Assembly: GCF_008245225.1 (NCBI RefSeq)
Contig: NZ_VTAW01000001.1
Coordinates: 124,001-188,000, forward strand
Direction of reading: 5' to 3'
DNA from: Natrialba swarupiae
GTDB taxonomy: Archaea > Halobacteriota > Halobacteria > Halobacteriales > Natrialbaceae
DNA: 64,000 nucleotides
The notes under the pieces were generated by a model. It did no database searches and was not told the origin of the DNA. It worked only from the letters and a program-made list of their open reading frames with translations. Made by a program: the position numbers and the translations under genes. Shown one piece after another: positions 1-64,000 of this stretch; within the stretch, counting starts at the first letter, position 1; every line of letters begins with the position of its first letter.

Positions 1-120
1 ACGCCGTTGCCTATCGATACGGTCTCTCGTCCGTCAGTTTTGCTGGGACCGCGCCCCGCTCTACGGTCGCATCGGCAGATCGGTACAGCGTTCCGTACGA
101 GGGACGGATTGGGACGCCGA

Positions 121-1188
121 TCACGGAGTCTGTGCTTCGTCCTCGAGACCCTCGAGCCGTTCGGCGAACAGCATCTCGAGCAGTTCGGGGGTGATGTAGG
201 CTTCGACGAACGCCGCGAGGACGAGCATGAGCCAGGCGAAGACGACCAACGCGGTCGTCCGAAGGAGGTACGGCTTCGTCAGGAAGGCGTCGCGATAGCC
301 GATGATCCGTTCGGCGAACCGATAGAGCAGACGGAACCCGACGCCGGCCGCGATAAACAGCGCAGCGAGTTCGAAGACGCCGTGTGGGACGAGCCCCACG
401 ATGACGTAATCGAGACCGGTCTCGCCGACGAGCGCGCCGACGACGTTCCCGACGATGATTCCGTTGAACAGCATGATAGCTGCGGTGAGCACGCCCACCG
501 AGAGCGCGCCGACGATCGATAACAAGAACGGCTGGCTGTTGTTCACGATGAAAAAGCTCGCCGTCAACTCGAACTCCTCGTCCTCGAGTTCCGGAAACAG
601 TTCCTCTTCGAGCAGTTCGAGGACGAGTTCGAACAGATTGACCCCCGCGAGCAAGAGCAGGAAACCGAGGACGATTCCGAACGCGAACAGCCCCGTCGAG
701 AACCAGACGTATCGGCGGTGTTCGATCCAGGCCGCGTCGAGCCCCTCGAGCAGCCAGGGGGCGCGCTGGACGGAGACGACCGCGATCGCCGCGAACGTGA
801 CGCCGACGACGGTCGCGCCGATCACCGGGAGAACGTCGTCGCCCGTCGAGACGGTCACCGCGGCCGTGACGAACGAGACGACAGCCAGTCCAAGCAGGAG
901 CAGGGCCCAGTTTCTCACCGCGTTCGGCCCTGGGTCCGGCTCGCCGTCCGGATCGGGGTCGTCCGGGTCCGGCGTCGATGGCGGCGGACTCGAGGCGGGA
1001 TCGGCATCTGTGTCGGCGTTCGAATCGGCGAGATCGACCGTGATCCGTCGTCTCTCGTCCCGTTCGCCGTCTCGAGTGGCGTGTTCCGTGTCCCATTCGG
1101 TTTCCGCCTCGGAGCGGTCGTCGTCGAGGCCGCCACGGCCGCCCGCTTCCCTCTCGTCGCCGTCAGTGTCGTCTCCGGCGCCGGTCAT
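121..1188 (-). CDS. SpoIIM-like (DUF95) multi-pass membrane protein
   Basis: A 355-residue protein. Residues 1 to about 90 are hydrophilic and very acidic, with runs of D, P and E. About six hydrophobic segments follow, with an acidic stretch (LLEEELFPELEDEEFE) between them. The spacing and the segment HGVFELAALFIAAGVGFRL fit the stage II sporulation protein M family common in haloarchaea. There it has no link to sporulation and its role is unknown. I start it at the ATG at 1188, where the acidic N-terminus begins; the frame stays open upstream to 1308 but that part is Arg/Gly-rich and unlikely to be translated. It is a single gene with a divergent methyltransferase gene about 300 nt away. 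Family assignment fairly sure, function unknown. Confidence 0.75.
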   Translation of the reverse strand: MTGAGDDTDGDEREAGGRGGLDDDRSEAETEWDTEHATRDGERDERRRITVDLADSNADTDADPASSPPPSTPDPDDPDPDGEPDPGPNAVRNWALLLLGLAVVSFVTAAVTVSTGDDVLPVIGATVVGVTFAAIAVVSVQRAPWLLEGLDAAWIEHRRYVWFSTGLFAFGIVLGFLLLLAGVNLFELVLELLEEELFPELEDEEFELTASFFIVNNSQPFLLSIVGALSVGVLTAAIMLFNGIIVGNVVGALVGETGLDYVIVGLVPHGVFELAALFIAAGVGFRLLYRFAERIIGYRDAFLTKPYLLRTTALVVFAWLMLVLAAFVEAYITPELLEMLFAERLEGLEDEAQTP

Positions 1189-1491
1189 GTACGTCCGTTC
1201 GACGATCCGGAGGATAAATCCGCCGACTGTTCCTCGCCCCGGTCGGATGCGGTACTCGACGACGCCTCGAGCGCCCGCGATCGCCACCGGCGAAGGACGT
1301 TTCGACACTGCCGGGGCAGCTGCGACAGCCGCGTTCGTCGTCCGCGATCGCGGCGTCGACGATCCGTTCGACGGCTCGGGCAGTCATCACTCGAGGCCAC
1401 GTCGACCGACGCCGTAGTCGTTGGCCCCGTTCTCGAGTGTCGCGGCGCGGCCGAACGTACAACTGCGGCCACGTCGTGGCGTGGAACGACC

Positions 1492-2304
1492 GTGACCGAC
1501 GGCGTAATCGAGACGATTCGACGGGCGCGTACCGCCGTCGAGTGCCTCGGGAGGCGGGCGTACCACCGAATCGCGGCCGTGAACTACGAACGCCGGCTGA
1601 TCTCGAGACGAAACCGGACGCCAGCCGGGAGCGTTCGCTGTCTCGAGCCGATCAACCGCCACGGAACGGACGAGATGCTCGCCGAGCTAGACGATGTCTG
1701 CGGCCCCGACGCGGTCGTCTTCGACGTCGGTGCACACGTCGGAATCTACGTGCTCGCGCTCGCGAGTGGAACGCCGGATCGACGGGTGGTCGCGTTCGAA
1801 CCGTCCCCGCCCGTCGTCGCTCGCCTCCGGGCCAACGTCTGTCTGAACTCTCTCGAGGACCGGATCGACGTCCGCCCGATCGGGATCGGCGACGAGGACG
1901 GCGACCGCCCGTTCTATCGCTCGTCGAACCCCGAACTCTCGGCGTTCGACCGCGCGAGTGCGACCCGCTGGGGTGGATCAGTGATCGACGTGCGACGAGT
2001 CCCGATCCGGACGCTCGACACGCTGGTCCTCGGCTCCGGAACGGCCCCGGAGGAGCACGTCGGCCTCGAGGAGCCGAACTGTCCCGTGCCGGACGCGATC
2101 AAAATCGACGTCGAGGGAACGGCCCCTGCAGTCCTCCGCGGCGCTCGAGGCGTCCTCGAGCGCTTCCGTCCGGTCCTGTTCGTCGAGATCCACGACGCGG
2201 CGATCGATGGCGACGTTCCAGAGGAAACGAAGGGGGTACTCGAGGCGAACGGGTACGCCGTCGTCGAGCGATCCGGCTACTGGCGGTGCGAGCCGAGAGG
2301 GTGA
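1492..2304 (+). CDS. FkbM-family SAM-dependent methyltransferase
   Basis: A 270-residue protein with a class I methyltransferase fold. The SAM-binding motif I is VVFDVGAHVGIYVLALAS (about residues 75-92), followed by VVAFEPSPPV. Further on, the DAIKIDVEGTAPAVLRGA block is diagnostic of the FkbM family (Methyltransf_21), and FVEIHD closes the core. FkbM proteins O-methylate sugars, glycans or polyketides; the substrate cannot be read from the sequence. I chose the GTG at 1492 because the Arg-rich upstream part of the frame overlaps the divergent SpoIIM gene and is not methyltransferase-like. No neighbouring glycosylation genes are visible, so the target stays open. Confidence 0.8.
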   Translation: MTDGVIETIRRARTAVECLGRRAYHRIAAVNYERRLISRRNRTPAGSVRCLEPINRHGTDEMLAELDDVCGPDAVVFDVGAHVGIYVLALASGTPDRRVVAFEPSPPVVARLRANVCLNSLEDRIDVRPIGIGDEDGDRPFYRSSNPELSAFDRASATRWGGSVIDVRRVPIRTLDTLVLGSGTAPEEHVGLEEPNCPVPDAIKIDVEGTAPAVLRGARGVLERFRPVLFVEIHDAAIDGDVPEETKGVLEANGYAVVERSGYWRCEPRG

Positions 2305-2448
2305 TAACGAACAGAAACCCGACCGTATCCGCCTGCGTGCTGGCCCCTGGGTGCGACCGATGTCGGACGAACCACTCGTCGGAACCGGCCGAAAGGCGTT
2401 CGAACGGAAGTTGGGCCGGCGATACTGCCACACCACCCGAGTCGGCGC

Positions 2449-2649
2449 TTATTCCGGATCCGATGGCTCCGACCTCGAGTCGGGGAGTTTGGGGGTGACG
2501 CGACAGCCACAGGGATCCGCGACGGCCTCGGTCGGGCCGACGATCGTTCGCCGGACGATGGGTGTTCCACAGACGGGACACGGAGAGAGCGACGTCTCCT
2601 CGGGATCGGGTCGATCTTCGATCACCGATCTCCTGACGCCGTCGCTCAT
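2449..2649 (-). CDS. Small zinc-ribbon-like protein (66 aa)
   Basis: A 66-residue acidic protein with CPVCGTP near residue 24 and a second C-G-C group near residue 47, as in the many one-domain zinc-binding micro-proteins of haloarchaea. The central part reads PIVRRTIVGPTEAVADP. The ATG at 2649 is the first in-frame Met before the acidic sequence; upstream codons are Arg/Ser-rich and look non-coding. It lies convergent with the FkbM gene. No functional assignment is possible. The coding call rests on the metal-ligand pattern and the acidic composition. Confidence 0.6.
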   Translation of the reverse strand: MSDGVRRSVIEDRPDPEETSLSPCPVCGTPIVRRTIVGPTEAVADPCGCRVTPKLPDSRSEPSDPE

Positions 2650-3136
2650 CTGTTCCCCCGCGGACGGACGTGATCGTGACGCCGGCCGTCGTCGGTTGCG
2701 TGTCCAGCTGTCGCTACGGCGAGTTCCGGCGGCGTCGACGCTCGAGGGGTACGATGTGCCGGTCGTGCGGGACGTGTGTCTCCCGGTAGAATACACGAAA
2801 TCATGCGTGCAAATCCCGCGATGGGGATTGGGTGCCGCATCTCGGGTTCGCTTTCACCGGGGGCATTTCGGTGCGTGCCCCTCGCGACGCGTAGTGATGG
2901 CTTTCGTCCTAATTTCTGTCCTGTACTAACTTATATCTACTGCCAACAACCCAGAATAAGGCGTCGTGAGCGCGCTTTGGACGCTCCGTTCCAGTATCGG
3001 TCCTCGAGAACGACGTCGAGTCTGTGTGATACGGATTGCTGTAACTGTCTCCCGCCGACCCCGGAAGACGGGTCCCGGTTCGGCGGCACTGACGTCCAGC
3101 AGACCGTATGAGGGTCCGACTGCGATGGAATCGGGG
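2650..3136. other. Intergenic gap with one repeat copy
   Basis: About 490 nt without a convincing gene. It holds one copy of the 81-nt hairpin repeat (3029-3109, listed separately) just beyond the end of the beta-propeller gene. An AT-rich tract (acttatatctac, near 2928-2940) could be a TATA element. The open frames here are Arg/Ser/Cys-rich and look like shadows. Confidence 0.5.
3029..3109. repeat. 81-nt hairpin repeat, copy A
   Basis: Begins ATACGGATTGCTG and ends CAGCAGACCGTAT, so the ends are imperfect inverted repeats. Inside, CCGCCGA and TCGGCGG form a second inverted pair. It starts 28 nt before (on this strand) the stop codon of the minus-strand beta-propeller gene, that is, just downstream of that gene. 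Copies with the same ends and nearly the same length lie at 8633, 53872 and 56145. Confidence 0.7.
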
Positions 3137-4378
3137 TTACTCGTCTTCGAGCGCGATGATCCGACGTCTGTTGACCGCGTAGAGGGTCCCGTCGCCGACG
3201 ATCGGAGGCGACAGTGGAACCTGTGAGGGCTCGAAGCGAACGCGCTCTTCGCCCGTCGTCGCGTCGAAGCCGACCAGCGTGCGATCCATCTCGACGGCGT
3301 ACACCATTCCGTCGGCGACGACGGGTTCGGTTTCTCGTTCGAACGGCGCCGACCACAGTTCCTCGCCCGTCTCGAGAGACAGCGCGTAGAACGTCTCGCG
3401 GCCGTCGCTTGCGTAGATCGTTCCGTCGGCGACGGCCGCCGTCCCCTCGACCGCGTTCCCCTCGAGGTCGCGGTACCAGATCGTCTCTCCGTCCTCGAGG
3501 TCGAGGAGCGCAACACCGTTGCGGGAGGTGACGACGACGCCCTCGTCGGTCGGGACCGAGCACAGTTGCATCTGGTCGTCGCGCTCGCGTTGCCAGCGCA
3601 CCGTCCCGTCCTCGCGGTCGTACGCGGTCACCTGGTGGGGCCAGTTGGCGACGTAGAGAGTATCGCCGCGGATCGCGGGGCGGCTGTAGGAGACGCTGTA
3701 GGCGGTGTCCTCGTGGTGGGTGACCCGCCAGCGCTCCGTCCCGTCGTTGGCGTTCAGCGCGACCAGATCGTTCGTGCCGGCTACCGGCGCGTAGATCGTT
3801 CCGTCGACTGTGACGGGATCGACCGAGGGTCTGTGCTCGATCGACGCCGGCCGGGTGCCGTGGTTGGGCCCGTCCCACCGCCTGCCGTCGAGCCAGCGTC
3901 CGAGTCCTGGAATCTGGATGCCCCCGGTTCCGAGGCCGAAGATGCCGGCCGTCGACGTCACGGCGAGCGTGGGCGTCCGGTAGACCGACGCGTCGACGCG
4001 CGCCGGACTCGAGGTGTAGGGACCCCGATGGGCGAACCGGCGCTCGCCGGTGTCGGCCTCGAGGGCGACCAGTCCCTCGCCGACGGCGTAGACGGTGTTC
4101 CCGAGTCGGATCGGCGGTGCGGCCCCGCGGAACCACTCCGTCGACTCGTGGCTCCAGGCGACGCTGACGCCGTCGGTCGGCCCCGACCCGGCGGGATTGT
4201 AGCCGGTTCCCGCGGGGTCGTACTGGTACATCGGCCACTCGAGGGCGGCCGTGGCAGATTCCGTCTCCGCGGCGGAGGGCTCGCCGCCGGTGGTCTCCAC
4301 GGTGGCGCCCGCGACTCCGACGCCGCCGACGAGGGCGACTCCCGCGCCAGCGAGAAGCTGTCGTCTGGTGGAGGGCAT
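3137..4378 (-). CDS. PQQ-like beta-propeller repeat protein, Tat-exported
   Basis: A 413-residue protein beginning MPSTRRQLLAGAG, a twin-arginine signal followed by a hydrophobic Ala/Gly/Val stretch, so export in folded form is expected. The mature part has repeated blade units such as YAVGEGLVALEADTGERRF, VYAVEMDRTLVGFDATTGE and TLYAVNRRRIIALEDE. Each has the A-x-D-x-x-x-G turn of PQQ/BamB-like propellers. Such propellers act as extracytoplasmic scaffolds or dehydrogenase-like domains; no catalytic domain is visible here. I prefer the ATG at 4378 because it puts the RR four residues from the N-terminus. A GTG at 4405 is the alternative. The gene is divergent from the secreted protein at 4554 and followed by repeat copy A. 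Confidence 0.8.
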   Translation of the reverse strand: MPSTRRQLLAGAGVALVGGVGVAGATVETTGGEPSAAETESATAALEWPMYQYDPAGTGYNPAGSGPTDGVSVAWSHESTEWFRGAAPPIRLGNTVYAVGEGLVALEADTGERRFAHRGPYTSSPARVDASVYRTPTLAVTSTAGIFGLGTGGIQIPGLGRWLDGRRWDGPNHGTRPASIEHRPSVDPVTVDGTIYAPVAGTNDLVALNANDGTERWRVTHHEDTAYSVSYSRPAIRGDTLYVANWPHQVTAYDREDGTVRWQRERDDQMQLCSVPTDEGVVVTSRNGVALLDLEDGETIWYRDLEGNAVEGTAAVADGTIYASDGRETFYALSLETGEELWSAPFERETEPVVADGMVYAVEMDRTLVGFDATTGEERVRFEPSQVPLSPPIVGDGTLYAVNRRRIIALEDE

Positions 4379-4523
4379 CGGCTCTCCGTTGAACGTGTCG
4401 CTCACGCATACGTTAGTCTACCGATCGGTTCCGCCGCGTCGGGGGGAACGATTCACGTTCGTCGGACGATCGGTCTCGAGGTCGGCCCAGACCCGGTTCG
4501 TGTCTCCCAGCCGGAACGAATGT

Positions 4524-4551
4524 GCTTTTATCGGTGACCGACCAATCGGTC
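4524..4551 (+). promoter_or_regulatory. TATA element plus operator-like inverted repeat before 4554
   Basis: GCTTTTATCG at 4524-4533 resembles a haloarchaeal TATA box about 25 nt upstream of the ATG at 4554, implying a leaderless transcript. Between them, GACCGA-CCAA-TCGGTC (4536-4551) is a perfect 6-bp inverted repeat covering the expected start of transcription, where a repressor would block initiation. No regulator gene is adjacent. Confidence 0.45.
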
Positions 4552-4553
4552 GT

Positions 4554-5075
4554 ATGGTCTCCCGCCGTCTCGCCGTCCTCCTGAGCGCCGTCGCCCTCGC
4601 TGCAGTGGTGGTCGGTATCGGTGCCGCGACGGGGACGCCCGAACCGATCCTGACGATCGAGAACGAAAACGACGTCGAGTACCACGTCACCGCCTACACC
4701 GTCGAGGACATGGACGAGGCGGGCTATCTCAACTTCGAGGTGACGACCGAAGACGGCGACCAACGGATACTGAGTTTCGCCGATCTCGTCTGGCCGAACT
4801 ACGAGCGAAACGTGACGCTGGTCGACGACGGCGTCGAGAGCCACGAGGTCACCGTCGAACCCGGCGAGAACGTCACGACCACCGTCGACGGCTGGGAGCA
4901 CGGTGAGCAGACGATCTACATCGTCGAGGAGGGCGAGAACAGGACCCACGTCGCGACGTTGACGAAGTCCTGTACGAGCCGCGGGCAGGATCACGGAATC
5001 AGCTTTTCGAACGGTTCCGGACCCAGTAGCTCGACGGTGTGTACGGGCGAGTTCGTCTCCTGGATGTTCCGGTAG
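4554..5075 (+). CDS. Exported protein of unknown function (173 aa)
   Basis: Begins MVSRRLAVLLSAVALAAVVV, a signal peptide or N-terminal anchor (residues 1-25). The acidic extracytoplasmic part then looks beta-rich, with phrases such as LTIENENDVEYHVTAYTVED and EVTVEPGENVTTTVDGWEHG that suggest an immunoglobulin-like sandwich. Several N-x-T/S sequons are present, possible N-glycosylation sites in a haloarchaeal surface protein. Two Cys lie near the C-terminus (KSCTSRG and VCTGEF) and could form a disulfide outside the cell. The ATG at 4554 fits a leaderless promoter 25 nt upstream. No family is recognised. Confidence 0.7.
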   Translation: MVSRRLAVLLSAVALAAVVVGIGAATGTPEPILTIENENDVEYHVTAYTVEDMDEAGYLNFEVTTEDGDQRILSFADLVWPNYERNVTLVDDGVESHEVTVEPGENVTTTVDGWEHGEQTIYIVEEGENRTHVATLTKSCTSRGQDHGISFSNGSGPSSSTVCTGEFVSWMFR

Positions 5076-5135
5076 CTCCACGCTTTCGACGAGATCCGAC
5101 TCGAGCAGACGGGACCGGCTGATTCGCTCCGAAAC

Positions 5136-5816
5136 TCACACCGCCTGCGGCGACGGCCGCTCGTCGATCCGTCGCCAGCCGAACTCGAGCCAGAGGACGC
5201 TCGCCAGAAACAGCGCCATCCCGAAGACGTCGGCGAGCCCGCCCCCGTGTGCGACGGCCGTGATGGGGACGCCGACGAGACCGAGCAGGGGAACGAGCGG
5301 CGCGCCGGAACGCCGGTAACAGATGCCGATCGCGACGACCGCGACGAGCGAGCCGGCGGTGCCAATCAGGGCCGCGCCGCCGACGATCGGATCGGTGACC
5401 ATCGCGTCGACGGCCGTCGCGACGCCTTCTTGTTGTTCGGCCGGGAGCGTCTGCGTCTCTCTGATCAGGATCCCCGTTGCGATTCCGGCGATCGCCTCGA
5501 ACCCGAGGTAGAATACGAGATAGATCGCGGTTCCGATCCGGCCGATCGTCGCAACTGGCCCGCTGTATCCGTTCAGCAGGACGTAGAGGCTGATACCGAG
5601 CAGTCCGAACAGGGGCAACAACACGACGTGGATGTAATACCAGGTGTCGGCCACCGGCGCGAGCGACTCGTACATGTTTTCGCCGCCGTGGGGGTGGATC
5701 CACAACACGGCGCCGAGGGCCACCGGCGTCGCCACCAGGACGAGCCACCGACCGAGCAGTCTCGAGGTGGCGAACTCCCCGCCGCTTCCCGCCGTTTCGT
5801 CCGAGTATTCACTCAC
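5136..5816 (-). CDS. Multi-pass membrane protein of unknown function
   Basis: A 226-residue protein with about six hydrophobic segments. Features include LWIHPHGGENMYESLAPVAD after the first segment and a short acidic C-terminal tail. The start is decided by a strong ribosome-binding site: GGAGGTG lies 7 nt before a GTG at 5816, giving VSEYSDETAG. The frame is open to 5978, but that extension is basic and crosses the 16-bp inverted repeat at 5882-5927. The His/Gly pair in the first extracytoplasmic loop (HPHGG) could bind metal, but that is a guess. No family recognised. Confidence 0.7.
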   Translation of the reverse strand: MSEYSDETAGSGGEFATSRLLGRWLVLVATPVALGAVLWIHPHGGENMYESLAPVADTWYYIHVVLLPLFGLLGISLYVLLNGYSGPVATIGRIGTAIYLVFYLGFEAIAGIATGILIRETQTLPAEQQEGVATAVDAMVTDPIVGGAALIGTAGSLVAVVAIGICYRRSGAPLVPLLGLVGVPITAVAHGGGLADVFGMALFLASVLWLEFGWRRIDERPSPQAV

Positions 5817-5881
5817 CGTCAACCACCTCCCGTGATCGCCGCCGGTCCTGGTTACAGATCCGAGCACCCTCCCAGGCGTCG

Positions 5882-5927
5882 ACTGCAGGGCCGAACCCGG
5901 TGGCACAAGTCGGTTCGGCCCTGCAGT
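5882..5927. repeat. Perfect 16-bp inverted repeat with 14-nt loop
   Basis: The arms ACTGCAGGGCCGAACC (5882-5897) and GGTTCGGCCCTGCAGT (5912-5927) are exact complements separated by 14 nt. It lies 66 nt upstream of the GTG start at 5816 on the minus strand, so it could form a stable RNA hairpin in a leader or act as a DNA site. It does not resemble the 81-nt repeat family. Confidence 0.75.
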
Positions 5928-6079
5928 GCAGGCCCGGGACGCCACCAGCGGCCGCCAGTTGTCCGCCTCTCGATACATTCGGTCGACGTTCGGTCGTCAC
6001 CGGCATGTGCAATCGTGGCGACCTCCTCCGGACGAGCACGTAAGTGTTATCAAAGAATAGACACGTGTTCGATCGCGTT

Positions 6080-6169
6080 CAAAACGATCGTTGAGTAGTT
6101 TCGGCGGAGTTCGACGGCGAGGTCCGATCCATCGACCGATCCACCGGTTATCGCTCAACGATCGTTGAG
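6080..6169. promoter_or_regulatory. Pair of operator-like palindromes
   Basis: CTCAACGATCGTTGAG (6154-6169) is a perfect 16-bp palindrome. CAAAACGATCGTTGAG (6080-6095) repeats most of it, with a perfect AACGATCGTT core at 6083-6092. The centres are about 74 bp apart, roughly seven helical turns. They lie downstream of the ArsR-type gene and upstream of the membrane protein gene on the minus strand. The form is typical of dimeric TetR/ArsR-type operators. The same core also occurs at 35766-35775, directly before nifU. Confidence 0.45.
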
Positions 6170-6186
6170 TCGGGAACGTGACACGA

Positions 6187-7092
6187 TCAGGCGTCGGGCA
6201 CCGAATCGCGTCGGACGCGTTCGGCCCGGAGCACCGACAGGTCGTCGTCGGCCGTGAGTCGGAGCTCCGCCTCGTCGACGCGGTACGTTATCTCGTACTC
6301 GCCTTCCCCAACGCGCTCGCTCTGCCAGTCGCCGGACTCGAGGCGTTCTATCAGGTCGCGAAAGCCGAGCGTGCGGATGTCGATCCCGTTGTCCCAGTGA
6401 AAGCCCATCGACGCGGGGTGGGTCGCGAGCCAGATCGAGGGCGGCCCGTGGACGACGCGCCAGCACTGCCGGCAGCGCCCGCGAACGGACCACTCGAGGA
6501 CGCTGCCGGCGTCCCTGTCGTGAAACTCGAGGTCGATGGCGCCGCCACATTCGTCACAGACGTTCTCGCGAAACTGCCAGAACAGCGCCATCCTGCCGGC
6601 TTTCGCACTCGCCAGCAGCGACTCCGGATCGCGGTCTCGGATCTGTGCCGGCGTCACCTGTATTCCGTCCATCCGCCGGCCACAGTCGTCACACTCCCGA
6701 AGCAAGGCGAGATCGTCGACGACCACCTGAAGTGCCTCGGCGTCACAGAAGGGACACTGTCCGTCGACGTCGACTGGCTCGAACTCGACGTCCCCGGCGT
6801 AGGCACCCGACAGGAAGAGACGAACGATGGACTCGCCCGCGAACGTGAACTGCCACCCCTCCTCGGTGTGACGAAGGTACGTCCCGTCGAGTTTCTCTAA
6901 GTGGTAGGACAGCTGTGAGGTCGAGTCGATCTCGACTCGCTCGTAGACGTCGGAAAACGAGAGCACTGGCATCGGTTCGTCGGTGCCGAGTTCGACGCGA
7001 TCGAGCGCCTCCGCGAACGCCCGGAGGATCGCGATGCGCGTCGGGTCCGCGAGGACGCCGAAGGCGTCGGCGGCTTCTTCCTCGTTCGGCAT
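6187..7092 (-). CDS. ArsR-type winged-helix regulator with zinc ribbons
   Basis: A 301-residue protein. Residues 1 to about 85 form an ArsR-like winged helix: AFGVLADPTRIAILRAFAEA, then SQLSYHLEKLDGTYLRHTEE as the recognition region. Next are Cys pairs typical of haloarchaeal zinc-ribbon regulators (CPFC, CDDC, CDEC, CRQC) and a C-terminal alpha/beta part that may sense a ligand. I start at the ATG at 7092 (MPNEEEAADAFG); the 21 codons upstream are not acidic and look non-coding. It is probably autoregulated or controls neighbours such as the membrane protein at 5136. The palindromes at 6080-6169 are candidate sites, but that link is only positional. Confidence 0.8.
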   Translation of the reverse strand: MPNEEEAADAFGVLADPTRIAILRAFAEALDRVELGTDEPMPVLSFSDVYERVEIDSTSQLSYHLEKLDGTYLRHTEEGWQFTFAGESIVRLFLSGAYAGDVEFEPVDVDGQCPFCDAEALQVVVDDLALLRECDDCGRRMDGIQVTPAQIRDRDPESLLASAKAGRMALFWQFRENVCDECGGAIDLEFHDRDAGSVLEWSVRGRCRQCWRVVHGPPSIWLATHPASMGFHWDNGIDIRTLGFRDLIERLESGDWQSERVGEGEYEITYRVDEAELRLTADDDLSVLRAERVRRDSVPDA

Positions 7093-7306
7093 ATAGCCGT
7101 GTTCCGCGGGAGGACCTATTATACCGTCGGACAGCAGTATTTGTACACCGGTCACTCTACTGGGGCCGTCATCTTCGGGGACGCCCGCGAGTTCGCGACC
7201 GACTTCTCACTGACTTCTGTCCGACAGTATCGTGTTCGTCCGTGCGGGACCCGTTACAGCCGGCCGTCACTGCCCACTCCAACGATCCGTCGCCAGTCGA
7301 CCGACA

Positions 7307-7313
7307 GTATAAG
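7307..7313 (+). promoter_or_regulatory. TATA element of mtaD
   Basis: GTATAAG lies centred 30 nt before the ATG at 7340, the distance expected for a leaderless or very short-leader transcript in haloarchaea. Confidence 0.45.
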
Positions 7314-7339
7314 GCGTCCCGCTCGAGAACGGCTACGCG

Positions 7340-8632
7340 ATGACGACGCTCTCGATCACCGGCGGACGGGTGTTGGGCCCGGACGCGACAGTAACGCGTG
7401 CCGACGTGCTTGTCGACCAGGATACCGGCGAGATCGTCGCGATCGGGGACGACCTCTCCGGCGAGGAGACCCTCGACGCGTCGAACGCGCTCGTGACGCC
7501 CGGATTCGTCAACGGTCACTCACACGTCGCGATGACGCTCCTGCGAGGACACGCCGACGACAAACCCCTCGATTCCTGGCTCCGCGAGGACATCTGGCCC
7601 GTCGAGGCCGAACTCACCGCCGAGGATATCCGTATCGGAGCCGAACTCGGCGTCCTCGAGATGATCAAGTCGGGGACGACGGCCTTCTCGGACATGTACT
7701 TCGAGGTCGAGGAGATCGCCGACGTCGTCGACCAAGCGGGCGTTCGAGCGCTGCTCGGCTTTACCGCGATCACCGTCGGGAAAGACGACGAGGGGGCACG
7801 CGCCGACATGGAAGAGAGCCTCGAGATCGCTCGGAAACTCGACGGGAGGGCGGACGGCCGGATCAACACGACGTTCCAGCCCCACTCGCTGACGACCGTA
7901 AGCGAGGCGTACCTCGACGAGTTCGTCCCCAAGGCCCGCGAGGCCGGCGTCCCGATCCACTTTCACGCGAACGAGACGGTAAACGAGGTCGAGCCGATCG
8001 TCGACGAACACGGCGTCCGCCCGCTCGAGTATGCCACAGAGAGGGGGCTGCTCGAGCCCGAGGACTTCATCGCCCACGGCGTCCACGTCGACGAGCGCGA
8101 GATCGAGTTGCTCGCCGAGACCGACGCGAGCGTGATCCACTGCCCGGCCTCGAACATGAAACTGGCGAGCGGGATGGCCCCCGTCCAGAAATTACTGGAT
8201 GCGGGCGTGACGGTTGGGCTGGGGACCGACGGCGCGGCGTCGAACAACGACCTCTCGATGTTAGACGAGGCTCGTGACGCGGCGATGCTCGGCAAACTCG
8301 CCGCGGACGACGCGACCGCGGTCACCGCCGAGACCGTCGTTCGGATGATGACGCAGGGAAGCGCCGACGCGCTCGGACTCGACTCCGGCCAACTCGAGGA
8401 AGGCGCACCCGCCGACCTCGCCGTGATCGACCTCGAGTCGCCACACCTGACGCCACGTCACGATCTCGTGAGCCACCTCGTCTACGCGGCCGCGGCGTCG
8501 GACGTCAGACACACCGTCTGCGACGGGCAGGTGCTCATGCGCGACCGTGAAGTTCTCACACTCGAGGAGTCGGCGGTACTCGAGCGAGCACAGGAGGCGG
8601 CGGTGGCGCTGGTGGGTCGGGCCGACGGCTGA
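7340..8632 (+). CDS. mtaD: 5-methylthioadenosine / S-adenosylhomocysteine deaminase
   Basis: A 430-residue amidohydrolase. The metal motif HxH is in TPGFVNGHSHVAMTLLRG (about residues 60-75). Later ligands are in IHFHANET (His), SVIHCPASNMKLASG (His) and VGLGTDGAASNNDLSML (Asp), all intact, as in the MTA/SAH deaminase and chlorohydrolase family. It would convert SAH to S-inosylhomocysteine, and methylthioadenosine or adenosine to their inosine forms. In methanogens the related DadD feeds an AhcY-type enzyme that splits S-inosylhomocysteine. Here ahcY is 10 kb away, which makes that route plausible. The stop codon is followed immediately by repeat copy B. Confidence 0.88.
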   Translation: MTTLSITGGRVLGPDATVTRADVLVDQDTGEIVAIGDDLSGEETLDASNALVTPGFVNGHSHVAMTLLRGHADDKPLDSWLREDIWPVEAELTAEDIRIGAELGVLEMIKSGTTAFSDMYFEVEEIADVVDQAGVRALLGFTAITVGKDDEGARADMEESLEIARKLDGRADGRINTTFQPHSLTTVSEAYLDEFVPKAREAGVPIHFHANETVNEVEPIVDEHGVRPLEYATERGLLEPEDFIAHGVHVDEREIELLAETDASVIHCPASNMKLASGMAPVQKLLDAGVTVGLGTDGAASNNDLSMLDEARDAAMLGKLAADDATAVTAETVVRMMTQGSADALGLDSGQLEEGAPADLAVIDLESPHLTPRHDLVSHLVYAAAASDVRHTVCDGQVLMRDREVLTLEESAVLERAQEAAVALVGRADG

Positions 8633-8713
8633 GACGGATTGCTGTCTCGATCTTCCGGCACACCCGCCCTACGGCTCGTGGTTGTGTCGGCGCTGACGGG
8701 CAGGAAACCGTAC
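8633..8713. repeat. 81-nt hairpin repeat, copy B
   Basis: Starts on the base after the mtaD stop codon with GACGGATTGCTGTC and ends with AAACCGTACG. The inner arms CCGGCACA and TGTGTCGG form an imperfect pair. It lies between the convergent mtaD and serA genes, where a transcription-terminating hairpin would make sense. It is more degenerate than copies C and D but has the same length as A and C. Confidence 0.55.
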
Positions 8714-8761
8714 GAGGGTAAACCGCCTCGAGTGAGAACCTCGATCGTCCGATCCGATCGG

Positions 8762-10405
8762 CTACAGCTGTACTTCGTCGACGGCGTGAATCTCGTCGAT
8801 ATCTAGCAGGTCCTCGTACGTTTCCGGTGTGGGCTCCGTGTCGATTACGATCACCATGATCGCTTGACCACCGATCGTCTCCCGGCTGTTGTACATGCCG
8901 GCGATGTTGATACTGTGCCGGCTGAGGATCGATCCGACGTGGCCGATAACGCCTGGCTCGTCGCTCCCTTTAAACAGGAGCATGTGTGACTCGAGGGGAA
9001 CGTCGACGCGATGCTGTCCGATCCGAACGAGCGTCGGCGTCGAGTCTCCGAAGACGGTCCCGGCGACGACCTGCTCGTCGCCGTTTCCGGTCCGGCCCGT
9101 GATTTTTATCAGGGAAGTGAAATCGTAGTCGACGTTCGTCGACTGTTCGACGACCTGGACGTTCCGTTTCTCCATGAGCCGCGAGGCGTTGACGATGTTT
9201 ACCTGTCTGCCGAGGATCGGCGACAGATAGCCGGTCTGAACGGCCCTGGTGATCGGCTCAGTGTCTGCATCGGCGACCTCCCCGCTGTACGCGATCTCGA
9301 GTTCCTCGACGCGTTCGTCGACGATCTGGGTGAGCACCTGCCCCAGTTTCTCCGAGAGATCGACGTACGGGCGGATATGCTCGGATTCGAGTGACGGGGC
9401 GTTCAGTGCGGTCGACGCCATCTCGCCGTTCAACACGGCGAGCACCTGATCTGCGATCGTCGTCGCGACCCCCCGCTGGGCTTCCGTCGTCGACGCACCG
9501 AGATGGGGTGTCGTGAGTACGTCGTCTGACTGCACGAGGGGATTATCCGGATCGGGGGGCTCTCGTTCGAAGACGTCGATCGCTGCCCCGCCGATTTCGC
9601 CCGATTCGACGGCTGCCGCCAGTGCGTCTTCGTCGATAACGCCACCGCGAGAGGCGTTTACGACGTGTGTCGTCTCTTTCATCGCTTCGAACTCCGACGC
9701 ACCGAGCAGATGGTGCGTTTCGTCGGTGTGTGGCGTGTGAACCGTTATGAAGTCCGCTCGTTCGACGACGTCGTCGAACGAACAGAGCTCACCACCGACG
9801 CTTTCGACGGGTTCCGGGCCGACGAACGGATCGTACGCGACGATGTCCATGCCGAGTGCGTTCGCGCGTCTCGCGACTTCGCTGCCGATTCGACCGAACC
9901 CGACGACACCGAGCGTCTTTCCTCGGATCTCCGTTCCGACGTACTCCGATTTGTTCCAGTCTCCCTCTGAGAGGTCGCTATCCGCTTGCGAGACGTTTCG
10001 TGCACTCGCCAGCAAGAGCGTAAGCGCGTGCTCTGCCGCTGCGACCGTGTTCGCTTCGGGTGCGTTCGCGACGATGACGCCCGCGTCGGTTGCCGCCTCG
10101 ATATCGATGTTGTCGACGCCGACACCTGCTCGTCCGACGATCTTGAGGTTCCCCGCCGCATCGATAAGCGATGCCGAGACGTCGGTTCCGCTACGGACGA
10201 CCATCGCATCGTACTGGTCGATTACCTGGTGCAGTTCGTCCGACGATGCGTCGGTCCGAACGGTGACGGCACACGACTCTCTGAGTTGTTCGAGCCCTGC
10301 TTCTGCGATCGGATCGCAGATCAGAACCTGCGGTTGCTCCTGTGATCCCGCGAACTGATCGGTGACTGTGGGGTTTTCTCCCCCTGCCGGTTGATCAGAT
10401 TGCAT
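8762..10405 (-). CDS. serA: D-3-phosphoglycerate dehydrogenase
   Basis: A 547-residue protein for the first step of serine synthesis (3-phosphoglycerate to 3-phosphohydroxypyruvate, NAD+). An N-terminal tail of about 27 residues precedes QVLICDPIAEAGLE. The Rossmann motif is LGVVGFGRIGSEVARRA, and the catalytic Arg, Glu and His lie in NASRGGVIDEDAL, IDVFEREPPD and TPHLGAST. An intervening domain and a C-terminal ACT domain (MLLFKGSDEPGVIGHVGSIL) complete the long SerA type, which is often serine-regulated. It begins 7 nt after trpB ends, so the two are one operon. The context suggests that its serine feeds TrpB. The N-terminal tail is longer than usual and is the only oddity. Confidence 0.92.
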   Translation of the reverse strand: MQSDQPAGGENPTVTDQFAGSQEQPQVLICDPIAEAGLEQLRESCAVTVRTDASSDELHQVIDQYDAMVVRSGTDVSASLIDAAGNLKIVGRAGVGVDNIDIEAATDAGVIVANAPEANTVAAAEHALTLLLASARNVSQADSDLSEGDWNKSEYVGTEIRGKTLGVVGFGRIGSEVARRANALGMDIVAYDPFVGPEPVESVGGELCSFDDVVERADFITVHTPHTDETHHLLGASEFEAMKETTHVVNASRGGVIDEDALAAAVESGEIGGAAIDVFEREPPDPDNPLVQSDDVLTTPHLGASTTEAQRGVATTIADQVLAVLNGEMASTALNAPSLESEHIRPYVDLSEKLGQVLTQIVDERVEELEIAYSGEVADADTEPITRAVQTGYLSPILGRQVNIVNASRLMEKRNVQVVEQSTNVDYDFTSLIKITGRTGNGDEQVVAGTVFGDSTPTLVRIGQHRVDVPLESHMLLFKGSDEPGVIGHVGSILSRHSINIAGMYNSRETIGGQAIMVIVIDTEPTPETYEDLLDIDEIHAVDEVQL

Positions 10406-10412
10406 AACTGAA

Positions 10413-11582
10413 TTATGCCAGATACTCGTTGGCGATCTTTTCGACGTCTTTGTCGCCTCGTCCGCTCAGGTTCACGAGGAGGACGTCGTCCTCGTCCATA
10501 TCCTCGGCCACCTGCTTTGCAAGAGCGACGGCGTGACTCGACTCGAGGGCGGGGACGATACCCTCGTACTCACAGAGGTCCTGGAAGGCCTCGAGTGCGT
10601 CTTCGTCGACGACACCGTGGTACGAACATCGGTCGGTTTCGCTGTAGTTTGCGTGTTCCGGTCCGACACCGGGGTAGTCGAGTCCGGCAGCGACGGAGTG
10701 GACTTCGACGTCGTCGTCGATTACCCGGGTCCGCATTCCCTGATACACCTCTTCTTTTCCGCTCGAAAGCGGTGCGGCGTGCTGGCCGCTGTCGAGACCT
10801 TTCCCGGCCGCCTCTGCGCCGTGGAAATCGACCTCTTCGTCGTCGTAGAACGGGTGGAACAGTCCCATCGCGTTCGATCCGCCACCGACACAGGCAACGG
10901 CAGCATCCGGTAGCGCCCCCTCTTGCTCGAGGATCTGTTCCCGTGCTTCCTCGCCTATGACCGACTGGAAGTCACGGACCATCCGTGGCCACGGGTCCGG
11001 ACCGACGACCGATCCGACCAGATAATGGGTGTTGTCGAAGTTCTCGATTAAGTCTTCCAGGGCCGCATCGACCGCGTCCGCGAGTCCGGCACCGCCACGC
11101 GTGACCTCGTTGAGGGTTGCCCCCATCTGCTCCATCCGGAAGGCGTTCATCTGCTGGCGCTCGACGTCCTTTTTCCCCTGGTAGATCTCGGTTTCGAGGC
11201 CCGTGAGCGCACCGACGATCGCCGTCGCCGTTCCGTGTTGGCCGGCACCGGTCTCGGCGATCAGCCGTTCTTTCCCCGCGTGTTTCGCCATCAGCGCCTG
11301 GCCGAGCGCGTTGTTGAGTTTGTGTGCACCACCGTGCATCAGATCCTCTCGTTTGAGGTAGATTTTCGCCCCGTACTTTTCGGAGAGGCGTGATGCGTGG
11401 TAAAGCGGCGTTGGCCGTCCGGCGAAATCGCGAAGTAGTTCGTCTAGCTCCGCTTGAAATTCGTCATCGTCTTTGACACGGTCGTACTCGTCGGCGAGAT
11501 CCGCGAGCACATCCTCTAGCGGTTCTGGAACGTATCGTCCACCGAACTGCCCGAACGTCTGCTGGGAGTTATCAAGGGCCAT
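10413..11582 (-). CDS. trpB: Tryptophan synthase beta chain, stand-alone
   Basis: A 389-residue PLP enzyme joining indole and L-serine to make tryptophan. The PLP lysine is in [13 protein letters not shown], the catalytic Glu in [13 protein letters not shown], the phosphate loop is GGGSNAMG, and SGRGDKD closes the active site. Everything needed for catalysis is present, and the N-terminus ([20 protein letters not shown]) is of the TrpB1 type that pairs with TrpA. No trpA or other trp gene is in the window; the partner is serA. I start at the ATG at 11582 (MALDNSQQT) rather than the frame's upstream Met, because a strong TATA box sits 27 nt before it. It may be a second copy for indole salvage; that needs the rest of the genome. 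Confidence 0.92.
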
Positions 11583-11605
11583 AATATGACTCCATGTGCA
11601 TATCA

Positions 11606-11613
11606 TATATAAA
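11606..11613 (-). promoter_or_regulatory. TATA element of the trpB-serA operon
   Basis: TATATAAA on the plus strand reads TTTATATA on the minus strand, centred 27 nt before the trpB ATG at 11582. Transcription would start at or next to the start codon (leaderless). Confidence 0.6.
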
Positions 11614-12027
11614 TCTGCGTCAACATTGGTGGATCTTTACTTTCAACAGGGGCCAGAACTGTTCGTTGTTTACCGGAGTCCGGCAAAAGTTGACAACGAT
11701 CCTATATACTGCAGTGTCGGTACGTCAGGTGGGACGCTGCCACGTCGGACTCGTCGACGGGGGCCGCTTGAACGATCGGGCGCTCGCGAGAAGCCCACGC
11801 TGGCGGATCAGCAACGATCTCGTCGAATACTGCGCTTTGGGACGTACTCAACGGCGGAGTCGTTGCGGTCTTCACGCCCCTCGCCTGCACTGATGTATGA
11901 AACCGACGCCTACTGTGTGGGTTCGCTCACCAGACGACGATCGAGTTGTCACTGAGTAGTGGGTGCCTACTCGAGGGTAGTATTTCATCGTTCTGAGAAA
12001 TATAGGAAAGATTCCATATTACCCTGG

Positions 12028-12036
12028 GATATATTA
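12028..12036 (+). promoter_or_regulatory. TATA element of the amidase-like gene
   Basis: GATATATTA is centred 30 nt before the ATG at 12062, which fits a leaderless or near-leaderless transcript. AAGTTATAG at 12045 is too close to serve. Confidence 0.45.
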
Positions 12037-12061
12037 CGAATGCTAAGTTATAGCGGGACGC

Positions 12062-13150
12062 ATGTCACGGATCGAAAAATACATGGCTGTCGGCCTTTCG
12101 CCGACTGTCTGGGGCGCTGAAGAACGAAGCGACATTCAAAAGAATCTAGATCATATCCATGAAACTCTCTCGGCGGCGACGTGGTTGAGCGGTGTCGATC
12201 TCCCGGTCAAACTCGCGGTAATCCCCGAGGGGGGGCTCCAGGGGTTTACCGACGAAATAATGGATATGGATCACACCGAGTATCGCGAGAATATCGCGAT
12301 CGACATCCCCGGCGAAGAGACGGATACCCTCGGTGAGTACGCAAAGGAGTTCGATATCTACATCGTCGCCTCGGCCAAGGAGAAATCACCGGAGTACGAG
12401 GACAAGTTCGTCAACACTGCGTTCGTCATCGATCCGAACGGGGACGTCATCCTCAAACACCGGAAGAACACGCCCCTGCTCCCGGTCGAACGATCGGTAG
12501 CGCCCCACGACGTCTGGGACGACTGGGTCGAAGAAAACGGGAAGGATCTCGATTCGTTTTTCCCGGTCGTCGATACCGACATCGGGCGGATCGGCATCTC
12601 GCTCGCTATCGAGGGAGCGTACCCCGAATACGCCCGCGGCCTCGCTATGAACGGTGCCGAGGTCGTCTGTCGAATCGCGTGCCCCGAACCGCTCGTCGCG
12701 AACGAAGCCTGGGAGATCCAGAACAAGGCCCGGGCTCTCGACAACAGTATGTACGTCGTGGCTCCGAACCTCGGGACCTACTATCTGACGCCCGACACGG
12801 AGACGCCGGTCGACACGTTCGGCGGCGGATCGATGATCCTCAACCACAAAGGAAAGACGATCTCCGAACACGATTACGGCGGCGGCTCGTCGTACTGTGC
12901 CGGCGTCATCGACATCGAGGGACTTCGCGAGTTCCGGTACCGATCGCCGCTGATGAACTGGATGAAAGATCTCCGGACCGAACTCTGTGAGGTCGTGTAC
13001 GATCGCGAACTGTACCCCAAGAACCTCTGGCTCGATCGAACGCCGGTCAAACACGACGAATACGAGGAAGAAGTGACTGAAAAGCGAATCGAGGATATGG
13101 TCGAGAAAGACATCTGGGTGCCACCCTACTGGGAGCGGTCCGACGAATAG
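12062..13150 (+). CDS. Amidase-like nitrilase-superfamily protein lacking the catalytic cysteine
   Basis: A 362-residue carbon-nitrogen hydrolase-fold protein, most like aliphatic amidases (AmiE). The active-site Glu is E56 (AVIPEGGLQGF), the Lys K135 (LKHRKNTPLL) and the second Glu E143 (LPVERSV). At the nucleophile position, where AmiE reads LIICDDGNYPE, this protein reads SLAIEGAYPE: residue 182 is Ala (codon GCT, 12605-12607). The downstream block LAMNGAEVVCRIACPEP still follows the amidase pattern. Without the Cys the normal acyl-enzyme chemistry cannot occur, so it may be a binding or regulatory protein or use another chemistry. It leads a cluster with a LIV-type importer of the kind that serves amides, urea or branched amino acids, and is divergent from trpB-serA. 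Confidence 0.85.
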   Translation: MSRIEKYMAVGLSPTVWGAEERSDIQKNLDHIHETLSAATWLSGVDLPVKLAVIPEGGLQGFTDEIMDMDHTEYRENIAIDIPGEETDTLGEYAKEFDIYIVASAKEKSPEYEDKFVNTAFVIDPNGDVILKHRKNTPLLPVERSVAPHDVWDDWVEENGKDLDSFFPVVDTDIGRIGISLAIEGAYPEYARGLAMNGAEVVCRIACPEPLVANEAWEIQNKARALDNSMYVVAPNLGTYYLTPDTETPVDTFGGGSMILNHKGKTISEHDYGGGSSYCAGVIDIEGLREFRYRSPLMNWMKDLRTELCEVVYDRELYPKNLWLDRTPVKHDEYEEEVTEKRIEDMVEKDIWVPPYWERSDE

Positions 13151-13224
13151 CTGGGACAGTGTCGCGGGAACGATCGGTAATGACAATATACCGATAAAAT
13201 CTCCATTTTAGCTGAATGTAGGCG

Positions 13225-13281
13225 CTAAGCCCCCGTCCTCAAGGAGCCGCCACCAGCGGCGAGTAGGTAGGGGTAGTTCAC
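13225..13281 (+). mobile_element. Scar of an IS200/IS605 (IS1341-type) element end
   Basis: The stretch AAGCCCCCGTCC..GTAGGTAGGGGTAGTTCAC, with a GCCGC-CACCA-GCGGC hairpin at 13246-13260 and distant CCCC/GGGG pairing, matches from memory the right ends of haloarchaeal tnpB-carrying IS1341-type elements. The right end of such elements also encodes the guide (omega) RNA scaffold. No tnpB or tnpA remains nearby. It sits in the 341-nt gap between the amidase-like gene and the transporter genes, so an element probably inserted there and decayed. A second inverted repeat (ACCCGTGG 13351-13358, CCACGGGT 13371-13378) follows. Confidence 0.5.
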
Positions 13282-13491
13282 ACGAGGATCACGGCGCGAC
13301 AGATCCGCTCGGTGGATCAGCAGACTATCAATGTAAGTGACGTATTCGATACCCGTGGCTGACGACGTGACCACGGGTGACGAAATCAAGTCCTGTGTGC
13401 CAGGAGTTTTCACAGGCGTACATTTGTGTCGGTCAATGAGTCCATGGATTCGGTGAAGCTTTATTGATGATGGTGAGACTGTACCAATACA

Positions 13492-14643
13492 ATGGTTAAC
13501 AGGAGGCATGTAATCCAGGCGACAGCACTCGCCGGCGTCGGTACCATCGCCGGCTGTATGGGTGGGTTCGACGACGAATACCAGCGGACGATCGGAATGC
13601 CGACCCCACAGTCGGGTCCACTCGCCACCGACGGCGAGGCCGGACTCCGGGCATCGGACGTCGCAATCGCGGAGATCAACGAAGAACTGGACGAGGAAAT
13701 AACACTCGAGCAACAGGACGGTGAAGCGAACCCGGAGATCGCACTCGGCGTCGCACGTGATCTGAACGACGAGGGGGTGCCAGCCATTACGGGAACGTTC
13801 TCGAGTGACGTCTCGATGGCGCTCAGCGACTTCGCCGAGAACGAAGAGATACCGTTCATGACGGCCATCTCCGTCGATCCGGAAATCGTCGAGCCGGGCG
13901 ACGACTACACGTTCCGGATGACCGGAAACACGACACAGAAGCTACGAGGAATGTCGGAGTTTCTCGAGCAAGAGGACGTATCGGGGATCGGTGTCATCGC
14001 GGCTGACTACGCGATGGGGCGATCCGCAGTCGAATTCATGGAACAAGAGGCTGGCGACTACGGGATGGATCTGGTGTCCGACGCCGTCGTTCCGATGGCG
14101 ACCGACGATTTCACCCCGGAGCTACAGGGAATCGACACCGACGAGATAGACGCACTCTTTTGTCCGTTCCCCGGCGGGAACGGCCCGACGCTCGTCCGAC
14201 AGATGCGCGAGCAGGATATCTTCGAGGAGGTCGATATCGTGATCGGACACGACTCGTACGGAATGGAAGCCTACCGGGACGCGCTCGGCGATAATCTCGT
14301 CGATATGTACAACTGGGGGGTTGACCTCGAAAACGAGCGTGCCAGACAGGCATCCGAACGAATGCAAGAGGAGTTCGGCGTTCGCATGGACGCGCTTAGC
14401 CTCCCCAACTACGACGCGGTTCACATGTTGGCTCAGGTAATCGACGAGCAGGATTCGCTCGACCCACAGAGCGTCCGGGACGGTCTCGCGGAGATCGAGT
14501 ACGAATCGGCGTCGGGCTGGGACGTCAGCTTCGACGAGAACGGGGACAACGAGGCCTTCCAGATGATCGTTAGCAGATGGGAGCAAGATGGTGACGAGAT
14601 GAGAAACGTCGTCCAGTATACGAGCGACGTCGTCGAGCCGTAA
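13492..14643 (+). CDS. livK: LIV-type ABC transporter substrate-binding lipoprotein
   Basis: A 383-residue periplasmic-binding-type protein. MVNRRHVIQATALAGVGTIA with GC next gives a Tat signal and a lipobox Cys at residue 22, so it is a lipid-anchored receptor outside the membrane. The mature part follows the type I (Leu/Ile/Val) fold: IGMPTPQSGPLATDGEAGL, GVPAITGTFSSDVSMAL, GIGVIAADYAMGRSAVEF. This family also includes amide (AmiC) and urea (UrtA) receptors; the ligand is not readable. CTTTATT at 13459-13465 is a TATA-like element 30 nt upstream. It is the first of five transporter genes spaced 13 nt or less or overlapping. The symbol is by family only. Confidence 0.85.
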   Translation: MVNRRHVIQATALAGVGTIAGCMGGFDDEYQRTIGMPTPQSGPLATDGEAGLRASDVAIAEINEELDEEITLEQQDGEANPEIALGVARDLNDEGVPAITGTFSSDVSMALSDFAENEEIPFMTAISVDPEIVEPGDDYTFRMTGNTTQKLRGMSEFLEQEDVSGIGVIAADYAMGRSAVEFMEQEAGDYGMDLVSDAVVPMATDDFTPELQGIDTDEIDALFCPFPGGNGPTLVRQMREQDIFEEVDIVIGHDSYGMEAYRDALGDNLVDMYNWGVDLENERARQASERMQEEFGVRMDALSLPNYDAVHMLAQVIDEQDSLDPQSVRDGLAEIEYESASGWDVSFDENGDNEAFQMIVSRWEQDGDEMRNVVQYTSDVVEP

Positions 14644-14656
14644 CTACGAGACTTCC

Positions 14657-15376
14657 ATGAAGCAGGTACTAACGTTGGAAAATGTAACGAAGACGTTCGG
14701 TGGCATCGTCGCGCTCAGTGAGTTCGAGGGGTCCGTCGAGGAGGGCGAGATCACCGGACTTATCGGGCCAAACGGGGCGGGGAAGACGACACTGTTCAAC
14801 GTGATTACCGGGGTTCTCAGTCCCGATTCGGGCACGGTCCGCTTTCGAGGCGAGGACGTGACACAGGACAGTCCACATCGGATCTGCCGGAAAGGAATTG
14901 CACGAACGTTTCAGACACCCAAACCCATTGGTTCTCTGACAGTTGAAAAGAACCTGCGAGCAGCGTACCGGTTCGGCGAACCCGATCCAGCCGTCAGCGA
15001 AGAGGAACGGTACCAGCAGACGCTCGATCTCTTCGACCTCCGGGAGAACGAGGACGTCCGCGCCGAGAACCTACAGCTGATCGAACAGAAACACGTTGAC
15101 GTGGGCCGAGCGTTGATGTCCGACCCCGCGTTGTTGTTGCTCGACGAGATAATGGCAGGCCTCACGCCGACGGAGAAAGTCAACATGTGTGAGACGATCG
15201 AACGGATCAACAGCGAGTTCGACATTTCAGTACTGCTCATCGAACACGATCTGAAACGGATCCGGTCGATTTCGGACACGATCATCGCGATGAACGACGG
15301 ATCGCACCTGCTGACCGGCACCCCAACGGAGGTGTTAGCAAACGATGGACTCCGAGAAGCATACATCGGAACGTAA
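14657..15376 (+). CDS. livG: LIV-type ABC transporter ATPase LivG with a degenerate signature
   Basis: A 239-residue ATPase of the importer. Walker A (GPNGAGKTT, residues 37-45), Q-loop (TFQTPKPIG), Walker B (LLLLDEIMAGL) and the H-loop (LLIEHDLKRI) are intact. The ABC signature, normally LS[Y/G]GQ, reads LQLIEQ at residues 139-144 (from 15071), so the Ser and Gly that contact the partner's ATP are gone. In the LivG-LivF dimer this would impair the site made with LivF's Walker A and leave one good site, as in asymmetric ABC exporters. The gene starts 13 nt after the receptor gene and overlaps livF by 32 nt, which couples translation. Confidence 0.85.
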   Translation: MKQVLTLENVTKTFGGIVALSEFEGSVEEGEITGLIGPNGAGKTTLFNVITGVLSPDSGTVRFRGEDVTQDSPHRICRKGIARTFQTPKPIGSLTVEKNLRAAYRFGEPDPAVSEEERYQQTLDLFDLRENEDVRAENLQLIEQKHVDVGRALMSDPALLLLDEIMAGLTPTEKVNMCETIERINSEFDISVLLIEHDLKRIRSISDTIIAMNDGSHLLTGTPTEVLANDGLREAYIGT

Positions 15377-16082
15377 CGCCCTCGAGGCGAACGAGATCTC
15401 GGCCGGATACGGTGAAGCACAGGTGCTTCGAGATCTCTCTTTCGAGTTACAAGAGGGGGAAATACTGTCGATCGTCGGTCCGAACGGCGCTGGCAAGACG
15501 ACGCTGATGCGCGTTCTCATGGGATTGATCGGACCGACGAACGGATCCGTTCGGCTTTACGGCGATCAGATAACCGATTTACCGGCGCACGAACGTCTCG
15601 GTCACGGGTTGGCACTCGTTTCTGAGGAGCGAAACTTGTTCCGAGAGATGTCTGTGAAAGAAAATCTAGTGATGGGTTCGTACTCCGAACGTGGAAAGAA
15701 TCGAGGCGAACGACTCGAGCGCGTTTTCGATCTGTTCCCGCGCCTCGAGGAACGCCAGGACCAGCATGCGGGTACTCTCAGTGGTGGCGAGGCACAGATG
15801 CTCGCCATCGGGCGAAGTCTGATGACCGACATCCGAATTCTCATGCTCGACGAACCGTCGCTCGGACTCGCACCGAAGCTAGTGCCGGAACTGTTCGATA
15901 AGATACGGGAGATCAACGACGACGGAATATCGATCGTTCTCGTCGAACAACGCGCACAGGAGGCGTTACAGCTCGCGGATTCGGGCTGTCTTCTCGAGAA
16001 CGGGGCGATCGTTCACCGTGGTGCGGCGGCGGAGATGCTCGACGACGAGGACGTGATAGAAAAGTATCTCGGAGGTGCGTGA
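15345..16082 (+). CDS. livF: LIV-type ABC transporter ATPase LivF
   Basis: A 245-residue ATPase with a complete set of motifs: Walker A GPNGAGKTT near residue 46, signature TLSGGEAQMLAIGRSL, Walker B ILMLDEPSLGLAP and H-loop IVLVEQR. It is the partner of LivG and supplies the intact signature of the pair. The ATG at 15345 lies inside the end of livG. A later start near ALEANEISAGYG would remove a short hydrophilic tail but has no better ribosome-binding site. The 3' end contains the ribosome-binding site for livH. Confidence 0.88.
   Translation: MDSEKHTSERNALEANEISAGYGEAQVLRDLSFELQEGEILSIVGPNGAGKTTLMRVLMGLIGPTNGSVRLYGDQITDLPAHERLGHGLALVSEERNLFREMSVKENLVMGSYSERGKNRGERLERVFDLFPRLEERQDQHAGTLSGGEAQMLAIGRSLMTDIRILMLDEPSLGLAPKLVPELFDKIREINDDGISIVLVEQRAQEALQLADSGCLLENGAIVHRGAAAEMLDDEDVIEKYLGGA
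16071..16077 (+). promoter_or_regulatory. Ribosome-binding site deciding the livH start
   Basis: GGAGGTG lies inside the end of livF, 6 nt before the ATG at 16084. This favours that ATG over the in-frame GTG at 16075, which is itself part of the Shine-Dalgarno sequence. Confidence 0.7.
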
Positions 16083-16083
16083 G

Positions 16084-16956
16084 ATGGTCGTCTCGATCGA
16101 ACAGCTCGTGTTTATCGTCGGAAACGGGCTGATCTTCGGAAGTATCCTCGCTCTGGTTGCAGTCGGCCTCTCGCTGATCTTCGGCGTTCTCGACGTTCCG
16201 AACTTCGCCCAGGGTGAGTTTGCCAGCGTAACCGGGTTCGTGATCGTCGGACTGGTCGGGTTGGGTATCGGGCTGGTTCCGAGTATTATCGCGGGAATCG
16301 TCTTTGCCTTCGTCGCGGGCGTCGCAGTCGAGAGATTGGTGATCTCGAAGTTCTACGGCCGTGATGAGTTCCTCCTGTTGACGTTCTTCGCGACGTTCGG
16401 TATCACGATAATCTCGGAGAACGTCTTACGTCAGATGTTCGGCGGCTTTCGACAGATACCGGGCCCGGACATTGGAAGCATTGTCGTCGCGGGCACGTCG
16501 GTGAACTTGCTTCGTCCCGCTGCCGGCGCAATCGCAGTGGGGATGCTCATCGGACTCTACATCTTCACCCGTTACACGTACATGGGGTTGGCGATGCGTG
16601 CGGTCGCTGACGACCGCCGCGGTGCCGAGATGATCGGCGTAAACTACGAGCGCATCTACATGCTTACGTTCGGTATCGGAGCCGTCCTCACCGGCATATC
16701 GGGCGTTCTCTACGGAATGTTGTTCACCCTCTCGCCGACGTCGGGCGTCGCCCTGACGGCGTTCGCGTTTACGATCGTCGTCGTCGGTGGCGTCGGTAGT
16801 TTCTTCGGAACGATTCTCGCGAGTCTGTTGATCGGTCTCGTGGATAGCTTCACCGCGACGATGGTCGGCAGCAGGTGGCGATTCTTCGCGATCTTTGCCG
16901 TTCTGTTCATCGTACTGGTTCTCCGACCCGAGGGACTGCGAGGTGGTAGCACATGA
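16084..16956 (+). CDS. livH: LIV-type ABC transporter permease LivH
   Basis: A 290-residue membrane protein with about eight hydrophobic segments and the LivH pattern: SILALVAVGLSLIFGVLDVPNFAQGEF near the N-terminus (shown in part by GVLDVPNFAQGEF) and AVADDRRGAEMIGVNYERI as the EAA-type coupling loop that contacts the ATPases. The segment TIVVVGGVGSFFGTILASLL is the usual C-terminal signature. It starts 1 nt after livF and overlaps livM by 4 nt (ATGA), so the permeases are translationally coupled. Confidence 0.88.
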   Translation: MVVSIEQLVFIVGNGLIFGSILALVAVGLSLIFGVLDVPNFAQGEFASVTGFVIVGLVGLGIGLVPSIIAGIVFAFVAGVAVERLVISKFYGRDEFLLLTFFATFGITIISENVLRQMFGGFRQIPGPDIGSIVVAGTSVNLLRPAAGAIAVGMLIGLYIFTRYTYMGLAMRAVADDRRGAEMIGVNYERIYMLTFGIGAVLTGISGVLYGMLFTLSPTSGVALTAFAFTIVVVGGVGSFFGTILASLLIGLVDSFTATMVGSRWRFFAIFAVLFIVLVLRPEGLRGGST

Positions 16957-17933
16957 GTCGCTTCGAAATGCTCGAGCGAATGGTTGACAATCGGTTGTTC
17001 GACACGATCAAGGCACACCAGACGACGATCGGTGCCGTCGTCGTTGCGATCGCAGTGTTGATCCCGTTTTTGGTCCCCTCGGCGCTCCTATTCGACCTGA
17101 CGCTGGTTTTCATCTACGGGATGCTCGCTTTCTCTGCGATCCTCCCGATCGGGTACGCGGGTCAGTTGATCCTCGCACAGGGCGCGTTCTTCGGCGTCGG
17201 TGCGTACTCGTTCGTCAAGCTGACCGAGGCCGGTCTTCCGCCCGTCGTAGCGATTCTCGTCGCGACGGTGTTCACTGGGGTGGTGGCGTATCTCTTGGGG
17301 AAGCCCGCCACGCGGGCGAGTGGCATCTACCTCGGCATCATCACCCTGGCGTTCAACGAGCTGTTCGTCAACTTCCTCGAGCTGTTCCCCGACTTCACGG
17401 GTGGTAGTACGGGACTCTCCGCGCCCTCGCTGTTCCCCTCGGTTATGACCGGTATGATCCCGGGTGACGTCCTGTACTACTACCTCCTGTTGCTCGTCTA
17501 CATCGGGACGGTCGTTTTCTTTTACCGGTTACTTCACTCCGAGTTCGGCTGGGCGCTACTGACGATCAAGGAAGATCCCGTCCTGGCCGAGTCGATCGGG
17601 ATCGACGCACAGCGGTACCGCTTGCTCTCGTTTACGTCGGCTGGACTCATCTGTGGGCTTGCCGGAGGTCTCTTCGCACCGTTCAACGGCTACCTCTCTC
17701 CGCCGATGTTCGACTTACACCGCACGATCGACATCATTCTCGCCGGGGTCGCCGGCGGGTTGACCACGCCGATCGGTAGCATCTTCGGTGGGTTGATCGT
17801 CGTGCTCGTGCCGGAGGTCCTCCGCTTTATAGCCGAAATTAGACTAATTATCTACGGGGTATTGCTCATCCTGTTGTTGATGTACCTTCCCGAAGGGATC
17901 GGCGGCTGGCTCAGAGAGAAGTGGGAACAGTAG
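16953..17933 (+). CDS. livM: LIV-type ABC transporter permease LivM
   Basis: A 326-residue permease partner of LivH, with about nine hydrophobic segments. Diagnostic pieces are PIGYAGQLILAQGAFFGVGA, IYLGIITLAFNELF, and the coupling loop TIKEDPVLAESIGIDAQRYR. The end, LRFIAEIRLIIYGVLLILLL, is typical of LivM, the last permease gene of such operons. It closes the operon; no ATPase or enzyme gene follows on this strand before ahcY, 260 nt on. Confidence 0.88.
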   Translation: MSRFEMLERMVDNRLFDTIKAHQTTIGAVVVAIAVLIPFLVPSALLFDLTLVFIYGMLAFSAILPIGYAGQLILAQGAFFGVGAYSFVKLTEAGLPPVVAILVATVFTGVVAYLLGKPATRASGIYLGIITLAFNELFVNFLELFPDFTGGSTGLSAPSLFPSVMTGMIPGDVLYYYLLLLVYIGTVVFFYRLLHSEFGWALLTIKEDPVLAESIGIDAQRYRLLSFTSAGLICGLAGGLFAPFNGYLSPPMFDLHRTIDIILAGVAGGLTTPIGSIFGGLIVVLVPEVLRFIAEIRLIIYGVLLILLLMYLPEGIGGWLREKWEQ

Positions 17934-18193
17934 CCGCTCGTTCCGCTTTCGGGCGTATTTCCGAGTTCGCTCTTCCTATCGGCTCTGTGCAACCACCGCT
18001 TTCGGTGGAATGCTTCGACAGCCTCTCTCATCTGGTATTTTGGCGTTTCGCTGGCGTACCACTCGATGGGTTTGTCGACCGATTCCCCGTCGATGGGTTT
18101 TGCCAGTCTGCCTAACGCGTCACAGAGACGTCTTCGAGTCGTCGCCGCATCCGCTTCGGTACCGTTTTGGCTCCGGTCTCCGTCTGTCGAGGC
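17934..18193. other. Gap before ahcY with a decayed minus-strand reading frame
   Basis: About 260 nt. On the minus strand a stretch reads through phrases such as KPIEWYASETPKYQMREAV, which look protein-like and unlike the surrounding shadows. It could be a fragment of a transposase, but I cannot name the family. There is no start codon or complete domain. The ahcY promoter must also lie here; CCGTTTTGG near 18163 is the only weak candidate. Confidence 0.3.
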
Positions 18194-19525
18194 ATGACCG
18201 ACACGTACCCGCCGATCAGCGATCAGCTGGACGACCTCGAGTCCGCACAGGAGGAGGGCCGGCGCAAGATGGAGTGGGCCGCCCAACACATGCCGATCCT
18301 CGAGGTCGTCCGCGAGGAGTTCGTCGACGACCAGCCCTTCGAGGGCGAACGCATCGCGATGGCGATGCACGTCGAGGCGAAGACTGCCATCCTCGTCGAG
18401 ACGCTCGCCGACGGCGGCGCGGAGGTGGCCGTCACCGGCTGTAACCCGCTGTCGACCCACGACGACGTGAGCGCGGCACTCGACACCCACGAGAACATCA
18501 CCTGCTACGCGAAACGCGGCGTCGACGACGAGGAGTACTACGCCGCCATCGAGGCCGTCATCGCCCACGAGCCGACGATCACGGTCGACGACGGGATGGA
18601 CCTCGTCGCCGCGATCCACGAGGACTACCCCGAACTGATCGACGGCATCGTCGGTGGGGCCGAGGAGACCACCACCGGCGTCCACCGTCTGCGCGCGATG
18701 GACGACGACGGCGCACTCGAGTACCCGGTCTTCGCGGTCAACGACACGCCGATGAAACGGCTGTTCGACAACGTCCACGGCACCGGTGAGTCTTCGCTGG
18801 CCTCCATCGCCATGACCACGAACCTCTCGTGGGCCGGCAAGAACGTCGTCGTCGCCGGCTTCGGCTACTGCGGCAAGGGCGTCGCCCGCAAGGCCACCGG
18901 CCAGAACGCGAACGTCATCGTCACCGAAGTCGAGCCCCGCCGGGCGCTCGAGGCCCACATGGAGGGCTACGACGTGATGCCCATGTCGGAAGCCGCCGAG
19001 GTCGGAGACGTCTTTCTCACCACGACGGGCAACCGCGACGTCATCGTCGAGGAACACTTCGAGCGGATGCAAGACGGCGTCTTGCTCGCCAACGCGGGCC
19101 ACTTCGATATCGAGATCGATCTCGAGGCACTCGACGGTCTCGCGGTCGACCGCTACGAGGCCCGCGACGGCGTCGAGGCCTACGAAATGGCGGACGGCCG
19201 CCGACTGAACGTCATCGCCGAGGGGCGACTCGTCAACCTCGCCGCGCCCGTCTCGCTGGGCCATCCAGTCGAAGTGATGGACCAGAGCTTCGGCATCCAG
19301 GCGGTCTGCGTGCGCGAACTGGTCGAGAGCGCGGAGCCACGCTCCGCGAACGCAAGCGGCGATGAGCCGCGAGCAAGCGACGAGTACGGCCCGGGCGTCC
19401 ACGACGTCCCCGACGACCTCGACAAGGAGATCGCGGAGATCAAACTCGCAGCCGAGGGCGTCGAGTTCGACTCACTGACCGACACCCAGCGCGAGTACAT
19501 GGGTAGCTGGGACCACGGAACGTAG
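18194..19525 (+). CDS. ahcY: S-adenosylhomocysteine (or S-inosylhomocysteine) hydrolase
   Basis: A 443-residue NAD-dependent hydrolase splitting SAH-type thioethers into homocysteine and nucleoside. Family marks are AMHVEAKTAILVETLADGGA, the active-site strand VNDTPMKRLFDNVHGTGESS and the NAD site VVVAGFGYCGKGVARKATG. The Lys/Tyr-rich C-terminal extension of bacterial and eukaryotic enzymes is absent (it ends GSWDHGT), as in archaeal forms. Together with mtaD it may act on S-inosylhomocysteine. An in-frame insert of about 16 residues (EPRSANASGDEPRASDE), encoded by two DNA hairpins, interrupts the end of the NAD domain. The ATG at 18194 precedes TDTYPPISDQL; nine upstream codons in frame are unlikely. 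Confidence 0.9.
   Translation: MTDTYPPISDQLDDLESAQEEGRRKMEWAAQHMPILEVVREEFVDDQPFEGERIAMAMHVEAKTAILVETLADGGAEVAVTGCNPLSTHDDVSAALDTHENITCYAKRGVDDEEYYAAIEAVIAHEPTITVDDGMDLVAAIHEDYPELIDGIVGGAEETTTGVHRLRAMDDDGALEYPVFAVNDTPMKRLFDNVHGTGESSLASIAMTTNLSWAGKNVVVAGFGYCGKGVARKATGQNANVIVTEVEPRRALEAHMEGYDVMPMSEAAEVGDVFLTTTGNRDVIVEEHFERMQDGVLLANAGHFDIEIDLEALDGLAVDRYEARDGVEAYEMADGRRLNVIAEGRLVNLAAPVSLGHPVEVMDQSFGIQAVCVRELVESAEPRSANASGDEPRASDEYGPGVHDVPDDLDKEIAEIKLAAEGVEFDSLTDTQREYMGSWDHGT
19331..19370. repeat. Two tandem hairpins inserted in frame in ahcY
   Basis: GCGGAGC-CAC-GCTCCGC (19331-19347) and GCGGC-GATGA-GCCGC (19356-19370) are perfect inverted repeats in a segment that other AhcY proteins lack, judged against the family pattern from memory. 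The encoded low-complexity peptide (EPRSANASGDEPRAS) keeps the frame. It looks like a small palindromic element that entered a coding gene. Confidence 0.55.
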
Positions 19526-19630
19526 CTCCGACTCCACTGCGAACACACCGAGCGCTCGAGGGCGACGAGCACGTGATTTACGCTCGAGACGGCCGAAGCG
19601 CTGAATTTGGTTCGCCGGAATGGATCGTCA

Positions 19631-20314
19631 ATGGCCGATTCGTCTCCGCCCCGGTCCGACGCCGCAACCGGTTTTCCGATCGCCCCGCTGCTCGAGCGAT
19701 CCCGGATCGAGTCGGGTGGGCACCTCGAGATCGGCGTCTCGGTCTCGGGAACTGCCGCAATCGAGGAGAACGAACTCGATGTCCTCCTTCGAGACGACCG
19801 TCTCGCACCCGGTGAGGCGATCGATCTCGGCATCTTCGTCTCGGGGACCGGGACGGTCAGGGAGAACGAACTCAGCGTCTTCTACGACGGAACCGACCTG
19901 ATCGATCTCGACGATCCGGGCGTCGTCCGGCGGAGTCTGGCCGCCAGTTCGTCGGGTTCGAACGACGCCACCGCCGATGGGGGTGATGGCGGTAGCTGGC
20001 CCCGATCGGTCACGGACGCACGTCGAGATCACGCGGCTTCTCTCGAGTGGAAACCGCTCGGCGGTAACGGACGCGACGAACCGGTGTACCTCCTCGAGAT
20101 CAACACGCGAACGAACGCGCCACCGGGACGCTATGCGATTCCGGTGGTCTGTACGTACCGATCCGAGTCGGGCATCAGGCAAGTTGAGCGAGTGCCGACG
20201 ATCCGCGTCGTCGGGTGGCGGGAACGGTGGGGATCGTGGATCGCCCGTGGTGCGATCGGACTCGTGCTGGTCGTCGCGGTTGCGGTGCTTTTCGTGCATC
20301 TATCACCGGTTTAA
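19631..20314 (+). CDS. C-terminally anchored protein of unknown function
   Basis: A 227-residue acidic protein ending in a single hydrophobic segment (RGAIGLVLVVAVAVLFVHL), so it is probably a tail-anchored membrane protein. Two similar phrases, LEIGVSVSGTAAIEENELDV and IDLGIFVSGTGTVRENELSV, point to an internal duplication of a beta-rich unit around residues 30-80. A later part (VYLLEINTRTNAPPGRYAIP) looks like an immunoglobulin-type beta-sandwich. No signal peptide. Function unknown. I start at the ATG at 19631 (MADSSPP) because the upstream codons are basic. Confidence 0.65.
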   Translation: MADSSPPRSDAATGFPIAPLLERSRIESGGHLEIGVSVSGTAAIEENELDVLLRDDRLAPGEAIDLGIFVSGTGTVRENELSVFYDGTDLIDLDDPGVVRRSLAASSSGSNDATADGGDGGSWPRSVTDARRDHAASLEWKPLGGNGRDEPVYLLEINTRTNAPPGRYAIPVVCTYRSESGIRQVERVPTIRVVGWRERWGSWIARGAIGLVLVVAVAVLFVHLSPV

Positions 20315-20417
20315 TACAAATCCCCGCTTCAGGACGCACCCGTTGGACACGACCTCCTGCCCTCAGATACCCGGGGCGCTTCTCGGCCGAACCGGTTCGA
20401 GGCAGAACCGAGTTTCG

Positions 20418-21764
20418 CTACCGGTGAAGGTGACAGGCCGCCCGGTGTACCCCGGTTCCGTATTGCGGTTCGATCTCGTAGTCGGGTCGTTCCTGGGAAC
20501 AGATGCTCTCCTCGGCGAACGACTCGAGCAACCGCTCGGTTGCGCCGGCCCAGTTCACGCCGTCCTCGAGTTCGGCGTCGTCGCCGTTGTCCCGATCGGT
20601 CGCCACGAGATCGATCGCGTCGGCGACGATTTCGCCGGCTTCGCCGCGCGGGAGGTCGCCGCCGAAGAACTCGGCCCGGGTCTCGGCGGCAGTCATCGGT
20701 TCGAACGTCCGTCGTTTGACCGCCCGCATGAACGTTCGCGCGTGCTCCCACTCCTCGTCGGTCCACTCGTAGCCCTCGGGCGCGATCAGGCGTGGACAGC
20801 GCGTCCGGAACCGACAGCCCGACGGCGGATCGAGCGGGCTCGGTACCTCGCCTTCGAGGACGCCGCGGGCACCCCGTTCGCGCGGATCCGGCACCGGAAT
20901 CGAGTCGAGCAACGCCTTCGTGTAGGGGTGTTGGGGGTTCTCGAACAGCTCCTCTTTCTCGGCGAGTTCGACGACGTTGCCAAGGTACATCACCGCGACG
21001 CGATCCGAGAAGTGACGGATCACGGAGAGGTCGTGAGCGATAAAGAGGTAGGTCAGGCCGAACTCTTCCTGGAGTTCCTCCATCGTGTTCAGCACCTGTG
21101 CCTGGATGGAGACGTCGAGTGCGCTTACCGGCTCGTCACAGACGATAAAGTCTGGGTTGACCGACAGCGCACGGGCGAGGTTGACCCGCTGGCGCTGGCC
21201 CCCCGAGAACGCGTGTGGATGGCGGTTGTAGTGGTGTGGGTCGAGTCCGACCTTCTCGAGGAGCATCTTCGCCCGCTGTTCGCGGCCGTCGTCGTCTAAC
21301 ATGTCGTGGGCGCGCATCGGCTCCTCGACGATCTGGCCGATCTTCATCCGCGGATCGAGCGAGGACTGGGGATCCTGAAAGATCATCTGGATCTCCGAGC
21401 GTTTCTGCCGGAGCGCCTCGCCGTCGAGCTCCGCCAGGTCGTCGCCCTTGAAGGAGATCCGCCCCTCCGTCGGCTCGAGCAATCGAAGGATCGTCCGGCC
21501 GAGCGTACTCTTTCCACAGCCCGACTCGCCGACGAGACCGAGCGTCTCGCCGCGTCGAATCTCGAAGCTGACGTCGTCGACGGCTTTGACGTGCTGGCGG
21601 CCGACGCTGATCGGCGGGAACTCGTCGGTATCGATCGAGAGTCCGGAGAGCAGTCCCGACTCCTGGGTAAAGTACTTTTTGAGCCCGTCGACTTCGACGA
21701 GCGTGTCGCCGAAGGCGACGTCCTCGCCGGTCATCTCCGAGCCGAGTTCGCTCGCTCGACTCAT
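20418..21764 (-). CDS. oppF: Opp/Dpp-type ABC transporter ATPase (OppF-like)
   Basis: A 448-residue ATPase of a peptide/nickel-type importer. Walker A is GESGCGKST (residues 79-87), the signature FSGGQRQRV, Walker [13 protein letters not shown], and the C-terminal oligopeptide-binding-ATPase region has the [10 protein letters not shown] cysteine motif. A C-terminal extension of about 110 residues after that motif, ending [17 protein letters not shown], is longer than in typical OppF. It overlaps oppD by 4 nt (ATGA) and is the last gene of the five-gene operon. The subfamily (peptides or other solutes) cannot be decided from sequence alone. Confidence 0.88.
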
Positions 21765-22873
21765 CGGTCCTCACCTCCACCGGGCGTGCCGGCAGTGACC
21801 TGTGGCTCTGCCTCGAGCGGGACGCTCTCGTCGTAGCCGGCGTCGAAGACGTCGTGTTTGACGCAGGCCGCTCGATGGGAGTGGCCGTCCGCCTGGTCGA
21901 CCACCTTCGCCTCGGGGTGGACGCGCTGACAGACCTCCCTGGCGTCGGGACAGCGTGGGTGGAACCGACAGCCCGACGGCGGGGAGATCGCTTCGGGCAT
22001 CACACCCTCGATCGGATCGAGTTCCTCGACCGTTCGGTCGGGTCGGGGCATGGAGTTCAACAGCGCGTTGGTGTAGGGGTGTTTGGTGGCGTGAAAGAGG
22101 TCGTCGACGGGCGCTTGCTCGACGATCTCTCCGAGATACATCACGTTCACGCGATCGCAGATCTCGGCGACGACGCCCATGTCGTGGGTGACCCAGATGA
22201 AACTCGTCCCGTACTTCTCCTGGAGGTCGTCGACGAGTTCGATGATCTGTCCCTCGACGGTGACGTCTAAGGCTGTCGTCGGCTCGTCGGCGATGATGAG
22301 GCTGGGTTCACAGGCGAGTGCCATCGCGATGAGCACGCGCTGGCGCATCCCGCCGGAGAACTGGTGGGGGTACTCCTCGTAGCGCTGTTCGGGGTCGGGG
22401 ATGCCGACCTCCCGGAGCATGCGAATTGCCTCCCGTTTCGCTTCGCGTTTCGCCAGATCGCGATTTAGCTCGATGAACTCGCGCAGCTGGCCGCCGACCG
22501 TGAAGACGGGGTTCAACGACTCCATCGGATCCTGGAAGATGACGGCGATCTCGTTGCCCCGAATCCGGGTGCGCATCTCCTCGTTCGAGAGCATGTCGTC
22601 GCGTCTCTGGAGGTCGCCGTCCGGTCCCTCCTCGAGCCCGAAGATCGTCTCGCCCTTGTAGGTGATCTCGCCGCCGACGATCTCGCCGGGGCTCTCGATC
22701 AGCCGGAGGAGACTCATCGACGCGACGCTTTTGCCCGCGCCGCTTTCTCCGACGAGGCCGACGATTTCGCCCTCGTGGACCTCGAAGGAGATGCCGTCGA
22801 CCGCGCGCACTGTACCGGCGTCCGTAAAGAACTGCGTCTTCAGATTCTCGACGCGAAGTAGTGGTTCAGCCAT
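21761..22873 (-). CDS. oppD: Opp/Dpp-type ABC transporter ATPase (OppD-like)
   Basis: A 370-residue ATPase. Walker [10 protein letters not shown] near residue 40, signature [15 protein letters not shown], Walker [19 protein letters not shown], and the C-terminal [14 protein letters not shown] motif define OppD/DppD. The segment [20 protein letters not shown] is the usual family tail. The gene starts 2 nt after oppC ends and overlaps oppF by 4 nt, so the pair of ATPases is coupled. Confidence 0.9.
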
Positions 22874-22875
22874 GG

Positions 22876-23874
22876 TTAATCGTTAGTTCGTGGATCGAGC
22901 GCATCCTGGAGTCCGTCGCCGAAGAGGTTGAAGCCCATAATCGTCACGAGGATGGCCATTCCCGGCCAGATCGACAGCCAGACGTTCGAGTGCATGTAGC
23001 CGTGTGAGACGTTGAGCATCTGTCCCCAGTCGGGCGTCGGCGGCTGTGCGCCAAAGCCGAGAAACGACAGTCCCGCGACGATGAGGATCGTCACGCCGAT
23101 CTGGAGGGTCGCGTAGACGAGTACGGGCGCGAAGCTGTTCGGAATGACGTGTCTGCGGATGATGTTTCTGTTCTTCACCCCGGAGGCTTTCGCCGCTTCG
23201 ATGTAGTCCATCTCCCGGACCGACAGCACCTCGCTCCGGATAATCCGAGCAAACACGGGGATGAACGTGATGCCGACGCCGATGATGGCGTAGGTGATGT
23301 CCGGGGTTCCCCCGCTGATGAAGACCGTAAAGACGATGATGAGGATCAGCGGTGGGATCGCGTAGACGGTTTCGACCAGCCGCATCAGGACGTCGTCGAC
23401 GCGGCCGCCGTAGAAGCCGGAAACCGCGCCGACGATCGTCCCGCCAACGAAACCGATCAGCGTCGAGACGATCCCGACGCTCACCGACACCTGGGCGCCG
23501 TAGACGATTCTAGTGAAGTAGTCTCGACCGTCGGGATCGGTCCCGAGCGGGTGCGAGAGCGTTCCGTCTACGTGAAACGCCGGCGGAACGTTCCCTTCGA
23601 TCTCTCCCGGCGGCGGGATGCGTTCGGGGTGATCGAAGATCGGTAACGCCTCCGCCATCGCGAAGTCAGAGACCGCACCGAAGGTGAGCCGCGAGAGGTT
23701 GCTGTCGACCATCGTGTACGCCGAGACGAACAGGACGAACGCAACGACGTACAGCCCCCACCGGGCGGTCGTGTCCTGCATGACCTTGCCGAACGTGTAC
23801 CGCCAGCCAAACTGCGCCTCGACGTCCTCGCTCGGTCCTCCGTCGCCGTCGAGTTGTGATTCTCCAATTGCCAT
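22876..23874 (-). CDS. oppC: Opp/Dpp-type ABC transporter permease (OppC-like)
   Basis: A 332-residue permease with an N-terminal cytosolic tail, a first membrane segment near residue 40, a long external loop containing HPLGTDPDGRDYFTRIVYGA (the classic DppC hallmark), and five more segments. The coupling loop is YIEAAKASGVKNRNIIRRHV. It lies between oppB and oppD with 2-nt gaps on each side, in a compact operon. Confidence 0.9.
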   Translation of the reverse strand: MAIGESQLDGDGGPSEDVEAQFGWRYTFGKVMQDTTARWGLYVVAFVLFVSAYTMVDSNLSRLTFGAVSDFAMAEALPIFDHPERIPPPGEIEGNVPPAFHVDGTLSHPLGTDPDGRDYFTRIVYGAQVSVSVGIVSTLIGFVGGTIVGAVSGFYGGRVDDVLMRLVETVYAIPPLILIIVFTVFISGGTPDITYAIIGVGITFIPVFARIIRSEVLSVREMDYIEAAKASGVKNRNIIRRHVIPNSFAPVLVYATLQIGVTILIVAGLSFLGFGAQPPTPDWGQMLNVSHGYMHSNVWLSIWPGMAILVTIMGFNLFGDGLQDALDPRTND

Positions 23875-23876
23875 CG

Positions 23877-24875
23877 TTACTCACGATCTCCGTAGGTGAC
23901 GCGGGGATCGATGTACGCATACGAGATATCGGTGATGATCACGCCGATGACGAACATCGTACCGATGACGACGGTGATCCCCATGATCAGTTGGTAGTCG
24001 AGTCCGATGATCGCCTCGAGCAGCAGTCTCCCGAGTCCGTTGATGTTGAAGACGTACTCGATGAGGACGGCGCCGCCAAGCGCCGTCGAGAGGTTGAGGC
24101 CGACGATCGTGATGATCGGTAGCTGGGCGACCTGGAAGGCGTGTTTTCGCAGGATCGTTCGTTCCGGGACGCCGTAGGCGCGGGCGAGTTTCACGTACTC
24201 CCCCTGGAGCGATTCGATCATCTGTGTGCGTTCGACGCGCATCAGCGTCGCCATCTGTAACGTTCCGAGTGCGACCATCGGTAACAGTAGGTGTCTGATC
24301 GTCTGATAGAGCAACTCGGGATAGCCGCTGTAGCCGTAGTGGTCTGGCCCCCACCAGGGGTAGACCAGTCCGCTCGAGGGGAGGACGCCGAGTTGAATCG
24401 CGAAGACGAGGATCAACATGATCCCGATCCAGAACGACGGTGTGCTGACGCCGAGTAAGGCGACGATCCGGGAGATGTGGTCGGCGGGCTCGTTGCGCCG
24501 CGTCGCGGCCAGGATACCGAGTGGGATCGCCGTGATGAGGGCGAACGCGTACGCCGAGACGACGAGCATGAGCGTCGGTCCGGCGCGTTGGACGACCAGA
24601 TCCGTCACCGGTCGGTCGCGCTGAATGCTGTGGCCCAGATCTCCCTGGAGGAGATTCGCCATGTACGTAACGTATCGTTCGTGTATCGGCCTGTCGAGGC
24701 CGTACTGCTGTTCGACCCGCTCGATGACCTCCTGGTCGACCTGCTGACCCTGCAACATGAGCCGAACCGGATCACCGGGGGCTAGGTTCGCGAGGATAAA
24801 CGTAATCACCGTGATCCCGATCAGAACCGGAATCGCCTGAATCAGGCGGGCGACTGTATATCGAAGTAGTCCCAT
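23877..24875 (-). CDS. oppB: Opp/Dpp-type ABC transporter permease (OppB-like)
   Basis: A 332-residue permease starting MGLLRYTVARLIQAIPVLIG, the usual DppB N-terminus, followed by FILANLAPGDPVRLML in the external loop. The coupling loop is YVKLARAYGVPERTILRKHA. Six membrane segments are visible. It follows the receptor gene by 86 nt and leads the tight permease-ATPase run. Confidence 0.9.
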   Translation of the reverse strand: MGLLRYTVARLIQAIPVLIGITVITFILANLAPGDPVRLMLQGQQVDQEVIERVEQQYGLDRPIHERYVTYMANLLQGDLGHSIQRDRPVTDLVVQRAGPTLMLVVSAYAFALITAIPLGILAATRRNEPADHISRIVALLGVSTPSFWIGIMLILVFAIQLGVLPSSGLVYPWWGPDHYGYSGYPELLYQTIRHLLLPMVALGTLQMATLMRVERTQMIESLQGEYVKLARAYGVPERTILRKHAFQVAQLPIITIVGLNLSTALGGAVLIEYVFNINGLGRLLLEAIIGLDYQLIMGITVVIGTMFVIGVIITDISYAYIDPRVTYGDRE

Positions 24876-24961
24876 TAGCTATCGTCCGTATCTGGTGTTC
24901 GAAACGTGTGTTCGTTCGTCCGTCGGTTGTGTACGATAAAGATACCCTCGTCGGCTCTCGA

Positions 24962-26626
24962 TTACTCGATGGAGACGTTCGAGTAACTCGAGACGAGACG
25001 CGGGTTGTACTGGACCTGCGGGTGTGGCACGAGGTCCTGGACGTAGTCACGAGAGGCCATCGTGTTGTGGAACGAGTAGGCCGGGAGCGACGGCAGCTCC
25101 TCGAGCATCTCGATCATGACGTCCTCGTAGAGGTCGTAGCGCTCGTCCTGGTCGGCCGACTGGCGGGCCGCGACGATGTTGTCGTGGAAGTCCGCGCTTC
25201 CCTCGTAGAAGTGTGCCTGGTTGATGCCCACCTGACTCTCGTGGTAGAGGTTGTAGAGGTAGGCGTCCGGGTCGGGGCCGCCGGTCCAGCCCAGCAGGTA
25301 TGCCTGGAAGTCGTCCGGGCTCGGGTCCTCGTTGTAGACCGTCTGCTCGAGCAGCGGGCCGAACTCGAGCGTGACGGCCTCTGCGCCGTCGTAGCCGAGT
25401 TCGTGGAGCCGGGTGACGATCCGCTCTGCGAGGTCGCCGCGGTGGTCACCGGGCGCGAGGATTCGTGGACTCCAGTCGTCGTCGACGGCGCCGTCGAGCA
25501 GCTCCTGGGCCTGGTCGGGGTCGTAGCTCGGATAGTACTCCTCGTGCCACTCGTCGAGCGGGAAGCCCCACTGTTCGTTCGTGATCGGCGGAATCGGCGC
25601 CGACAGCGGCTCCGCGACGTTCTCGAGACGGGACTCGACGAAGTCCGTCATCGAGAACGCGTGACAGATCCCTCTGCGAACGTCGGCGTCGCCCGTCGGT
25701 GCGTCGTCCCGACAGTTGAACGTCAGGTGCATGTACGACGGGCTCTCGGTGAGGTGGACGTCGACGCCGTCCTCGCCTTCCAGCTCGTCCCAGTCGTCGT
25801 TTGGCACGTCGGCGATGGCGTCCGTGTCCCCCGCACGGATCTCGGCGACGCGGCTCGCGGCGTCGACGTTGTCGACGAACGTGATCTCCTCGATCTCTGG
25901 TAACTCGCCCCAGTAATCGTCGTTGCGCTCGAGTGTGACGTACTCGTTGTGCTGGAAGTCACTCCAGACGAACGGTCCGGAGCCGACGGGGCTCGTGTTG
26001 AACGCGTCGCGTTCGTCCTCGGACTCGCGTTCGCCCTCGGGAACCACGTAGATACCCATCGTATCCAGTTCCCACGGCCCGTACGGATGCTCGAGGTCGA
26101 CTTGCACCTGATAGTCGTCGACGACCTCGGCCGACTCGATCATGTCGAACTGGGCTTCGTTGACGCTGTCTTCTTCCTGGTAGGCCATAAAGGAGTGAGC
26201 GACGTCGCTCGCCGTCACCTCCTCGCCGTTGTGGAACTCGATCCCGTCCTGAATCTCGTAGAGGTATCGCGTCCCGTCGCGTTCGACGTCCGGGAAGTCG
26301 ACGGCGAGCTGTGGCTCGAGGCCGAGCCCCTCGTCCCAGGTGTAGAGGCTGTCGAAGACCAGCTTGGCGACCTGCATACTGTAGGCGTCGTTGGAGTGGA
26401 TCGGGTCGAAGTCCTCGTCCCGTTCTAACTCCTGGGTGAACTCCATCGTACCCGGATCGCCGGAGGCCTGCCCGTTGCCGTTTCCGTCGCCGTTCCCGGC
26501 ACCGTTTCCGTCGGTACCGTTGCCGTTGCCGTTTCCACCGATGCACCCTGCGATTGCGATTGCGGAGACCGTCGCACCCGAGGCGAGCAGCCCTCGCCGG
26601 GTGGGGTCATGGTCATTAGTTCCCAT
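24962..26626 (-). CDS. oppA: Opp/Dpp-type substrate-binding lipoprotein (SBP family 5)
   Basis: A 554-residue receptor. It starts MGTNDHDPTRRGLLASGATV and reaches a lipobox IAIAGC, a Tat-exported lipoprotein with a Gly/Asn/Asp-rich linker after the Cys. The mature protein follows family 5 binding proteins: LVFDSLYTWDEGLGLEPQLA, YLYEIQDGIEFHNGEEVTAS (signature region), and HLTFNCRDDAPTGDADVRRG. Ligands of this family range over peptides, nickel and sugars. The frame is open upstream to 26743, but the ATG at 26626 gives a proper Tat signal. First gene of the operon; the A/T-rich stretch at 26650-26720 should hold its promoter. Confidence 0.88.
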   Translation of the reverse strand: MGTNDHDPTRRGLLASGATVSAIAIAGCIGGNGNGNGTDGNGAGNGDGNGNGQASGDPGTMEFTQELERDEDFDPIHSNDAYSMQVAKLVFDSLYTWDEGLGLEPQLAVDFPDVERDGTRYLYEIQDGIEFHNGEEVTASDVAHSFMAYQEEDSVNEAQFDMIESAEVVDDYQVQVDLEHPYGPWELDTMGIYVVPEGERESEDERDAFNTSPVGSGPFVWSDFQHNEYVTLERNDDYWGELPEIEEITFVDNVDAASRVAEIRAGDTDAIADVPNDDWDELEGEDGVDVHLTESPSYMHLTFNCRDDAPTGDADVRRGICHAFSMTDFVESRLENVAEPLSAPIPPITNEQWGFPLDEWHEEYYPSYDPDQAQELLDGAVDDDWSPRILAPGDHRGDLAERIVTRLHELGYDGAEAVTLEFGPLLEQTVYNEDPSPDDFQAYLLGWTGGPDPDAYLYNLYHESQVGINQAHFYEGSADFHDNIVAARQSADQDERYDLYEDVMIEMLEELPSLPAYSFHNTMASRDYVQDLVPHPQVQYNPRLVSSYSNVSIE

Positions 26627-26932
26627 GATACCGCATATTGCCGTGGGGGTAACTCTTATTAGTTTTGGTCTATGTTTGCCTGATCTGGATATTTCCTTAA
26701 TCAGGATATGGTAATAAAATCTCTTCCGTACAACTAATATCATATGTGTAGAAATGTGTTCACTGGGATGTGGGAATCATAGCCAATCTGAGAGTATCTC
26801 ACGAGTCGACTGATCAGCACTCTCACTGATGTACCGACTCGTGGATCGTTCTCGAACGGGCCATCGCTTCCGTCTCGTCTCGCTGGCGGTGACCGGGCAT
26901 CTTTTTCTCCCCCGCGAACACAGTGTCGTCGT
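26627..26932. other. Divergent promoter region of opp operon and PPC-polC
   Basis: 306 nt between divergent genes. The left half is clearly AT-rich (for example tggtaataaaatctcttcc near 26708-26727), which fits the opp promoter. The right half holds CATCTTTTTCTCC near 26897-26910, a possible TATA region for the PPC gene. No gene seen. Confidence 0.45.
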
Positions 26933-27352
26933 ATGAACTATCGAGCCGTCGAAACCACAGGCGAGTACGTCGCCCGCCTCGAGACGGGGGCGGACTGGCG
27001 CGCCGAGATCGAGTCACTGGCCGAGGAGGTCGACGCCGACGCCGCGTGGTTCAGCGCGCTCGGTGCGGTCCAGGACGCCGAGTGTTGGTTCTACGACCAG
27101 GAGGACTGCGAGTACTACCCGATCGAGTTCGACGAACCGCTCGAGGTCGCCAGTTGCGTCGGCAACGTCGCGCTTCTCGACGGGGATCGGTTCGCCCACA
27201 CCCACGCCGTCCTCTCGGATGCCGACGGGAACGCCGTCGCCGGCCACCTGAACGCGGCGACCGTCTGGGCCGGCGAGGTCCACATGCGCGTCTTCGAAGA
27301 GTCCCTCGAGCGCGAGTACGACGAGACGACCGAACTCGACCTCTGGCTCTGA
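26933..27352 (+). CDS. PPC/DUF296-domain protein
   Basis: A 139-residue single-domain protein. The start YRAVETTGEYVARLETGADW and the central FSALGAVQDAECWFYDQED fit the PPC (plants-and-prokaryotes-conserved) domain. The His pattern HTHAVLSDADGNAVAGHLN supplies the metal-binding histidines of prokaryotic members, which are trimeric and often called DNA-binding although that role is unproven. Its stop codon is 1 nt before the polC start, so the two are co-transcribed. The order suggests a housekeeping pair, but a functional link with DNA replication is only positional. Confidence 0.85.
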   Translation: MNYRAVETTGEYVARLETGADWRAEIESLAEEVDADAAWFSALGAVQDAECWFYDQEDCEYYPIEFDEPLEVASCVGNVALLDGDRFAHTHAVLSDADGNAVAGHLNAATVWAGEVHMRVFEESLEREYDETTELDLWL

Positions 27353-27353
27353 G

Positions 27354-30300
27354 ATGCGCACGGAAGACGAACGCTACTTCGAGCGGATCGAATCGCAACT
27401 CGACGAGGCGTTAGACGTCGCCGAGCGGGCCAAAGAACGCGGTGGGGACCCCGAACCCGAGGTCGAGATTCCGGTCGCACAGGACATGGCTGACCGGGTC
27501 GAGAACATCCTCGGCATCGACGGCGTCGCCGAGCGCGTCCGCGAACTCGAGGGTGAGATGAGCCGCGAAGAGGCGGCGCTCGAACTCGCGAAGGACTTCG
27601 CGGAGGGTCGCGTCGGCGACTACGAGACGAAAGCGGGGAAAGTCGAGGGCGCGGTCCGGACGGCGGTCGCCTTGCTCACCGAAGGTGTCGTCGCCGCGCC
27701 GATCGAGGGGATCGACAAGGTCGAGATCTTAGAAAACGGCGACGGGACGGAGTTCGTCAACGTCTACTACGCCGGTCCGATCCGTTCTGCGGGCGGGACC
27801 GCACAGGCGCTGTCGGTACTCGTCGCCGACTACACACGCGCGCTCGTGGGCATCGACCAATACAAGGCTCGGGACGAGGAGATCGAACGCTACGCCGAGG
27901 AGATCGCCCTCTACGACAAGGAGACCGGCCTCCAGTACACCCCGAAGGACAAGGAGACGAAGTTCATCGCGAAACACCTCCCGATCATGTTAGACGGGGA
28001 GGCGACCGGTGACGAGGAGGTCTCGGGCTTTCGGGACTTAGAACGGGTCGACACGAACAGCGCCCGCGGCGGCATGTGTCTCGTCGCGGCCGAGGGGATC
28101 GCGCTCAAGGCACCGAAGATTCAGCGCTACACCTCCCAACTCGACGAGATCGACTGGCCGTGGCTCCAGGATCTGATCGACGGCAACTACGGCGACGAGA
28201 CAGCGGACGCGGACGCGGACGAAGACGGTGAACCCGACACGGCGGACGACGACGATGGCGAGGAGGACGAAGTGGCCGACGATGACGACGCCGAGGAGTC
28301 GACCGGCCCGCCGCGGCCGGAGCCCTCGAAGAAGTTCCTCCGGGATCTGATCGCCGGCCGACCGGTGTTCTCACACCCCAGCGCCGAGGGCGGCTTTCGC
28401 CTTCGGTACGGCCGTGCCCGAAACCACGGCTTCGCGACCGGCGGAATCCATCCCGCGACGATGCATCTCGTCGACGACTTTCTCGCGACGGGAACCCAGA
28501 TCAAGACCGAGCGTCCGGGGAAAGCCCACGGAATCATTCCGGTCGACAGCATCGACGGCCCCACCGTCAAACTCGCGAACGGCGACGTGCGTCGCATCGA
28601 CGACCCCGAGGAAGCTCTCGAGATCAGAAACGGTGTCGAGAAAATCTTGGATACCGGGGAGTATCTGGTCAACTACGGCGAGTTCGTCGAGAACAACCAC
28701 CCGCTCTCGCCGGCGTCGTACGTCTACGAGTGGTGGATCCAGGATCTCGACGCCGCAGGTGCAGACGTCCAGGCCCTGAAGGACGATCCACGGATCGACC
28801 TCGAGTTCCCCGACCCGGCGGAAGCGCTCGAGTGGGCCCTCGAGTACGACGCGCCGTTGCATCCCCAGTACACCTATCTCTGGCACGACCTCTCAGTCGA
28901 CGCGTTTTGTGCCCTCTCGGATGCGGTTTCCGACGGCTGGGTCGAGGGCGACCCCGACGAGGGGACGCTCGTCCTCGAGTACGCCGAGGCGACCCTGGAG
29001 GCCCTCGAGACGATCATCGTCGAGCATCGCCAGCGTCCCGACGAGGGGCGGATCGAACTCGACGAGTGGCGGCCGTTCGTCCGGACCGTCGGCTGCGAGC
29101 CCCGCCGAACGGTCGCCGACGGCGCCGCGGTCGATCACGACAGCCGCGAACGCCAACCCAGTATCGAACTCGAGCGCACGTGGACCGTCGATGGCCTCTC
29201 CGAGCGCGCCCGAACCTGGGGTCACGAGACCGACGGGGACAACGCCATCGAGGCGGTCAACGAGGTCGCACCCTTCGCGGTTCGCGAACGGTCGCCGACG
29301 CGAGTCGGAAACCGGATGGGGAGGCCGGAGAAATCGGAGCGCCGCGACCTGAGTCCGCCCGTTCACACGCTGTTTCCGATCGGCGAAGCCGGCGGCGCAC
29401 AGCGAAACGTCGCCGACGCTGCCTCGCATACGGAGACGATGTCCGACACGCCCGGCGTCGTCGAACTACAGATCGGCCGCCAGCGCTGTGAGAGCTGTGG
29501 CACGGAGACGTTCGAGAACCGTTGTCCGGACTGTGGCGACCGGACGGTCCCGGACTACCGCTGTCCCGACTGTGAGCAGGTCATCGAACCCGACGAGGCC
29601 GGTCGCGTCGAGTGTGGCCACTGCGGGGTCGAGGCCACCTGTGTCGAGACCCGTGAGGTCGACGTCCACGGTGAGTACCGCGATGCCCTCGAGTCCGTCG
29701 GCGAACGCGAGAACGCCTTCGAGATCCTCAAAGGCGTCAAGGGACTCACCTCGGCGAACAAGATCCCCGAGCCGATGGAGAAGGGAATTCTCAGGGCGAA
29801 ACACGACGTCTCGGCGTTCAAAGACGGGACCGTTCGCTACGACATGACCGACCTCCCCGTCACGTCCGTCCGCGCGAGCGAACTCGACGTCGACGTCGGC
29901 CAGCTGCAGGCGCTCGGTTACGAGGAAGACATCCACGGCGAAGCGCTCGTCCACGAGGATCAACTGGTCGAACTCAACGTTCAGGACGTCGTCCTCTCCG
30001 ATGGCGCGGCCGAGCACATGATGCAGACGGCCGACTTCATCGACGACCTCTTAGCGCAGTACTACGGGCTCGACCCCTTCTACGAACTCGAGGATCGCCA
30101 GGACCTCGTGGGGGAGCTGGTGTTCGGGATGGCACCGCACACGAGTGCGGCAACTGTCGGGAGGGTGATTGGTTTCACGAGCGCGGCGGTTGGATATGCG
30201 CATCCGTACTTTCACGCCGCCAAGCGGCGGAACTGTTTCCATCCCGAAACCACGATTCGGTACGCAGACGAGTCCGGAACCGAACACGAAGCGTCTATCG

Positions 30301-33071
30301 AGACGTTCGTCGAGTCGCAGCTGACCGATCCGCGCGAAGACGACTTCGGGGTGCTCGTCCAGGATCTCGAGGGATTCGTCACTGTCCCATCGATCGACGA
30401 CGACGGACGACACGTAACTCGTCAGGTCGAAGCCGTTTCTAAGCACCCCGCGCCTGACCATCTGATCCGAGTTGAAACCCGTAGCGGTCGGTCACTGACG
30501 GTTACTCCGGATCATACGATGGTCGTTTGGAACGATGGCCTGGAGCGGGTCGTAGCAAGCGAACTCGAGGCTGGTGACGAGATACCGACACCAGCCCGAG
30601 CCGATTCAGCCAGTGACTCTGGTGTACGGGCGGAGGGTGTTACCGACGGCGGCCGTCCGGAGGTTGATATAGTAGAACGAACCGAAATCGTCCCATCCGA
30701 TGTTGAATACACCTACTGTCTCACGGTTTCGGACACGCATACGCTCGTCGCGAACGGACTCCACACCGCTCAATGCGATGGTGACGAGGACTGCGTGATG
30801 TTACTCATGGACGGGCTCCTGAACTTCTCGCGGTCGTACCTCCCGGACCAGCGTGGCGGAAGCGTCGCCGAGGACTCGCGACTGATCGCGTTCGATCCTG
30901 ACGGAAATCTGCGGTTCATGACCTTCGACGAGTTCTGGGAGGAACTCGACGTACCGATCGAGATCGACGGTAAGTTCCGGAAGAAGACCGCTGCACTCGA
31001 GGGCTGGACGACCTACGCGTTCGACGACGACCACGAAGCGGCACCGAAGCCGATCGAGAAAGCAATCCGGTACGAGGCCGACGACGATGAAGAACTACTA
31101 CGGATCTCTACGCAGTTCGGGCGCGAACTCGAGATCACGACCGATCACAGCCTCTTCCGATACGACGACGGAATCGAGGAAGTCGCTGGATCCGACCTCG
31201 AGGAGGGTGATCTGATTGTCGCACCTCGCAACCTCGACGTCGAACCCGTCGACACGACGATCGATGCGCTCGACTGCATCGAGGAACCGTACGTTCTGCT
31301 CGACGATGAGCACGAGGAGTGGTTGACCACTGTCTGGGACGCTGCGGAACGCGGCGGTGACACTCGAGTTGCGTTCGACGGCGGACTCTCTTATCGACTC
31401 TCAAAGAAGAAGGTCTGTCGGTCAACACTCGAAGAAATCAAATCCGAACACGGTGAAACCACCCTTCCAGACACGTGTTTGGTCGGCTGGAAGGGATCGT
31501 CGGACTGTATTGATCGACACATCGACATCGACGAGGACTTGGCATGGCTACTCGGAATGTTCGTCGCTGAAGGGTCGCTCTCCGGAACTCGACCAGCAAT
31601 CCACAATGCCGACGAAGAACTCGTCGATCGCGTCGTCGACGCCACGAAGGCTTCAATCGGCTGTGAGCCGAGCGTCCGCTGGTCGAACAAGGCTTACGAG
31701 GTCGCCTTCCCAACCGTCTTCTTCGACGTATTGCACGAACTCGGATTCGAAGACCACGACTCGTACAACTCGAGCGAGAAGATCGTCCCCGAGTGCATTC
31801 TCCGCGCGGAACGAAACATAGTTCTCGCGTTCTTGCGCGGGTTCATTGCCGGTGACGGCTCGGAATCCAGCGACGACAATCACACCTCGATCAGCTTCCA
31901 CACGACGAGCGAAGACGTCAAGGACGGGATCGTCTTCCTCTGTCATCGGCTTGGTCTCGTCGCAAACGTCTCGCGGCGCGAACGCGACGCGTCGCGACAG
32001 CCGATATATACGGTCTCCGTCTCCGGCGGTGCATCGGACAATCCGCTCAAGCGAATCCTCGACGGCGAGGATTCGTACCGTCCGAAGAGCCTCGTTGTCA
32101 CGATTCCAGCGGAACTGATGGAGATCCGTGAAATGGCCATTGACGGGGTCAAACAACTCGTCCCGAAGTATCTGAAACGACGCGACAACATCTCGCTCGA
32201 GAAACTCGAGGAAATCGTCGACGAACTCGACGGGCGCGACCTTCCCGAGGAAGCCGAAGCAAAACTCGAGGAGATCCGTCCGCTGGTCGACGGTGATCTG
32301 TCCTATCTTCGGATTACGTCCATCGAGCGCGTCGACTACGACGGCTACCTCTACGACCTACAGGTCGGTGGCGATCCGATCTTCACGGCCAACTGGCTCT
32401 ACGCACACAACTCGATGGACGCACCTCTCGTCATGTCCTCGAGGATCGACCCCTCCGAAATCGACGACGAGGCCCACAACATGGACATCGTCTCGGAGTA
32501 CCCCCGTGAGTTCTACCTCGCGACCTTAGAGCAGGCCGACCCCGGCGAGGTCGACGTCCAGATCGCCGAGGACACGCTCGGCACCGACGAGGAGTACGCC
32601 GGTTTCGAGCACACCCACGACACGACCGACATCGCGATGGGACCGGACCTCTCGGCGTACAAGACGCTTGGGTCGATGATGGACAAGATGGACGCCCAGC
32701 TCGAACTCGCGCGAAAACTCGAGGCAGTCGACGAGACCGACGTCGCAGAACGTGTGATCGAGTACCACTTCCTCCCCGACCTCATCGGCAACCTTCGTGC
32801 GTTCTCCCGCCAGGAAACCCGGTGTCTCGACTGCGGGGAAAAGTTTAGGCGGATGCCCCTGACCGGCGACTGTCGTGAGTGTGGCGGGCGGGTCAATCTC
32901 ACCGTCCACAAGGGCTCGGTGAACAAGTACATGCAGACGGCGATCAACGTCGCCGAGGAGTACGACTGTCGCGACTACACGAAACAGCGCCTCGAGGTGC
33001 TGGAGAAATCCCTCGAGAGTATCTTCGAGAACGACAAGAACAAGCAAAGCGGGATCGAGGACTTCATGTAG
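27354..33071 (+). CDS. polC: DNA polymerase D large subunit DP2 with two inteins
   Basis: A 1905-residue precursor whose mature form would be about 1208 residues, the usual length of haloarchaeal DP2, catalytic subunit of the family D replicative polymerase. The N-terminal DP2 region is clear (YYAGPIRSAGGTAQALSVLV), followed by an acidic low-complexity insert near residues 280-310. Zinc fingers of CxxC type lie in the middle (CESCG, CPDCG, CPDCE, CGHCG) and near the C-terminus (CLDCG, CRECGG). The catalytic motif CDGDED begins at residue 1141. Intein 1 (residues 961-1140) ends directly before it and intein 2 (1170-1686) begins 29 residues later, so the active site forms only after both splice out. 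It follows the PPC gene by 1 nt. No DP1 gene is in the window. Confidence 0.95.
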   Translation: MRTEDERYFERIESQLDEALDVAERAKERGGDPEPEVEIPVAQDMADRVENILGIDGVAERVRELEGEMSREEAALELAKDFAEGRVGDYETKAGKVEGAVRTAVALLTEGVVAAPIEGIDKVEILENGDGTEFVNVYYAGPIRSAGGTAQALSVLVADYTRALVGIDQYKARDEEIERYAEEIALYDKETGLQYTPKDKETKFIAKHLPIMLDGEATGDEEVSGFRDLERVDTNSARGGMCLVAAEGIALKAPKIQRYTSQLDEIDWPWLQDLIDGNYGDETADADADEDGEPDTADDDDGEEDEVADDDDAEESTGPPRPEPSKKFLRDLIAGRPVFSHPSAEGGFRLRYGRARNHGFATGGIHPATMHLVDDFLATGTQIKTERPGKAHGIIPVDSIDGPTVKLANGDVRRIDDPEEALEIRNGVEKILDTGEYLVNYGEFVENNHPLSPASYVYEWWIQDLDAAGADVQALKDDPRIDLEFPDPAEALEWALEYDAPLHPQYTYLWHDLSVDAFCALSDAVSDGWVEGDPDEGTLVLEYAEATLEALETIIVEHRQRPDEGRIELDEWRPFVRTVGCEPRRTVADGAAVDHDSRERQPSIELERTWTVDGLSERARTWGHETDGDNAIEAVNEVAPFAVRERSPTRVGNRMGRPEKSERRDLSPPVHTLFPIGEAGGAQRNVADAASHTETMSDTPGVVELQIGRQRCESCGTETFENRCPDCGDRTVPDYRCPDCEQVIEPDEAGRVECGHCGVEATCVETREVDVHGEYRDALESVGERENAFEILKGVKGLTSANKIPEPMEKGILRAKHDVSAFKDGTVRYDMTDLPVTSVRASELDVDVGQLQALGYEEDIHGEALVHEDQLVELNVQDVVLSDGAAEHMMQTADFIDDLLAQYYGLDPFYELEDRQDLVGELVFGMAPHTSAATVGRVIGFTSAAVGYAHPYFHAAKRRNCFHPETTIRYADESGTEHEASIETFVESQLTDPREDDFGVLVQDLEGFVTVPSIDDDGRHVTRQVEAVSKHPAPDHLIRVETRSGRSLTVTPDHTMVVWNDGLERVVASELEAGDEIPTPARADSASDSGVRAEGVTDGGRPEVDIVERTEIVPSDVEYTYCLTVSDTHTLVANGLHTAQCDGDEDCVMLLMDGLLNFSRSYLPDQRGGSVAEDSRLIAFDPDGNLRFMTFDEFWEELDVPIEIDGKFRKKTAALEGWTTYAFDDDHEAAPKPIEKAIRYEADDDEELLRISTQFGRELEITTDHSLFRYDDGIEEVAGSDLEEGDLIVAPRNLDVEPVDTTIDALDCIEEPYVLLDDEHEEWLTTVWDAAERGGDTRVAFDGGLSYRLSKKKVCRSTLEEIKSEHGETTLPDTCLVGWKGSSDCIDRHIDIDEDLAWLLGMFVAEGSLSGTRPAIHNADEELVDRVVDATKASIGCEPSVRWSNKAYEVAFPTVFFDVLHELGFEDHDSYNSSEKIVPECILRAERNIVLAFLRGFIAGDGSESSDDNHTSISFHTTSEDVKDGIVFLCHRLGLVANVSRRERDASRQPIYTVSVSGGASDNPLKRILDGEDSYRPKSLVVTIPAELMEIREMAIDGVKQLVPKYLKRRDNISLEKLEEIVDELDGRDLPEEAEAKLEEIRPLVDGDLSYLRITSIERVDYDGYLYDLQVGGDPIFTANWLYAHNSMDAPLVMSSRIDPSEIDDEAHNMDIVSEYPREFYLATLEQADPGEVDVQIAEDTLGTDEEYAGFEHTHDTTDIAMGPDLSAYKTLGSMMDKMDAQLELARKLEAVDETDVAERVIEYHFLPDLIGNLRAFSRQETRCLDCGEKFRRMPLTGDCRECGGRVNLTVHKGSVNKYMQTAINVAEEYDCRDYTKQRLEVLEKSLESIFENDKNKQSGIEDFM
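30234..30773 (+). other. Intein 1 of PolC (mini-intein, 180 aa)
   Basis: Boundaries come from the interrupted DP2 motif: extein KRRN, then intein CFHPETTIRYADESG..ANGLHTAQ, then extein CDGDED. It starts with Cys, has block B LTVTPDHTMVV (T..H), and ends with Gln, not Asn; the penultimate residue is Ala rather than the usual His. The +1 residue is Cys. No LAGLIDADG motifs, so no endonuclease. A Gln-terminated PolII mini-intein is known from Pyrococcus abyssi, so splicing is still plausible. Confidence 0.9.
30861..32411 (+). other. Intein 2 of PolC with LAGLIDADG endonuclease (517 aa)
   Basis: Starts SVAEDSRLIAFDPDG after extein LPDQRGG and ends ANWLYAHN before extein SMDAPLV, so Ser is both residue 1 and +1. 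Block B is ELEITTDHSLF. Two dodecapeptides, LAWLLGMFVAEGSLSG and LAFLRGFIAGDGS, keep the acidic residues (E and D) needed for cleavage, so the homing endonuclease looks intact. Splicing residues (His-Asn at the end) are canonical. Confidence 0.93.
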
Positions 33072-33180
33072 TCGATCGCGTTCGGTCTCGTGGTCCCAAA
33101 AGTCCCCGTTTCAGCACCAGCAGCGACCGGTCGGACAATGCGCGCTGTGTCTTTATTCGCGGCGGCGTCTGAGTTCGGGT

Positions 33181-33519
33181 ATGGTACAAACTGGTGAGAC
33201 TCCGGCGGAACACGGTGAGGAGACGGCCGTAGAAACGGTCGAATCGCTCAACTCCGGACAGACGGTGTATGACGAGGACGGCAACGAACTCGGCCGCGTT
33301 CGGAGCTTCGAGCGAAGCGGGTTTTTCGTCACGACGCGCGAGGGTGCCGAAGCGATGAGCATTGAGCACGCCCGATCGGGCCACGAGTTCGGCGAGGCCC
33401 ACCTGATGTGGCGGTGTATGGAGTGTGGCGAGATGGGCGCGATTACCGACGGGTTCCCCGACGAGTGTCCGAACTGCGATACTGGACGCGAAGATCTGAT
33501 GTACTGGACCGAAGACTGA
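33181..33519 (+). CDS. DUF7130-type rubredoxin-like zinc protein (112 aa)
   Basis: A 112-residue acidic protein. The N-terminal half holds a PRC-barrel-like strand set (TVYDEDGNELGRVRSFERSG, FFVTTREGAEAMS). The C-terminal half is a rubredoxin-like zinc ribbon with WRCMECGEMG and CPNCD, ending MYWTED. This architecture is the haloarchaeal DUF7130 family; the role is unknown, possibly a small electron carrier or zinc protein. It is convergent with a shorter relative at 33595-33813. The family number is from memory. Confidence 0.75.
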   Translation: MVQTGETPAEHGEETAVETVESLNSGQTVYDEDGNELGRVRSFERSGFFVTTREGAEAMSIEHARSGHEFGEAHLMWRCMECGEMGAITDGFPDECPNCDTGREDLMYWTED

Positions 33520-33594
33520 GGCGGGTTACTGTCAGTCAGTTCCGGCGCGACCGTAATCGCAGGACGGGTCACGCTGGTAAATCGTTGCACACGT

Positions 33595-33813
33595 TCAGTC
33601 TTCCTCCCAGTAGTACAGATCTTCTTTCGGACTCGCACACGCGGGACACTCCGCTGGAAGCGTGTCCTGTTGTTGAAGACGCCCCATCTCGCCGCAGTTG
33701 CCACACCGCCACATGCGATACTCCTGCTGTGCGGGTTCATTGGGCTCGCCGATCGGGATCTCGGTTTCCTCCTTGTTCGTAAGTTCGCCGGATGGTCGGT
33801 CGTTGAAGCTCAT
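33595..33813 (-). CDS. Rubredoxin-like zinc protein (72 aa), relative of 33181
   Basis: A 72-residue protein consisting of a hydrophilic tail and one rubredoxin-like ribbon: MWRCGNCGEMG, CPACASPKEDLYYWEED. The ribbon matches the C-terminal half of the protein at 33181 closely (WRCxxCGEMG, EDLxYW), so the two are paralogues; this one lacks the barrel-like half. They face each other 75 nt apart. Role unknown. Confidence 0.75.
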   Translation of the reverse strand: MSFNDRPSGELTNKEETEIPIGEPNEPAQQEYRMWRCGNCGEMGRLQQQDTLPAECPACASPKEDLYYWEED

Positions 33814-34117
33814 TACGTCTCCCTCTACGCGCCATGGTATGTTAACACATGGTGTTCCTATACTCGTCGCTGATTCGCCCGAAGCGTACCATCTGAACGA
33901 TACTCGAAACCGAATTTACTCGGACGCGGTCTCGAAACGATTCGCCACTTCGATATCGATCTCCGTGTTAATCCCACATTCGATATAGCGCTATATAATT
34001 TATCGAAAACTGTTTCACCTCGACCGCTGTCGATGACCTGGTTTCGGAATCCGGCCGGGATGACGCCTCACGCCCGGGAGGCGAACCGTTTTTATCGCGC
34101 TCGTGCCATCTCGAGCC
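33814..34117. promoter_or_regulatory. Divergent region with 14-bp palindrome and panE promoter
   Basis: 304 nt. ATATAGCGCTATAT (33983-33996) is a perfect palindrome overlapping AT-rich TATA-like sequence (ctatataatttatc), which could serve either direction. GTTTTTATCG at 34088-34097 lies 26 nt before the panE-type ATG at 34118 and is its best promoter candidate (leaderless). No gene seen in this gap. Confidence 0.45.
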
Positions 34118-35017
34118 ATGGAGACTGTCGTGTTCGGCGCTGGCAGTCTTGGCAGCCTCATCGGCGGGATACTCGCTCGCAGCCACGACGTAACGCTCGT
34201 CGCTCGAGAAGATCACGTCCGCACCGTTCGGGAATCGGGACTTCGGGTAACGGGCGAACTCGAGACGACGGTGTGGCCGAGCGCAACGACCGACGGACGG
34301 GACCTCGAGGCGGAACTCGCAGTCATCACCGTCAAAGCCGCCGACACTACGTCGGCCGCCGAAACACTCGCGACCGGGTCGTTCGACGCCGTCCTCTCGC
34401 TTCAAAACGGGATGGGAAACGAGGAAACGCTCGTGGATCGGCTCGAGGCACCGGTGCTCGCCGGTACGGCGACGTACGGTGCGGTCCTCCGGGAATCGGG
34501 CGTCGTGGCGTGTACCGGACTCGGAGACGTCGTCCTCGGCCCGCGAGACGGCGGTTCGTCCGAACTCGCGGAACGAGTTGGTGAGGCGTTCGCCGCGGCC
34601 GGCCTCGAGACGACTGTCGCCGACGACATGCCCCGACGACTGTGGGAGAAACTGGCGGTCAACGCCGGTATCAACCCGGTGACGGCGCTTTCGGATGTCG
34701 CCAACGGGGCCGTTCTCGAGGGGCCCGCAAGCGACCTCGCCAGCGCGGCGACCCGCGAGACGGCGCGCGTCGCTCGAGCGTGTGACGTCTCCATCTCGAG
34801 TCGAGAGGCGATCACGGCGATGGAACGCGTCGCCGCGGACACCGCGGCGAACACCTCCTCGATGCGCCAGGACGTCCGCGCGGGACGGCGGACCGAGATC
34901 GACGCGATCAACGGCTACGTGGTCGAGCGGGCGAACGAACTGGGGCTCGAGGCCCCGACGAATCGGACGGTCACGTCGTTGATTCGGACGTGGGAACGAG
35001 GTTCGGGTCTGCGGTAG
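34118..35017 (+). CDS. panE: 2-dehydropantoate 2-reductase (ketopantoate reductase)
   Basis: A 299-residue NADPH-dependent reductase making pantoate for coenzyme A. The nucleotide-binding loop is VVFGAGSLGSLIGGILA at the N-terminus; AVITVKAADTTSAAETL and LSLQNGMGNEETLVDRL are family blocks. The catalytic Lys lies in RRLWEKLAVNAGINPVTAL and the substrate-binding part in SMRQDVRAGRRTEIDAINGY. The ATG at 34118 matches the leaderless promoter; five upstream codons are excluded. Archaeal pantoate synthesis uses this step before pantoate kinase. Some archaeal PanE homologues act on other keto acids, so the symbol carries slight doubt. Confidence 0.88.
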   Translation: METVVFGAGSLGSLIGGILARSHDVTLVAREDHVRTVRESGLRVTGELETTVWPSATTDGRDLEAELAVITVKAADTTSAAETLATGSFDAVLSLQNGMGNEETLVDRLEAPVLAGTATYGAVLRESGVVACTGLGDVVLGPRDGGSSELAERVGEAFAAAGLETTVADDMPRRLWEKLAVNAGINPVTALSDVANGAVLEGPASDLASAATRETARVARACDVSISSREAITAMERVAADTAANTSSMRQDVRAGRRTEIDAINGYVVERANELGLEAPTNRTVTSLIRTWERGSGLR

Positions 35018-35039
35018 CCGTCGACGAGAACCCTCGGTC

Positions 35040-35285
35040 CTAGGCCGACGATGTCGGTTCCGACGACTCGAGTTCGGGATACCGTTCGACGCCCGCGTAC
35101 TCGAAGACGGTCTCCCCGAGGAGGTCGACGCGCTCTGTGACGTCGTCCTCGACGAGTTCACCGTCCTCGAACGCCGCGTGGGAGTTCGGGATCCCGACCT
35201 GGTGGGGTATCGTCCAGGCGTTGAGCGTCCGCGAGACCGAGCGTAGATGCTCGAGCGAATCCCGTCGACCGAGTCCGATACGGAC
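35040..35285 (-). pseudogene. C-terminal remnant of an NADPH-dependent FMN reductase
   Basis: About 80 codons in one frame read RRDSLEHLRSVSRTLNAWTI and then HQVGIPNSHAAFEDGELVED, the C-terminal third of haloarchaeal NADPH-dependent FMN reductase family proteins, which are about 190 residues long. The flavodoxin-like N-terminal two thirds (FMN loop and beta strands) are missing; upstream the frame turns into unrelated basic sequence. No start codon fits. I call it a truncated relic between panE and nifU. Confidence 0.65.
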
Positions 35286-35402
35286 ACCGACGGGTGAACT
35301 CGATTTCACCCGCGGGAGCGTGGTGCTGCAGTGGCTCTGTACGGCTGGCTCCCTTCGAGTAAAATACCACAAAACGGAGTCGAACCACCTCGAGCAACGG
35401 CG

Positions 35403-35765
35403 TCAGAACGGTGCTTCCGGCCCTTCGTCGGCGTCGCCGTCGTCGACGGTTTCACCGGGGAACGAGGGACTCATCCCGCTATCACCCATGTCGCCACCGC
35501 CGTCCATCCCGGTGTGGGCGTTTACCTGCTCGATTTCGGGGATCTCCTTGACCATTCGGCTCTTGATCGCCTGGATCGTCATCGGCGAGATACCACAGCC
35601 GCTACAGGCACCGCCGAGGGCGATGGTGACCTCTCCACTCTCGCGGTCGAGATCCTGAATCGCCGCGCTGCCGCCGTGCATCTGGATCTGCGGGAAGTTC
35701 CGACGGAGGAAGTTCGTGATGCGTTCCTCGAGGTCGTCTCCGTCGTTCTGGGTTTCAGTACTCAT
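35403..35765 (-). CDS. NifU-like Fe-S scaffold protein (C-terminal NifU domain)
   Basis: A 120-residue protein with the NifU C-terminal domain: ERITNFLRRNFPQIQMHGGS, then GACSGCGISPMTIQAIKSRM with the CxxC that binds a transient [4Fe-4S] cluster, and EIPEIEQVNAHTGM. A Gly/Asp/Met-rich tail of about 30 residues follows, probably disordered. It would deliver Fe-S clusters to apo-proteins, such as the ferredoxin and helicase in this window. AACGATCGTT lies directly upstream of its start (35766-35775), the same core as the palindromes at 6083 and 6157. Confidence 0.88.
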   Translation of the reverse strand: MSTETQNDGDDLEERITNFLRRNFPQIQMHGGSAAIQDLDRESGEVTIALGGACSGCGISPMTIQAIKSRMVKEIPEIEQVNAHTGMDGGGDMGDSGMSPSFPGETVDDGDADEGPEAPF

Positions 35766-35822
35766 GAACGATCGTTGGGCGTCGGAGCCCCTAAACCTTC
35801 CGTCCCTGGTGTTCGGTCGTGA

Positions 35823-36140
35823 TCAGGCGAAGCCGAAGACGCGCTGGAGCTCGGTCTCGATCTCGTCGACGTGGCGCTCGAGGACTTCCTCGAAGCGCTC
35901 CTCCTCGACGAGTACCCCCGAGAGCCGTTCGTACGGCTCTTCGGGGAGTTCGACTCGGAACTCGCCGTCACCCTCGTAGAAGGGTTCGCTCTCGTTTAGC
36001 ACCTGCTGGTCGATCGCGTGAACGAGTTCCGAGTCGTATCGGTCGTTCATCCGGTTGAACGCGTTCTTGTACGCCTGCTGGAGTTCCGGAAAGTAGTTTG
36101 CGTACTTGTCCTGGAACTGCTCTGGATCGAAGTCGGCCAT
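35823..36140 (-). CDS. DUF5783 family protein
   Basis: A 105-residue acidic, mostly helical protein: DPEQFQDKYANYFPELQQAY, then DRYDSELVHAIDQQVLNESE and a C-terminal helix RHVDEIETELQRVFGFA. It matches the haloarchaea-only family DUF5783, of unknown function. I start at the ATG at 36140 (MADFDPEQF); the nine upstream codons include an out-of-place Cys/His-rich stretch. It stands alone. Confidence 0.8.
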   Translation of the reverse strand: MADFDPEQFQDKYANYFPELQQAYKNAFNRMNDRYDSELVHAIDQQVLNESEPFYEGDGEFRVELPEEPYERLSGVLVEEERFEEVLERHVDEIETELQRVFGFA

Positions 36141-36317
36141 ATCCGAGCAGTGGGTGAGCATCGACAAAAGTCGGACGATCGCCCGCGATACGGGTCGTTT
36201 CGCCCTCGAGTCGCCACGCCGGACAGTTCACCCCCACCGAACCGGTAGGGCCTCCTATATACGGACGGCGCATACGCAAGCGGAACTGCCACTTGGGTCA
36301 GCGGCGGTAGCCCAACC

Positions 36318-36719
36318 ATGCCGACGAATCGCCATCCCATCCCGAGGACGGAACTGCCGCCGGGGTGGGGGCTAACGGAACTCGGTGACGATCGATTCGC
36401 CTACCGTCACAGTCGCCCGCCGATCGTACTCGTCGCCGACGTTTCCGCCGACCAATCACACCCTCGACTCGGGATCTGTCGGTGCTGGGAACTCTGCTAT
36501 CAGTACTCACTCGGCGACCGAATCTCCTCCGAGACGATCGGTCGCGTGTCGACCCGCCAGGCGGCGGTCGATGGACTGCTCGAGTGCATGCGGTCCGTTC
36601 ACGACGTCGTCAGCGACGTGGAGGATCCGGTCGCGGTCGACCGTGTTCTCGATCGTGTTTCACTCTCGTGTTTCGTTCCCGAATCGACGGAAACGACGCT
36701 CCCAGAAACCGATTCGTGA
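36318..36719 (+). CDS. Small haloarchaeal protein of unknown function (133 aa)
   Basis: A 133-residue protein: TELPPGWGLTELGDDRFAYR, PIVLVADVSADQSHPRLGIC and a helical part RQAAVDGLLECMRSVHDVVS. It looks like a compact alpha/beta domain. No motif or signal is recognised. CTATATACGG near 36253-36262 could be a TATA element about 57 nt upstream. The composition and absence of frame competition support a real gene. Confidence 0.6.
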   Translation: MPTNRHPIPRTELPPGWGLTELGDDRFAYRHSRPPIVLVADVSADQSHPRLGICRCWELCYQYSLGDRISSETIGRVSTRQAAVDGLLECMRSVHDVVSDVEDPVAVDRVLDRVSLSCFVPESTETTLPETDS

Positions 36720-37320
36720 GACTGCCATCGGCCGCACTCACGGGTCAGACGATCACGGGAATCAGCGAGTGTTGCCGTTTGGTGTATCGGAATGGAATTT
36801 ATAGCATCCTGATGGGACCCTTCTGGCCCACTCGGAGGAACTGTACCGACACCGACCTGGCATCTTCCAACATCGCCGTCGATTCTGCACGGTCGACGCG
36901 GGAGAGGTATCGGAGGCTCTTCCGACGACTCCGTGAGACCGGTCGTCGTCCGGACCGGCTCGAAAATAAATTCTATACTGCTATACACAATCACAACTCG
37001 CGGCGTTCGCGCGCCATCGAGAGTCTCGTCTGCGAGACGGCCGGCGATATCAGGAATCGAGGGACGAGAATCGAAATCGATGATCACGACTCGGAGAGAC
37101 ACTTCTCGAGGACCTCATCCGGACCCGCAGCAAGCGTCCTCTGTCCACAGGAGTTCCGTCCAGACGCGACGGCGGCGGTCAGAAAATCGGTGCTTCCCCA
37201 CCTCCTGCGCCGCTCGTTCGGCGGTCCATGGCTCGATGGACCGCTCGTACGGACGTGTTGTACCGGTGTGAATCTCGGGACGGTCGCGGTCGAACGGGGA
37301 CTGACGGACGACAGACTTCC
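36720..37320. other. 600-nt gap without a convincing gene
   Basis: Contains GAATTTATAGC at 36795-36805 followed by an ATG at 36812 that opens a basic, Arg-rich frame (starting MGPFWPTRRN) which runs into the end of the RecJ-like gene on the other strand. The composition is unlike haloarchaeal proteins, so I do not call it. An AT-rich patch (aaaataaattctatactgctata, near 36963-36985) stands out; it could be a promoter or a decayed region. Confidence 0.35.
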
Positions 37321-38853
37321 TCAGGATAGCTGCTCGCCGACGATCTCGTCGGCGAGTTCGACGAACTTTTCCTCCCGTCCGCGGGGAACCGTTGCCCCGG
37401 CCGCGACGTCGTGACCACCGCCGTCGCCGTCGACGGCTCGAGACGCCTCGCCCACGACGACCGAGAGGTCGAGACCGCGGCGAACTAGATTGTGCGTACC
37501 GCGCGCGGAGACCTTGATTTCGACCCCGTCGGTGTCGCTGCCGTCGGTCTTCTCGGCGAATGCGATGATCGGTTTCGATCGACTGATGCCGTCGTTGCCC
37601 ATCGCCATCCCCGCGACGATGCCAACGATGGTCTCGCGGATTCGGTCACCGGCGTGGAACCACTGAATGTTGTCCTCGTGGGTGACGCCCTCGCGGGTCA
37701 CGAGATCGATCCCCGACGAGAGGTTCCGCCGGTGGTCACGAAGGAGCGTTCGGGCGCGCTCGAGTGCGTCGTCGCGATCACCGAGGCAGACGCCGAGGCC
37801 GACGTCTGCCCGCTCGTAGCGGGCGGTCGCGTTGAGCAGCGTCGAGAACTCGCTTGCGTCTCGCAGCTCCGATCCCACGGGCTCGTTCGATAAGACGTAC
37901 GCCGTCCCGACGAGTTGGTCGATCTTCCCGGCCGGCACGCCGGACTCGACGGCTCGCCTGACGAGCGCGCTCGCGACGGTCTGTTTCTCGCCGTTCGTGA
38001 GTCCCGCCCACCGTCGCCACTCCCCGTCTCGTTTCAACTCGAGGTCGAGACCGTCGAGAAACCGGAGCGCGCCGCCCTCGTCGTTCGAGATGCCCGGAAT
38101 GTGGACGTCCGTGGCGTACTCGAGTAACTTCGGGAGCGGGCGGGTCTGTTTGCCGTACAGCGCGAGGTCCGTCCCGGTCTCGAGAACGCCGGCGTCGACG
38201 CCCTCCTCGACGATCTTCGCGTTCGCGCCGTGGAGTTCACCGCCCGAGGCCTGCATGTCGCCGACGGCGCCGACGACGGCGAGCGCGGCGAGATCACGGT
38301 TGTCGGCTCGAGAAGCGAGAGCGGTCGTCTCCGCGTCGGCGACCGTCCCACCGTCGGTCGTCGCCGCACGATTCGGATCGTCCACTCGGTCTCTGTCCGA
38401 TTCGCCCCCGGCGACCGTCGCCAGCGCTCGCGCGAGGACGTAGCTCGCGCCAGCACCCGAAAGCTCCGAGGCCCCGTTGATCCCGAACAGCAGGGGGTTG
38501 AGGTGGTACTCGGTGTCCCGATCAGCCGGCTGGTGGTGGTCTGCGATCACCGGCGTGAACGCTCCATCGTCCTCGTACTCGCCGACGACGTCCAGCTGGC
38601 CGCTGCCGAAGTCCGTAAAGAGGACGGTCTCGTACTCCGTCGCCGCGATATCGGCGACGGCGTCTTCGTCCAGTTGCTTCTCGAAGACGACTTCGAACGG
38701 AATCTCCGCGCGCTCGAGTGCCTGTGTGGCGATCGCCGCACTCGTCAGCCCGTCGGCGTCGATGTGCGAGGCGAGGAGGACCCGTTCGGCTTCGTGAAGA
38801 CGTTCGGCGCACGCGGTCGCTCGATCCGCGAGTTCGGGAACCGGCCCGGTCAT
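37321..38853 (-). CDS. RecJ-like DHH-family phosphoesterase/exonuclease
   Basis: A 510-residue protein. DHH motifs are in order: VLLASHIDADGLTSAAIA, VLFTDFGSGQLD, IADHHQPADRD, and LSGAGASYVLARALA, with the DHHA1 motif GGGHDVAAGATVPRGREE at the C-terminus. Archaeal RecJ/GAN-type nucleases degrade single-stranded DNA or RNA and associate with GINS in the replisome. This one could act there or in repair. I start at the ATG at 38853 (MTGPVPELAD) because the 62 upstream codons are not conserved-looking and overlap the promoter of the divergent gene. Metal ligands all look present. Exact substrate undecided. Confidence 0.85.
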   Translation of the reverse strand: MTGPVPELADRATACAERLHEAERVLLASHIDADGLTSAAIATQALERAEIPFEVVFEKQLDEDAVADIAATEYETVLFTDFGSGQLDVVGEYEDDGAFTPVIADHHQPADRDTEYHLNPLLFGINGASELSGAGASYVLARALATVAGGESDRDRVDDPNRAATTDGGTVADAETTALASRADNRDLAALAVVGAVGDMQASGGELHGANAKIVEEGVDAGVLETGTDLALYGKQTRPLPKLLEYATDVHIPGISNDEGGALRFLDGLDLELKRDGEWRRWAGLTNGEKQTVASALVRRAVESGVPAGKIDQLVGTAYVLSNEPVGSELRDASEFSTLLNATARYERADVGLGVCLGDRDDALERARTLLRDHRRNLSSGIDLVTREGVTHEDNIQWFHAGDRIRETIVGIVAGMAMGNDGISRSKPIIAFAEKTDGSDTDGVEIKVSARGTHNLVRRGLDLSVVVGEASRAVDGDGGGHDVAAGATVPRGREEKFVELADEIVGEQLS

Positions 38854-38964
38854 CGGTGCATCGGTCGATGGTGGGTCGTCATGGGGGATAAACCTCCGGT
38901 CTACTGACTGTCCGGATCCGCGGGTTGGCAGTACCGTTATGTCGTTGTGCCGGAACAATCCGGT

Positions 38965-39975
38965 ATGAACGTCTTCGTCGCGGGCGGTTCGGGGTTCGTC
39001 GGCCGATCGGTGTGTCGAGTCTTGGTCGACCGTGGCCACGGCGTGACCGCGGCCTCGAGAACGCCCGACCCGTCGGAACTACCCGCCGACGTCGAGGCGG
39101 TGTCGGTGGACGTCACCGACCCCGACCTGGACGACGCCGTCGCGGGCCACGACGCCGTCGTCAATCTCGTTGCACTCCCCTCGCACGTCCAGGCGCGCGG
39201 GCGCAGTCACGAGTCGGTCCACGCGGACGGGACGCGTCACCTCGTGGCCGCGAGCGAACGAACGGGCGTCGATCGGTTCGTCCAGCTGAGCGGGCTGGGC
39301 GTCGACTCGGGCGTCGAGACGGCGTACTTCAAGGCGAAACGACGGGCCGAGCGGATCGTCCGCGAGTCGTCTCTCGAGTGGGTGATCTTCCGTCCATCGG
39401 TAATCTTCGGCGACGGCTGTGCGTTCGTCCCGTTTCTCGAGCGACTGGCGCCGCCGCTCGTAATCCCGCTTCCGGGTGGCGGACGGACGCCGCTCCAGCC
39501 CATCTGGGTCGAGGACCTGACGCCGCTGATCGCGGACGGACTCGCCGAGGACCGTCACGTCGGAAACGCCTACGAGATTGGTGGTCCCGAGCGGCTCACC
39601 CTGGCGGAGATCGTGACGCGCGTCCGCGACGGCGTCGTCGTCCCGATTCCGATGGCGCTGACCGCCGTCCTCGCGACGCTCGTCGATCCGCTTCCCTGGA
39701 TTCCGGTCGGCAGAGACCAGTATCGCGCTCTGACACTCGAGAACACGACGCGCAACGACGCCCTGGCGGCGTTCGACGTCGACCCCGATTCGCTTCGGCC
39801 GTTTTCGGCCGACGTGCCGAGCGAAGGGGAGATTTCCGCCGCCGCCTCGAGCGAGCCCGTGAGACGGGAACGGCGTACGGACGGCAAACGGCATACGAGC
39901 GCTGAACCGCATACGGACGGCGAACCGCATACGAGGAGCGAACGGCCCGAGCGAGATTCGGGGGTACGTCCGTGA
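38965..39975 (+). CDS. NAD(P)-binding epimerase-like protein (NDUFA9/complex I type)
   Basis: A 336-residue atypical short-chain dehydrogenase. MNVFVAGGSGFVGRSVCRVL is the GxxGxxG nucleotide site; later VNLVALPSHVQARG, VQLSGLGVDSGVETAYFKAK (with a Y..K pair) and FRPSVIFGDG fit the NDUFA9-like branch. The last 60 residues are hydrophilic and end in a repeated RHTSAEPHTDGEPHTRSE stretch, encoded by short tandem DNA repeats. It overlaps the DUF4166 gene by 4 nt. The ATG at 38965 starts exactly at the Rossmann strand; a GTG at 38947 would add six residues. Substrate unknown. Confidence 0.8.
   Translation: MNVFVAGGSGFVGRSVCRVLVDRGHGVTAASRTPDPSELPADVEAVSVDVTDPDLDDAVAGHDAVVNLVALPSHVQARGRSHESVHADGTRHLVAASERTGVDRFVQLSGLGVDSGVETAYFKAKRRAERIVRESSLEWVIFRPSVIFGDGCAFVPFLERLAPPLVIPLPGGGRTPLQPIWVEDLTPLIADGLAEDRHVGNAYEIGGPERLTLAEIVTRVRDGVVVPIPMALTAVLATLVDPLPWIPVGRDQYRALTLENTTRNDALAAFDVDPDSLRPFSADVPSEGEISAAASSEPVRRERRTDGKRHTSAEPHTDGEPHTRSERPERDSGVRP
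39871..39945 (+). repeat. Short degenerate tandem repeats in the gene's 3' end
   Basis: Units around GAACCGCATACGGACGGC and its variants recur about four times with an 18-nt period, encoding the EPHTDG-like repeats in the disordered tail of the epimerase-like protein. The period keeps the reading frame, so unit number can vary without breaking the gene. Confidence 0.6.
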
Positions 39976-40649
39976 CGGGATTATTTGAGCGTGCGATCGG
40001 CGAGGAGTGGTCGACGCTTCACCCACAGGTTCGAGAGCGCTACGGAGTCGAGTCCTCCGACGGCCGCGAGGCGGTCGGCGTCGGCCAGATGGACGAACTC
40101 ACCCGAAGCCCGTTCGCGGTGCCGGCGCTGTGGCTCGCAACGTTCGACGACTTCCTCTTTCCCGAGGGCGGAACCGACGTTCGCTTCTCGATCGTCACGG
40201 AGCCGTTCGTCGACGGAAACGGCAACGAGGCGCTTCGCCTCGAGCGGCGGTTCGACACCTCGCCGCCGCGGACGTTCGTCGACACGCTCCGGTGGAATCC
40301 GGCTCGAGGCTGCATCGTCGATCTCTTCGGCACGCGCGGCCTCGTCGGTGCCGACCTCCACGCCGCAGCCGACGACGGCGCGCTCGCGCTCTCGATCGGG
40401 ACGCAGTATCTCCGCGTCGGCGGGCGCTCGCTCGCGCTCCCGGCTCTCCTCTCGGCTCGAGGCCGCCTCACCGACTGGTACGACGAGGACGACGAGTGTT
40501 TCCGGGTCGAGGCCGACATCGAGAACCCGCTCGTCGGCTCCGTCTTCGGCTACGAGGGCGGGTTCGAGAGCGAGTTTCGATCCGCCGACGGCGACCCCGC
40601 GGACCGACCGCCGCTGGCCGACGTGACGCTGCCCGGTGAACGCCCGTGA
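39972..40649 (+). CDS. DUF4166 domain protein
   Basis: A 225-residue protein. GLFERAIGEEWSTLHPQVRE, FAVPALWLATFDDFLFPEGG and RWNPARGCIVDLFGTRGLVG fit DUF4166, a soluble beta-rich domain. The N-terminal LHPQVRERY is the hallmark of the family. It overlaps its neighbours by 4 nt on both sides, so three proteins are made together: an epimerase-like enzyme, this protein and a YndJ-like membrane protein. YndJ and DUF4166 are associated in Bacillus as well, which supports a joint but unknown role. Confidence 0.75.
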   Translation: MTGLFERAIGEEWSTLHPQVRERYGVESSDGREAVGVGQMDELTRSPFAVPALWLATFDDFLFPEGGTDVRFSIVTEPFVDGNGNEALRLERRFDTSPPRTFVDTLRWNPARGCIVDLFGTRGLVGADLHAAADDGALALSIGTQYLRVGGRSLALPALLSARGRLTDWYDEDDECFRVEADIENPLVGSVFGYEGGFESEFRSADGDPADRPPLADVTLPGERP

Positions 40650-41689
40650 CCGACCTCGAGCGAGTGTCTCGAGTTCGCCCTTCCGATTCGAAGGTGGGTT
40701 CCCCGAGGCCGCGTCTCGCCGGATGGCGGGTAACCGACCTGACCGCCGCGTTCGGCGCGGTGGTCTGGTCTGTCCTCTCTCTCACGACGACGTTCGGACT
40801 CGCCCCGATTTCGCTGTCGCCCGTCGAACTGTACGTCGTGTTCGGGACGTTCGTGCTCGTCCCGCTCGGAACCGGCCTCGTTCCGCTCGAGCATCGGGGA
40901 CCGGCCGGTACCACGGCTGGGACCCCTTCGCGTCTCTACGCGGTCGCCGTCTACGGCCAGTTCCCGGCCGCGGCGGCCGCCGTCGTCGCGCTCGGGCTAC
41001 CGCGAGAATCGCTCGCGGCGGTCGCACTCGTACTCCCGTGGCTCGGCGTCACCGCGGTTCTGGCCGCTCTCGCGTTTCAAAATATCCGCTCTCGCGGTAT
41101 CGGACCGTTACCGGCGCTCGCCGTGGACGCGGCGTTGTTGTACGTCCCCGTCGCCTCGATCGCACTCCTCTTCTCCGTCGCCGGGATCGACCTCGGTTTT
41201 GCGCCGATCATCGTCCTCCTGACCGCCGTCCACTTCCACTACGCAGGGTTCGTTTTGCCGCTCGTCGTCGGCCTGGCTGGCCGCGTGATCGCGGACGGAG
41301 GAGCGTTCGACTCGACGCTCACGGGGCACATCGCGGCCGCATCGACGGTCGCCGTCGTCGTCGGCATCCTCGCCGTCGCGGTCGGCATCACCGTCTCGCC
41401 GATCCTCGAGTTCGTCGCCGTCGTCCCGTTCGTCGCAGGTGTGGCCGGTTTCGCGTTCGTCGTAACCGGCGGCGTCGTCCCGGTCGTTCCCCGCCTTCCG
41501 GGTGCGCTCTTGGTGGCCGCCTCGCTCTCGGTGTGTGTCGGGATGGCGTTCGCGCTCGCGTTCGCGTACTCCTCGCTTCCGGGCACTACCGTTCTCGTCA
41601 CGATTCCCGAGATGGTCCGGTGGCACGGCGCGGTCAACGCGTTCGGCTTCGCCCTGCCGGCGCTGGTGGCGTTCCGACTGCTCGAGTGA
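40646..41689 (+). CDS. YndJ-family multi-pass membrane protein
   Basis: A 347-residue protein with a hydrophilic N-terminus (about 28 residues) and about nine hydrophobic segments. TAVHFHYAGFVLPLVVGLAG and MVRWHGAVNAFGFALPALVA are the His-containing membrane motifs of YndJ proteins. Its function is unknown; conserved His in the membrane suggests metal or heme binding, but that is inference. It is the last gene of the three-gene overlapping operon. Confidence 0.75.
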   Translation: MTDLERVSRVRPSDSKVGSPRPRLAGWRVTDLTAAFGAVVWSVLSLTTTFGLAPISLSPVELYVVFGTFVLVPLGTGLVPLEHRGPAGTTAGTPSRLYAVAVYGQFPAAAAAVVALGLPRESLAAVALVLPWLGVTAVLAALAFQNIRSRGIGPLPALAVDAALLYVPVASIALLFSVAGIDLGFAPIIVLLTAVHFHYAGFVLPLVVGLAGRVIADGGAFDSTLTGHIAAASTVAVVVGILAVAVGITVSPILEFVAVVPFVAGVAGFAFVVTGGVVPVVPRLPGALLVAASLSVCVGMAFALAFAYSSLPGTTVLVTIPEMVRWHGAVNAFGFALPALVAFRLLE

Positions 41690-41722
41690 GTCGACAGGGG
41701 CTCCCGTTCCGAGCGCGTCGAG

Positions 41723-42469
41723 CTACGACCGCCCGTCGACCTGCTCGAGGACGGCTCTCGCCAGCGCGTCGAACGTCGCTTCTTCCGGGACGACGTCGAC
41801 CTCGATGCCGCGTTCGGCGGCCGTCTCCCGGGTCGGCTCCCCGATGACTCCCACGACGGCGTCGGACAGCCCGTCGAGCGCCCCCTCGCGGACGCCGCGG
41901 TCGGCGGCGGCCTCGAGGAAGTGGTCGACGGTCAGCGACGAAGTGAAACAGACGGCGTCGAGGTCCCCTACCGCGGCGCGTTCCGCGGAGTCGCCGCTTC
42001 CCTCGGGCCGAACCAGCCGGTAGAGGACGGACTCGTGGACGTACGCGCCGGCTGCTTCGAACCCCTCGGGCAGGACGTCGCTGCCGTGATCGCTCCTCGC
42101 GACCTCGACGCGGCCCCCGTCTACGTCGGATTCGAGCCGTTCGACCAGTCCGCTCGAGGTGTACTCCTCCGGGACGACGTCGACTGGGTAGCCTTCCGCG
42201 CGGAGGGCGTCGGCCGTCGCCGGGCCGATCGCGCAGACGGTCGCCTCGCCCGGACGCCAGTCGGCCGCCGAGACGAGTTCCGCGCCGGTCTTACTGGTGA
42301 GTACGGCGAAGTCGGCGTCGGTTCGCGGGCTCGCACCCGTCGGTTCGACCGCGAGCATCGGGTCCGGGACGGGGTCGGCGCCGAGGTCGGAGAGGACGGC
42401 GACCGCGTCGTCGATTCGCTCGTCGTCGGGACGGAAGACGGCGACGGCGGGGGGCGTCGATTCGCTCAT
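41723..42469 (-). CDS. hemD: Uroporphyrinogen-III synthase
   Basis: A 248-residue two-domain protein closing the linear tetrapyrrole to uroporphyrinogen III. HemD sequences vary widely, but VAVFRPDDERIDDAVAVLSD, CAIGPATADALRAEGYPVDV and AVCFTSSLTVDHFLEAAADR are typical alternating blocks. It overlaps cobA by 4 nt and ends the hemC-cobA-hemD operon, which supports the call strongly. No membrane segments. Confidence 0.88.
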   Translation of the reverse strand: MSESTPPAVAVFRPDDERIDDAVAVLSDLGADPVPDPMLAVEPTGASPRTDADFAVLTSKTGAELVSAADWRPGEATVCAIGPATADALRAEGYPVDVVPEEYTSSGLVERLESDVDGGRVEVARSDHGSDVLPEGFEAAGAYVHESVLYRLVRPEGSGDSAERAAVGDLDAVCFTSSLTVDHFLEAAADRGVREGALDGLSDAVVGVIGEPTRETAAERGIEVDVVPEEATFDALARAVLEQVDGRS

Positions 42470-43305
42470 CGGATCTCACCCTCTTCTGGCTGCTCGTAGT
42501 CGTTTTGCAGAAAGTCGACGACCGACTCGCGGGTGCCGGCGACGTCGCCGATCACCGTCACTGCCGGCGGTTCGATCCCGACGTCGTCGCAGACGTCGAC
42601 GATCGTCTCGAGGGTGCCAGTCGCCACTTGCTGTCCGGGCCACGTGCCGCGTTCGATCAACGCGACCGGCGTCTCGGGGTTCAGTCCGGCTTCCCGCAGG
42701 GCGGCGGTGTAGTCGGGGAGTCGGCTGACGCCCATGAGGACGACGATCGTCCCACCGGTCGCCGCCAGAACCTCCCAGTCGACGGCTGACTCCTCTTTCG
42801 TGGGGTCCTCGTGGCCAGTGACGAACGAAACCGAGGAGGCGTGGTCCCGGTGTGTGACGGGGATTCCGGCGACGGCCGGGGCCGCGATCGCCGAGGTGAC
42901 CGCGGGAACGACCTCGAACGGCACTCCGTGGGCCGCGAGATACTCCGCCTCTTCGCCGCCACGACCGAAGACGAACGAGTCACCACCCTTGAGCCGGACC
43001 ACGGAGTTCCCCTCGCGGGCGAGTTCCACCAGTCGCTCGTTGATCTCCGACTGGGGCGTGCGATCGCCGACGGCGCGCTTGCCGACGTCCTCGCGTCGCC
43101 CCTCCGGGAGCGCGTCGATGATCTTTCGCCCCGGTAGCCTGTCGTGGAGGACGACGTCGGCGTGCTCGAGCAGTTGCGTCGCCCTGACGGTCAGTAACTC
43201 CGGATCGCCGGGACCGCTCCCGACGAGGTAGACGGTACCCGGCTCGACGACTGCATTCGTTTCGGGAGTCGGATTGCCGTCTGGTCCCGTCTCGTTCGCC
43301 GACAT
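42466..43305 (-). CDS. cobA: Uroporphyrinogen-III C-methyltransferase (SUMT)
   Basis: A 279-residue SAM-dependent enzyme methylating uroporphyrinogen III at C2 and C7 to precorrin-2, the branch point to siroheme, cobalamin and the archaeal siroheme-dependent heme route. Motifs: YLVGSGPGDPELLTVRATQL, VVRLKGGDSFVFGRGGEEAE, GIPVTHRDHASSVSFVTGHE and IVVLMGVSRLPDYTAALREA. The gene is 3 nt from hemC and overlaps hemD by 4 nt. It is a stand-alone SUMT, not the fused CysG form. Confidence 0.92.
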   Translation of the reverse strand: MSANETGPDGNPTPETNAVVEPGTVYLVGSGPGDPELLTVRATQLLEHADVVLHDRLPGRKIIDALPEGRREDVGKRAVGDRTPQSEINERLVELAREGNSVVRLKGGDSFVFGRGGEEAEYLAAHGVPFEVVPAVTSAIAAPAVAGIPVTHRDHASSVSFVTGHEDPTKEESAVDWEVLAATGGTIVVLMGVSRLPDYTAALREAGLNPETPVALIERGTWPGQQVATGTLETIVDVCDDVGIEPPAVTVIGDVAGTRESVVDFLQNDYEQPEEGEIR

Positions 43306-43308
43306 CGC

Positions 43309-44445
43309 TTACTTCCCCTCCGGCTGATCGTCTTCGGAGACGGACGTGCCCGCTCCGGCGTCGTCGCGTGCCTCTTCGATCAGTTCCGCCGCACCGCGGT
43401 CGGCGAGGTCCGTGGCGAACTCGCGGGCCGCCTCGGCGTGGTGGTCGACGGGCAGATCACGGGTGGCAGTCACCGACTCCTCGCCGTCGCGGTCGAAGAC
43501 GCTCACCCGCGTGTGGACGTACTCGCCTTGCAGGATCGCGTAGATGCCGATCGGCGCGATACAGCCGCCGCCGAGTTCCGCGAGCAGCGTCCGTTCGACG
43601 GTCGTCTCGACGCGACTGCGCGGGTGGTCGATCGCGTTCTGGATCTCGCCTGCCGTCTCGCCGTCGACCCCCGTCACGGCGAGTGCACCTTGTCCCGGTG
43701 CGGGAACGAACGACTGGGTGGGAAGCGACTGATAGTCGACGGCGTAGCGAAGCCCACTTCGCTCGAGGCCGGCCTCGGCGAGCACGAGCGCGTCGTAGTT
43801 CGTCTCAATCTCGCGACCGAGCGCCTGTTTCTCGAGTTCCGAGAGATCGTCGAACCACTCGTCGACGGTCCGATCGTACGCCGGTTCGAACTCCTCGTCG
43901 CCGACGTTCGCCTTCCGCTCTTTATCAGCCTCGCTTCGCGTCTCGTGTTCTTCCTGTAGCGCGGGCGCGAGCAGCTTCTCGAGGCGGGTATCGACGTTCC
44001 CTCGGACGGGTTCGACCGTCAGGTCGGGTCGCTCCGCGAGCAGTTGAGCCCGCCGGCGCAGACTCGAGGTACCGACGGTCGCACCGTCGGGAAGCTCCTC
44101 GAGCGTCGATCCGTCGGGCGTGACGAGGACGTCGCCTGGCGATCCGCGTTCGGGAACCGCGGCCGTGACGAGCTCGTCGGGCTGTTCGGTCGGCATATCC
44201 TTCATCGAGTGGATCGCGCCGTCGAGATCCCCCTCGAGTACGCGCTCGTCGAGTTCGCGGACGAACGCGCCCGTCTTCCCGAGTCGGTGGATGAGTTCGT
44301 CCTGAATGTCGTCGCCCGTCGTCTCGACGGTCACGAGTTCGACCTCGTACCGGTGCTCCTCGAGGGCTTCCTTGACGAGGGCGGCCTGTCGCCGGGCCAG
44401 TGTGGACCCCCGCGTCGCCAGTCGTAACGTCCCGCGCGTTCTCAT
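43309..44445 (-). CDS. hemC: Hydroxymethylbilane synthase (porphobilinogen deaminase)
   Basis: A 378-residue enzyme joining four porphobilinogens. LRLATRGSTLARRQAALVKE opens it; DLDGAIHSMKDMPTEQPDEL and VGTSSLRRRAQLLAERPDLT carry the substrate-binding Arg and Asp; the dipyrromethane-cofactor Cys is in LAELGGGCIAPIGIYA. An acidic insert of about 60 residues (from roughly LAPALQEEHETRSE to GREIETNYDAL) splits domain 1 from the block LVLAEAGLERSGLR. It is longer than in bacterial enzymes and probably a haloarchaeal trait. The ATG at 44445 fits the family start. First gene of the operon with cobA and hemD. Confidence 0.92.
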   Translation of the reverse strand: MRTRGTLRLATRGSTLARRQAALVKEALEEHRYEVELVTVETTGDDIQDELIHRLGKTGAFVRELDERVLEGDLDGAIHSMKDMPTEQPDELVTAAVPERGSPGDVLVTPDGSTLEELPDGATVGTSSLRRRAQLLAERPDLTVEPVRGNVDTRLEKLLAPALQEEHETRSEADKERKANVGDEEFEPAYDRTVDEWFDDLSELEKQALGREIETNYDALVLAEAGLERSGLRYAVDYQSLPTQSFVPAPGQGALAVTGVDGETAGEIQNAIDHPRSRVETTVERTLLAELGGGCIAPIGIYAILQGEYVHTRVSVFDRDGEESVTATRDLPVDHHAEAAREFATDLADRGAAELIEEARDDAGAGTSVSEDDQPEGK

Positions 44446-44563
44446 AGGCGTCAGTCGTCGCCTGAGGTATGAAAAGCGCACGCTTGTCCCGCGTCACTGC
44501 TGGCCGACGAACTCGACCGGTCTCGAGTGCGAATTGGGGATCTCTCCACCACGATTGCCGCAT

Positions 44564-44572
44564 GATTTATCC
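44564..44572 (+). promoter_or_regulatory. TATA element of the truncated haemoglobin gene
   Basis: GATTTATCC is centred about 31 nt before the ATG at 44599, in the spacing expected for haloarchaeal promoters. Confidence 0.4.
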
Positions 44573-44598
44573 ATACAGCTGGTGAACCGATTTGACGA

Positions 44599-44961
44599 AT
44601 GAGGACACTGTACGACCGACTCGGCGGTGAAGACGCGATTGCGGCCGTCGTCGACGACTTCTACGATCGGATACTGGACGACGAGCAAGTCGCTCACTTT
44701 TTCGATAGCGTCGACATGCGAAAGCAACGTGCCCACCAGACCCAGTTTCTGAGTGCCGTCGCCGGCGGCCCGGTCGAGTACGACGGCCGCGACATGCGGG
44801 CGGCCCACGACCACCTCGAGACCGGCCCGGCGGAGTTCGACGCGATCGCGACGCACCTGGCGGCAACGCTCGAGTCGTTCGACGTTCCGGAAGACGACCG
44901 GGAGGCGGTCCTCGAGGCGGTCGCGAGCTACGAGGATGCGATCGTGTCGGCGGCGGACTGA
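44599..44961 (+). CDS. Group I truncated haemoglobin
   Basis: A 120-residue 2-on-2 globin. It begins TLYDRLGGEDAIAAVVDDFY, with Phe/Tyr at the B helix positions (FYDRIL, Tyr B10), then FFDSVDMRKQRAHQTQFLSA and the proximal His in DMRAAHDHLE. Such proteins bind O2, NO or CO and often detoxify NO or sense gas. It is divergent from hemC and 150 nt away, next to genes making its heme, so joint regulation is conceivable. Confidence 0.9.
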   Translation: MRTLYDRLGGEDAIAAVVDDFYDRILDDEQVAHFFDSVDMRKQRAHQTQFLSAVAGGPVEYDGRDMRAAHDHLETGPAEFDAIATHLAATLESFDVPEDDREAVLEAVASYEDAIVSAAD

Positions 44962-45301
44962 GACGGTTTATATCGCACACGTTGAAAGTCATTGTACACC
45001 CGGTCACGAATATCGGCGGCCAGCCTCGCCCTCGTTGCCGAGACTGGCCGCTCGGCTGTGACCGAGTGTAAATCGTTTCACCGAGTACGATAGTACCAAT
45101 TGCAACGATTCACACACCCATCGCCGATCCGCCTGCCGATCAGGTCTGCAATGACGTGCAGTGGCTACTATACACTGTCTCGCTGTCTCGAAGACCCAGG
45201 ACTGCTCGCGGTTGTCTCGCCACGTCGGGACGGCGGACCGTCCGCGCTCTCGCCGTGGGATCGGCTCACCGGGGAGTGGGGACTCGAGCGGAGGTGACGA
45301 T
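44962..45301. other. Gap downstream of the globin gene
   Basis: About 340 nt. GCGGCCAG (45016-45023) and CTGGCCGC (45044-45051) are an exact inverted repeat that could terminate globin transcription. GTTTATATCG at 44966-44975 is a TATA-like sequence with no gene behind it. The short frames here are Cys/Arg-rich and I reject them. Confidence 0.4.
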
Positions 45302-45988
45302 TCACCGCCTCGAGACCCCCGAACGCTGCCGTCGGAGGAGATAATATCCCGCGAGCAACGGCTGTAGCGGTGCGACGGAGAGACTCAGGAAGGCCAGCCC
45401 CAGGTGGAGACCGGGGTTCGGCCGCCACGAGTCGCCGTAGGTGCTGACGTAGGCGGCGTCCCGGTGGATCGCGATCGGGAAGGTTCCGAACGCGACCGCG
45501 CCGGCCAGTCCGGCGGCGGTCAGAAACAGCCCTGGGATCGAGAGCGCGACGGCGATCGCCGCCACGGCGAGTCCAATCACGGTCGTCGCGAGCGACGCCG
45601 CGACGACGAGCCACCAGCCGGACCAGTCGGGTCGCGTTCCGAACCGTTTGTGACGGCGATAGAGGTAGAAAACGCCGGCGACCGGCGCCCACAGCAACGC
45701 GAATAGGGCGTTTCCCCACGGGCTCGGCCGCCAGTGCTCGCTCGCCGCGCCTTGCCGGCGGACTCGACGCGCGTCGGCAAACAGCGAGAGCGCGATCCCG
45801 GCGCTCAGAAGGCTGTAGCCAAACGTTCCGACCAGCACCAGTCCCGACTCGAGCAGCGGAACTCCCGGATCCGCTTCCTGAAGCACGCCGACGATACCGA
45901 CGCCGATCACCGGCGGGACGAGGTACAACTGGCGCTCGACGAGGCGTGCCCACGCGAGTTCCCCGCGGATCGTCGCGACTCGAGCCAT
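45302..45988 (-). CDS. Multi-pass membrane protein of unknown function
   Basis: A 228-residue protein with about five hydrophobic segments arranged in pairs. The cytosolic loop between segments 2 and 3 contains WRPSPWGNALFALLWAP, and a second W-rich phrase, DSWRPNPGLHLGLAFLSLSV, precedes the last segment. This looks like an internal duplication of a PSPW/PNPG unit, a feature of small haloarchaeal membrane proteins. A basic tail (RRQRSGVSRR) ends it. Function unknown. Confidence 0.65.
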   Translation of the reverse strand: MARVATIRGELAWARLVERQLYLVPPVIGVGIVGVLQEADPGVPLLESGLVLVGTFGYSLLSAGIALSLFADARRVRRQGAASEHWRPSPWGNALFALLWAPVAGVFYLYRRHKRFGTRPDWSGWWLVVAASLATTVIGLAVAAIAVALSIPGLFLTAAGLAGAVAFGTFPIAIHRDAAYVSTYGDSWRPNPGLHLGLAFLSLSVAPLQPLLAGYYLLRRQRSGVSRR

Positions 45989-46073
45989 CAGTCGGCCGGT
46001 GTCACGGTTCGGTCCGTCTCAGCCGGTGTCACCGACGGTCCCGCCGCCCGCGCCGTCGTTCGAGCCGGTCCCC

Positions 46074-47348
46074 TCACAGCGCCTCTTTGTACGCCTCGAG
46101 CGTGCGGTCGACGTCCTCGTCGGTGTGGTCGTCGCTGACGAACTGACACTCGAACTGGTTCTGTGAGAGGAAGATTCCCTGTTCTTTCATCTGTCCCCAG
46201 AAGACTCGTCGCCAGCGATCTGTCTCGGCGTTTTTCACGTCCGCGCCGTTTTTCGGTGCCTTGCCGTCGCGGGTGAAGATCACTTTGTACATGCTGGCGG
46301 TGCCGGCGACCGTGTACTCCGGCGCCTGGTCGGCGACGATCTCGGAGAGGCCGTCGCGGAGTCGATCGCCGAGTTCGTCGACGTGATCGTAGACGTTGTG
46401 TTCCGCCGCAAACTGCAGGGTCTCGAGGCCGGCGGCCATCGTGACCGGATGGCCGGAGAAGGTGCCGGCCTGGAAGACGGGACCGGAGGGTGCGAACTGC
46501 TCGACGATCTCAGCCCGGCCGCCGATCGCGCCAACGGGGAAGCCGCCGCCGATGATCTTGCCAAACGTCGTCAGGTCGGGCGTGACGCCGAACTCGGTCT
46601 GGGCACAGCCGAGACCGCCGACGCGAAAGCCCGTAATTACTTCGTCGAAGATCAACAGTGAGCCGTGTTCGTCCGTGATTTCGCGGAGGAACTCGTGGTA
46701 GCCATCCTCGGGGTGGACGATGCCGTAGTTTGCCAGGATCGGCTCCGTGAGGACGGCCGCGATGTCGTCGCCGTGTTCCTCGAACGCTTCGCGGACGGCG
46801 TCCTCGTCGTTGAACGCCACTGGAATCGTGTGCTCGGAGAATGACTGTGGGATCCCCGCAGAGGACGGTCGGGGGTTCTCGGCGTCGCCTTCGACCAGCG
46901 TCGACTCCTGGGCACCGTGGTAGCCGCCCTGGTTGATGAGGATCTTGTTCCGGCCGGTGTACCCTCGAGCGAGTCGGATAGCCGACACCGTGGCTTCGGT
47001 TCCCGAGTTGACGAACCGAATCTTCTCGACGCTGGGGACGTGGCGAACGACGAACTCCGCGAGGTCGACCTCGATTTCGGTCGGGGTTCCGTACATCGGT
47101 CCCTCGCTCGCTTTCTGCTGAATGCTCGCCTGAACGGGATCGGGGAGGTCGTGGCCGAGAAGCAGCGGTCCGAGCCCCATCACCCAGTCGATATAGCGGT
47201 TCCCGTCGACGTCGATGACGTGGCCACCGTCGCCTTTCTGGACGAAAAACGGGTAGGGTTCGATGGCTGCGCGAACGGCGGAGTTGACTCCCCCTGGCAT
47301 CACCGACAGCGCCCGATCGTACAGGGCACGCGAGTTGTCGTCGTTCAT
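46074..47348 (-). CDS. hemL: Glutamate-1-semialdehyde 2,1-aminomutase
   Basis: A 424-residue PLP enzyme making 5-aminolevulinate from glutamate-1-semialdehyde (C5 pathway). [40 protein letters not shown] and [17 protein letters not shown] are signature blocks; the PLP lysine is in [18 protein letters not shown]. The ATG at 47348 ([11 protein letters not shown]) gives the family start; a large upstream extension of the frame is basic and spurious. It is co-oriented with the Amt-PII and hemB genes but separated by 145 nt from the former. Confidence 0.93.
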
Positions 47349-47493
47349 GTGGAGGGCGTTCGGCTTCGGGAGCCAAAGTAGTACCGAGGTCCGATCGACG
47401 ACCCAGCTCGGTCGACCGGATGGGGACGATGGACGGCGTCGGATAGCCCGCCGAGTTCGAGACCTCGCTCGAGTCGTTACCGACCGTGTCGTC

Positions 47494-49272
47494 TTAAACT
47501 GCGTCCTGGCCGGTCTTTCCGGTTCGGACCTGGTAGGCGTCCTCGATCGGGAGGACGAAGATCTTGCCATCGCCGGGTTCGCCGGTGTTGGCGGCGTCGG
47601 CGATCGCGTCGACGACCTCTTCGGCCGGCACGTCGGCGACGACGCACTCGATTTTGACCTTCTGGTGGAGGTCGACCGTGTACTCCTCGCCGCGCCACTG
47701 TCCTTTCTTGGCGGGCTGGGAGCCACGTCCGGAGACGTTAGTGACCGTCAGCGACGGCGCACCGACTTTCGCGAGTGACTTTTTGATCGCGCCGAGACGG
47801 TCGGGACGAACGATCGCGGTGATCATCTTGATCTCGCCGTCGTTCGGCTCGCCGCCGTCGGATCGAAGCTCCGACGAGGACCGCGACTCATCGAGTCGCT
47901 CACCGCCGTCCGTACGGATGACGTCGTCCGAAGAGTGGCCGCCGTCGGTCGCCACGTCGGGACCGCCGAACTCGGGGTAGGTGTCGACGCCGTGTTCGGC
48001 GAGGTCGAGGCCGTCACGTTCGTGGTCGGGCGTGACTCGAGCCTCGCCGACCAGTTTGAACGCGCCCCAGACGGCCGCGGTCGCGAGCACCGTCCAGATG
48101 GTGATGACGACGACGCCGATGATCTGCGGTGCGAACGCGCTGGCTTCGATCGAGAGGATGCCGCCGGCGACCAGACCGCTGCCGATGGCCGTCCCTTCGA
48201 TCGACCACAGCGGGAAGAGGATCAGGCCGAGCATCCCTGCGGTCCCGTGGACCGGGAACACCGCACAGACGTCGTCGATCTTGAGCTTTTCGTCGACGAG
48301 CTTGAAGACGATCGGGAGCTGTGCGCCGGCGATAAATCCGATCGCGATCGCACCCATCGGGGTGATGAGGTCGGTCGGACCGGTGACCCCGACGAGGCCG
48401 GCGAGCATGCCGTTTGCGACGTACAGCGTGTCGACTTTCCCGTTCATCGCGAGCGAGACCGCCGAGGCACCGAGCGCACCGAGGCCCATGCCGAGGGCGG
48501 TGACCATCGCGACGCTTCCGACGTAGTCGAAGTCGGCGAGTTCGAACGTCGCCGTGTCGATCACCGTCGCGGCGGTTCCGACGTTGAAGCCGAACCAGCC
48601 GAAACAGAGGATGAGCGTCCCGAGAACGGCGAAGGTCATCGAGTGGCCGGGGATGATGTTGACGCTCCCGTCCTCGTTGTACTTGTCCATGCGAGCGCCG
48701 AGAATCCAGGCCGCCGTGAGGCCGGCGACGCCGCCGACGCCGTGGACGACCATGCCGCCCGCGAAGTCGGCGAAGCCGAGCTGTGCGAGGATCGGCGTCC
48801 CGCCGGGGGCGTACCAGACCATCGCCGCGACGACCGGGTAGATCACTGCCGCGAGGACGAACGTGTACGTCACGTACGCGCGAAGCTTCGCGCGTCCGGC
48901 GACCGCACCCGAGACGATCGTGGCGGCGGTCATCGCGAACACCGCGCTAAAGAGCCACATCGCCCAGTCGAACGAGCCCTCGCCGAACATCGTCAGAGGG
49001 CTCGACTCGCCGCCGCCGAGTGCCGCGCCGACGTTGTTCGAGATACCCATCCCGATCACGAAGAAGACGAAGATGCCGACCGCCCAGGTCAGCATGTTCT
49101 TCGTCAACTGGTTCGCCACGTTCTTCGAGCGAACCTGCCCGGCCTCGAGCATCGCGAAGCCGGCGTGCATGAAGAAGATGAGGAACGTTACAGTGAGCGC
49201 CCACATCAGGTTCATCCCGGTCGCCAGCGACTCGAGGTCAGCTTCGGTCGCCTGGAGTACGAACGGATCCAT
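47494..49272 (-). CDS. Ammonium transporter fused to a PII signalling protein (Amt-GlnK)
   Basis: A 592-residue fusion. Residues 1 to about 410 are an Amt/Rh channel with about eleven membrane segments: [20 protein letters not shown], the [20 protein letters not shown] pore His region and [19 protein letters not shown] with the second pore His. A Ser/Asp-rich linker of about 75 residues follows. The last 112 residues are a complete PII protein: [21 protein letters not shown]-loop [20 protein letters not shown] with the Tyr of the uridylylation site, and [23 protein letters not shown] normally is a separate trimer that plugs Amt when nitrogen is ample. Here each Amt subunit brings its own. The SD sequence GGAGGTG lies 6 nt upstream. 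Confidence 0.93.
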
Positions 49273-49693
49273 TACCGGTGCACCTCCATCGATACGTCCG
49301 AATCATCGCGTATTGATTGACAAACGTCCATGCTTTCCCCAATAATAGGGTAGTTCGTGTTCTGAATCACGTTTGACTGGCATGGACCTGTTATATATAA
49401 GGCTTAGCGTTGGATAACGTCGAAAAACTGGATGTAATAGGTGAAAACGTGAAAATCTAGAGTTGATATAATGTGTATAAGGATAGAGCATCTTTCGGTC
49501 TTTCTATACTGTGGCTATATATTGGACGTTCGTAGACGGACGAACCGGCCGATGGTCGGTGAATATTGCCGTTCGATCCCTCACTCTGCGCGCATTCGAG
49601 CGGAGACTGCTCGCGCGCGGCAGATGTTGCCACCTAACCGACGGAGCGAACGACGAATGGACGCTCGTCAAAAACGGCCGAGCTCGACCCGGC
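49273..49693. promoter_or_regulatory. Leader and promoter of Amt-PII
   Basis: A 421-nt gap. TTATATATAA (49391-49400) is a self-complementary TATA-like box about 120 nt before the Amt-PII start, implying a leader of roughly 90 nt, unusual here because most genes look leaderless. GGAGGTG (minus strand, 49279-49285) is its ribosome-binding site. Frames on the plus strand (49471-49774) are basic and I call no gene. Confidence 0.45.
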
Positions 49694-50713
49694 TCAACCG
49701 AGTCGTTCGGCGACGTCCTCGGCGAAGTAGGTGAGAATGAGATCCGCGCCGGCCCGCTTGATCGACAGCAGTGACTCGTATGCGACCGCCTTGAGGTCGA
49801 GCCAGCCCTTCTCGGCGGCCGCGTGGAGCATAGCGTACTCGCCGGAGACGTTGTAGGCGGCGACGGGGTGGTCGAACTCCCGGCGAATCGCGCTCACGAT
49901 GTCGAGGTAGGGGAGGGCGGGTTTGACCATCATCACGTCGGCGCCCTGCTCGGCGTCGAGGCGGACCTCCCGCACCGCCTCGCGGGCGTTCGCGGGATCC
50001 ATCTGGTAGTGTCGCCGATTACCGAACGACGGTGCGCCGTCCGCCGCATCGCGGAACGGCCCGTAAAAGGCGCTCTCGTACTTCGCGGCGTAGCTCATGA
50101 TCGGCATCTCCTGGTAGCCCGCGTCGTCGAGGCCGTTCCTGATCGCGGCGACCATCCCGTCCATCATCCCGCTGGGTGCGACCATGTGTGCGCCCGCCTC
50201 CGCGTGGGAGACCGCGATCCGCTCTAAGGACTCGAGCGTGGCGTCGTTGTCGACGGTCAGCGTCGGATCGTGCTCACAGCCGGGGCCGTGGTCGTGGTCC
50301 GTTTCACCCCGCAACTCCTCCTCGAGGGGTCCGCAGTGGCCGTGATCGGTGTACTCACAGAGACAGACGTCCGTGACGACGTAGGCGTCGGTCTCGTCGG
50401 TGATCCGCCGGGTTGCCTCCTGGACGACGCCGTCTTCGACCCAGGCCCGCGTCCCTTCCGCATCCTTCGATTTCGGAATCCCGAACAGCATCACCGCCTC
50501 GACGCCCGTCTCGAGCACCTCTTCGACGCGGGCGACCGATTCGTCGATCGGGACGCGCTCGTGGCCGGGCATCGACTCGATCGGAATCCGTTCGTCCGTC
50601 GTCGCGTCGACGAAGACGGGGGCGATGAGATCGCTCGGCTCGAGGCTCGTCTCGCTGACGAGTCCGCGGACGCCGTCGCGCCGAAGCCGGCGGGGGCGGT
50701 GTGTAAGGTCCAT
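49694..50713 (-). CDS. hemB: Delta-aminolevulinic acid dehydratase (porphobilinogen synthase)
   Basis: A 339-residue enzyme condensing two 5-aminolevulinates. [20 protein letters not shown] opens it. The zinc-type metal site is [17 protein letters not shown], three Cys, so it is a zinc-dependent HemB. The two active-site lysines lie in [19 protein letters not shown] and [13 protein letters not shown] His-rich short insert ([11 protein letters not shown]) follows the Cys region. The ATG at 50713 fits the family start; 24 upstream codons are spurious. Confidence 0.93.
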
Positions 50714-50827
50714 ACGAGCACTACTCACGGGCCGTCCAAAAGCGGTGTGTTCGCGGCCGTTTTCCTGGTAACATGAACAGTTCACCTAACCGCAAGCTTA
50801 TGCCGATCCCTCGACGTGTTTTCCGAT

Positions 50828-52339
50828 ATGAACCGCCGTCACTTCCTCGTGACCGCCGCCGGAAGCGCCCTCCTCGCCGGCTGTTCCGCCCTCGAGGATC
50901 CCGACGCCGAAGCTGAACGCCCTCCGTTTCAGGTCGACGACCCGGGGGAGTCGGCGACGGACGAGGACGCGGACGCCGACGCAGGCAAGAGCGCGTTCCC
51001 GTTCGACGAGCCGTCGACCGTCGACTTCGAGACGGCCCCGCTCACCGCCACCGTCGTCGGCGGTCGCGTCTCGACCGACGACGGCCTCTCGGCTCGCCTC
51101 GAGTTCGCCGAGCCGGCGACTGCGGACTCGCCCGCGACGCTCGTTTCGACCGTCAGGAACGATCGGCCGTACGAACAGACGTTCCAGCCCCGCCGGTTGC
51201 TGATCCTCGACGACCCGACGACGGGACGAACCGCGGACAACGACTCCGTCTATCTCGCGCCCGCGGCGGACCATCCACTCGCCGAGACGGAACCGGGCTA
51301 CTACCGCGACGACGACGGCCGGTGGCGACTCGAGCGCGTCGGCGACGACTGGTTCCCCGACCGGCTCACGCTCGACGCCGAGCAAGAGGTCGTCGGCGAG
51401 TACTACCTGCTGGGACACCACCACCACGACAGGCCACCGATCGAAGCTAATCGGTACGAGTTCTCCTGGCGCGAGGGTTCCTTCGAGATCGTTTGCTGGC
51501 CGACCGACGAACCCGGCCCCGCCGGCGACTCGCGATTCGTCGGGGAGGTGCCACCGGGGTTTCCGGAGCCCGACGACGAGGTCCGGTGGTACCACGATGC
51601 GACCCCGGAGACGCCGGTGTTCCTCGAGCCGAGTGCAGAATCGGTCACCGCACCCGCGAAGATCGAGTTCGATCTCGTCAACCACGGCCGCGAGTCGCTG
51701 TCGGGCAACCCCTACTACTGGCGGCTGTACAAACTCGTCGACGACCGGTGGTTCCCGGTCGATCCCTGGGAGTTTCCGCTTCCACTGGGTTCCGTCCAGC
51801 CCGGCGACGTCGACGAGACGGAACTGTTCCTCTACGACGGCGATCCTGTCGACCGGCAGGGCAGTCGAACGGTCGGACACCTCGGCGGCGGCCAGTACGC
51901 GTACGCCGTCGGCTACAGCGTGGGCCCGGAGACGTACGCGGCGCGCTTCGACCTCGAGGCACCGAAACTCGTCGTCGAACCCGAAGACGACGTCGCGATC
52001 GACGACGAGGGCGATCGAATCGTCGTCCGACTGCCGAACTACGGGGACGCCCGGCGGCCGGCGACGGTCACCGTCTCCCGCCTCGAGTCCGAACCAGACC
52101 CAGCCGATTCGGACGAGACTGCCGTCGACGAACGACTCGTCGCCGAACAGCTTCCACGACGCCCCTTCCGTGCGCTTCGAAATTCGCTTCCGTTGTTCGA
52201 GGACGGCGTCGAACGGGTCGTCGTCGAGACCGATCGCGGAACCGCGCTTCGCCGGTTCGACTACGAGGAAGGCGAGCGCCTGACGTTCGCCTACGACGGC
52301 GACGCCTTCGAAGCGTCCGGCTCACTCGAGGAGGAGTGA
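50828..52339 (+). CDS. Tat-exported lipoprotein of unknown function (503 aa)
   Basis: Begins MNRRHFLVTAAGSALLAGC, a twin-arginine signal with a lipobox Cys at residue 19. The mature protein is very acidic, with an Asp/Glu/Ala-rich linker to about residue 70. Two or three beta-sandwich-like units follow; LVNHGRESLSGNPYYWRLYK and VPPGFPEPDDEVRWYHDATP are typical phrases. A run of four His (GHHHHD) and Cys-W (IVCWPTDE) stand out. Several small units resemble the immunoglobulin-like folds of haloarchaeal surface lipoproteins. I choose the ATG at 50828 because it places RR at residue 3. Function unknown. Confidence 0.7.
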   Translation: MNRRHFLVTAAGSALLAGCSALEDPDAEAERPPFQVDDPGESATDEDADADAGKSAFPFDEPSTVDFETAPLTATVVGGRVSTDDGLSARLEFAEPATADSPATLVSTVRNDRPYEQTFQPRRLLILDDPTTGRTADNDSVYLAPAADHPLAETEPGYYRDDDGRWRLERVGDDWFPDRLTLDAEQEVVGEYYLLGHHHHDRPPIEANRYEFSWREGSFEIVCWPTDEPGPAGDSRFVGEVPPGFPEPDDEVRWYHDATPETPVFLEPSAESVTAPAKIEFDLVNHGRESLSGNPYYWRLYKLVDDRWFPVDPWEFPLPLGSVQPGDVDETELFLYDGDPVDRQGSRTVGHLGGGQYAYAVGYSVGPETYAARFDLEAPKLVVEPEDDVAIDDEGDRIVVRLPNYGDARRPATVTVSRLESEPDPADSDETAVDERLVAEQLPRRPFRALRNSLPLFEDGVERVVVETDRGTALRRFDYEEGERLTFAYDGDAFEASGSLEEE

Positions 52340-52361
52340 GCGGCCCGTCACCGACGGACGA

Positions 52362-52643
52362 CTACTGCGGATCCTCGCGAAGTACCGATTCGATTATCTC
52401 GAGTTCGGCCTTTCGGAACGGACGGTCGGCGTCGTCCGGATCGTCGTTCAGTTCGCCGATCGTCGAGCGGATTCCCGCACGCATCTGTGACTTCGGCGGG
52501 AGCGGGTTCGTCTCGATCTCGTCGCCGACGGCCTCGCAGATCGCGGCGAGCGATTCTTTCGTAAACGCGGTCGACTCGATGCGCTCGTATCTGCCCACGG
52601 CGAGTCGGATCTCGTTTCGGAGCTCGTCGACGGTTCGTGTCAT
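52362..52643 (-). CDS. Small helical haloarchaeal protein (93 aa)
   Basis: A 93-residue acidic, mainly helical protein: TVDELRNEIRLAVGRYERIE, FTKESLAAICEAVGDEIETN, then PFRKAELEIIESVLRED. It has the look of a small conserved haloarchaeal family but I cannot name it. The ATG at 52643 is the first in frame. It is convergent with the lipoprotein gene, 22 nt apart. Confidence 0.65.
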   Translation of the reverse strand: MTRTVDELRNEIRLAVGRYERIESTAFTKESLAAICEAVGDEIETNPLPPKSQMRAGIRSTIGELNDDPDDADRPFRKAELEIIESVLREDPQ

Positions 52644-52752
52644 ATTGGACGAACGACCGGGGTCGTCGTGTAGGTTCCGGTCATCCGCTCTGTGACTCGG
52701 CTACTATCGCCACTCTCGCTGGCCGTCGACGGTGACGTCCGAAACGGATCGG

Positions 52753-53769
52753 TTACGTCGACCGTCCGAACGGATCCACGTCCTCGAAGGCGGCTCTGAC
52801 GCGCTCGATCGCCGACGCCGACTCCCCGTCGGCGATCGCGAGAACGGTGCGAACGCGTGCCTTCCAGGGCGGGAGGTCGCCGCCGCCGATCGCGCCCGCT
52901 GCGTGGAGCGTTTCCCCGCCGCCGGGGCCGCCGTACAATCCGGCGGTCTCACCCTCGTAACAGCGAGACGTGAGCACCACGGGAACGTCGGCGGAGAGCG
53001 CCGCCTCGAGGGCGGACCCGAGTTCACCGGTCGTATTTCCGAGCCCGGTCCCGGCGACGACGACGCCGTCGACCGCGTCGGCGGAGAGCGCACGTTCGAC
53101 CTGGCGTCCGTCGGTTCCCAGCGCGTTCGTCACGATCTCGACGCGGACGTCAGGATCGAGACGCGCGCCGGGGATCGGACTCGAGTACCGGCCCGGTTCG
53201 CGCAGGAGTCGTAGTCCTGCCGGGGTTCGCTGCGCGACCGGTCCCGCGCCGGGCGAACTGAACGTCTCGAGTTTGCTCGTGTGGGATTTGACGACCCAGC
53301 GGGCGGCGTGGACCGCGTCGTTGAACGCGAGATACGAGCCGCCGGCGTCGCGAAAGCGCTCGTCGACGGCGGTTCGAACCGCCAGCTCGAGGTTCGACGG
53401 GCCGTCGGTTCCGAGTTGATCGAACGGCCGCTGTGCCCCGGTGAAGACGACCGGGAGGTCGCGCTCGGCGACGACGTCGACGTAGTAGGCCGACTCGGCC
53501 ATCGTGTCGGTGCCGTGGGTGACGACGACCCCGTCGACGTCTCCGGCCGCCTCGACGCCATCGACGATCCCCGTCGCGTTCTCGGCGTCCATCTGAAAGC
53601 CCGAGCGCTGGCAGATCGGTTCTACCGAGAGGGCGGCGTGGTCGGCGAGTTCGGGGACGGCGTCGACGAGATCCTTGCCCGTGACCGTGGGCGTTTTCCC
53701 GGTCTCGTCGGCGTTGTCGGCGGTGCTCGCGATCGTGCCGCCCGTCGTGAGGATGCGGACCCGTGCCAT
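52753..53769 (-). CDS. ansA: L-asparaginase
   Basis: A 338-residue asparaginase. The two catalytic Thr lie in VRILTTGGTIASTADNADET (first) and GVVVTHGTDTMAESAYYVDV (second, with the Asp of the TDT motif). VVFTGAQRPFDQLGTDGPSN and VVVAGTGLGNTTGELGSAL are further family blocks. It hydrolyses asparagine to aspartate and ammonia. No signal peptide, so cytoplasmic. I start at the ATG at 53769 (MARVRILT) because the 55 upstream codons are basic and come near repeat copy C. Some archaeal homologues belong to GatD of the tRNA amidotransferase; the size and missing GatD N-domain speak against that. Confidence 0.88.
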   Translation of the reverse strand: MARVRILTTGGTIASTADNADETGKTPTVTGKDLVDAVPELADHAALSVEPICQRSGFQMDAENATGIVDGVEAAGDVDGVVVTHGTDTMAESAYYVDVVAERDLPVVFTGAQRPFDQLGTDGPSNLELAVRTAVDERFRDAGGSYLAFNDAVHAARWVVKSHTSKLETFSSPGAGPVAQRTPAGLRLLREPGRYSSPIPGARLDPDVRVEIVTNALGTDGRQVERALSADAVDGVVVAGTGLGNTTGELGSALEAALSADVPVVLTSRCYEGETAGLYGGPGGGETLHAAGAIGGGDLPPWKARVRTVLAIADGESASAIERVRAAFEDVDPFGRST

Positions 53770-53871
53770 CGTGCTCGGATAGGTCTCTGCGAGGCCGTAA
53801 GTAACCGCGGTCTCGGTGCTCCGTCGCTCTCGATCCGTCTCGTCCCATCCGACGTCGAATTGCGCTGTGCG

Positions 53872-53952
53872 ATACGGGTTACTGTCTGTCGGTACCGCAG
53901 AACCCGCGACCCGTCTGCGGATTCGCCGGTCCATCGGGACGACAATCCGTAT
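53872..53952. repeat. 81-nt hairpin repeat, copy C
   Basis: Starts ATACGGGTTACTGTC and ends GACGACAATCCGTAT; the inner pair is CCGCAGA/TCTGCGG. It is exactly 81 nt, like copies A and B. It lies in the divergent gap between ansA and the ferredoxin gene, so here it is upstream, not downstream, of genes. Confidence 0.7.
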
Positions 53953-54104
53953 GCGTCTCTGCCCGCGGATCTCGAGCCGAGCGTTCTCGTATATAAACTG
54001 CCGATCTCGGTGCGATCTCGGGATCGGACGGAGACGCCTGTTTCACACGAATTTAGGAGGACCTAGCTCGAGACGCCGTTCGCTCGAGTTTAAAAAGCGT
54101 CCGT

Positions 54105-54466
<362 letters not shown>

Positions 54467-54516
54467 TCAGCGGAATCCGCGAAAAGACGGCGTTATACGA
54501 ACGACAACTGGCCGTA

Positions 54517-54681
54517 TTACTCCGCGCGATCGACGTCGACTTTCTCCTTGAGCGTCTCGAGCCCGTCGCTCTCGGCGAGTTCCTGCAACCGCTCGCGGAA
54601 ATGTTCCTCGCAGAGACCGACCTTGACGCCGTCGGATTCGGCGGCGAAGGCGGCCGTGCGGTCGCAGTAGTGGCAGTTCAT
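54517..54681 (-). CDS. DUF6757-type small zinc-finger protein (54 aa)
   Basis: A 54-residue protein: MNCHYCDRTAAFAAESDGVK, then GLCEEHFRERLQELAE and a helical tail ending DVDRAE. The C..C / C..H pattern (CHYC, CEEH) fits a mini zinc finger of a haloarchaeal family (DUF6757, number from memory). The long frame upstream is basic and unrelated. It is convergent with the ferredoxin gene. Confidence 0.75.
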   Translation of the reverse strand: MNCHYCDRTAAFAAESDGVKVGLCEEHFRERLQELAESDGLETLKEKVDVDRAE

Positions 54682-54725
54682 ACCACCCCGTATGAACTCG
54701 GGTACATTGAACCCTCCGCTCTCGG

Positions 54726-55517
54726 TTACGATGGACGGTATCTTTGCGACAGTTCGAGTCGGTCGTACTCGTCCCGCGAGAGTCCGGCCAGACCCAGCGT
54801 ACCTTCGTGAGCGTCCGAGCCACCGGTTACGAGCAGATCGTGTCGGTCGACCGTTTGTTCGACTCGCGCGAGATCGACCACACGGTCGTAGGGGTAGTGT
54901 ACTTCGACCGCGTCTAACGTCGTCGCTCGAGCGAGTGCCCCCTCGAGGTCGTCGTACCGAAGCGGATGCGCCAGCGAGACGAGTTCGGCCGCCTCCGAGA
55001 GCACCTCGCGTCCGCGCTCGAACGAGGGGATTTCGCGGGCGACGAAACACGGACAGTCCGAGCCGATGAGGTGGTCGAACGCTTCCTGATAGTCGTAGTT
55101 GGCGTCGGGGTGGTCGTCGACCGCTCTCGCGACGTGAGGACGACCGAACCCCTCGTTCGCGGTCAGACGCAGATCGACGCCGAGGCGGTCCTCGACGCAG
55201 TCGACGATCGCCCGTCCGCGCTCGATGCGGTTCGTTTGAATCCGATCGGTTATCGCCGTGACCTCCTCGTTCGGCTCGATCCCGTACCCGAGCAAGTCGA
55301 GGCGCTGCCCGTCGTCGGCCTCGACGCGGAGTTCGATCCCGTGGACGATCGTCACTCCCTTACGCTCTATCAGTGGCTCGTCGAAGGGCTGTACCCGATC
55401 GTGGTCGGTTACGGCGACGACGTCCACTCCGGCGCGTCCGGCCGCCGCGGGGACCTCCTCGAGTTCCAGACTGCCGTCCGACCGGGTCGTGTGGACGTGC
55501 AGATCGGCGTAGGCCAT
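54726..55517 (-). CDS. PHP-domain phosphoesterase
   Basis: A 263-residue PHP protein. Metal ligands: ADLHVHTTRSDGSLELEEVP (H-x-H), VVAVTDHDRVQPFDEP (DHD), HGIELRVE (E), VSLAHPLRYDD (H) and TGGSDAHEGTLG (D-x-H) at the C-terminus. Such stand-alone PHP enzymes hydrolyse phosphate esters (for example nucleotides or 3',5'-bisphosphates). The C-terminal domain after residue 180 is helical. It stands near the ferredoxin and DUF6757 genes with no tight link. Substrate undecided. Confidence 0.85.
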   Translation of the reverse strand: MAYADLHVHTTRSDGSLELEEVPAAAGRAGVDVVAVTDHDRVQPFDEPLIERKGVTIVHGIELRVEADDGQRLDLLGYGIEPNEEVTAITDRIQTNRIERGRAIVDCVEDRLGVDLRLTANEGFGRPHVARAVDDHPDANYDYQEAFDHLIGSDCPCFVAREIPSFERGREVLSEAAELVSLAHPLRYDDLEGALARATTLDAVEVHYPYDRVVDLARVEQTVDRHDLLVTGGSDAHEGTLGLAGLSRDEYDRLELSQRYRPS

Positions 55518-55632
55518 AGCTCACCTGTATGCTGGGGGCGTATAGCGGTTTCTCTCCCGACCGGCTTCGGTCTCTAGAGGGATACTAGGAAACTAACCCC
55601 TACCCCAGCGCTAGTAATCCTACATGCACAAT

Positions 55633-55641
55633 GTTTATAAT
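55633..55641 (+). promoter_or_regulatory. TATA element of the DUF5789 gene
   Basis: GTTTATAAT is centred about 31 nt before the ATG at 55668, flanked by CAATG..CATTG as a small inverted repeat. It rules out the in-frame TTG at 55644. Confidence 0.5.
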
Positions 55642-55667
55642 CATTGTTCACCCAAGACAGAGATGTA

Positions 55668-55955
55668 ATGCTGCTCAACGGCACCGGCGAGGTCATCGAC
55701 GACTACGAGTATCCCGCAACGACCGAGGAACTGATGGCGGAACACGGGGACCGCGTCCTCGAACTCCCGAACGGAACCGAGACGGTCGAAGACGTACTCG
55801 CTCGCCTCGAGTCAGAAACCTTCCACTCCCCCGAAGACGCACGATTCGCCGTCTACTCTGCGGTCAGCGACAAGGCTATCGGCCGCGTCGGCTACAGCGA
55901 TCGTGATCCGACTCCGGTCGGCAGTCCGTACACGCCCGACGCCGTGTCGTTCTAG
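55668..55955 (+). CDS. DUF5789 family protein
   Basis: A 95-residue acidic protein: LLNGTGEVIDDYEYPATTEE, LPNGTETVEDVLARLESETF and AVSDKAIGRVGYSDRDPTPV. It matches the haloarchaea-specific family DUF5789 (helical, unknown function). The ATG at 55668 is supported by the promoter upstream. Its end overlaps by 4 nt the end of the tiny minus-strand frame at 55952. Confidence 0.82.
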   Translation: MLLNGTGEVIDDYEYPATTEELMAEHGDRVLELPNGTETVEDVLARLESETFHSPEDARFAVYSAVSDKAIGRVGYSDRDPTPVGSPYTPDAVSF

Positions 55956-56146
55956 GGACGGAACAGTTCTTTCTCGAGTCGGCGTCCGGCCGACTGCGTG
56001 GCGACAAAGCCGTCACGGACTCGGTTGTAGGTAGCGTCTCGCTCGAGCAACGAGTTCGACGAAACGAGGCCGACCGCGACCCACTCGTGTTCGGTGAAAC
56101 CGCTCGGAGAGCAATCGACCGGATCTCGAAACCGAGTGGCCGTCAT
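55952..56146 (-). CDS. Possible small protein (64 aa)
   Basis: A 64-codon frame: MTATRFRDPVDCSPSGFTEH, then VAVGLVSSNSLLERDATYNR. The composition is plausible, but its ATG is the last codon end of repeat copy D (CCGTATG), so the start may be accidental. It has no recognised domain and no upstream promoter other than the repeat. I keep it as uncertain. Confidence 0.4.
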   Translation of the reverse strand: MTATRFRDPVDCSPSGFTEHEWVAVGLVSSNSLLERDATYNRVRDGFVATQSAGRRLEKELFRP

Positions 56147-56226
56147 ACGGATTACTGTAGCGATTTACCGGTGAGACCGCCGTCCGGGTCGCGGTCTCAC
56201 CGGAAACGATCGACAGTAAACCGTAT
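56145..56226. repeat. 82-nt hairpin repeat, copy D
   Basis: The best-preserved copy. Ends ATACGGATTACTGT and ACAGTAAACCGTAT are inverted repeats; the centre has a perfect 13-bp pair CCGGTGAGACCGC/GCGGTCTCACCGG. It ends on the first base of the stop codon of the minus-strand DUF5784 gene, directly downstream of that gene. Confidence 0.75.
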
Positions 56227-57233
56227 CAGTCCAGAAACTCGAGCGCGTCGGCGAGTTCGAGCGGGACCGCACCTTTTCGGTACCCTTCGACGTGACCGTT
56301 CGGGCGGGCGCGGTAGACCACTGCGGGGCGGTGACGGACGTCCGGTTGTTCGGCGCGGACGGCGTTCCAGGTGTCGTCGCGAAACGACGAGCAGTCGACG
56401 AACAGGACCGCGCCGCCGCCGTGTTCGGCGAGTTGGCCGTTGACTTTCGTCTCGGCGGTGTCGCGGACTGCGGCGACGGGGCCCGACGCCGCACGGTTTT
56501 TCGGCGGTTGCGGGCGGGTCACTTCGACGAGGACGTTCGTGTCACCGTTCCGGGCGCGGAAGTCGAGTGAGTGGCCGGTCGTGACCTCGATCTCGGGAAC
56601 GACGTCGTAGCCGGCGTCGGTCAGGATCTTCGCGGCGACGAACTCGCCCATCGCGGCGCTCATCCGCACCCGATCGACGTGATCGCTCGTACCCAGCTTT
56701 CCGGCCATGACGTGTCTGTACTCGTCGAGGACGCCCGTCGAGAGGAAGTCCTCGAAAAAGCGCGTCGTTTCCCGGCGACCCGCGTCGGGGAAGCCAGCGG
56801 CGTGTTCGCGAAAGAACGACCGGGTCGACTCGCGGCCGTCCTTGGACATAAACACCGGCAGGAAAAACCACGAGATGTACGGATAGTCGGCGAGCCAGGG
56901 GTCCTCCTCGTGAAGCGTCGCGAGCAGCTCCCGCTGGGTCCACCGGGAGACGCGATACGGAATCTCCCGCCAGCCGAACTTGTCAGTCTTCCACAGCGCA
57001 GACGGCGTCTCCGTGTTGCCCATCCAGTAGGCCTCGCCGTCCGTTCGTGCGAACAACGCGAGGTCCTCGTTTTGCATCTCGAATCGGTGCGTCTCCCATC
57101 TACCCCCGATATCGAACTCAGGGCTCACCGACTGCGCGCCGATGTTCGACCGCAACGGCTGTAGAATCTTCCGTCGAACGCGTTGCTCGCTCCAGTCCGT
57201 GGGCGAATAGCGAAAGCGAAGCGGCTGAGCCAC
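56226..57233 (-). CDS. DUF5784 family protein, possibly nuclease-like
   Basis: A 335-residue protein of the haloarchaeal family DUF5784: PLRFRYSPTDWSEQRVRRKI at the start, then ALFARTDGEAYWMGNTETPS. The C-terminal third has VPEIEVTTGHSLDFRARNGD and NVLVEVTRPQPPKNRA, which fits the E..D..ExT/K pattern of PD-(D/E)xK nuclease folds, then AVLFVDCSSFRDDTW. A nuclease role is inference from this pattern. A small inverted repeat (GACCTAC-GCC-GTAGGTC) lies just before its start, at 57238-57254. Its stop codon abuts repeat copy D. Confidence 0.78.
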   Translation of the reverse strand: MAQPLRFRYSPTDWSEQRVRRKILQPLRSNIGAQSVSPEFDIGGRWETHRFEMQNEDLALFARTDGEAYWMGNTETPSALWKTDKFGWREIPYRVSRWTQRELLATLHEEDPWLADYPYISWFFLPVFMSKDGRESTRSFFREHAAGFPDAGRRETTRFFEDFLSTGVLDEYRHVMAGKLGTSDHVDRVRMSAAMGEFVAAKILTDAGYDVVPEIEVTTGHSLDFRARNGDTNVLVEVTRPQPPKNRAASGPVAAVRDTAETKVNGQLAEHGGGAVLFVDCSSFRDDTWNAVRAEQPDVRHRPAVVYRARPNGHVEGYRKGAVPLELADALEFLD

Positions 57234-57364
57234 ATCGGACCTACGCCGTAGGTCGGGATACGTGTTACGAGCGAGACGCCACCGTTTCTACCTGCTTCCG
57301 TCGCTGAAACCTGATGGACCGTTACATTGATATGCGTTACCGTCCTACAGTGTGTGTACCTACC

Positions 57365-57538
57365 ATGTCAATGGGTGCCTATGACGAAGATGAACACGAG
57401 CGCCGCGAACAGCAGGCCTCGAGAGTAGATGCGGATTTCGACGACGAGCGGACCATCTATCACGGCCAGGTCGAGTACGACTCCGGCGACTCCGCGGAAG
57501 CGCTGCTGAACAAGTTCGAGGAGATCAAATCGGAGTAG
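57365..57538 (+). CDS. DUF5786 family protein (57 aa)
   Basis: A 57-residue acidic protein starting MSMGAYDEDEHERREQQASR and ending SGDSAEALLNKFEEIKSE. It matches the short haloarchaeal family DUF5786, with a conserved N-terminus and C-terminal helix. I choose the ATG at 57365; the frame opens 17 codons earlier in non-acidic sequence. Function unknown. Confidence 0.78.
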   Translation: MSMGAYDEDEHERREQQASRVDADFDDERTIYHGQVEYDSGDSAEALLNKFEEIKSE

Positions 57539-57637
57539 TGGTTGCAGCCCCGATTTCTGTCGGTTCCCCCTCGCCGCGAGCCGGTGGCTTCTCCTCTCGA
57601 ATCGACGGCCGTCGGACTCGAGGTGTCGGACACTACC

Positions 57638-58591
57638 TCACTCGTCATCGAGGGCATCCCATCCCGGCGTCTCCGGTGCACCGCGAGCGACCTCGACGTC
57701 GGCTGCGACCCTCGGCGACGGTACCGGTTCGTCCGCGTTCGCCCGACGCTGCTGCCACTCGGCGATCGCGGGACCGATCCACGACTCGCGTCGACTATCG
57801 CGGTCGTCTTCTCCCGGTGATCCACCATTCACCGTCTCGAGCGCTCGCTCCCTGGCCCGTTCGTAGTGGTGGTCCGAAATCGCGACCGTCCCGGGACTCG
57901 AGGCGGCCGCGACGGCGATCGTCTCCGCGCGGTCCTCGGCGGTCGTCGTTCCCGACGCCAGTCGCTCGATGGTGCCCTCGAGTGCCGCCGGTTGGGGGTG
58001 ACAGAAGAGCTTCTCGCCGATCGCCGCGTTGCCGAGCACCAGTCCATCGAGGTCCTTCGTGACGCTCACATCGAGCAGGCGGTCGCCGCCGAAGGTCTCC
58101 TCGACGCGTCCACACTCCGTCGTCGCCTCAAGTGTGAGGGTGTGTGCCGGGTAGGCACCACACTCCTGGGGAAACAACGCGCCGCCGTGGACGCGACACT
58201 GGAGCGTCGTCGGATCGAGGAAGACACAGGCCGGCAGCCACGACGGCTCCTCGCGGCCGAACGGCGCGACGGGTTTGGGCGGTTTTCGGAGGCCGACGAA
58301 GAAGACCGGACGACCGGCGACTGCGGCCACCTGTCGGCCGTCGATCTCGACGCCTTCGCGCTCGTCTCGGGCATCCCAGAACCGTGGCGTCAGGGCGTCC
58401 GCGACGCCCTGATCGAGGTACGTCCGCACCGTCTCGCGGGTGAGCGCGACGAAATTCGGATCGTCGTCGATCGGATCTCGATTCCCGTCCCCGTCGCGAA
58501 TCGATCCGCGGGCACGATCGTAGGTTCGGTCCTCGAGCAGCCTTCGCCAGTCGAGACAACAGCCCGCACAGCCCTCGCAGTTCACCTCCAT
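57638..58591 (-). CDS. YkgJ-type cysteine-cluster protein
   Basis: A 317-residue protein. It starts MEVNCEGCAGCCLDWRRLLE, with the Cys cluster CEGCAGCC, and continues with Cys in ACVFLDPTTLQCRVHGGALF and PQECGAYPAHT, the YkgJ (UPF0153) set that may bind Zn2+ or an Fe-S cluster. A hydrophilic C-terminal tail of about 60 residues follows. YkgJ proteins are unknown in function. The ATG at 58591 places the Cys cluster at the N-terminus, as in the family; the frame's five earlier codons are dropped. Confidence 0.82.
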   Translation of the reverse strand: MEVNCEGCAGCCLDWRRLLEDRTYDRARGSIRDGDGNRDPIDDDPNFVALTRETVRTYLDQGVADALTPRFWDARDEREGVEIDGRQVAAVAGRPVFFVGLRKPPKPVAPFGREEPSWLPACVFLDPTTLQCRVHGGALFPQECGAYPAHTLTLEATTECGRVEETFGGDRLLDVSVTKDLDGLVLGNAAIGEKLFCHPQPAALEGTIERLASGTTTAEDRAETIAVAAASSPGTVAISDHHYERARERALETVNGGSPGEDDRDSRRESWIGPAIAEWQQRRANADEPVPSPRVAADVEVARGAPETPGWDALDDE

Positions 58592-58761
58592 ACTCGTCGC
58601 TATCACGTCGATCGATTTATACTATCGGCCGGTTCGACCGACCCGGCGACGCTCGCTCGCTTTCGAGGGAGGACTGACCGGCACGGATCGGCGTCGAGTC
58701 GCCCGGAACTCGACTCGTTCGTGGGACAACGACTTTCACCGTTCGGAACCGACGTCCGGCT

Positions 58762-59004
58762 ATGGCAACGGACTCCTGTGACGGCTGTGGCCGATCGGTG
58801 TCGCTCGCCGGCGGTATCGCCAACATCTGGACCTTCGGCGAGGACGACGGCAGCGACGGCACCGCGATGACACTGGAGTTCGAAGACGGGACCTCACACT
58901 TGCTGTGTTATCCCTGCATTGGGGCACTCCCGGACGATCCGACTGCCGCGGACGTCGACCGACTCGAGCAGGTCGACGAGGAAACCTCTCGGCTCGCGGA
59001 GTGA
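58762..59004 (+). CDS. Small zinc-binding haloarchaeal protein (80 aa)
   Basis: An 80-residue acidic protein with CDGCGRSVSLAGGIANIWTF and a second Cys pair LLCYPCIGALPDD, making one four-Cys metal site. AMTLEFEDGTSHLLC between them looks like a beta strand pair. It fits a haloarchaeal DUF family (possibly DUF7561, from memory). No neighbour suggests a job. The ATG at 58762 is the only sensible start. Confidence 0.72.
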   Translation: MATDSCDGCGRSVSLAGGIANIWTFGEDDGSDGTAMTLEFEDGTSHLLCYPCIGALPDDPTAADVDRLEQVDEETSRLAE

Positions 59005-59077
59005 CCGCTCTCTTCGCTCGAGGACGACCGAGGACGACACCAGCGACGTCGAATACGGTCACGCTTGCGTAGGTGCT

Positions 59078-59170
59078 GGGTGACAGGAACGAGTTGGGTG
59101 ACGAGGATGGACGGCGTGACGAGGTCGGGGAGTGGTGACGAGGATGGGGTGACAGGGCTGGATGGCGTGT
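59078..59170 (+). repeat. G-rich degenerate tandem repeat
   Basis: Five or so units related to GGTGACGAGGATGG (GGGTGACAGGAACGAG, GGGTGACGAGGATGG, GTGACGAGGTCGGG, GGTGACGAGGATGG, GGTGACAGGGCTGG) follow one another with 14 to 20 nt spacing. It lies next to the 3' side of the tRNA-like element on the other strand. No coding role seen. Confidence 0.6.
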
Positions 59171-59187
59171 CGAGAGACGACACTGGA

Positions 59188-59280
59188 GCGGAAGGGGTGG
59201 GATTCGAACGCCACGAGGCAGTGATGCCGCCGCGGACCCGGAGGGCACCGCGGTGCTCTCCCGCTGAGCGACCCTTCCGC
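59188..59280 (-). tRNA. tRNA-like element, probably aberrant or pseudo-tRNA
   Basis: Read on the minus strand: a perfect 9-bp terminal helix (GCGGAAGGG with CCCTTCCGC), a canonical D arm (GCTC-AGCGGGA-GAGC), a T-loop-like GTTCGAATC, and a GGCA-TCAC-TGCC hairpin resembling the long variable arm of Leu/Ser tRNAs. Two parts do not fit. The anticodon arm closes as CCGCG/CGCGG with a 14-nt loop, so no anticodon is assignable. The T stem (GTGG/CCAC) has one extra base. It may be a decayed tRNA, one with an unusual intron, or a tRNA-like RNA. Immediately downstream (minus strand) comes TCCA, like a discriminator and CCA. Confidence 0.5.
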
Positions 59281-59384
59281 AGTAGATCTATGGCGCGATT
59301 CGGTGTTTGTAATCGGCCGGCTACCGCCGGGTAGCCGGTCCCTTCCAGCGTGGCGGTCCGTAGCCTTTAGGGTGTGACCGCGCC

Positions 59385-61271
59385 GTGACTCGAACGGTGA
59401 ACCCCGAGCGGATCTTCGAGGCGTTTCCCGCGCCGACCTACCGCGGGAACCAGGAGCAGGCCCTCCGAGACATTCGAGACGCCTTCGCGGCCGGCAACGA
59501 CGTCGTCCTCGTGCGCGCGCCGACGGGGAGTGGCAAGTCCCTGCTCGCTCGAGCCGTCGCCGGCTGTGCCCGGACCGTCGAGGAAGCCGAGCCGAGTGAA
59601 GCGTCGGGGGCGTACTACACGACGCCGCAGGTCTCACAACTGGACGATGTGGCGTCGGACGACCTGCTCTCGGATCTGAACGTCATCCGCGGGAAGTCGA
59701 ACTACAGTTGCATCCTCCCGGAGGAGCGAAACACGCCGGTCAATCAGGCCCCCTGCGTCCGCGAACGTGGCTACGACTGTTCGGTCAAACACCGCTGTCC
59801 GTACTTTTCGGACCGGGCGATCGCCTCGAACCGCGAAATCGCAGCGATGACGCTCGCGTACTTCATGCAGACCGCGGGAAGCGAGGTCTTTCGCAGACGC
59901 GATGTGGTCGTGATTGATGAGGCCCACGGCCTCGCGGAGTGGGCCGAAATGTACGCGACGATCCAGTTGGGTCCTCGGACCGTACCGTTCTGGGACGAGC
60001 TTCGCGTCCCCGAGGTCGACCGCGTCGAGCGGGCGGTGCGCTACGCCGAGAACCTCGCCCAGACCTGCGGCCGCCGGAAGGACGACCTGCTCGCCCAGGA
60101 GGCGCTTTCGCCCGCGGAGGTCCGCGAGCGCGACCGCCTCCAGGAGCTCATCGGCGAGCTCGAGTGGTTCGTCTCGGACTACCGCGACCCGGAGAGTCCG
60201 ACGACGTGGCTCGTCGACCAGTCCGAGCCTGCGGGGAGCGCTCGAGGGCGGGACGGCGACGGAAGCGAAGGCGACGATCGAGAAGGCGAGGACGACACGG
60301 GCGGCCCGCTGACGATCAAACCGATGAACCCCGAGAAGTACCTCGCCCACACCGTCTGGGACCGCGGAAACAAGTTCGCCCTGCTGTCGGCGACGATTTT
60401 GAACAAGGAGGCGTTCTGCCGGCAGGTCGGCCTCGAGCCCTCGGCCGTCGCCCTCGTCGACGTCGGGCACACGTTCCCCGTCGAGAACCGGCCGCTGTAC
60501 GACGTCACGCAGGGGAAGATGACCTACGAGCACCGCGGGGAGACGATCCCGAAGATCGCCCGCACGATCGTCCGGGTCATGCAGGCCCACCCCGACGAGA
60601 AGGGGCTCGTCCACGCTCACTCCTACGACATCCAGGAGCAACTCGCCGACCTCCTCGCGGATTTCGGCGTCGGCGACCGGATCCGGACCCACGACCGCGA
60701 CGGCCGCGACGCCGACTTAGAGGAGTGGAAAGCCAGCGACGACCCCGACGTCTTTCTCTCGGTGAAAATGGAGGAAGCGCTCGATCTCAAAGGGGACCTC
60801 TGTCGGTTCCAGGTCATCTGCAAGGCCCCGTTCCTCAATACCAGCGACTCCCGCGTCGCCCACCGACTCGAGGAGGGGCAGTGGGCCTGGTACTTCCGGT
60901 CGGCGCTGCGGACGGTCATCCAGGCCTGCGGCCGCGTGATCCGTGCCCCCGACGACTACGGGGCGACCTACCTCGCGGACTCGAGCCTGCTCGATTGCTT
61001 CGAGCGCGCGCGGACGGACATGCCCGACTGGTTCGCCGACCAGGTCGATCGGATGAAACGGCCGTCGCTTCCGGAGTTCGAGCCGCGAGCGGCGCTCGAG
61101 GCGACGTCGACTCGAGGCGGACGGGGTCGCAGTACCGGAACGAGCGCGAGTGCAGGCAGCGCAAACGGTGATTCCGGATCGTCGGACGGTCGCGGCGGGC
61201 GCTCGCGGCGTCGATCCCGTCGGTCCTCGGGCTCGAGTCCGCTGGCGGACGTCTGGGACACCGACGGATAG
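59385..61271 (+). CDS. XPD/DinG-like superfamily 2 helicase with Fe-S cysteines
   Basis: A 628-residue helicase. Motif I is VLVRAPTGSGKSLLARAVAG (Walker A), motif II VVVIDEAHGLAEWAEMYAT, motif VI IQACGRVIRAPDDYGATYL. Four Cys between motifs Ia and II (NYSC, APC, YDC, RCPYF) are where XPD and DinG hold their [4Fe-4S] cluster. The last 70 residues are Arg/Gly/Ser-rich (RGGRSRRRSRRSSGSS), an unusual basic tail for a haloarchaeal protein, likely for nucleic-acid binding. The GTG at 59385 opens it; the GTG at 59397 (NPERIFEAF) is an equally good start. It likely serves DNA repair. Confidence 0.88.
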   Translation: MTRTVNPERIFEAFPAPTYRGNQEQALRDIRDAFAAGNDVVLVRAPTGSGKSLLARAVAGCARTVEEAEPSEASGAYYTTPQVSQLDDVASDDLLSDLNVIRGKSNYSCILPEERNTPVNQAPCVRERGYDCSVKHRCPYFSDRAIASNREIAAMTLAYFMQTAGSEVFRRRDVVVIDEAHGLAEWAEMYATIQLGPRTVPFWDELRVPEVDRVERAVRYAENLAQTCGRRKDDLLAQEALSPAEVRERDRLQELIGELEWFVSDYRDPESPTTWLVDQSEPAGSARGRDGDGSEGDDREGEDDTGGPLTIKPMNPEKYLAHTVWDRGNKFALLSATILNKEAFCRQVGLEPSAVALVDVGHTFPVENRPLYDVTQGKMTYEHRGETIPKIARTIVRVMQAHPDEKGLVHAHSYDIQEQLADLLADFGVGDRIRTHDRDGRDADLEEWKASDDPDVFLSVKMEEALDLKGDLCRFQVICKAPFLNTSDSRVAHRLEEGQWAWYFRSALRTVIQACGRVIRAPDDYGATYLADSSLLDCFERARTDMPDWFADQVDRMKRPSLPEFEPRAALEATSTRGGRGRSTGTSASAGSANGDSGSSDGRGGRSRRRSRRSSGSSPLADVWDTDG

Positions 61272-61960
61272 CGGTCGCTGGCAAAGCGGCGTCGTGGGTG
61301 TGATCGACTCGTCGCTCGCACTTGTCACTCGTACTCGCACTCGAGCGAGAGTGCAATTGCGAGGAACGGTGTGTTATCGTGGCGACGGGTATTGGTGGAC
61401 GATTGATGGGTGATCGATTTCGACGTGAGATCGACGAGGAGTACGCTGCTTACACTGGCGGCGAGGATTTCCACAGCCTCCCCAGCCGACTCGCTCGCTT
61501 CGCTCGCTCGTCCCTCGCGTGACTTCGAGCCGCGTTCTCACTGGTTGTTCGCCGCGGATCAGCACGCGCCACCGCGGCGGTGAATTGGTTACTTCGAACG
61601 AAAGGTGGTAGAAGAGGTTCATGGCAGGCATCGCGATCACCGACGTTGCCACGAGGACGGCGAAGACCACCGCGATGACCGTCTCTCGCCTCTGGCACAA
61701 CCGGTCCAACCGGTCAGTATCCTAACGTTCTTTACGGATGATTGCGTACCCAATGAATGCGCACGAAAGTGCGCTGAGCCGGAGTGGCAAGCGTCCAACA
61801 AGCACTCCGGCTCGTAACACCGCCCCCGCGTCGCGGGAGCAATCCATCATTGACGTTGGCGAAATAAAGATGTGCCGACGTCCCGCCGGACCAGGAGCGT
61901 TGCATCCGGTTTGTCGCTGGGTTGCGTTCCGCCGCGTCGGGGTCTATAGAGCAGAGAAAC
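61272..61960. other. Gap with a decayed micro-ORF
   Basis: About 690 nt. The only structured part is the hydrophobic frame at 61608-61700 on the minus strand, a relative of the micro-ORF at 62424-62513 (see that entry). The short frames elsewhere are Arg/Ser-rich shadows. No tRNA or terminator noticed. AT content rises near 61737-61760. Confidence 0.4.
61608..61700 (-). pseudogene. Probable decayed copy of the hydrophobic micro-ORF
   Basis: Encodes ETVIAVVFAVLVATSVIAMP then AMNLFYH, clearly the same peptide as at 62424-62513 with about 80 percent similar bases. No ATG precedes it (only TTG codons), and the stop codon TAG of the sister is TAC here, so the frame runs on into non-coding sequence. 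It looks like a copy that lost both ends. Confidence 0.5.
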
Positions 61961-62140
61961 ATGGCCTCGAGAATAACCATTCACTGCGATTGCGGAACCG
62001 ACCTCCGCGCGACGACGACCGACGGACCGGTCACCTGTCCCGATTGTGAGTCGACGTTCGCCGCGAGAATCATCCACCTTCCCGACGATCACGATGCATC
62101 CAGCTATTTCAACGGTACTCACACGTGTCGCGGCCCGTGA
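61961..62140 (+). CDS. Small zinc-ribbon protein (59 aa)
   Basis: A 59-residue protein starting MASRITIHCDCGTDLRATTT, then CPDCESTFAARIIHLPDDHD. Two Cys pairs (CDC, CPDC) make a mini zinc ribbon; a Cys near the end (THTCRGP) may add a ligand. The ATG at 61961 is preferred over an upstream start 13 codons earlier. Its 3' end overlaps the next gene by 47 nt in another frame, an unusually long overlap. Confidence 0.6.
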   Translation: MASRITIHCDCGTDLRATTTDGPVTCPDCESTFAARIIHLPDDHDASSYFNGTHTCRGP

Positions 62141-62312
62141 TGAGTGTGACCGAACGGCGTTGCCGCCGCTGTACGAGGTCGTCGACCCCGGCGCGCTGAC
62201 CGCGGTGATCGAGTCGGACGCGGCCGTCACCGTCCGCTTTGCGTACGCCGGCTACCGCGTCGTGATCGACACCGAGCCGCTCGAGGTGGAGGTGATCGAC
62301 GAGGAACGCTGA
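62094..62312 (+). CDS. HalOD1 output-domain protein (72 aa)
   Basis: A 72-residue stand-alone HalOD1 domain: HPAISTVLTRVAARDECDRT, ALPPLYEVVDPGALTAVIES, then VTVRFAYAGYRVVIDTEPLE. HalOD1 domains end many haloarchaeal signalling proteins and also occur alone, as here; their binding partner is unknown. The start at 62094 lies inside the zinc-ribbon gene. No later start codon leaves the domain whole, which supports the overlap. The two may be co-translated. Confidence 0.75.
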   Translation: MHPAISTVLTRVAARDECDRTALPPLYEVVDPGALTAVIESDAAVTVRFAYAGYRVVIDTEPLEVEVIDEER

Positions 62313-62423
62313 CGACACAGAACCGCAGTGTAGCCGATTCGATGGCTCCCAGTACACCCGTCAATGCGGACTGGAGAGTACACTCGTGAGGGTCGCGCTG
62401 TACGCCGACGAGCGCGGACCCGA

Positions 62424-62513
62424 CTAGAAGAGATGCATCGCGGGCATCGCGATCATCGACGTCGCCATGAGGACGGCGAAGATCACCGCGATGAACTTGT
62501 TCCGTCTGTTCAT
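62424..62513 (-). CDS. Hydrophobic micropeptide (29 aa)
   Basis: A 29-residue frame with start and stop: MNRRNKFIAVIFAVLMATSM then IAMPAMHLF. It has a basic N-terminus and one membrane-spanning core. A related decayed copy lies at 61608-61700, and conservation of the peptide through mostly synonymous differences argues that it was translated. It resembles either a truncated signal peptide or the short membrane peptides of type I toxin systems. No promoter is obvious. It is shorter than gene finders accept. Confidence 0.5.
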   Translation of the reverse strand: MNRRNKFIAVIFAVLMATSMIAMPAMHLF

Positions 62514-62634
62514 ACAGCCCCCTTGTGTCTCCGGGAGCATGAATCTCACGACCGCCGGCCTGTCGCGGTGGCGGTCCGCTTCCCTGGAGCAACCCCGTAG
62601 TCCGCCCGTCGAACCTCGCGTCTTCCCGTCGCAC

Positions 62635-63771
62635 TCACTCGAGTCGCGCGTCGATCACGCAGTGGGCCACGCCGGCGCTGTGACTTTTCACCCGGCGCTT
62701 CTCGAGCACCTCGAGCGTCCGTCCCGCGTCGGCGGCGTCGACGGCCCGCTCGAGGCGCTCGAGTGGCCGCTCCCAGAGTCGTGACTCGGGGGTCGCCTCG
62801 TGGTAGTGGACGACGCCACCGGAGACGAGCGCCTCGAGTGCGTGGGGGAGAAACTCGTGGGCCTCGGCCGTACGTTCGCCGTGGCCGCGTTCGTCCGTCC
62901 CGTCCGAACTACCGTAGTAGCCCATGACCACCCGGTCGGCCTCCACCCGCTCCGCGAGGTCCCGACAGTCGGTCATGTAGGCGTCGACCCGGTCGGGAAC
63001 GTCGTTCAACATCGCGTTCTCGAGGAGGTAGCGAAACGCCGTCGGGTTCAGTTCGGTTGCCGTGACCCGTGCGCCGGCTCGAGCCATCGGGAGCGTAAAG
63101 TAGCCGATACCGGCGAACATGTCGAACACCCGTTCGTCGGCCTCGACGATCTCGCCCATGCGAGCGCGTTCGGCCTGATTTCCGGGCGAGAACATCACCG
63201 CCGCGGGATCGAGTCCGTAGCGCGTGCCGTGTTCGGTGTGAATGGTCTCCGTATCCGACTCGCCGGCGAGCAACCGCGTCCGGGGCTCGCGGTAGGTACC
63301 CGCCGTCCCGTCGTTTTCGATCCCCTCGTCGGCCAGCACGCTGTCGGCCTCGCCGTGGAGTTCGAGCAGCGCCTCGGCGAGCCCCGTCTCGTCGGGGCAA
63401 TCGTCGGGAACCGAGACGACCACGACGGAGCCGATCACGGCCCACGATCCCGGCGCGGCGGCCAGAGCGTCCTCGTCCCAGCCCCGCTCGGCGAGCAGGT
63501 CCTCGAGATCCGAACTTCGGGGCTCGGGATCGACCTGCCGGACGACCTCGAGCACCTCGGTTGCCGCCGGCGGGTCCGTCACCGGGAGCGCGACCCGGTC
63601 GGGGCCGTCCTCGCGCACCCGCCTCGAGTCGTCGTAGATCCCCTCGGTACGGAGCGATTCGATCGCCGCCTCCGCGCGAGGTTTGCCGACGATGGCCGCG
63701 AGCGGGGCATCGATATCCGCGTCGGACGGCGACGACTCGAGTCGATCCCCGTCAACCGCCCCGTCACGCAT
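62635..63771 (-). CDS. Trm5/Taw2-type tRNA methyltransferase or wyosine enzyme
   Basis: A 378-residue class I SAM enzyme. The catalytic half has VFDMFAGIGYFTLPMARAGA (motif I), VTATELNPTAFRYLLENAML and VVMGYYGSSDG, the last similar to the Trm5/Taw2 motif IV region (N/D-x-P is replaced by MGYYG, typical of Taw2, which transfers the aminocarboxypropyl group to tRNA-Phe G37). The N-terminal part (about residues 1-150) is a haloarchaeal extension. The context fits: a ribosome-related NMD3 gene precedes it with an 8-nt overlap. Choice between Taw2 and Trm5 rests on MGYYG and is moderately sure. Confidence 0.82.
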   Translation of the reverse strand: MRDGAVDGDRLESSPSDADIDAPLAAIVGKPRAEAAIESLRTEGIYDDSRRVREDGPDRVALPVTDPPAATEVLEVVRQVDPEPRSSDLEDLLAERGWDEDALAAAPGSWAVIGSVVVVSVPDDCPDETGLAEALLELHGEADSVLADEGIENDGTAGTYREPRTRLLAGESDTETIHTEHGTRYGLDPAAVMFSPGNQAERARMGEIVEADERVFDMFAGIGYFTLPMARAGARVTATELNPTAFRYLLENAMLNDVPDRVDAYMTDCRDLAERVEADRVVMGYYGSSDGTDERGHGERTAEAHEFLPHALEALVSGGVVHYHEATPESRLWERPLERLERAVDAADAGRTLEVLEKRRVKSHSAGVAHCVIDARLE

Positions 63772-64000
63772 CGCTTTCGTCACCCTCGGGCGGGTTCGCG
63801 TACGGATCGTAGGGCTCGTTCGCGTCGGCATCGTCGCCCGCGCCCGGATCCGAATCCGGGAGGACGTGCAGTCCGACGCGACTCTTCAGGACGGGAACCG
63901 TCTCCGCGTCGGGATCGAAGTACTCCGGTCGGGCAACCGTCTTCGCCTGATACGTCTCGGGGTCGAGTACCTGAACGGCGTTTTCGTCCTCGACCGTGAC
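63764..64000 (-). CDS. NMD3-like protein, C-terminal part (cut by window edge)
   Basis: 78 codons read from the right edge to the stop at 63764: AVQVLDPETYQAKTVARPEY, FDPDAETVPVLKSRVGLHVL, then a hydrophilic tail DANEPYDPYANPPEGDESDA. This matches the C-terminus of archaeal NMD3-related proteins, which in eukaryotes export the large ribosomal subunit and in archaea are presumed to aid ribosome assembly. The N-terminal zinc-ribbon part lies outside the window. It overlaps the start of the Taw2/Trm5 gene by 8 nt, so the two are coupled. Confidence 0.75.
   Translation of the reverse strand, partial: VTVEDENAVQVLDPETYQAKTVARPEYFDPDAETVPVLKSRVGLHVLPDSDPGAGDDADANEPYDPYANPPEGDESDA

Follow-up and report, generated by a model that had tools for sequence, protein, structure and literature searches.

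A stand-alone trpB-serA operon and a pseudo-amidase/LIV importer cluster on an inserted island of Natrialba swarupiae, with a possible role in indole salvage

Organisation of the locus

The window analysed here is a stretch of 64,000 nucleotides from the haloarchaeon Natrialba swarupiae (contig NZ_VTAW01000001.1, positions 124,001 to 188,000). An earlier note on this DNA described a trpB-serA operon that faces, across a promoter region of 479 nt, an amidase-like gene and a complete LIV importer, and every gene that it named is present:

7340-8632: amidohydrolase gene, flank on the serA side of the island
8633..18166, no strand: extent of the inserted island, drawn from flank orthologs lying close together in relatives and from a dip in G+C
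8762..10405, (-) strand: serA, additional and diverged D-3-phosphoglycerate dehydrogenase of 547 aa (TIGR01327, PF02826, PF19304, PF01842)
10413..11606, (-) strand: trpB, beta subunit of tryptophan synthase, stand-alone and at the head of the trpB-serA operon (TIGR00263)
11583..12061, no strand: divergent intergenic region of 479 nt, between the trpB ATG and the amidase-like gene
12062..13150, (+) strand: amidase-like CN_hydrolase protein with Ala182 in place of Cys, a pseudo-amidase (PF00795)
13492..14643, (+) strand: livK, LIV-type substrate-binding lipoprotein (PF13458)
14657..15376, (+) strand: livG, ABC ATPase (PF00005; best match the LivG-type model NF008449, under its cut-off)
15345..16082, (+) strand: livF, ABC ATPase (PF00005; best match the LivF-type model NF008626, under its cut-off)
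16075..16956, (+) strand: livH, permease (PF02653)
16953..17933, (+) strand: livM, permease (PF02653)
18167-19525: adenosylhomocysteinase-like gene, flank on the livM side of the island

The gap between trpB and serA is 7 nt. Homologous alignments of TrpB begin at an internal ATG at 11582 (codon 9), the probable start, and it is with this start that the divergent region measures the 479 nt of the earlier note. The region's G+C content is 52%. Towards trpB it contains the AT-rich stretch CATATATAAAT, and towards the amidase-like gene an inverted repeat (imperfect; 11974-11993 / 12006-12025). No conserved sequence or common promoter motif was found between it and the upstream regions of related clusters.

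An inserted island and its counterparts in relatives

The trpB-serA and amidase-liv block is an island, inserted as one unit between genes that are adjacent in relatives. In 7 of the 12 Natrialbaceae examined, orthologs of these flanking genes are separated by 1.0-1.3 kb that contains a gene for a small secreted protein, and G+C (2-kb windows) drops to 57-60% across the island, against ~65% around it.

A search of 242 haloarchaea and 72,556 plasmids placed the LivK subfamily of the window at three loci only: the window, a congener (G119) and Natrinema gelatinilyticum. Each has a pseudo-amidase and a TrpB nearby, and a diverged serA follows trpB at two of the three. The N. gelatinilyticum locus lies on a plasmid and comprises serA (50% identity to the window) and trpB (74.5%), again 7 nt apart, the pseudo-amidase (82%), a LIV importer of the window subfamily (53-68%), and E1a, E1b and E2 genes of a 2-oxoacid dehydrogenase. 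The congener has trpB (86%), livKGFHM (58-70%) and the pseudo-amidase (84%) in a rearranged order, with serC-like, serA, serB, pdxS, aminotransferase and IDO genes within 30 kb; its trpB lies outside any serA operon, and the nearby serA is of the canonical type.

Whether the two halves are linked in relatives, as the earlier note had asked, thus has a divided answer. Where the LIV and SerA genes are of the module's own subfamilies, the halves go together; across the wider gene families they do not. The majority of amidase-like genes and of stand-alone trpB genes show no linkage to one another, and beside most stand-alone trpBs there is neither a serA nor a LIV importer. Each family can therefore work alone. 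LIV importers with amidase-type neighbours are moreover a known kind (Fmd/amide importers), and one could read the island as two unrelated accessory functions brought together by chance: an additional operon for tryptophan and serine, and a pseudo-amidase with an importer of amides or amino acids. We consider this unlikely, as the components occur together at three loci in differing gene orders, another genus included, and the module LIV subfamily was found nowhere else in the collection searched. The recurrence of the same set in N. gelatinilyticum, its rearrangement in the congener and its insertion as one block in the window indicate that the halves belong together.

The additional TrpB and SerA

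The window TrpB scores 545.8 bits against the TrpB1 equivalog model TIGR00263 (cut-off 392.45) and 167.6 bits against the TrpB2 model TIGR01415, far short of its cut-off of 518.85. In alignment it keeps the catalytic residues H86, K87, E109, Q114, H115, D305 and S377, among them the PLP lysine (Lys87), Glu109 and the catalytic Asp305. The TrpA-contact residues K167, N171 and R175 are replaced by A, D and E, whereas the canonical TrpB of the same genome has K, N and R, and no trpA is adjacent. These contact residues are absent from all 32 haloarchaeal stand-alone TrpBs examined; the catalytic residues are kept, save that the Asp305 motif pattern is unmatched in one of the 32 (L042). Judged by its residues, the window TrpB is thus an extra beta subunit of TrpA-independent type, predicted to be catalytically intact, beside a canonical TrpBA. 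The earlier note's remark that trpA and all other trp genes are missing applies to the neighbourhood and not to the genome, whose sole trpA lies with a canonical trpB on another contig (C37). This canonical trpBA also rules out that the window trpB is the only beta subunit, in a trp operon.

The tree shows two separate TrpB clades. The TrpBs of the window, the congener and Natrinema group with three from Haladaptatus kynurenine clusters (support 100/100), and the module clade has a long separate branch (0.39). Such divergence would suit an enzyme pair that makes some other beta-substituted alanine from serine, as one step of a specialised pathway, with an acceptor that the LIV system takes up and the pseudo-amidase binds. 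The same can be said of the canonical TrpBA, which already makes the genome's own tryptophan, and of the genes for pyruvate-dehydrogenase-like E1/E2 and for PLP synthesis that related clusters contain. We regard this alternative as quite improbable, given that every TrpB catalytic residue checked is unchanged, including Glu109 and Asp305, and that the TrpB score is far over the equivalog cut-off.

The companion SerA is predicted to be a phosphoglycerate dehydrogenase, with 618 bits against TIGR01327 (cut-off 454) and both the intervening and ACT domains. A second full-length serA of canonical type, 46% identical, lies on contig C39 with serB ~5 kb away. The window SerA groups with the module SerA of N. 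gelatinilyticum (100/99); the tree marks the module SerA as fast-evolving, and it may not make serine.

The importer and the pseudo-amidase

With a binding protein, two ATPases and two BPD_transp_2 permeases, the importer is a complete ABC system of LIV/HAAT type. LivK scores 171.9 bits against PF13458, and its best PDB sequence matches are 4ey3/4eyg/4eyk (E 1e-15); its AlphaFold model, from a shallow alignment (mean pLDDT 42), was too poor for use. An Archaeoglobi LivK beside a pseudo-amidase was not accepted as an ortholog of the window LivK, having only 23% identity. Since indole diffuses across membranes, the substrate of the importer must be another compound.

The amidase-like protein has a clear CN_hydrolase domain (103 bits against PF00795, gathering score 23.2), and its best PDB match is a formamidase. 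Glu56, Lys135 and Glu143 are retained, but Ala182 stands opposite the formamidase catalytic Cys in the alignment, so that the Glu-Lys-Cys triad of an active enzyme is broken; the protein scores 83.7 of the 406 bits set for the formamidase model and is also far under the cut-offs of amidase models. At the level of sequence, the description of this gene as an inactive amidase was borne out. Alanine holds this position in all close homologs, and the group draws notice for an active site complete save for its nucleophile. Its members share 66-92% identity with the window copy over three archaeal lineages and 41-47% in the bacteria, some of which have it, and one copy sits within an anthranilate/indole-like cluster. 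The pseudo-amidase is unaccompanied in most genomes having one, and 59 Archaeoglobi-class genomes yielded no further copy. The AlphaFold model (mean pLDDT 48, shallow alignment) was too poor for use, and the idea that this dead amidase serves as a receptor is conjecture.

Related TrpBs in catabolic clusters

Related stand-alone TrpBs were found within clusters for the catabolism of tryptophan to anthranilate-CoA, and a stand-alone TrpB lies at most 12.2 kb from IDO in 9 of the 12 haloarchaeal genomes that have both. The Haladaptatus clusters hold TrpB, KynU, a hydrolase and IDO with a benzoate-CoA ligase family protein, a salicylyl-CoA/2-aminobenzoyl-CoA monooxygenase-type enzyme, RidA and beta-oxidation genes. 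Full or partial TrpB clusters occur also in genomes G043, G047, G101, G250, G263, G297 and G361, the last four with a LIV importer adjoining TrpB, and IDO adjoins TrpB in G366.

Together with the two separate TrpB clades, these neighbourhoods suggest that the island could be a reduced or partner-dependent form of indole catabolism via tryptophan, in which TrpB would fix indole with serine, for degradation by IDO, kynureninase, a formamidase-like esterase, 2-aminobenzoate-CoA ligase and 2-aminobenzoyl-CoA monooxygenase. This seems to us possible but doubtful. Searches for IDO, kynureninase, the CoA-ligase and the monooxygenase found no match within the window, and the genome itself has no IDO. 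The route would also spend one serine per indole, which is costly, and such a cluster could simply degrade tryptophan.

A possible indole salvage module

We favour, in an evenly balanced judgement, reading the locus as a mobile accessory island that makes tryptophan from an outside indole-type precursor, a variant of known TrpB indole salvage. SerA, working with SerC and SerB encoded elsewhere in the genome, would supply serine, and TrpB would join this serine to indole, yielding tryptophan or an analogue of it. A polar precursor, or an aromatic or amide compound, would enter through the LIV importer, and the Cys-less amidase might bind it as a sensor, a carrier or a non-hydrolytic enzyme. In relatives, tryptophan from such TrpBs probably enters the kynurenine/2-aminobenzoyl-CoA route; in the window genome, which lacks IDO, it is more likely that the product ends as tryptophan or in another branch. 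With regard to other branches after tryptophan, the dehydrogenase of the Natrinema cluster may be mentioned. The salvage reading is weakened by the missing IDO, by halves that are mostly unlinked, by the canonical serA of the congener and by the fast evolution of the module SerA.

A broader proposal, which we offer tentatively, is that haloarchaea possess a horizontally moving system of indole assimilation through tryptophan, built on a TrpA-free TrpB and dedicated serine, with the product burned via kynurenine, anthranilate and 2-aminobenzoyl-CoA. The conserved Cys-to-Ala amidase, shared with bacteria, would then act as a dedicated partner without hydrolytic activity, binding or converting an indolic or anthranilic compound delivered by its matching LIV importer. 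The prediction is that some haloarchaea salvage or degrade indole by converting it to tryptophan first, a route not found in the available portion of a review of indole degradation (PMC6221969).

Comparison with known systems

The proposed module resembles the indole salvage of Thermococcus kodakarensis and Bifidobacterium, where TrpB turns outside indole and serine into tryptophan; the window differs in that its TrpB is additional to a canonical one and belongs to the TrpB1, not the TrpB2, type. For neither of these organisms is a serA, a LIV importer or a pseudo-amidase known to be linked to the indole-salvage trpB. Salvage of indole has been described for TrpB1/TrpB2 of T. kodakarensis (Hiyama et al. 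2014, as cited in PMC11085991) and for the Bifidobacterium TrpB (PMC11085991), and the novelty that the earlier note saw in an indole salvage system accordingly lies in the gene combination, not in salvage by a stand-alone TrpB. No report of a trpB-serA/amidase/LIV module was found in the open-licence literature.

The importer shares its five-gene architecture with LIV/HAAT and urea/amide ABC importers (LivKHMGF, UrtABCDE, FmdDEF), but differs in falling under every curated cut-off of the Urt (urea) and E. coli-type Liv models. The pseudo-amidase has its family and the active-site Glu-Lys-Glu in common with formamidase and aliphatic amidase of the nitrilase superfamily (PDB 5g3o, 2dyu, 2uxy), which have the catalytic Cys where its close group has Ala throughout. 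Degradation through kynurenine and 2-aminobenzoyl-CoA is known in bacteria (review PMC6221969); its enzymes occur around related haloarchaeal TrpBs, and the window is without those genes.

The window TrpB may also be compared with plTrpB of Pelodictyon luteolum, a naturally stand-alone TrpB1 with the catalytic Asp, encoded outside the trp operon and uncoupled from TrpA (PMC11917138). It relies on the Res6 residues, whereas the haloarchaeal stand-alone TrpBs have instead lost K167, N171 and R175, and the neighbourhoods differ. The LBCA Res6 residues (PMC11917138) were considered as an explanation of stand-alone activity and dropped, with ~2 of 6 matching in an alignment read by hand. Natronomonas pharaonis has a second trpB1, like the window an extra haloarchaeal copy outside the operon, which the available text of PMC1854888 records as an exception and gives no function or neighbourhood; with the present reading, the second trpB of haloarchaea, puzzling so far, gets a likely job.

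Gene organisation and extra gene copies

The block was read in an earlier note as a possible indole salvage system, in which a trpB-serA operon faces an amidase-like gene and a LIV importer; the observation is confirmed and the interpretation partly supported. All of the named genes are present and complete in the order claimed, and 479 nt separate trpB from the amidase-like gene when counted from the likely trpB start.

Features of the block and its flanks (window positions)
7340-8632, amidohydrolase gene, flank of the island
8762-10405, minus strand, serA, in an operon with trpB
10413-11606 (likely start 11582), minus strand, trpB, in an operon with serA across a 7-nt gap
12062-13150, plus strand, amidase-like gene with a CN_hydrolase match
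13492-17933, plus strand, livK-G-F-H-M, LIV importer genes
18167-19525, adenosylhomocysteinase-like gene, flank of the island

An imperfect inverted repeat, AGGGTAGTATTTCATCGTTC / GAAAGATTCCATATTACCCT, lies 5' of the amidase-like gene at 11974-12025 and is a possible operator.

The absence of trpA holds at the locus but not for the genome. Contig C37 of the same assembly carries trpA and its own trpB (product about 54% identical to the window TrpB over the best segment), and contig C39 has another full-length serA, some 5 kb from serB; the trpB-serA pair in the window is therefore an extra set. Its TrpB is assigned to TrpB1 by a curated model (545.8 bits, cut-off 392), and falls short of the cut-off of the TrpB2 model. 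When 32 stand-alone TrpBs from haloarchaea are aligned, they prove to keep the catalytic H86, K87, E109, Q114, H115, D305 and S377 (residue numbers and roles follow the Salmonella typhimurium enzyme). At the TrpA-contact sites all 32 have K167 replaced by A, N171 by D and R175 by a residue other than R, while the canonical TrpB of this genome retains K, N and R. As judged from sequence, the window encodes a complete LIV importer, an amidase lacking its Cys, and one operon for two additional enzymes, SerA and an intact, TrpA-free TrpB.

Insertion and recurrence of the gene set

The flanking amidohydrolase and adenosylhomocysteinase-like genes lie 1.0-1.3 kb apart in 7/12 Natrialbaceae genomes checked, separated by a small secreted-protein gene; the remaining five show no amidohydrolase inside the 1.5-kb flank read. 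The congener G119 also has the empty arrangement, and its own trpB, LIV and amidase-like genes are on a different contig. In the window the entire block sits between the two flank genes, and G+C (2-kb windows) falls to 57-60% across the greater part of it, compared with about 65% in the surroundings. Because the flank genes are close neighbours in relatives and G+C drops, the data support insertion of the block as one unit. At this site, loci L100-L108 hold a fast-varying gene for a small secreted protein with a conserved NNPGNAP-like motif.

Whether the two halves belong together depends on the level considered: the broad families are mostly unlinked, but the LIV subfamily is linked at each of its three known loci. 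Copies of the amidase-like gene, 76-100% identical, are present in 10/391 haloarchaeal genomes, the window organism included (one more has only distant relatives, 33-37%), and most carry no LIV, trpB or serA alongside. Extra trpB genes ~70% identical to the window copy are common in haloarchaea, usually with different neighbours. A search of 242 haloarchaea and 72,556 plasmids placed the LIV subfamily at three loci only, namely the window, G119 (livK 64%) and Natrinema gelatinilyticum (livK 56%, among the plasmids), with the next livK matches at 34% and below. All three have an adjoining amidase-like gene and, nearby, a TrpB of one clade, in which the window, G119, Natrinema and three Haladaptatus copies group together (support 100/100).

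In N. gelatinilyticum serA directly follows trpB with the same 7-nt gap, the LIV operon is reversed, and pyruvate-dehydrogenase-like E1a, E1b and E2 genes belong to the cluster. The order in G119 is IDO, aminotransferase, trpB, pdxS, esterase, serC-like, livKGFHM, amidase-like, canonical-type serA and serB, and in Halostagnicola sp. A56 the amidase-like gene (92%) adjoins serC-like and serB genes. Since content is shared while order has changed, selection to keep the set together is suggested, although the window and G119 loci are of one genus and all three LIV loci of one family. Sequence comparison shows both the block insertion and the recurrence of the set.

Link to tryptophan catabolism

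IDO is encoded in 18/391 genomes. Of these, 12 encode a stand-alone TrpB as well, and the two genes are no more than 12.2 kb apart in nine of the 12 (G043, G047, G101, G119, G250, G263, G297, G361, G366). The chance of each link would be <1% for random places in a 4-Mb genome, a figure that is not to be read as a p-value, as the genomes are related. The link is present in two TrpB clades. In the second of these (n=8, support 100/97) every member is associated with IDO or with a kynurenine-type cluster. A genome-wide search of the window organism found no IDO.

Further products of the IDO-TrpB clusters are kynureninase (TIGR01814, 358 bits vs 246), a LipP1-like hydrolase and a benzoate-CoA ligase family protein; four genomes add a LIV importer, which is from a different subfamily. 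The fullest form is on Haladaptatus plasmids, where genes for a benzoate-CoA ligase family protein, a two-domain salicylyl-CoA 5-hydroxylase-like enzyme, RidA, acyl-CoA dehydrogenase, MaoC, SDR and enoyl-CoA hydratase directly precede trpB, and kynureninase, hydrolase and IDO genes follow it. The two-domain enzyme has the architecture of 2-aminobenzoyl-CoA monooxygenase/reductase. These clusters appear to encode tryptophan degradation through IDO, kynureninase and 2-aminobenzoate-CoA ligase, with a 2-aminobenzoyl-CoA monooxygenase-type enzyme in Haladaptatus. Clusters of this kind with trpB inside are found at L123, L124 and L125 (Haladaptatus plasmids) and at L046, L050, L081, L082, L084, L085 and L086.

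The pseudo-amidase and a possible mechanism

The amidase-like protein matches CN_hydrolase at 103 bits and falls far under the cut-offs of the amidase and nitrilase equivalogs; its best solved relatives are formamidases. The description of it as inactive agrees with the alignment, in which the formamidase catalytic Cys falls on Ala182 with Glu56, Lys135 and Glu143 retained. The same Cys-to-Ala change is found in every haloarchaeal member, in an Archaeoglobi member (70% identity) and a Hadesarchaea member (66%), and in bacterial homologs on Tsukamurella plasmid 13 (47% identical) and in Flammeovirga (41%). The group includes L038, whose aligned residue is Ala. Relatives in Paracoccus, Streptomyces, a second Tsukamurella plasmid, Sinorhizobium and Arthrobacter retain Cys and stand apart on the tree (92/95), the Ala group itself being without resolution.

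The homolog on Tsukamurella tyrosinosolvens plasmid 13 (L127:8980-10071) lies in a putative indole/anthranilate-type catabolic cluster with a salicylyl-CoA 5-hydroxylase (1198 bits, over cut-off), a benzoate-CoA ligase family protein, RidA, a PF04199 cyclase, which shares its fold family with isatin hydrolase and kynurenine formamidase, and indolepyruvate-oxidoreductase-like subunits; the alpha subunit is under the equivalog cut-off, and its substrate is therefore uncertain. This neighbourhood hints, as a second and independent pointer, at an indole or anthranilate connection.

A G207 locus (L034) has two more CN_hydrolase genes (7066-8106 and 11795-12910), one with the catalytic Cys and the other with Ser, in a cluster with aldehyde dehydrogenase, ABC ATPase and racemase/decarboxylase-like genes. 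One Archaeoglobi genome has its pseudo-amidase gene in divergent orientation to a gene for a LivK-like binding protein (L037:8508-9773 / L087:2216-3478), beside which no importer genes were seen, and in four genomes of one genus (L030-L033) the pseudo-amidase gene adjoins haem biosynthesis genes (hemC-like; hemL-like in three).

The closest solved sequence relatives of LivK are 4ey3, 4eyg and 4eyk, which we take to be aromatic-acid binding proteins. The LIV importer may supply a polar precursor, which the pseudo-amidase would bind, and TrpB would form tryptophan from SerA-derived serine and an indole-type acceptor.

Comparison with known systems

Neither this gene combination nor the Cys-to-Ala amidase group turned up in a search of the open-licence literature, and the passages found of an indole-degradation review describe no route through tryptophan (PMC6221969). 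Salvage of indole by TrpB is already an established process, from PMC11085991 and the T. kodakarensis study that it cites. There is also a characterised TrpB1 that stands alone in nature (PMC11917138), and an extra trpB1 is on record for Natronomonas pharaonis (PMC1854888).

Follow-up and report, generated by a model that had tools for sequence, protein, structure and literature searches.

The accepted hallmark of the nitrilase superfamily is a Glu-Lys-Cys triad, and its thioester route cannot run without the cysteine; laboratory Cys-to-Ala mutants are used to keep substrates unconverted. The best solved relatives of the protein described here are formamidases and aliphatic amidases, such as AmiF and AmiE, with which it shares a common fold over residues 3-307 (Z 29-31) and equivalents of Glu56, Lys135, and Glu143, but from which it differs in having Ala in place of the nucleophilic Cys, H133 in place of Tyr, and an identity of only about 25-30%. 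A nitrilase fold also occurs in phage-related biology in the phage-defence reverse transcriptase DRT1, where a nitrilase domain is fused to RT and the catalytic Cys, C1116, is kept (PMC13275509). The proteins considered below likewise bring this fold into phage-related biology but are without the Cys, whereas DRT1 has both C1116 and the RT fusion.

The window protein and its predicted structure

The gene is located at 12062..13150 on the plus strand of the window, the 64,000-nucleotide stretch of Natrialba swarupiae DNA that was analyzed (contig NZ_VTAW01000001.1, positions 124,001 to 188,000), and encodes a protein of 362 amino acids whose frame is open throughout, bearing out the expectation that the rest of the gene was intact. 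CN_hydrolase is the only Pfam family found in the product (E 2.3e-29), and this domain, with its alpha-beta-beta-alpha amidase fold, makes the protein a member of the nitrilase superfamily by fold. Its scores fall below the NCBIfam curated cut-offs for both the formamidase equivalog (83.7 bits against 406) and the aliphatic amidase equivalog (52.3 bits against 427). In a phmmer comparison with solved formamidases, RIGISLAIEGAYPE was aligned onto KLAVCICHDGMFPE, and the formamidase nucleophilic Cys, Glu, Lys, and second Glu were matched, all on the plus strand, by A182 (codon GCT, 12605..12607), E56 (the general-base Glu of the triad, 12227..12229), the catalytic K135 (12464..12466), and E143 (12488..12490), respectively. 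This agrees with the original prediction that alanine had replaced the nucleophile with the other three residues in place. A retained fold from which an indispensable catalytic residue is missing is the pattern of a ligand-binding pseudoenzyme; of the residues that mark a thiol enzyme, the triad Glu and Lys are present (26/26 each in the survey below) but the nucleophilic Cys is not.

A structure model built from 18 aligned sequences (pLDDT 78, pTM 0.78) replaced an earlier five-sequence model (pLDDT 48), which was set aside; confidence is low for residues 137-152 and about 298-328, as it is for the C-terminal part (about 300-362). Foldseek and VIA-align placed the model nearest to formamidase and aliphatic amidase (Z about 31), with 249 residues superposed on 5G3O (Z 30.6, 2.4 Å) and 264 residues on 4LF0 (Z 30.8, 2.8 Å). 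The structural matches include laboratory Cys-to-Ala variants, namely 6YPA (C146A, glutaramide), 1UF4, and 8HPC (C171A, N-carbamyl-D-hydroxyphenylglycine). These have both the fold and the substitution of the window protein, but they are engineered single changes in active enzymes, whereas in the window protein the Ala arose in nature, is of long standing, and comes with further fixed changes. Since 6YPA and 8HPC are ligand complexes, the window protein naturally bears the substitution that laboratories use for such complexes. That same-fold Cys-to-Ala structures hold ligands favors a serious contender among the possible functions, in which the protein would be a non-catalytic binder of an amide-like small molecule, the natural counterpart of laboratory substrate traps, and would sense, buffer, or soak up its ligand inside the cell. 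The kept Glu and Lys residues, being substrate-holding, fit pure binding equally well, and substituting Ala for the active-site Cys of deubiquitinases, which belong to a different enzyme class, leads to higher substrate affinity (PMC6172466).

Conservation of Ala182 and the residues fixed with it

A scan of genome contigs recovered relatives in Halostagnicola sp. A56 (92% identity), a Salinirussus MAG (74%), an Archaeoglobi MAG (L003, 70%), and a Hadesarchaea MAG (66%), and searches of related genomes and plasmids added further haloarchaeal relatives at 75-84%, together with plasmid-borne proteins of Tsukamurella (47%) and Flammeovirga (41%). A viral-contig search contributed eight phage-like contigs with relatives at about 46-51%. 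The intact members with Ala at the nucleophile position, hereafter the Ala-type proteins, number 26 and comprise 15 haloarchaeal proteins (window included), those of Archaeoglobi, Hadesarchaea, Tsukamurella, and Flammeovirga, and seven from phage contigs, the bacterial side being sampled through plasmid and viral collections only. They were aligned with 32 other superfamily members, drawn from the nearest Cys-bearing relatives (37-43% identity) and from ordinary haloarchaeal nitrilases and amidases. Across these 58 sequences, column 182 is Ala in 26 sequences, Cys in 31, and Ser in L042 alone, while E56 is present in 58/58 and K135 in 57/58. Ala182, E56, K135, and E143 occur together in every intact Ala-type member (26/26), a set spanning phages, bacteria of two phyla, and several archaeal groups, as had been anticipated for orthologues under selection. 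None of these searches turned up an orthologue that has Cys at 182; the nearest Cys-bearing relatives belong to a different subfamily. These sisters (L008, L047, L048, L049, L051, and L052), annotated as "nitrilase-related carbon-nitrogen hydrolase" and alignable over nearly their full length, share a PHD motif and the C-terminal KDLRTE region with the Ala-type proteins but have Cys at the nucleophile position and are without H133, Y74, and P208.

All four alanine codons are used at position 182 (GCC 14, GCT 7, GCG 4, and GCA 1), and comparison of the window gene with its nearest orthologue, from Halostagnicola sp. A56, gave a dN of 0.05 against a dS of 1.48, which indicates that the nucleotide sequence has diverged but the residue has been preserved. 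It is thus established that a Cys-less branch of the amidase fold is conserved under purifying selection with its Glu-Lys-Glu residues retained. A local mutation or read error at codon 182 was rejected since the same Ala is common to 26 records, in line with the earlier argument that GCT, two changes away from TGT or TGC, could not reflect a single misread base. That the gene is decaying or a sequencing artefact, and functionless, is accordingly extremely improbable, and the survey of orthologues refutes it: among the phage copies, that of L088 is broken and the other seven are intact, but nothing of the kind applies to the window copy, and intact frames, purifying selection, and the shared Ala all stand against it.

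Several other residues accompany Ala182. Y74 and P208 are each present in 26/26 Ala-type proteins and 0/32 others; L139 is likewise invariant in the 26 and absent from the 32, and Q60 is invariant in the 26 and found in 5/32 others. H133 (12458..12460, plus strand) occurs in 26/26 Ala-type proteins against 1/32 others, of which 25/32 have Tyr. It precedes K135 by two positions on the strand of the catalytic Lys, and from strand alternation the two side chains are expected to point in the same direction. The fixation of H133, Y74, and P208 points to a site that has been rebuilt rather than one that is decaying. The new histidine also tells against the binder, as simple retention of an ancestral ligand needs no new invariant His beside the Lys.

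A further explanation is that another nucleophile has taken over, for example one of the conserved serines S145 and S257, or a Cys supplied by a partner subunit. Both serines are present in 26/26 Ala-type proteins, but S257 is found superfamily-wide (28/32 others) and S145 also in the nearest Cys-bearing relatives, such that neither is a group-specific replacement. The 26 Ala-type proteins have no conserved Cys column in common (C203 is found in 18/26, with Tyr in the rest); another Cys filling in within the active site is therefore unsupported by the sequences and was rejected. The genome encodes no active close paralogue; apart from the window gene, it has just two CN_hydrolase genes, both ordinary. 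Takeover by another nucleophile is, on this evidence, unlikely.

Variation at the nucleophile position was also seen in other members of the superfamily. One haloarchaeal genome contains two divergent nitrilase-like genes (L066:6893-7933 and 11622-12737, aligned as L042 and L043), with Ser in the nucleophile column of one and Cys in that of the other. Another protein with a CN_hydrolase domain, encoded on a viral contig (L095:207-977, Pfam E 2e-47), reads IGYD in place of the family ICYD, so that Gly occupies the nucleophile position; the Cys appears to have been lost independently in this case.

Distribution, genomic neighborhood, and phage carriage

The Ala-type gene is patchily distributed, with an orthologue in 10/391 sampled haloarchaeal genomes (own genome counted), 1/295 sampled genomes of the phylum of L003, and 1/28 of that of L004. 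Horizontal transfer probably accounts for this patchy spread among distant groups, given the 66-70% identity between distant archaeal groups. A single origin of the Ala type is allowed by the tree but not proved (AU p 0.46, with weak deep nodes), and the Tsukamurella and phage proteins form one group (support 98/96).

In the window, the gene is followed at 13492..17933 on the plus strand by a Liv/urea-type ABC transporter consisting of a substrate-binding protein, two ATPases, and two permeases. The original prediction made it the leading gene of a transporter operon, but between its stop codon and the start of the transporter genes there is a gap of 341 bp (13151-13491), and in most haloarchaea that have the Ala-type gene it is alone, with no adjoining transporter; a transporter operon as the general context was therefore rejected. 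The gene also has a related transporter near it in L057, where this is upstream and on the same strand, and in L053, where it is on the opposite strand; the substrate-binding proteins of these transporters share 56-63% identity with the one in the window. Archaeoglobi L003 has a distant substrate-binding protein (23%) divergent to the gene. The orthologous transporters in the window, L057, and L053 speak for the binder, whose ligand in some Natrialbaceae would perhaps be the solute of the neighboring transporter, but the solitary gene in most haloarchaea, and its carriage as phage cargo, speak against it.

On the minus strand, the window also contains second copies of serA (8762-10405) and trpB (10413-11606), each with one additional copy above the family cut-off elsewhere in the genome. 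The window trpB is 75% identical to the trpB beside the Natrinema orthologue and 48% identical to the other trpB of its own genome, and together the extra genes suggest a small accessory cluster around the gene in Natrialbaceae. The transporter and serA/trpB are best regarded as neighbors, and as putative partners at most. On Tsukamurella tyrosinosolvens plasmid 13 (L046), the Ala-type gene follows a cyclase-family gene in a stretch that also has indolepyruvate oxidoreductase, salicylyl-CoA 5-hydroxylase, and fumarylacetoacetate-hydrolase-type genes, neighbors that may point to the metabolism of aromatic compounds or indole.

Nitrilases are oligomeric, and two ordinary CN_hydrolase proteins are encoded in the genome, with which the Ala-type protein might assemble as a regulatory or structural subunit of a hetero-oligomer. 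No linked nitrilase gene was present in the orthologue neighborhoods read, however, and the phage contigs carry the Ala-type gene by itself, making this arrangement quite improbable.

In the eight IMG/VR contigs (L081-L088), which resemble Streptomyces phages, the gene lies between those for scaffold and portal, in reverse orientation to them (e.g., L081:5716-6759). A portal search yielded 21 related contigs, comprising these eight, six with a near-empty junction in which portal and scaffold are only 220-278 bp apart (L106, L108, L109, L113, L114, and L116), and seven with other or incomplete arrangements; in some relatives this portal/scaffold junction has different inserts. Because the junction is filled in eight contigs and near-empty in six relatives, the Ala-type gene is optional cargo, and the junction an insertion site. 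Named phages share DNA similarity with these contigs only in short stretches, all in Streptomyces phages, and no viral relatives of the Cys-type alignment were found. Membership of an anti-phage defence family was considered and rejected, as PADLOC gave no match for the window protein, the Tsukamurella protein, or the phage copies, with a marginal match for L050 (E 0.009).

Function of a Cys-less amidase fold

The absence of Cys, with Ala182 kept across the lineage, argues for a role other than the textbook thiol-based reaction. The original prediction of a kept, non-hydrolytic role is thus well supported insofar as a non-thiol function has been retained (A182 with the Glu and Lys residues in 26/26), although its operon argument does not hold. 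The favored explanation, to which a probability of roughly 0.4 is given, is that the Ala-type proteins form a selected, horizontally spread amidase-fold subfamily in which Ala stands in for the thiol nucleophile and non-covalent chemistry may be performed on an amide-like molecule. In such a mechanism, an amide- or ureide-like small molecule would enter the Glu-Lys-Glu pocket, where it would be acted on with no covalent intermediate: E56 would be the general base, activating either water or the substrate, K135 would hold the carbonyl or oxyanion, E143 would orient the ligand, and H133 might serve as a further acid/base. Such chemistry could amount to direct hydrolysis or to a lyase- or isomerase-type step.

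Judged from sequence and gene context, there is a slight lean towards catalysis over pure binding in the Ala-type proteins, based on the new invariant H133 and the stand-alone, mobile nature of the gene; a gene that is alone in most haloarchaea and optional cargo in phages suits a self-contained activity. Pure binding is nearly as likely, since the retained residues hold substrate and laboratory Cys-to-Ala mutants bind. The more specific proposal of a multi-phylum, phage-borne branch that has given up thiol catalysis and may carry out a non-covalent reaction by means of Glu56, Lys135, and the newly fixed His133 is put forward more tentatively than either, and we know of no case of non-covalent Glu/Lys/His catalysis in the nitrilase superfamily. 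No earlier description of a Cys-less branch was found in the open-access papers searched.

The Ala-type proteins are automatically annotated as carbon-nitrogen hydrolases, and the existence of a conserved Cys-less branch in archaea, bacteria, and phages renders this annotation unsafe. The branch also constitutes a natural test of what the fold does without its nucleophile, whether to bind, to sense, or to catalyze by other means.
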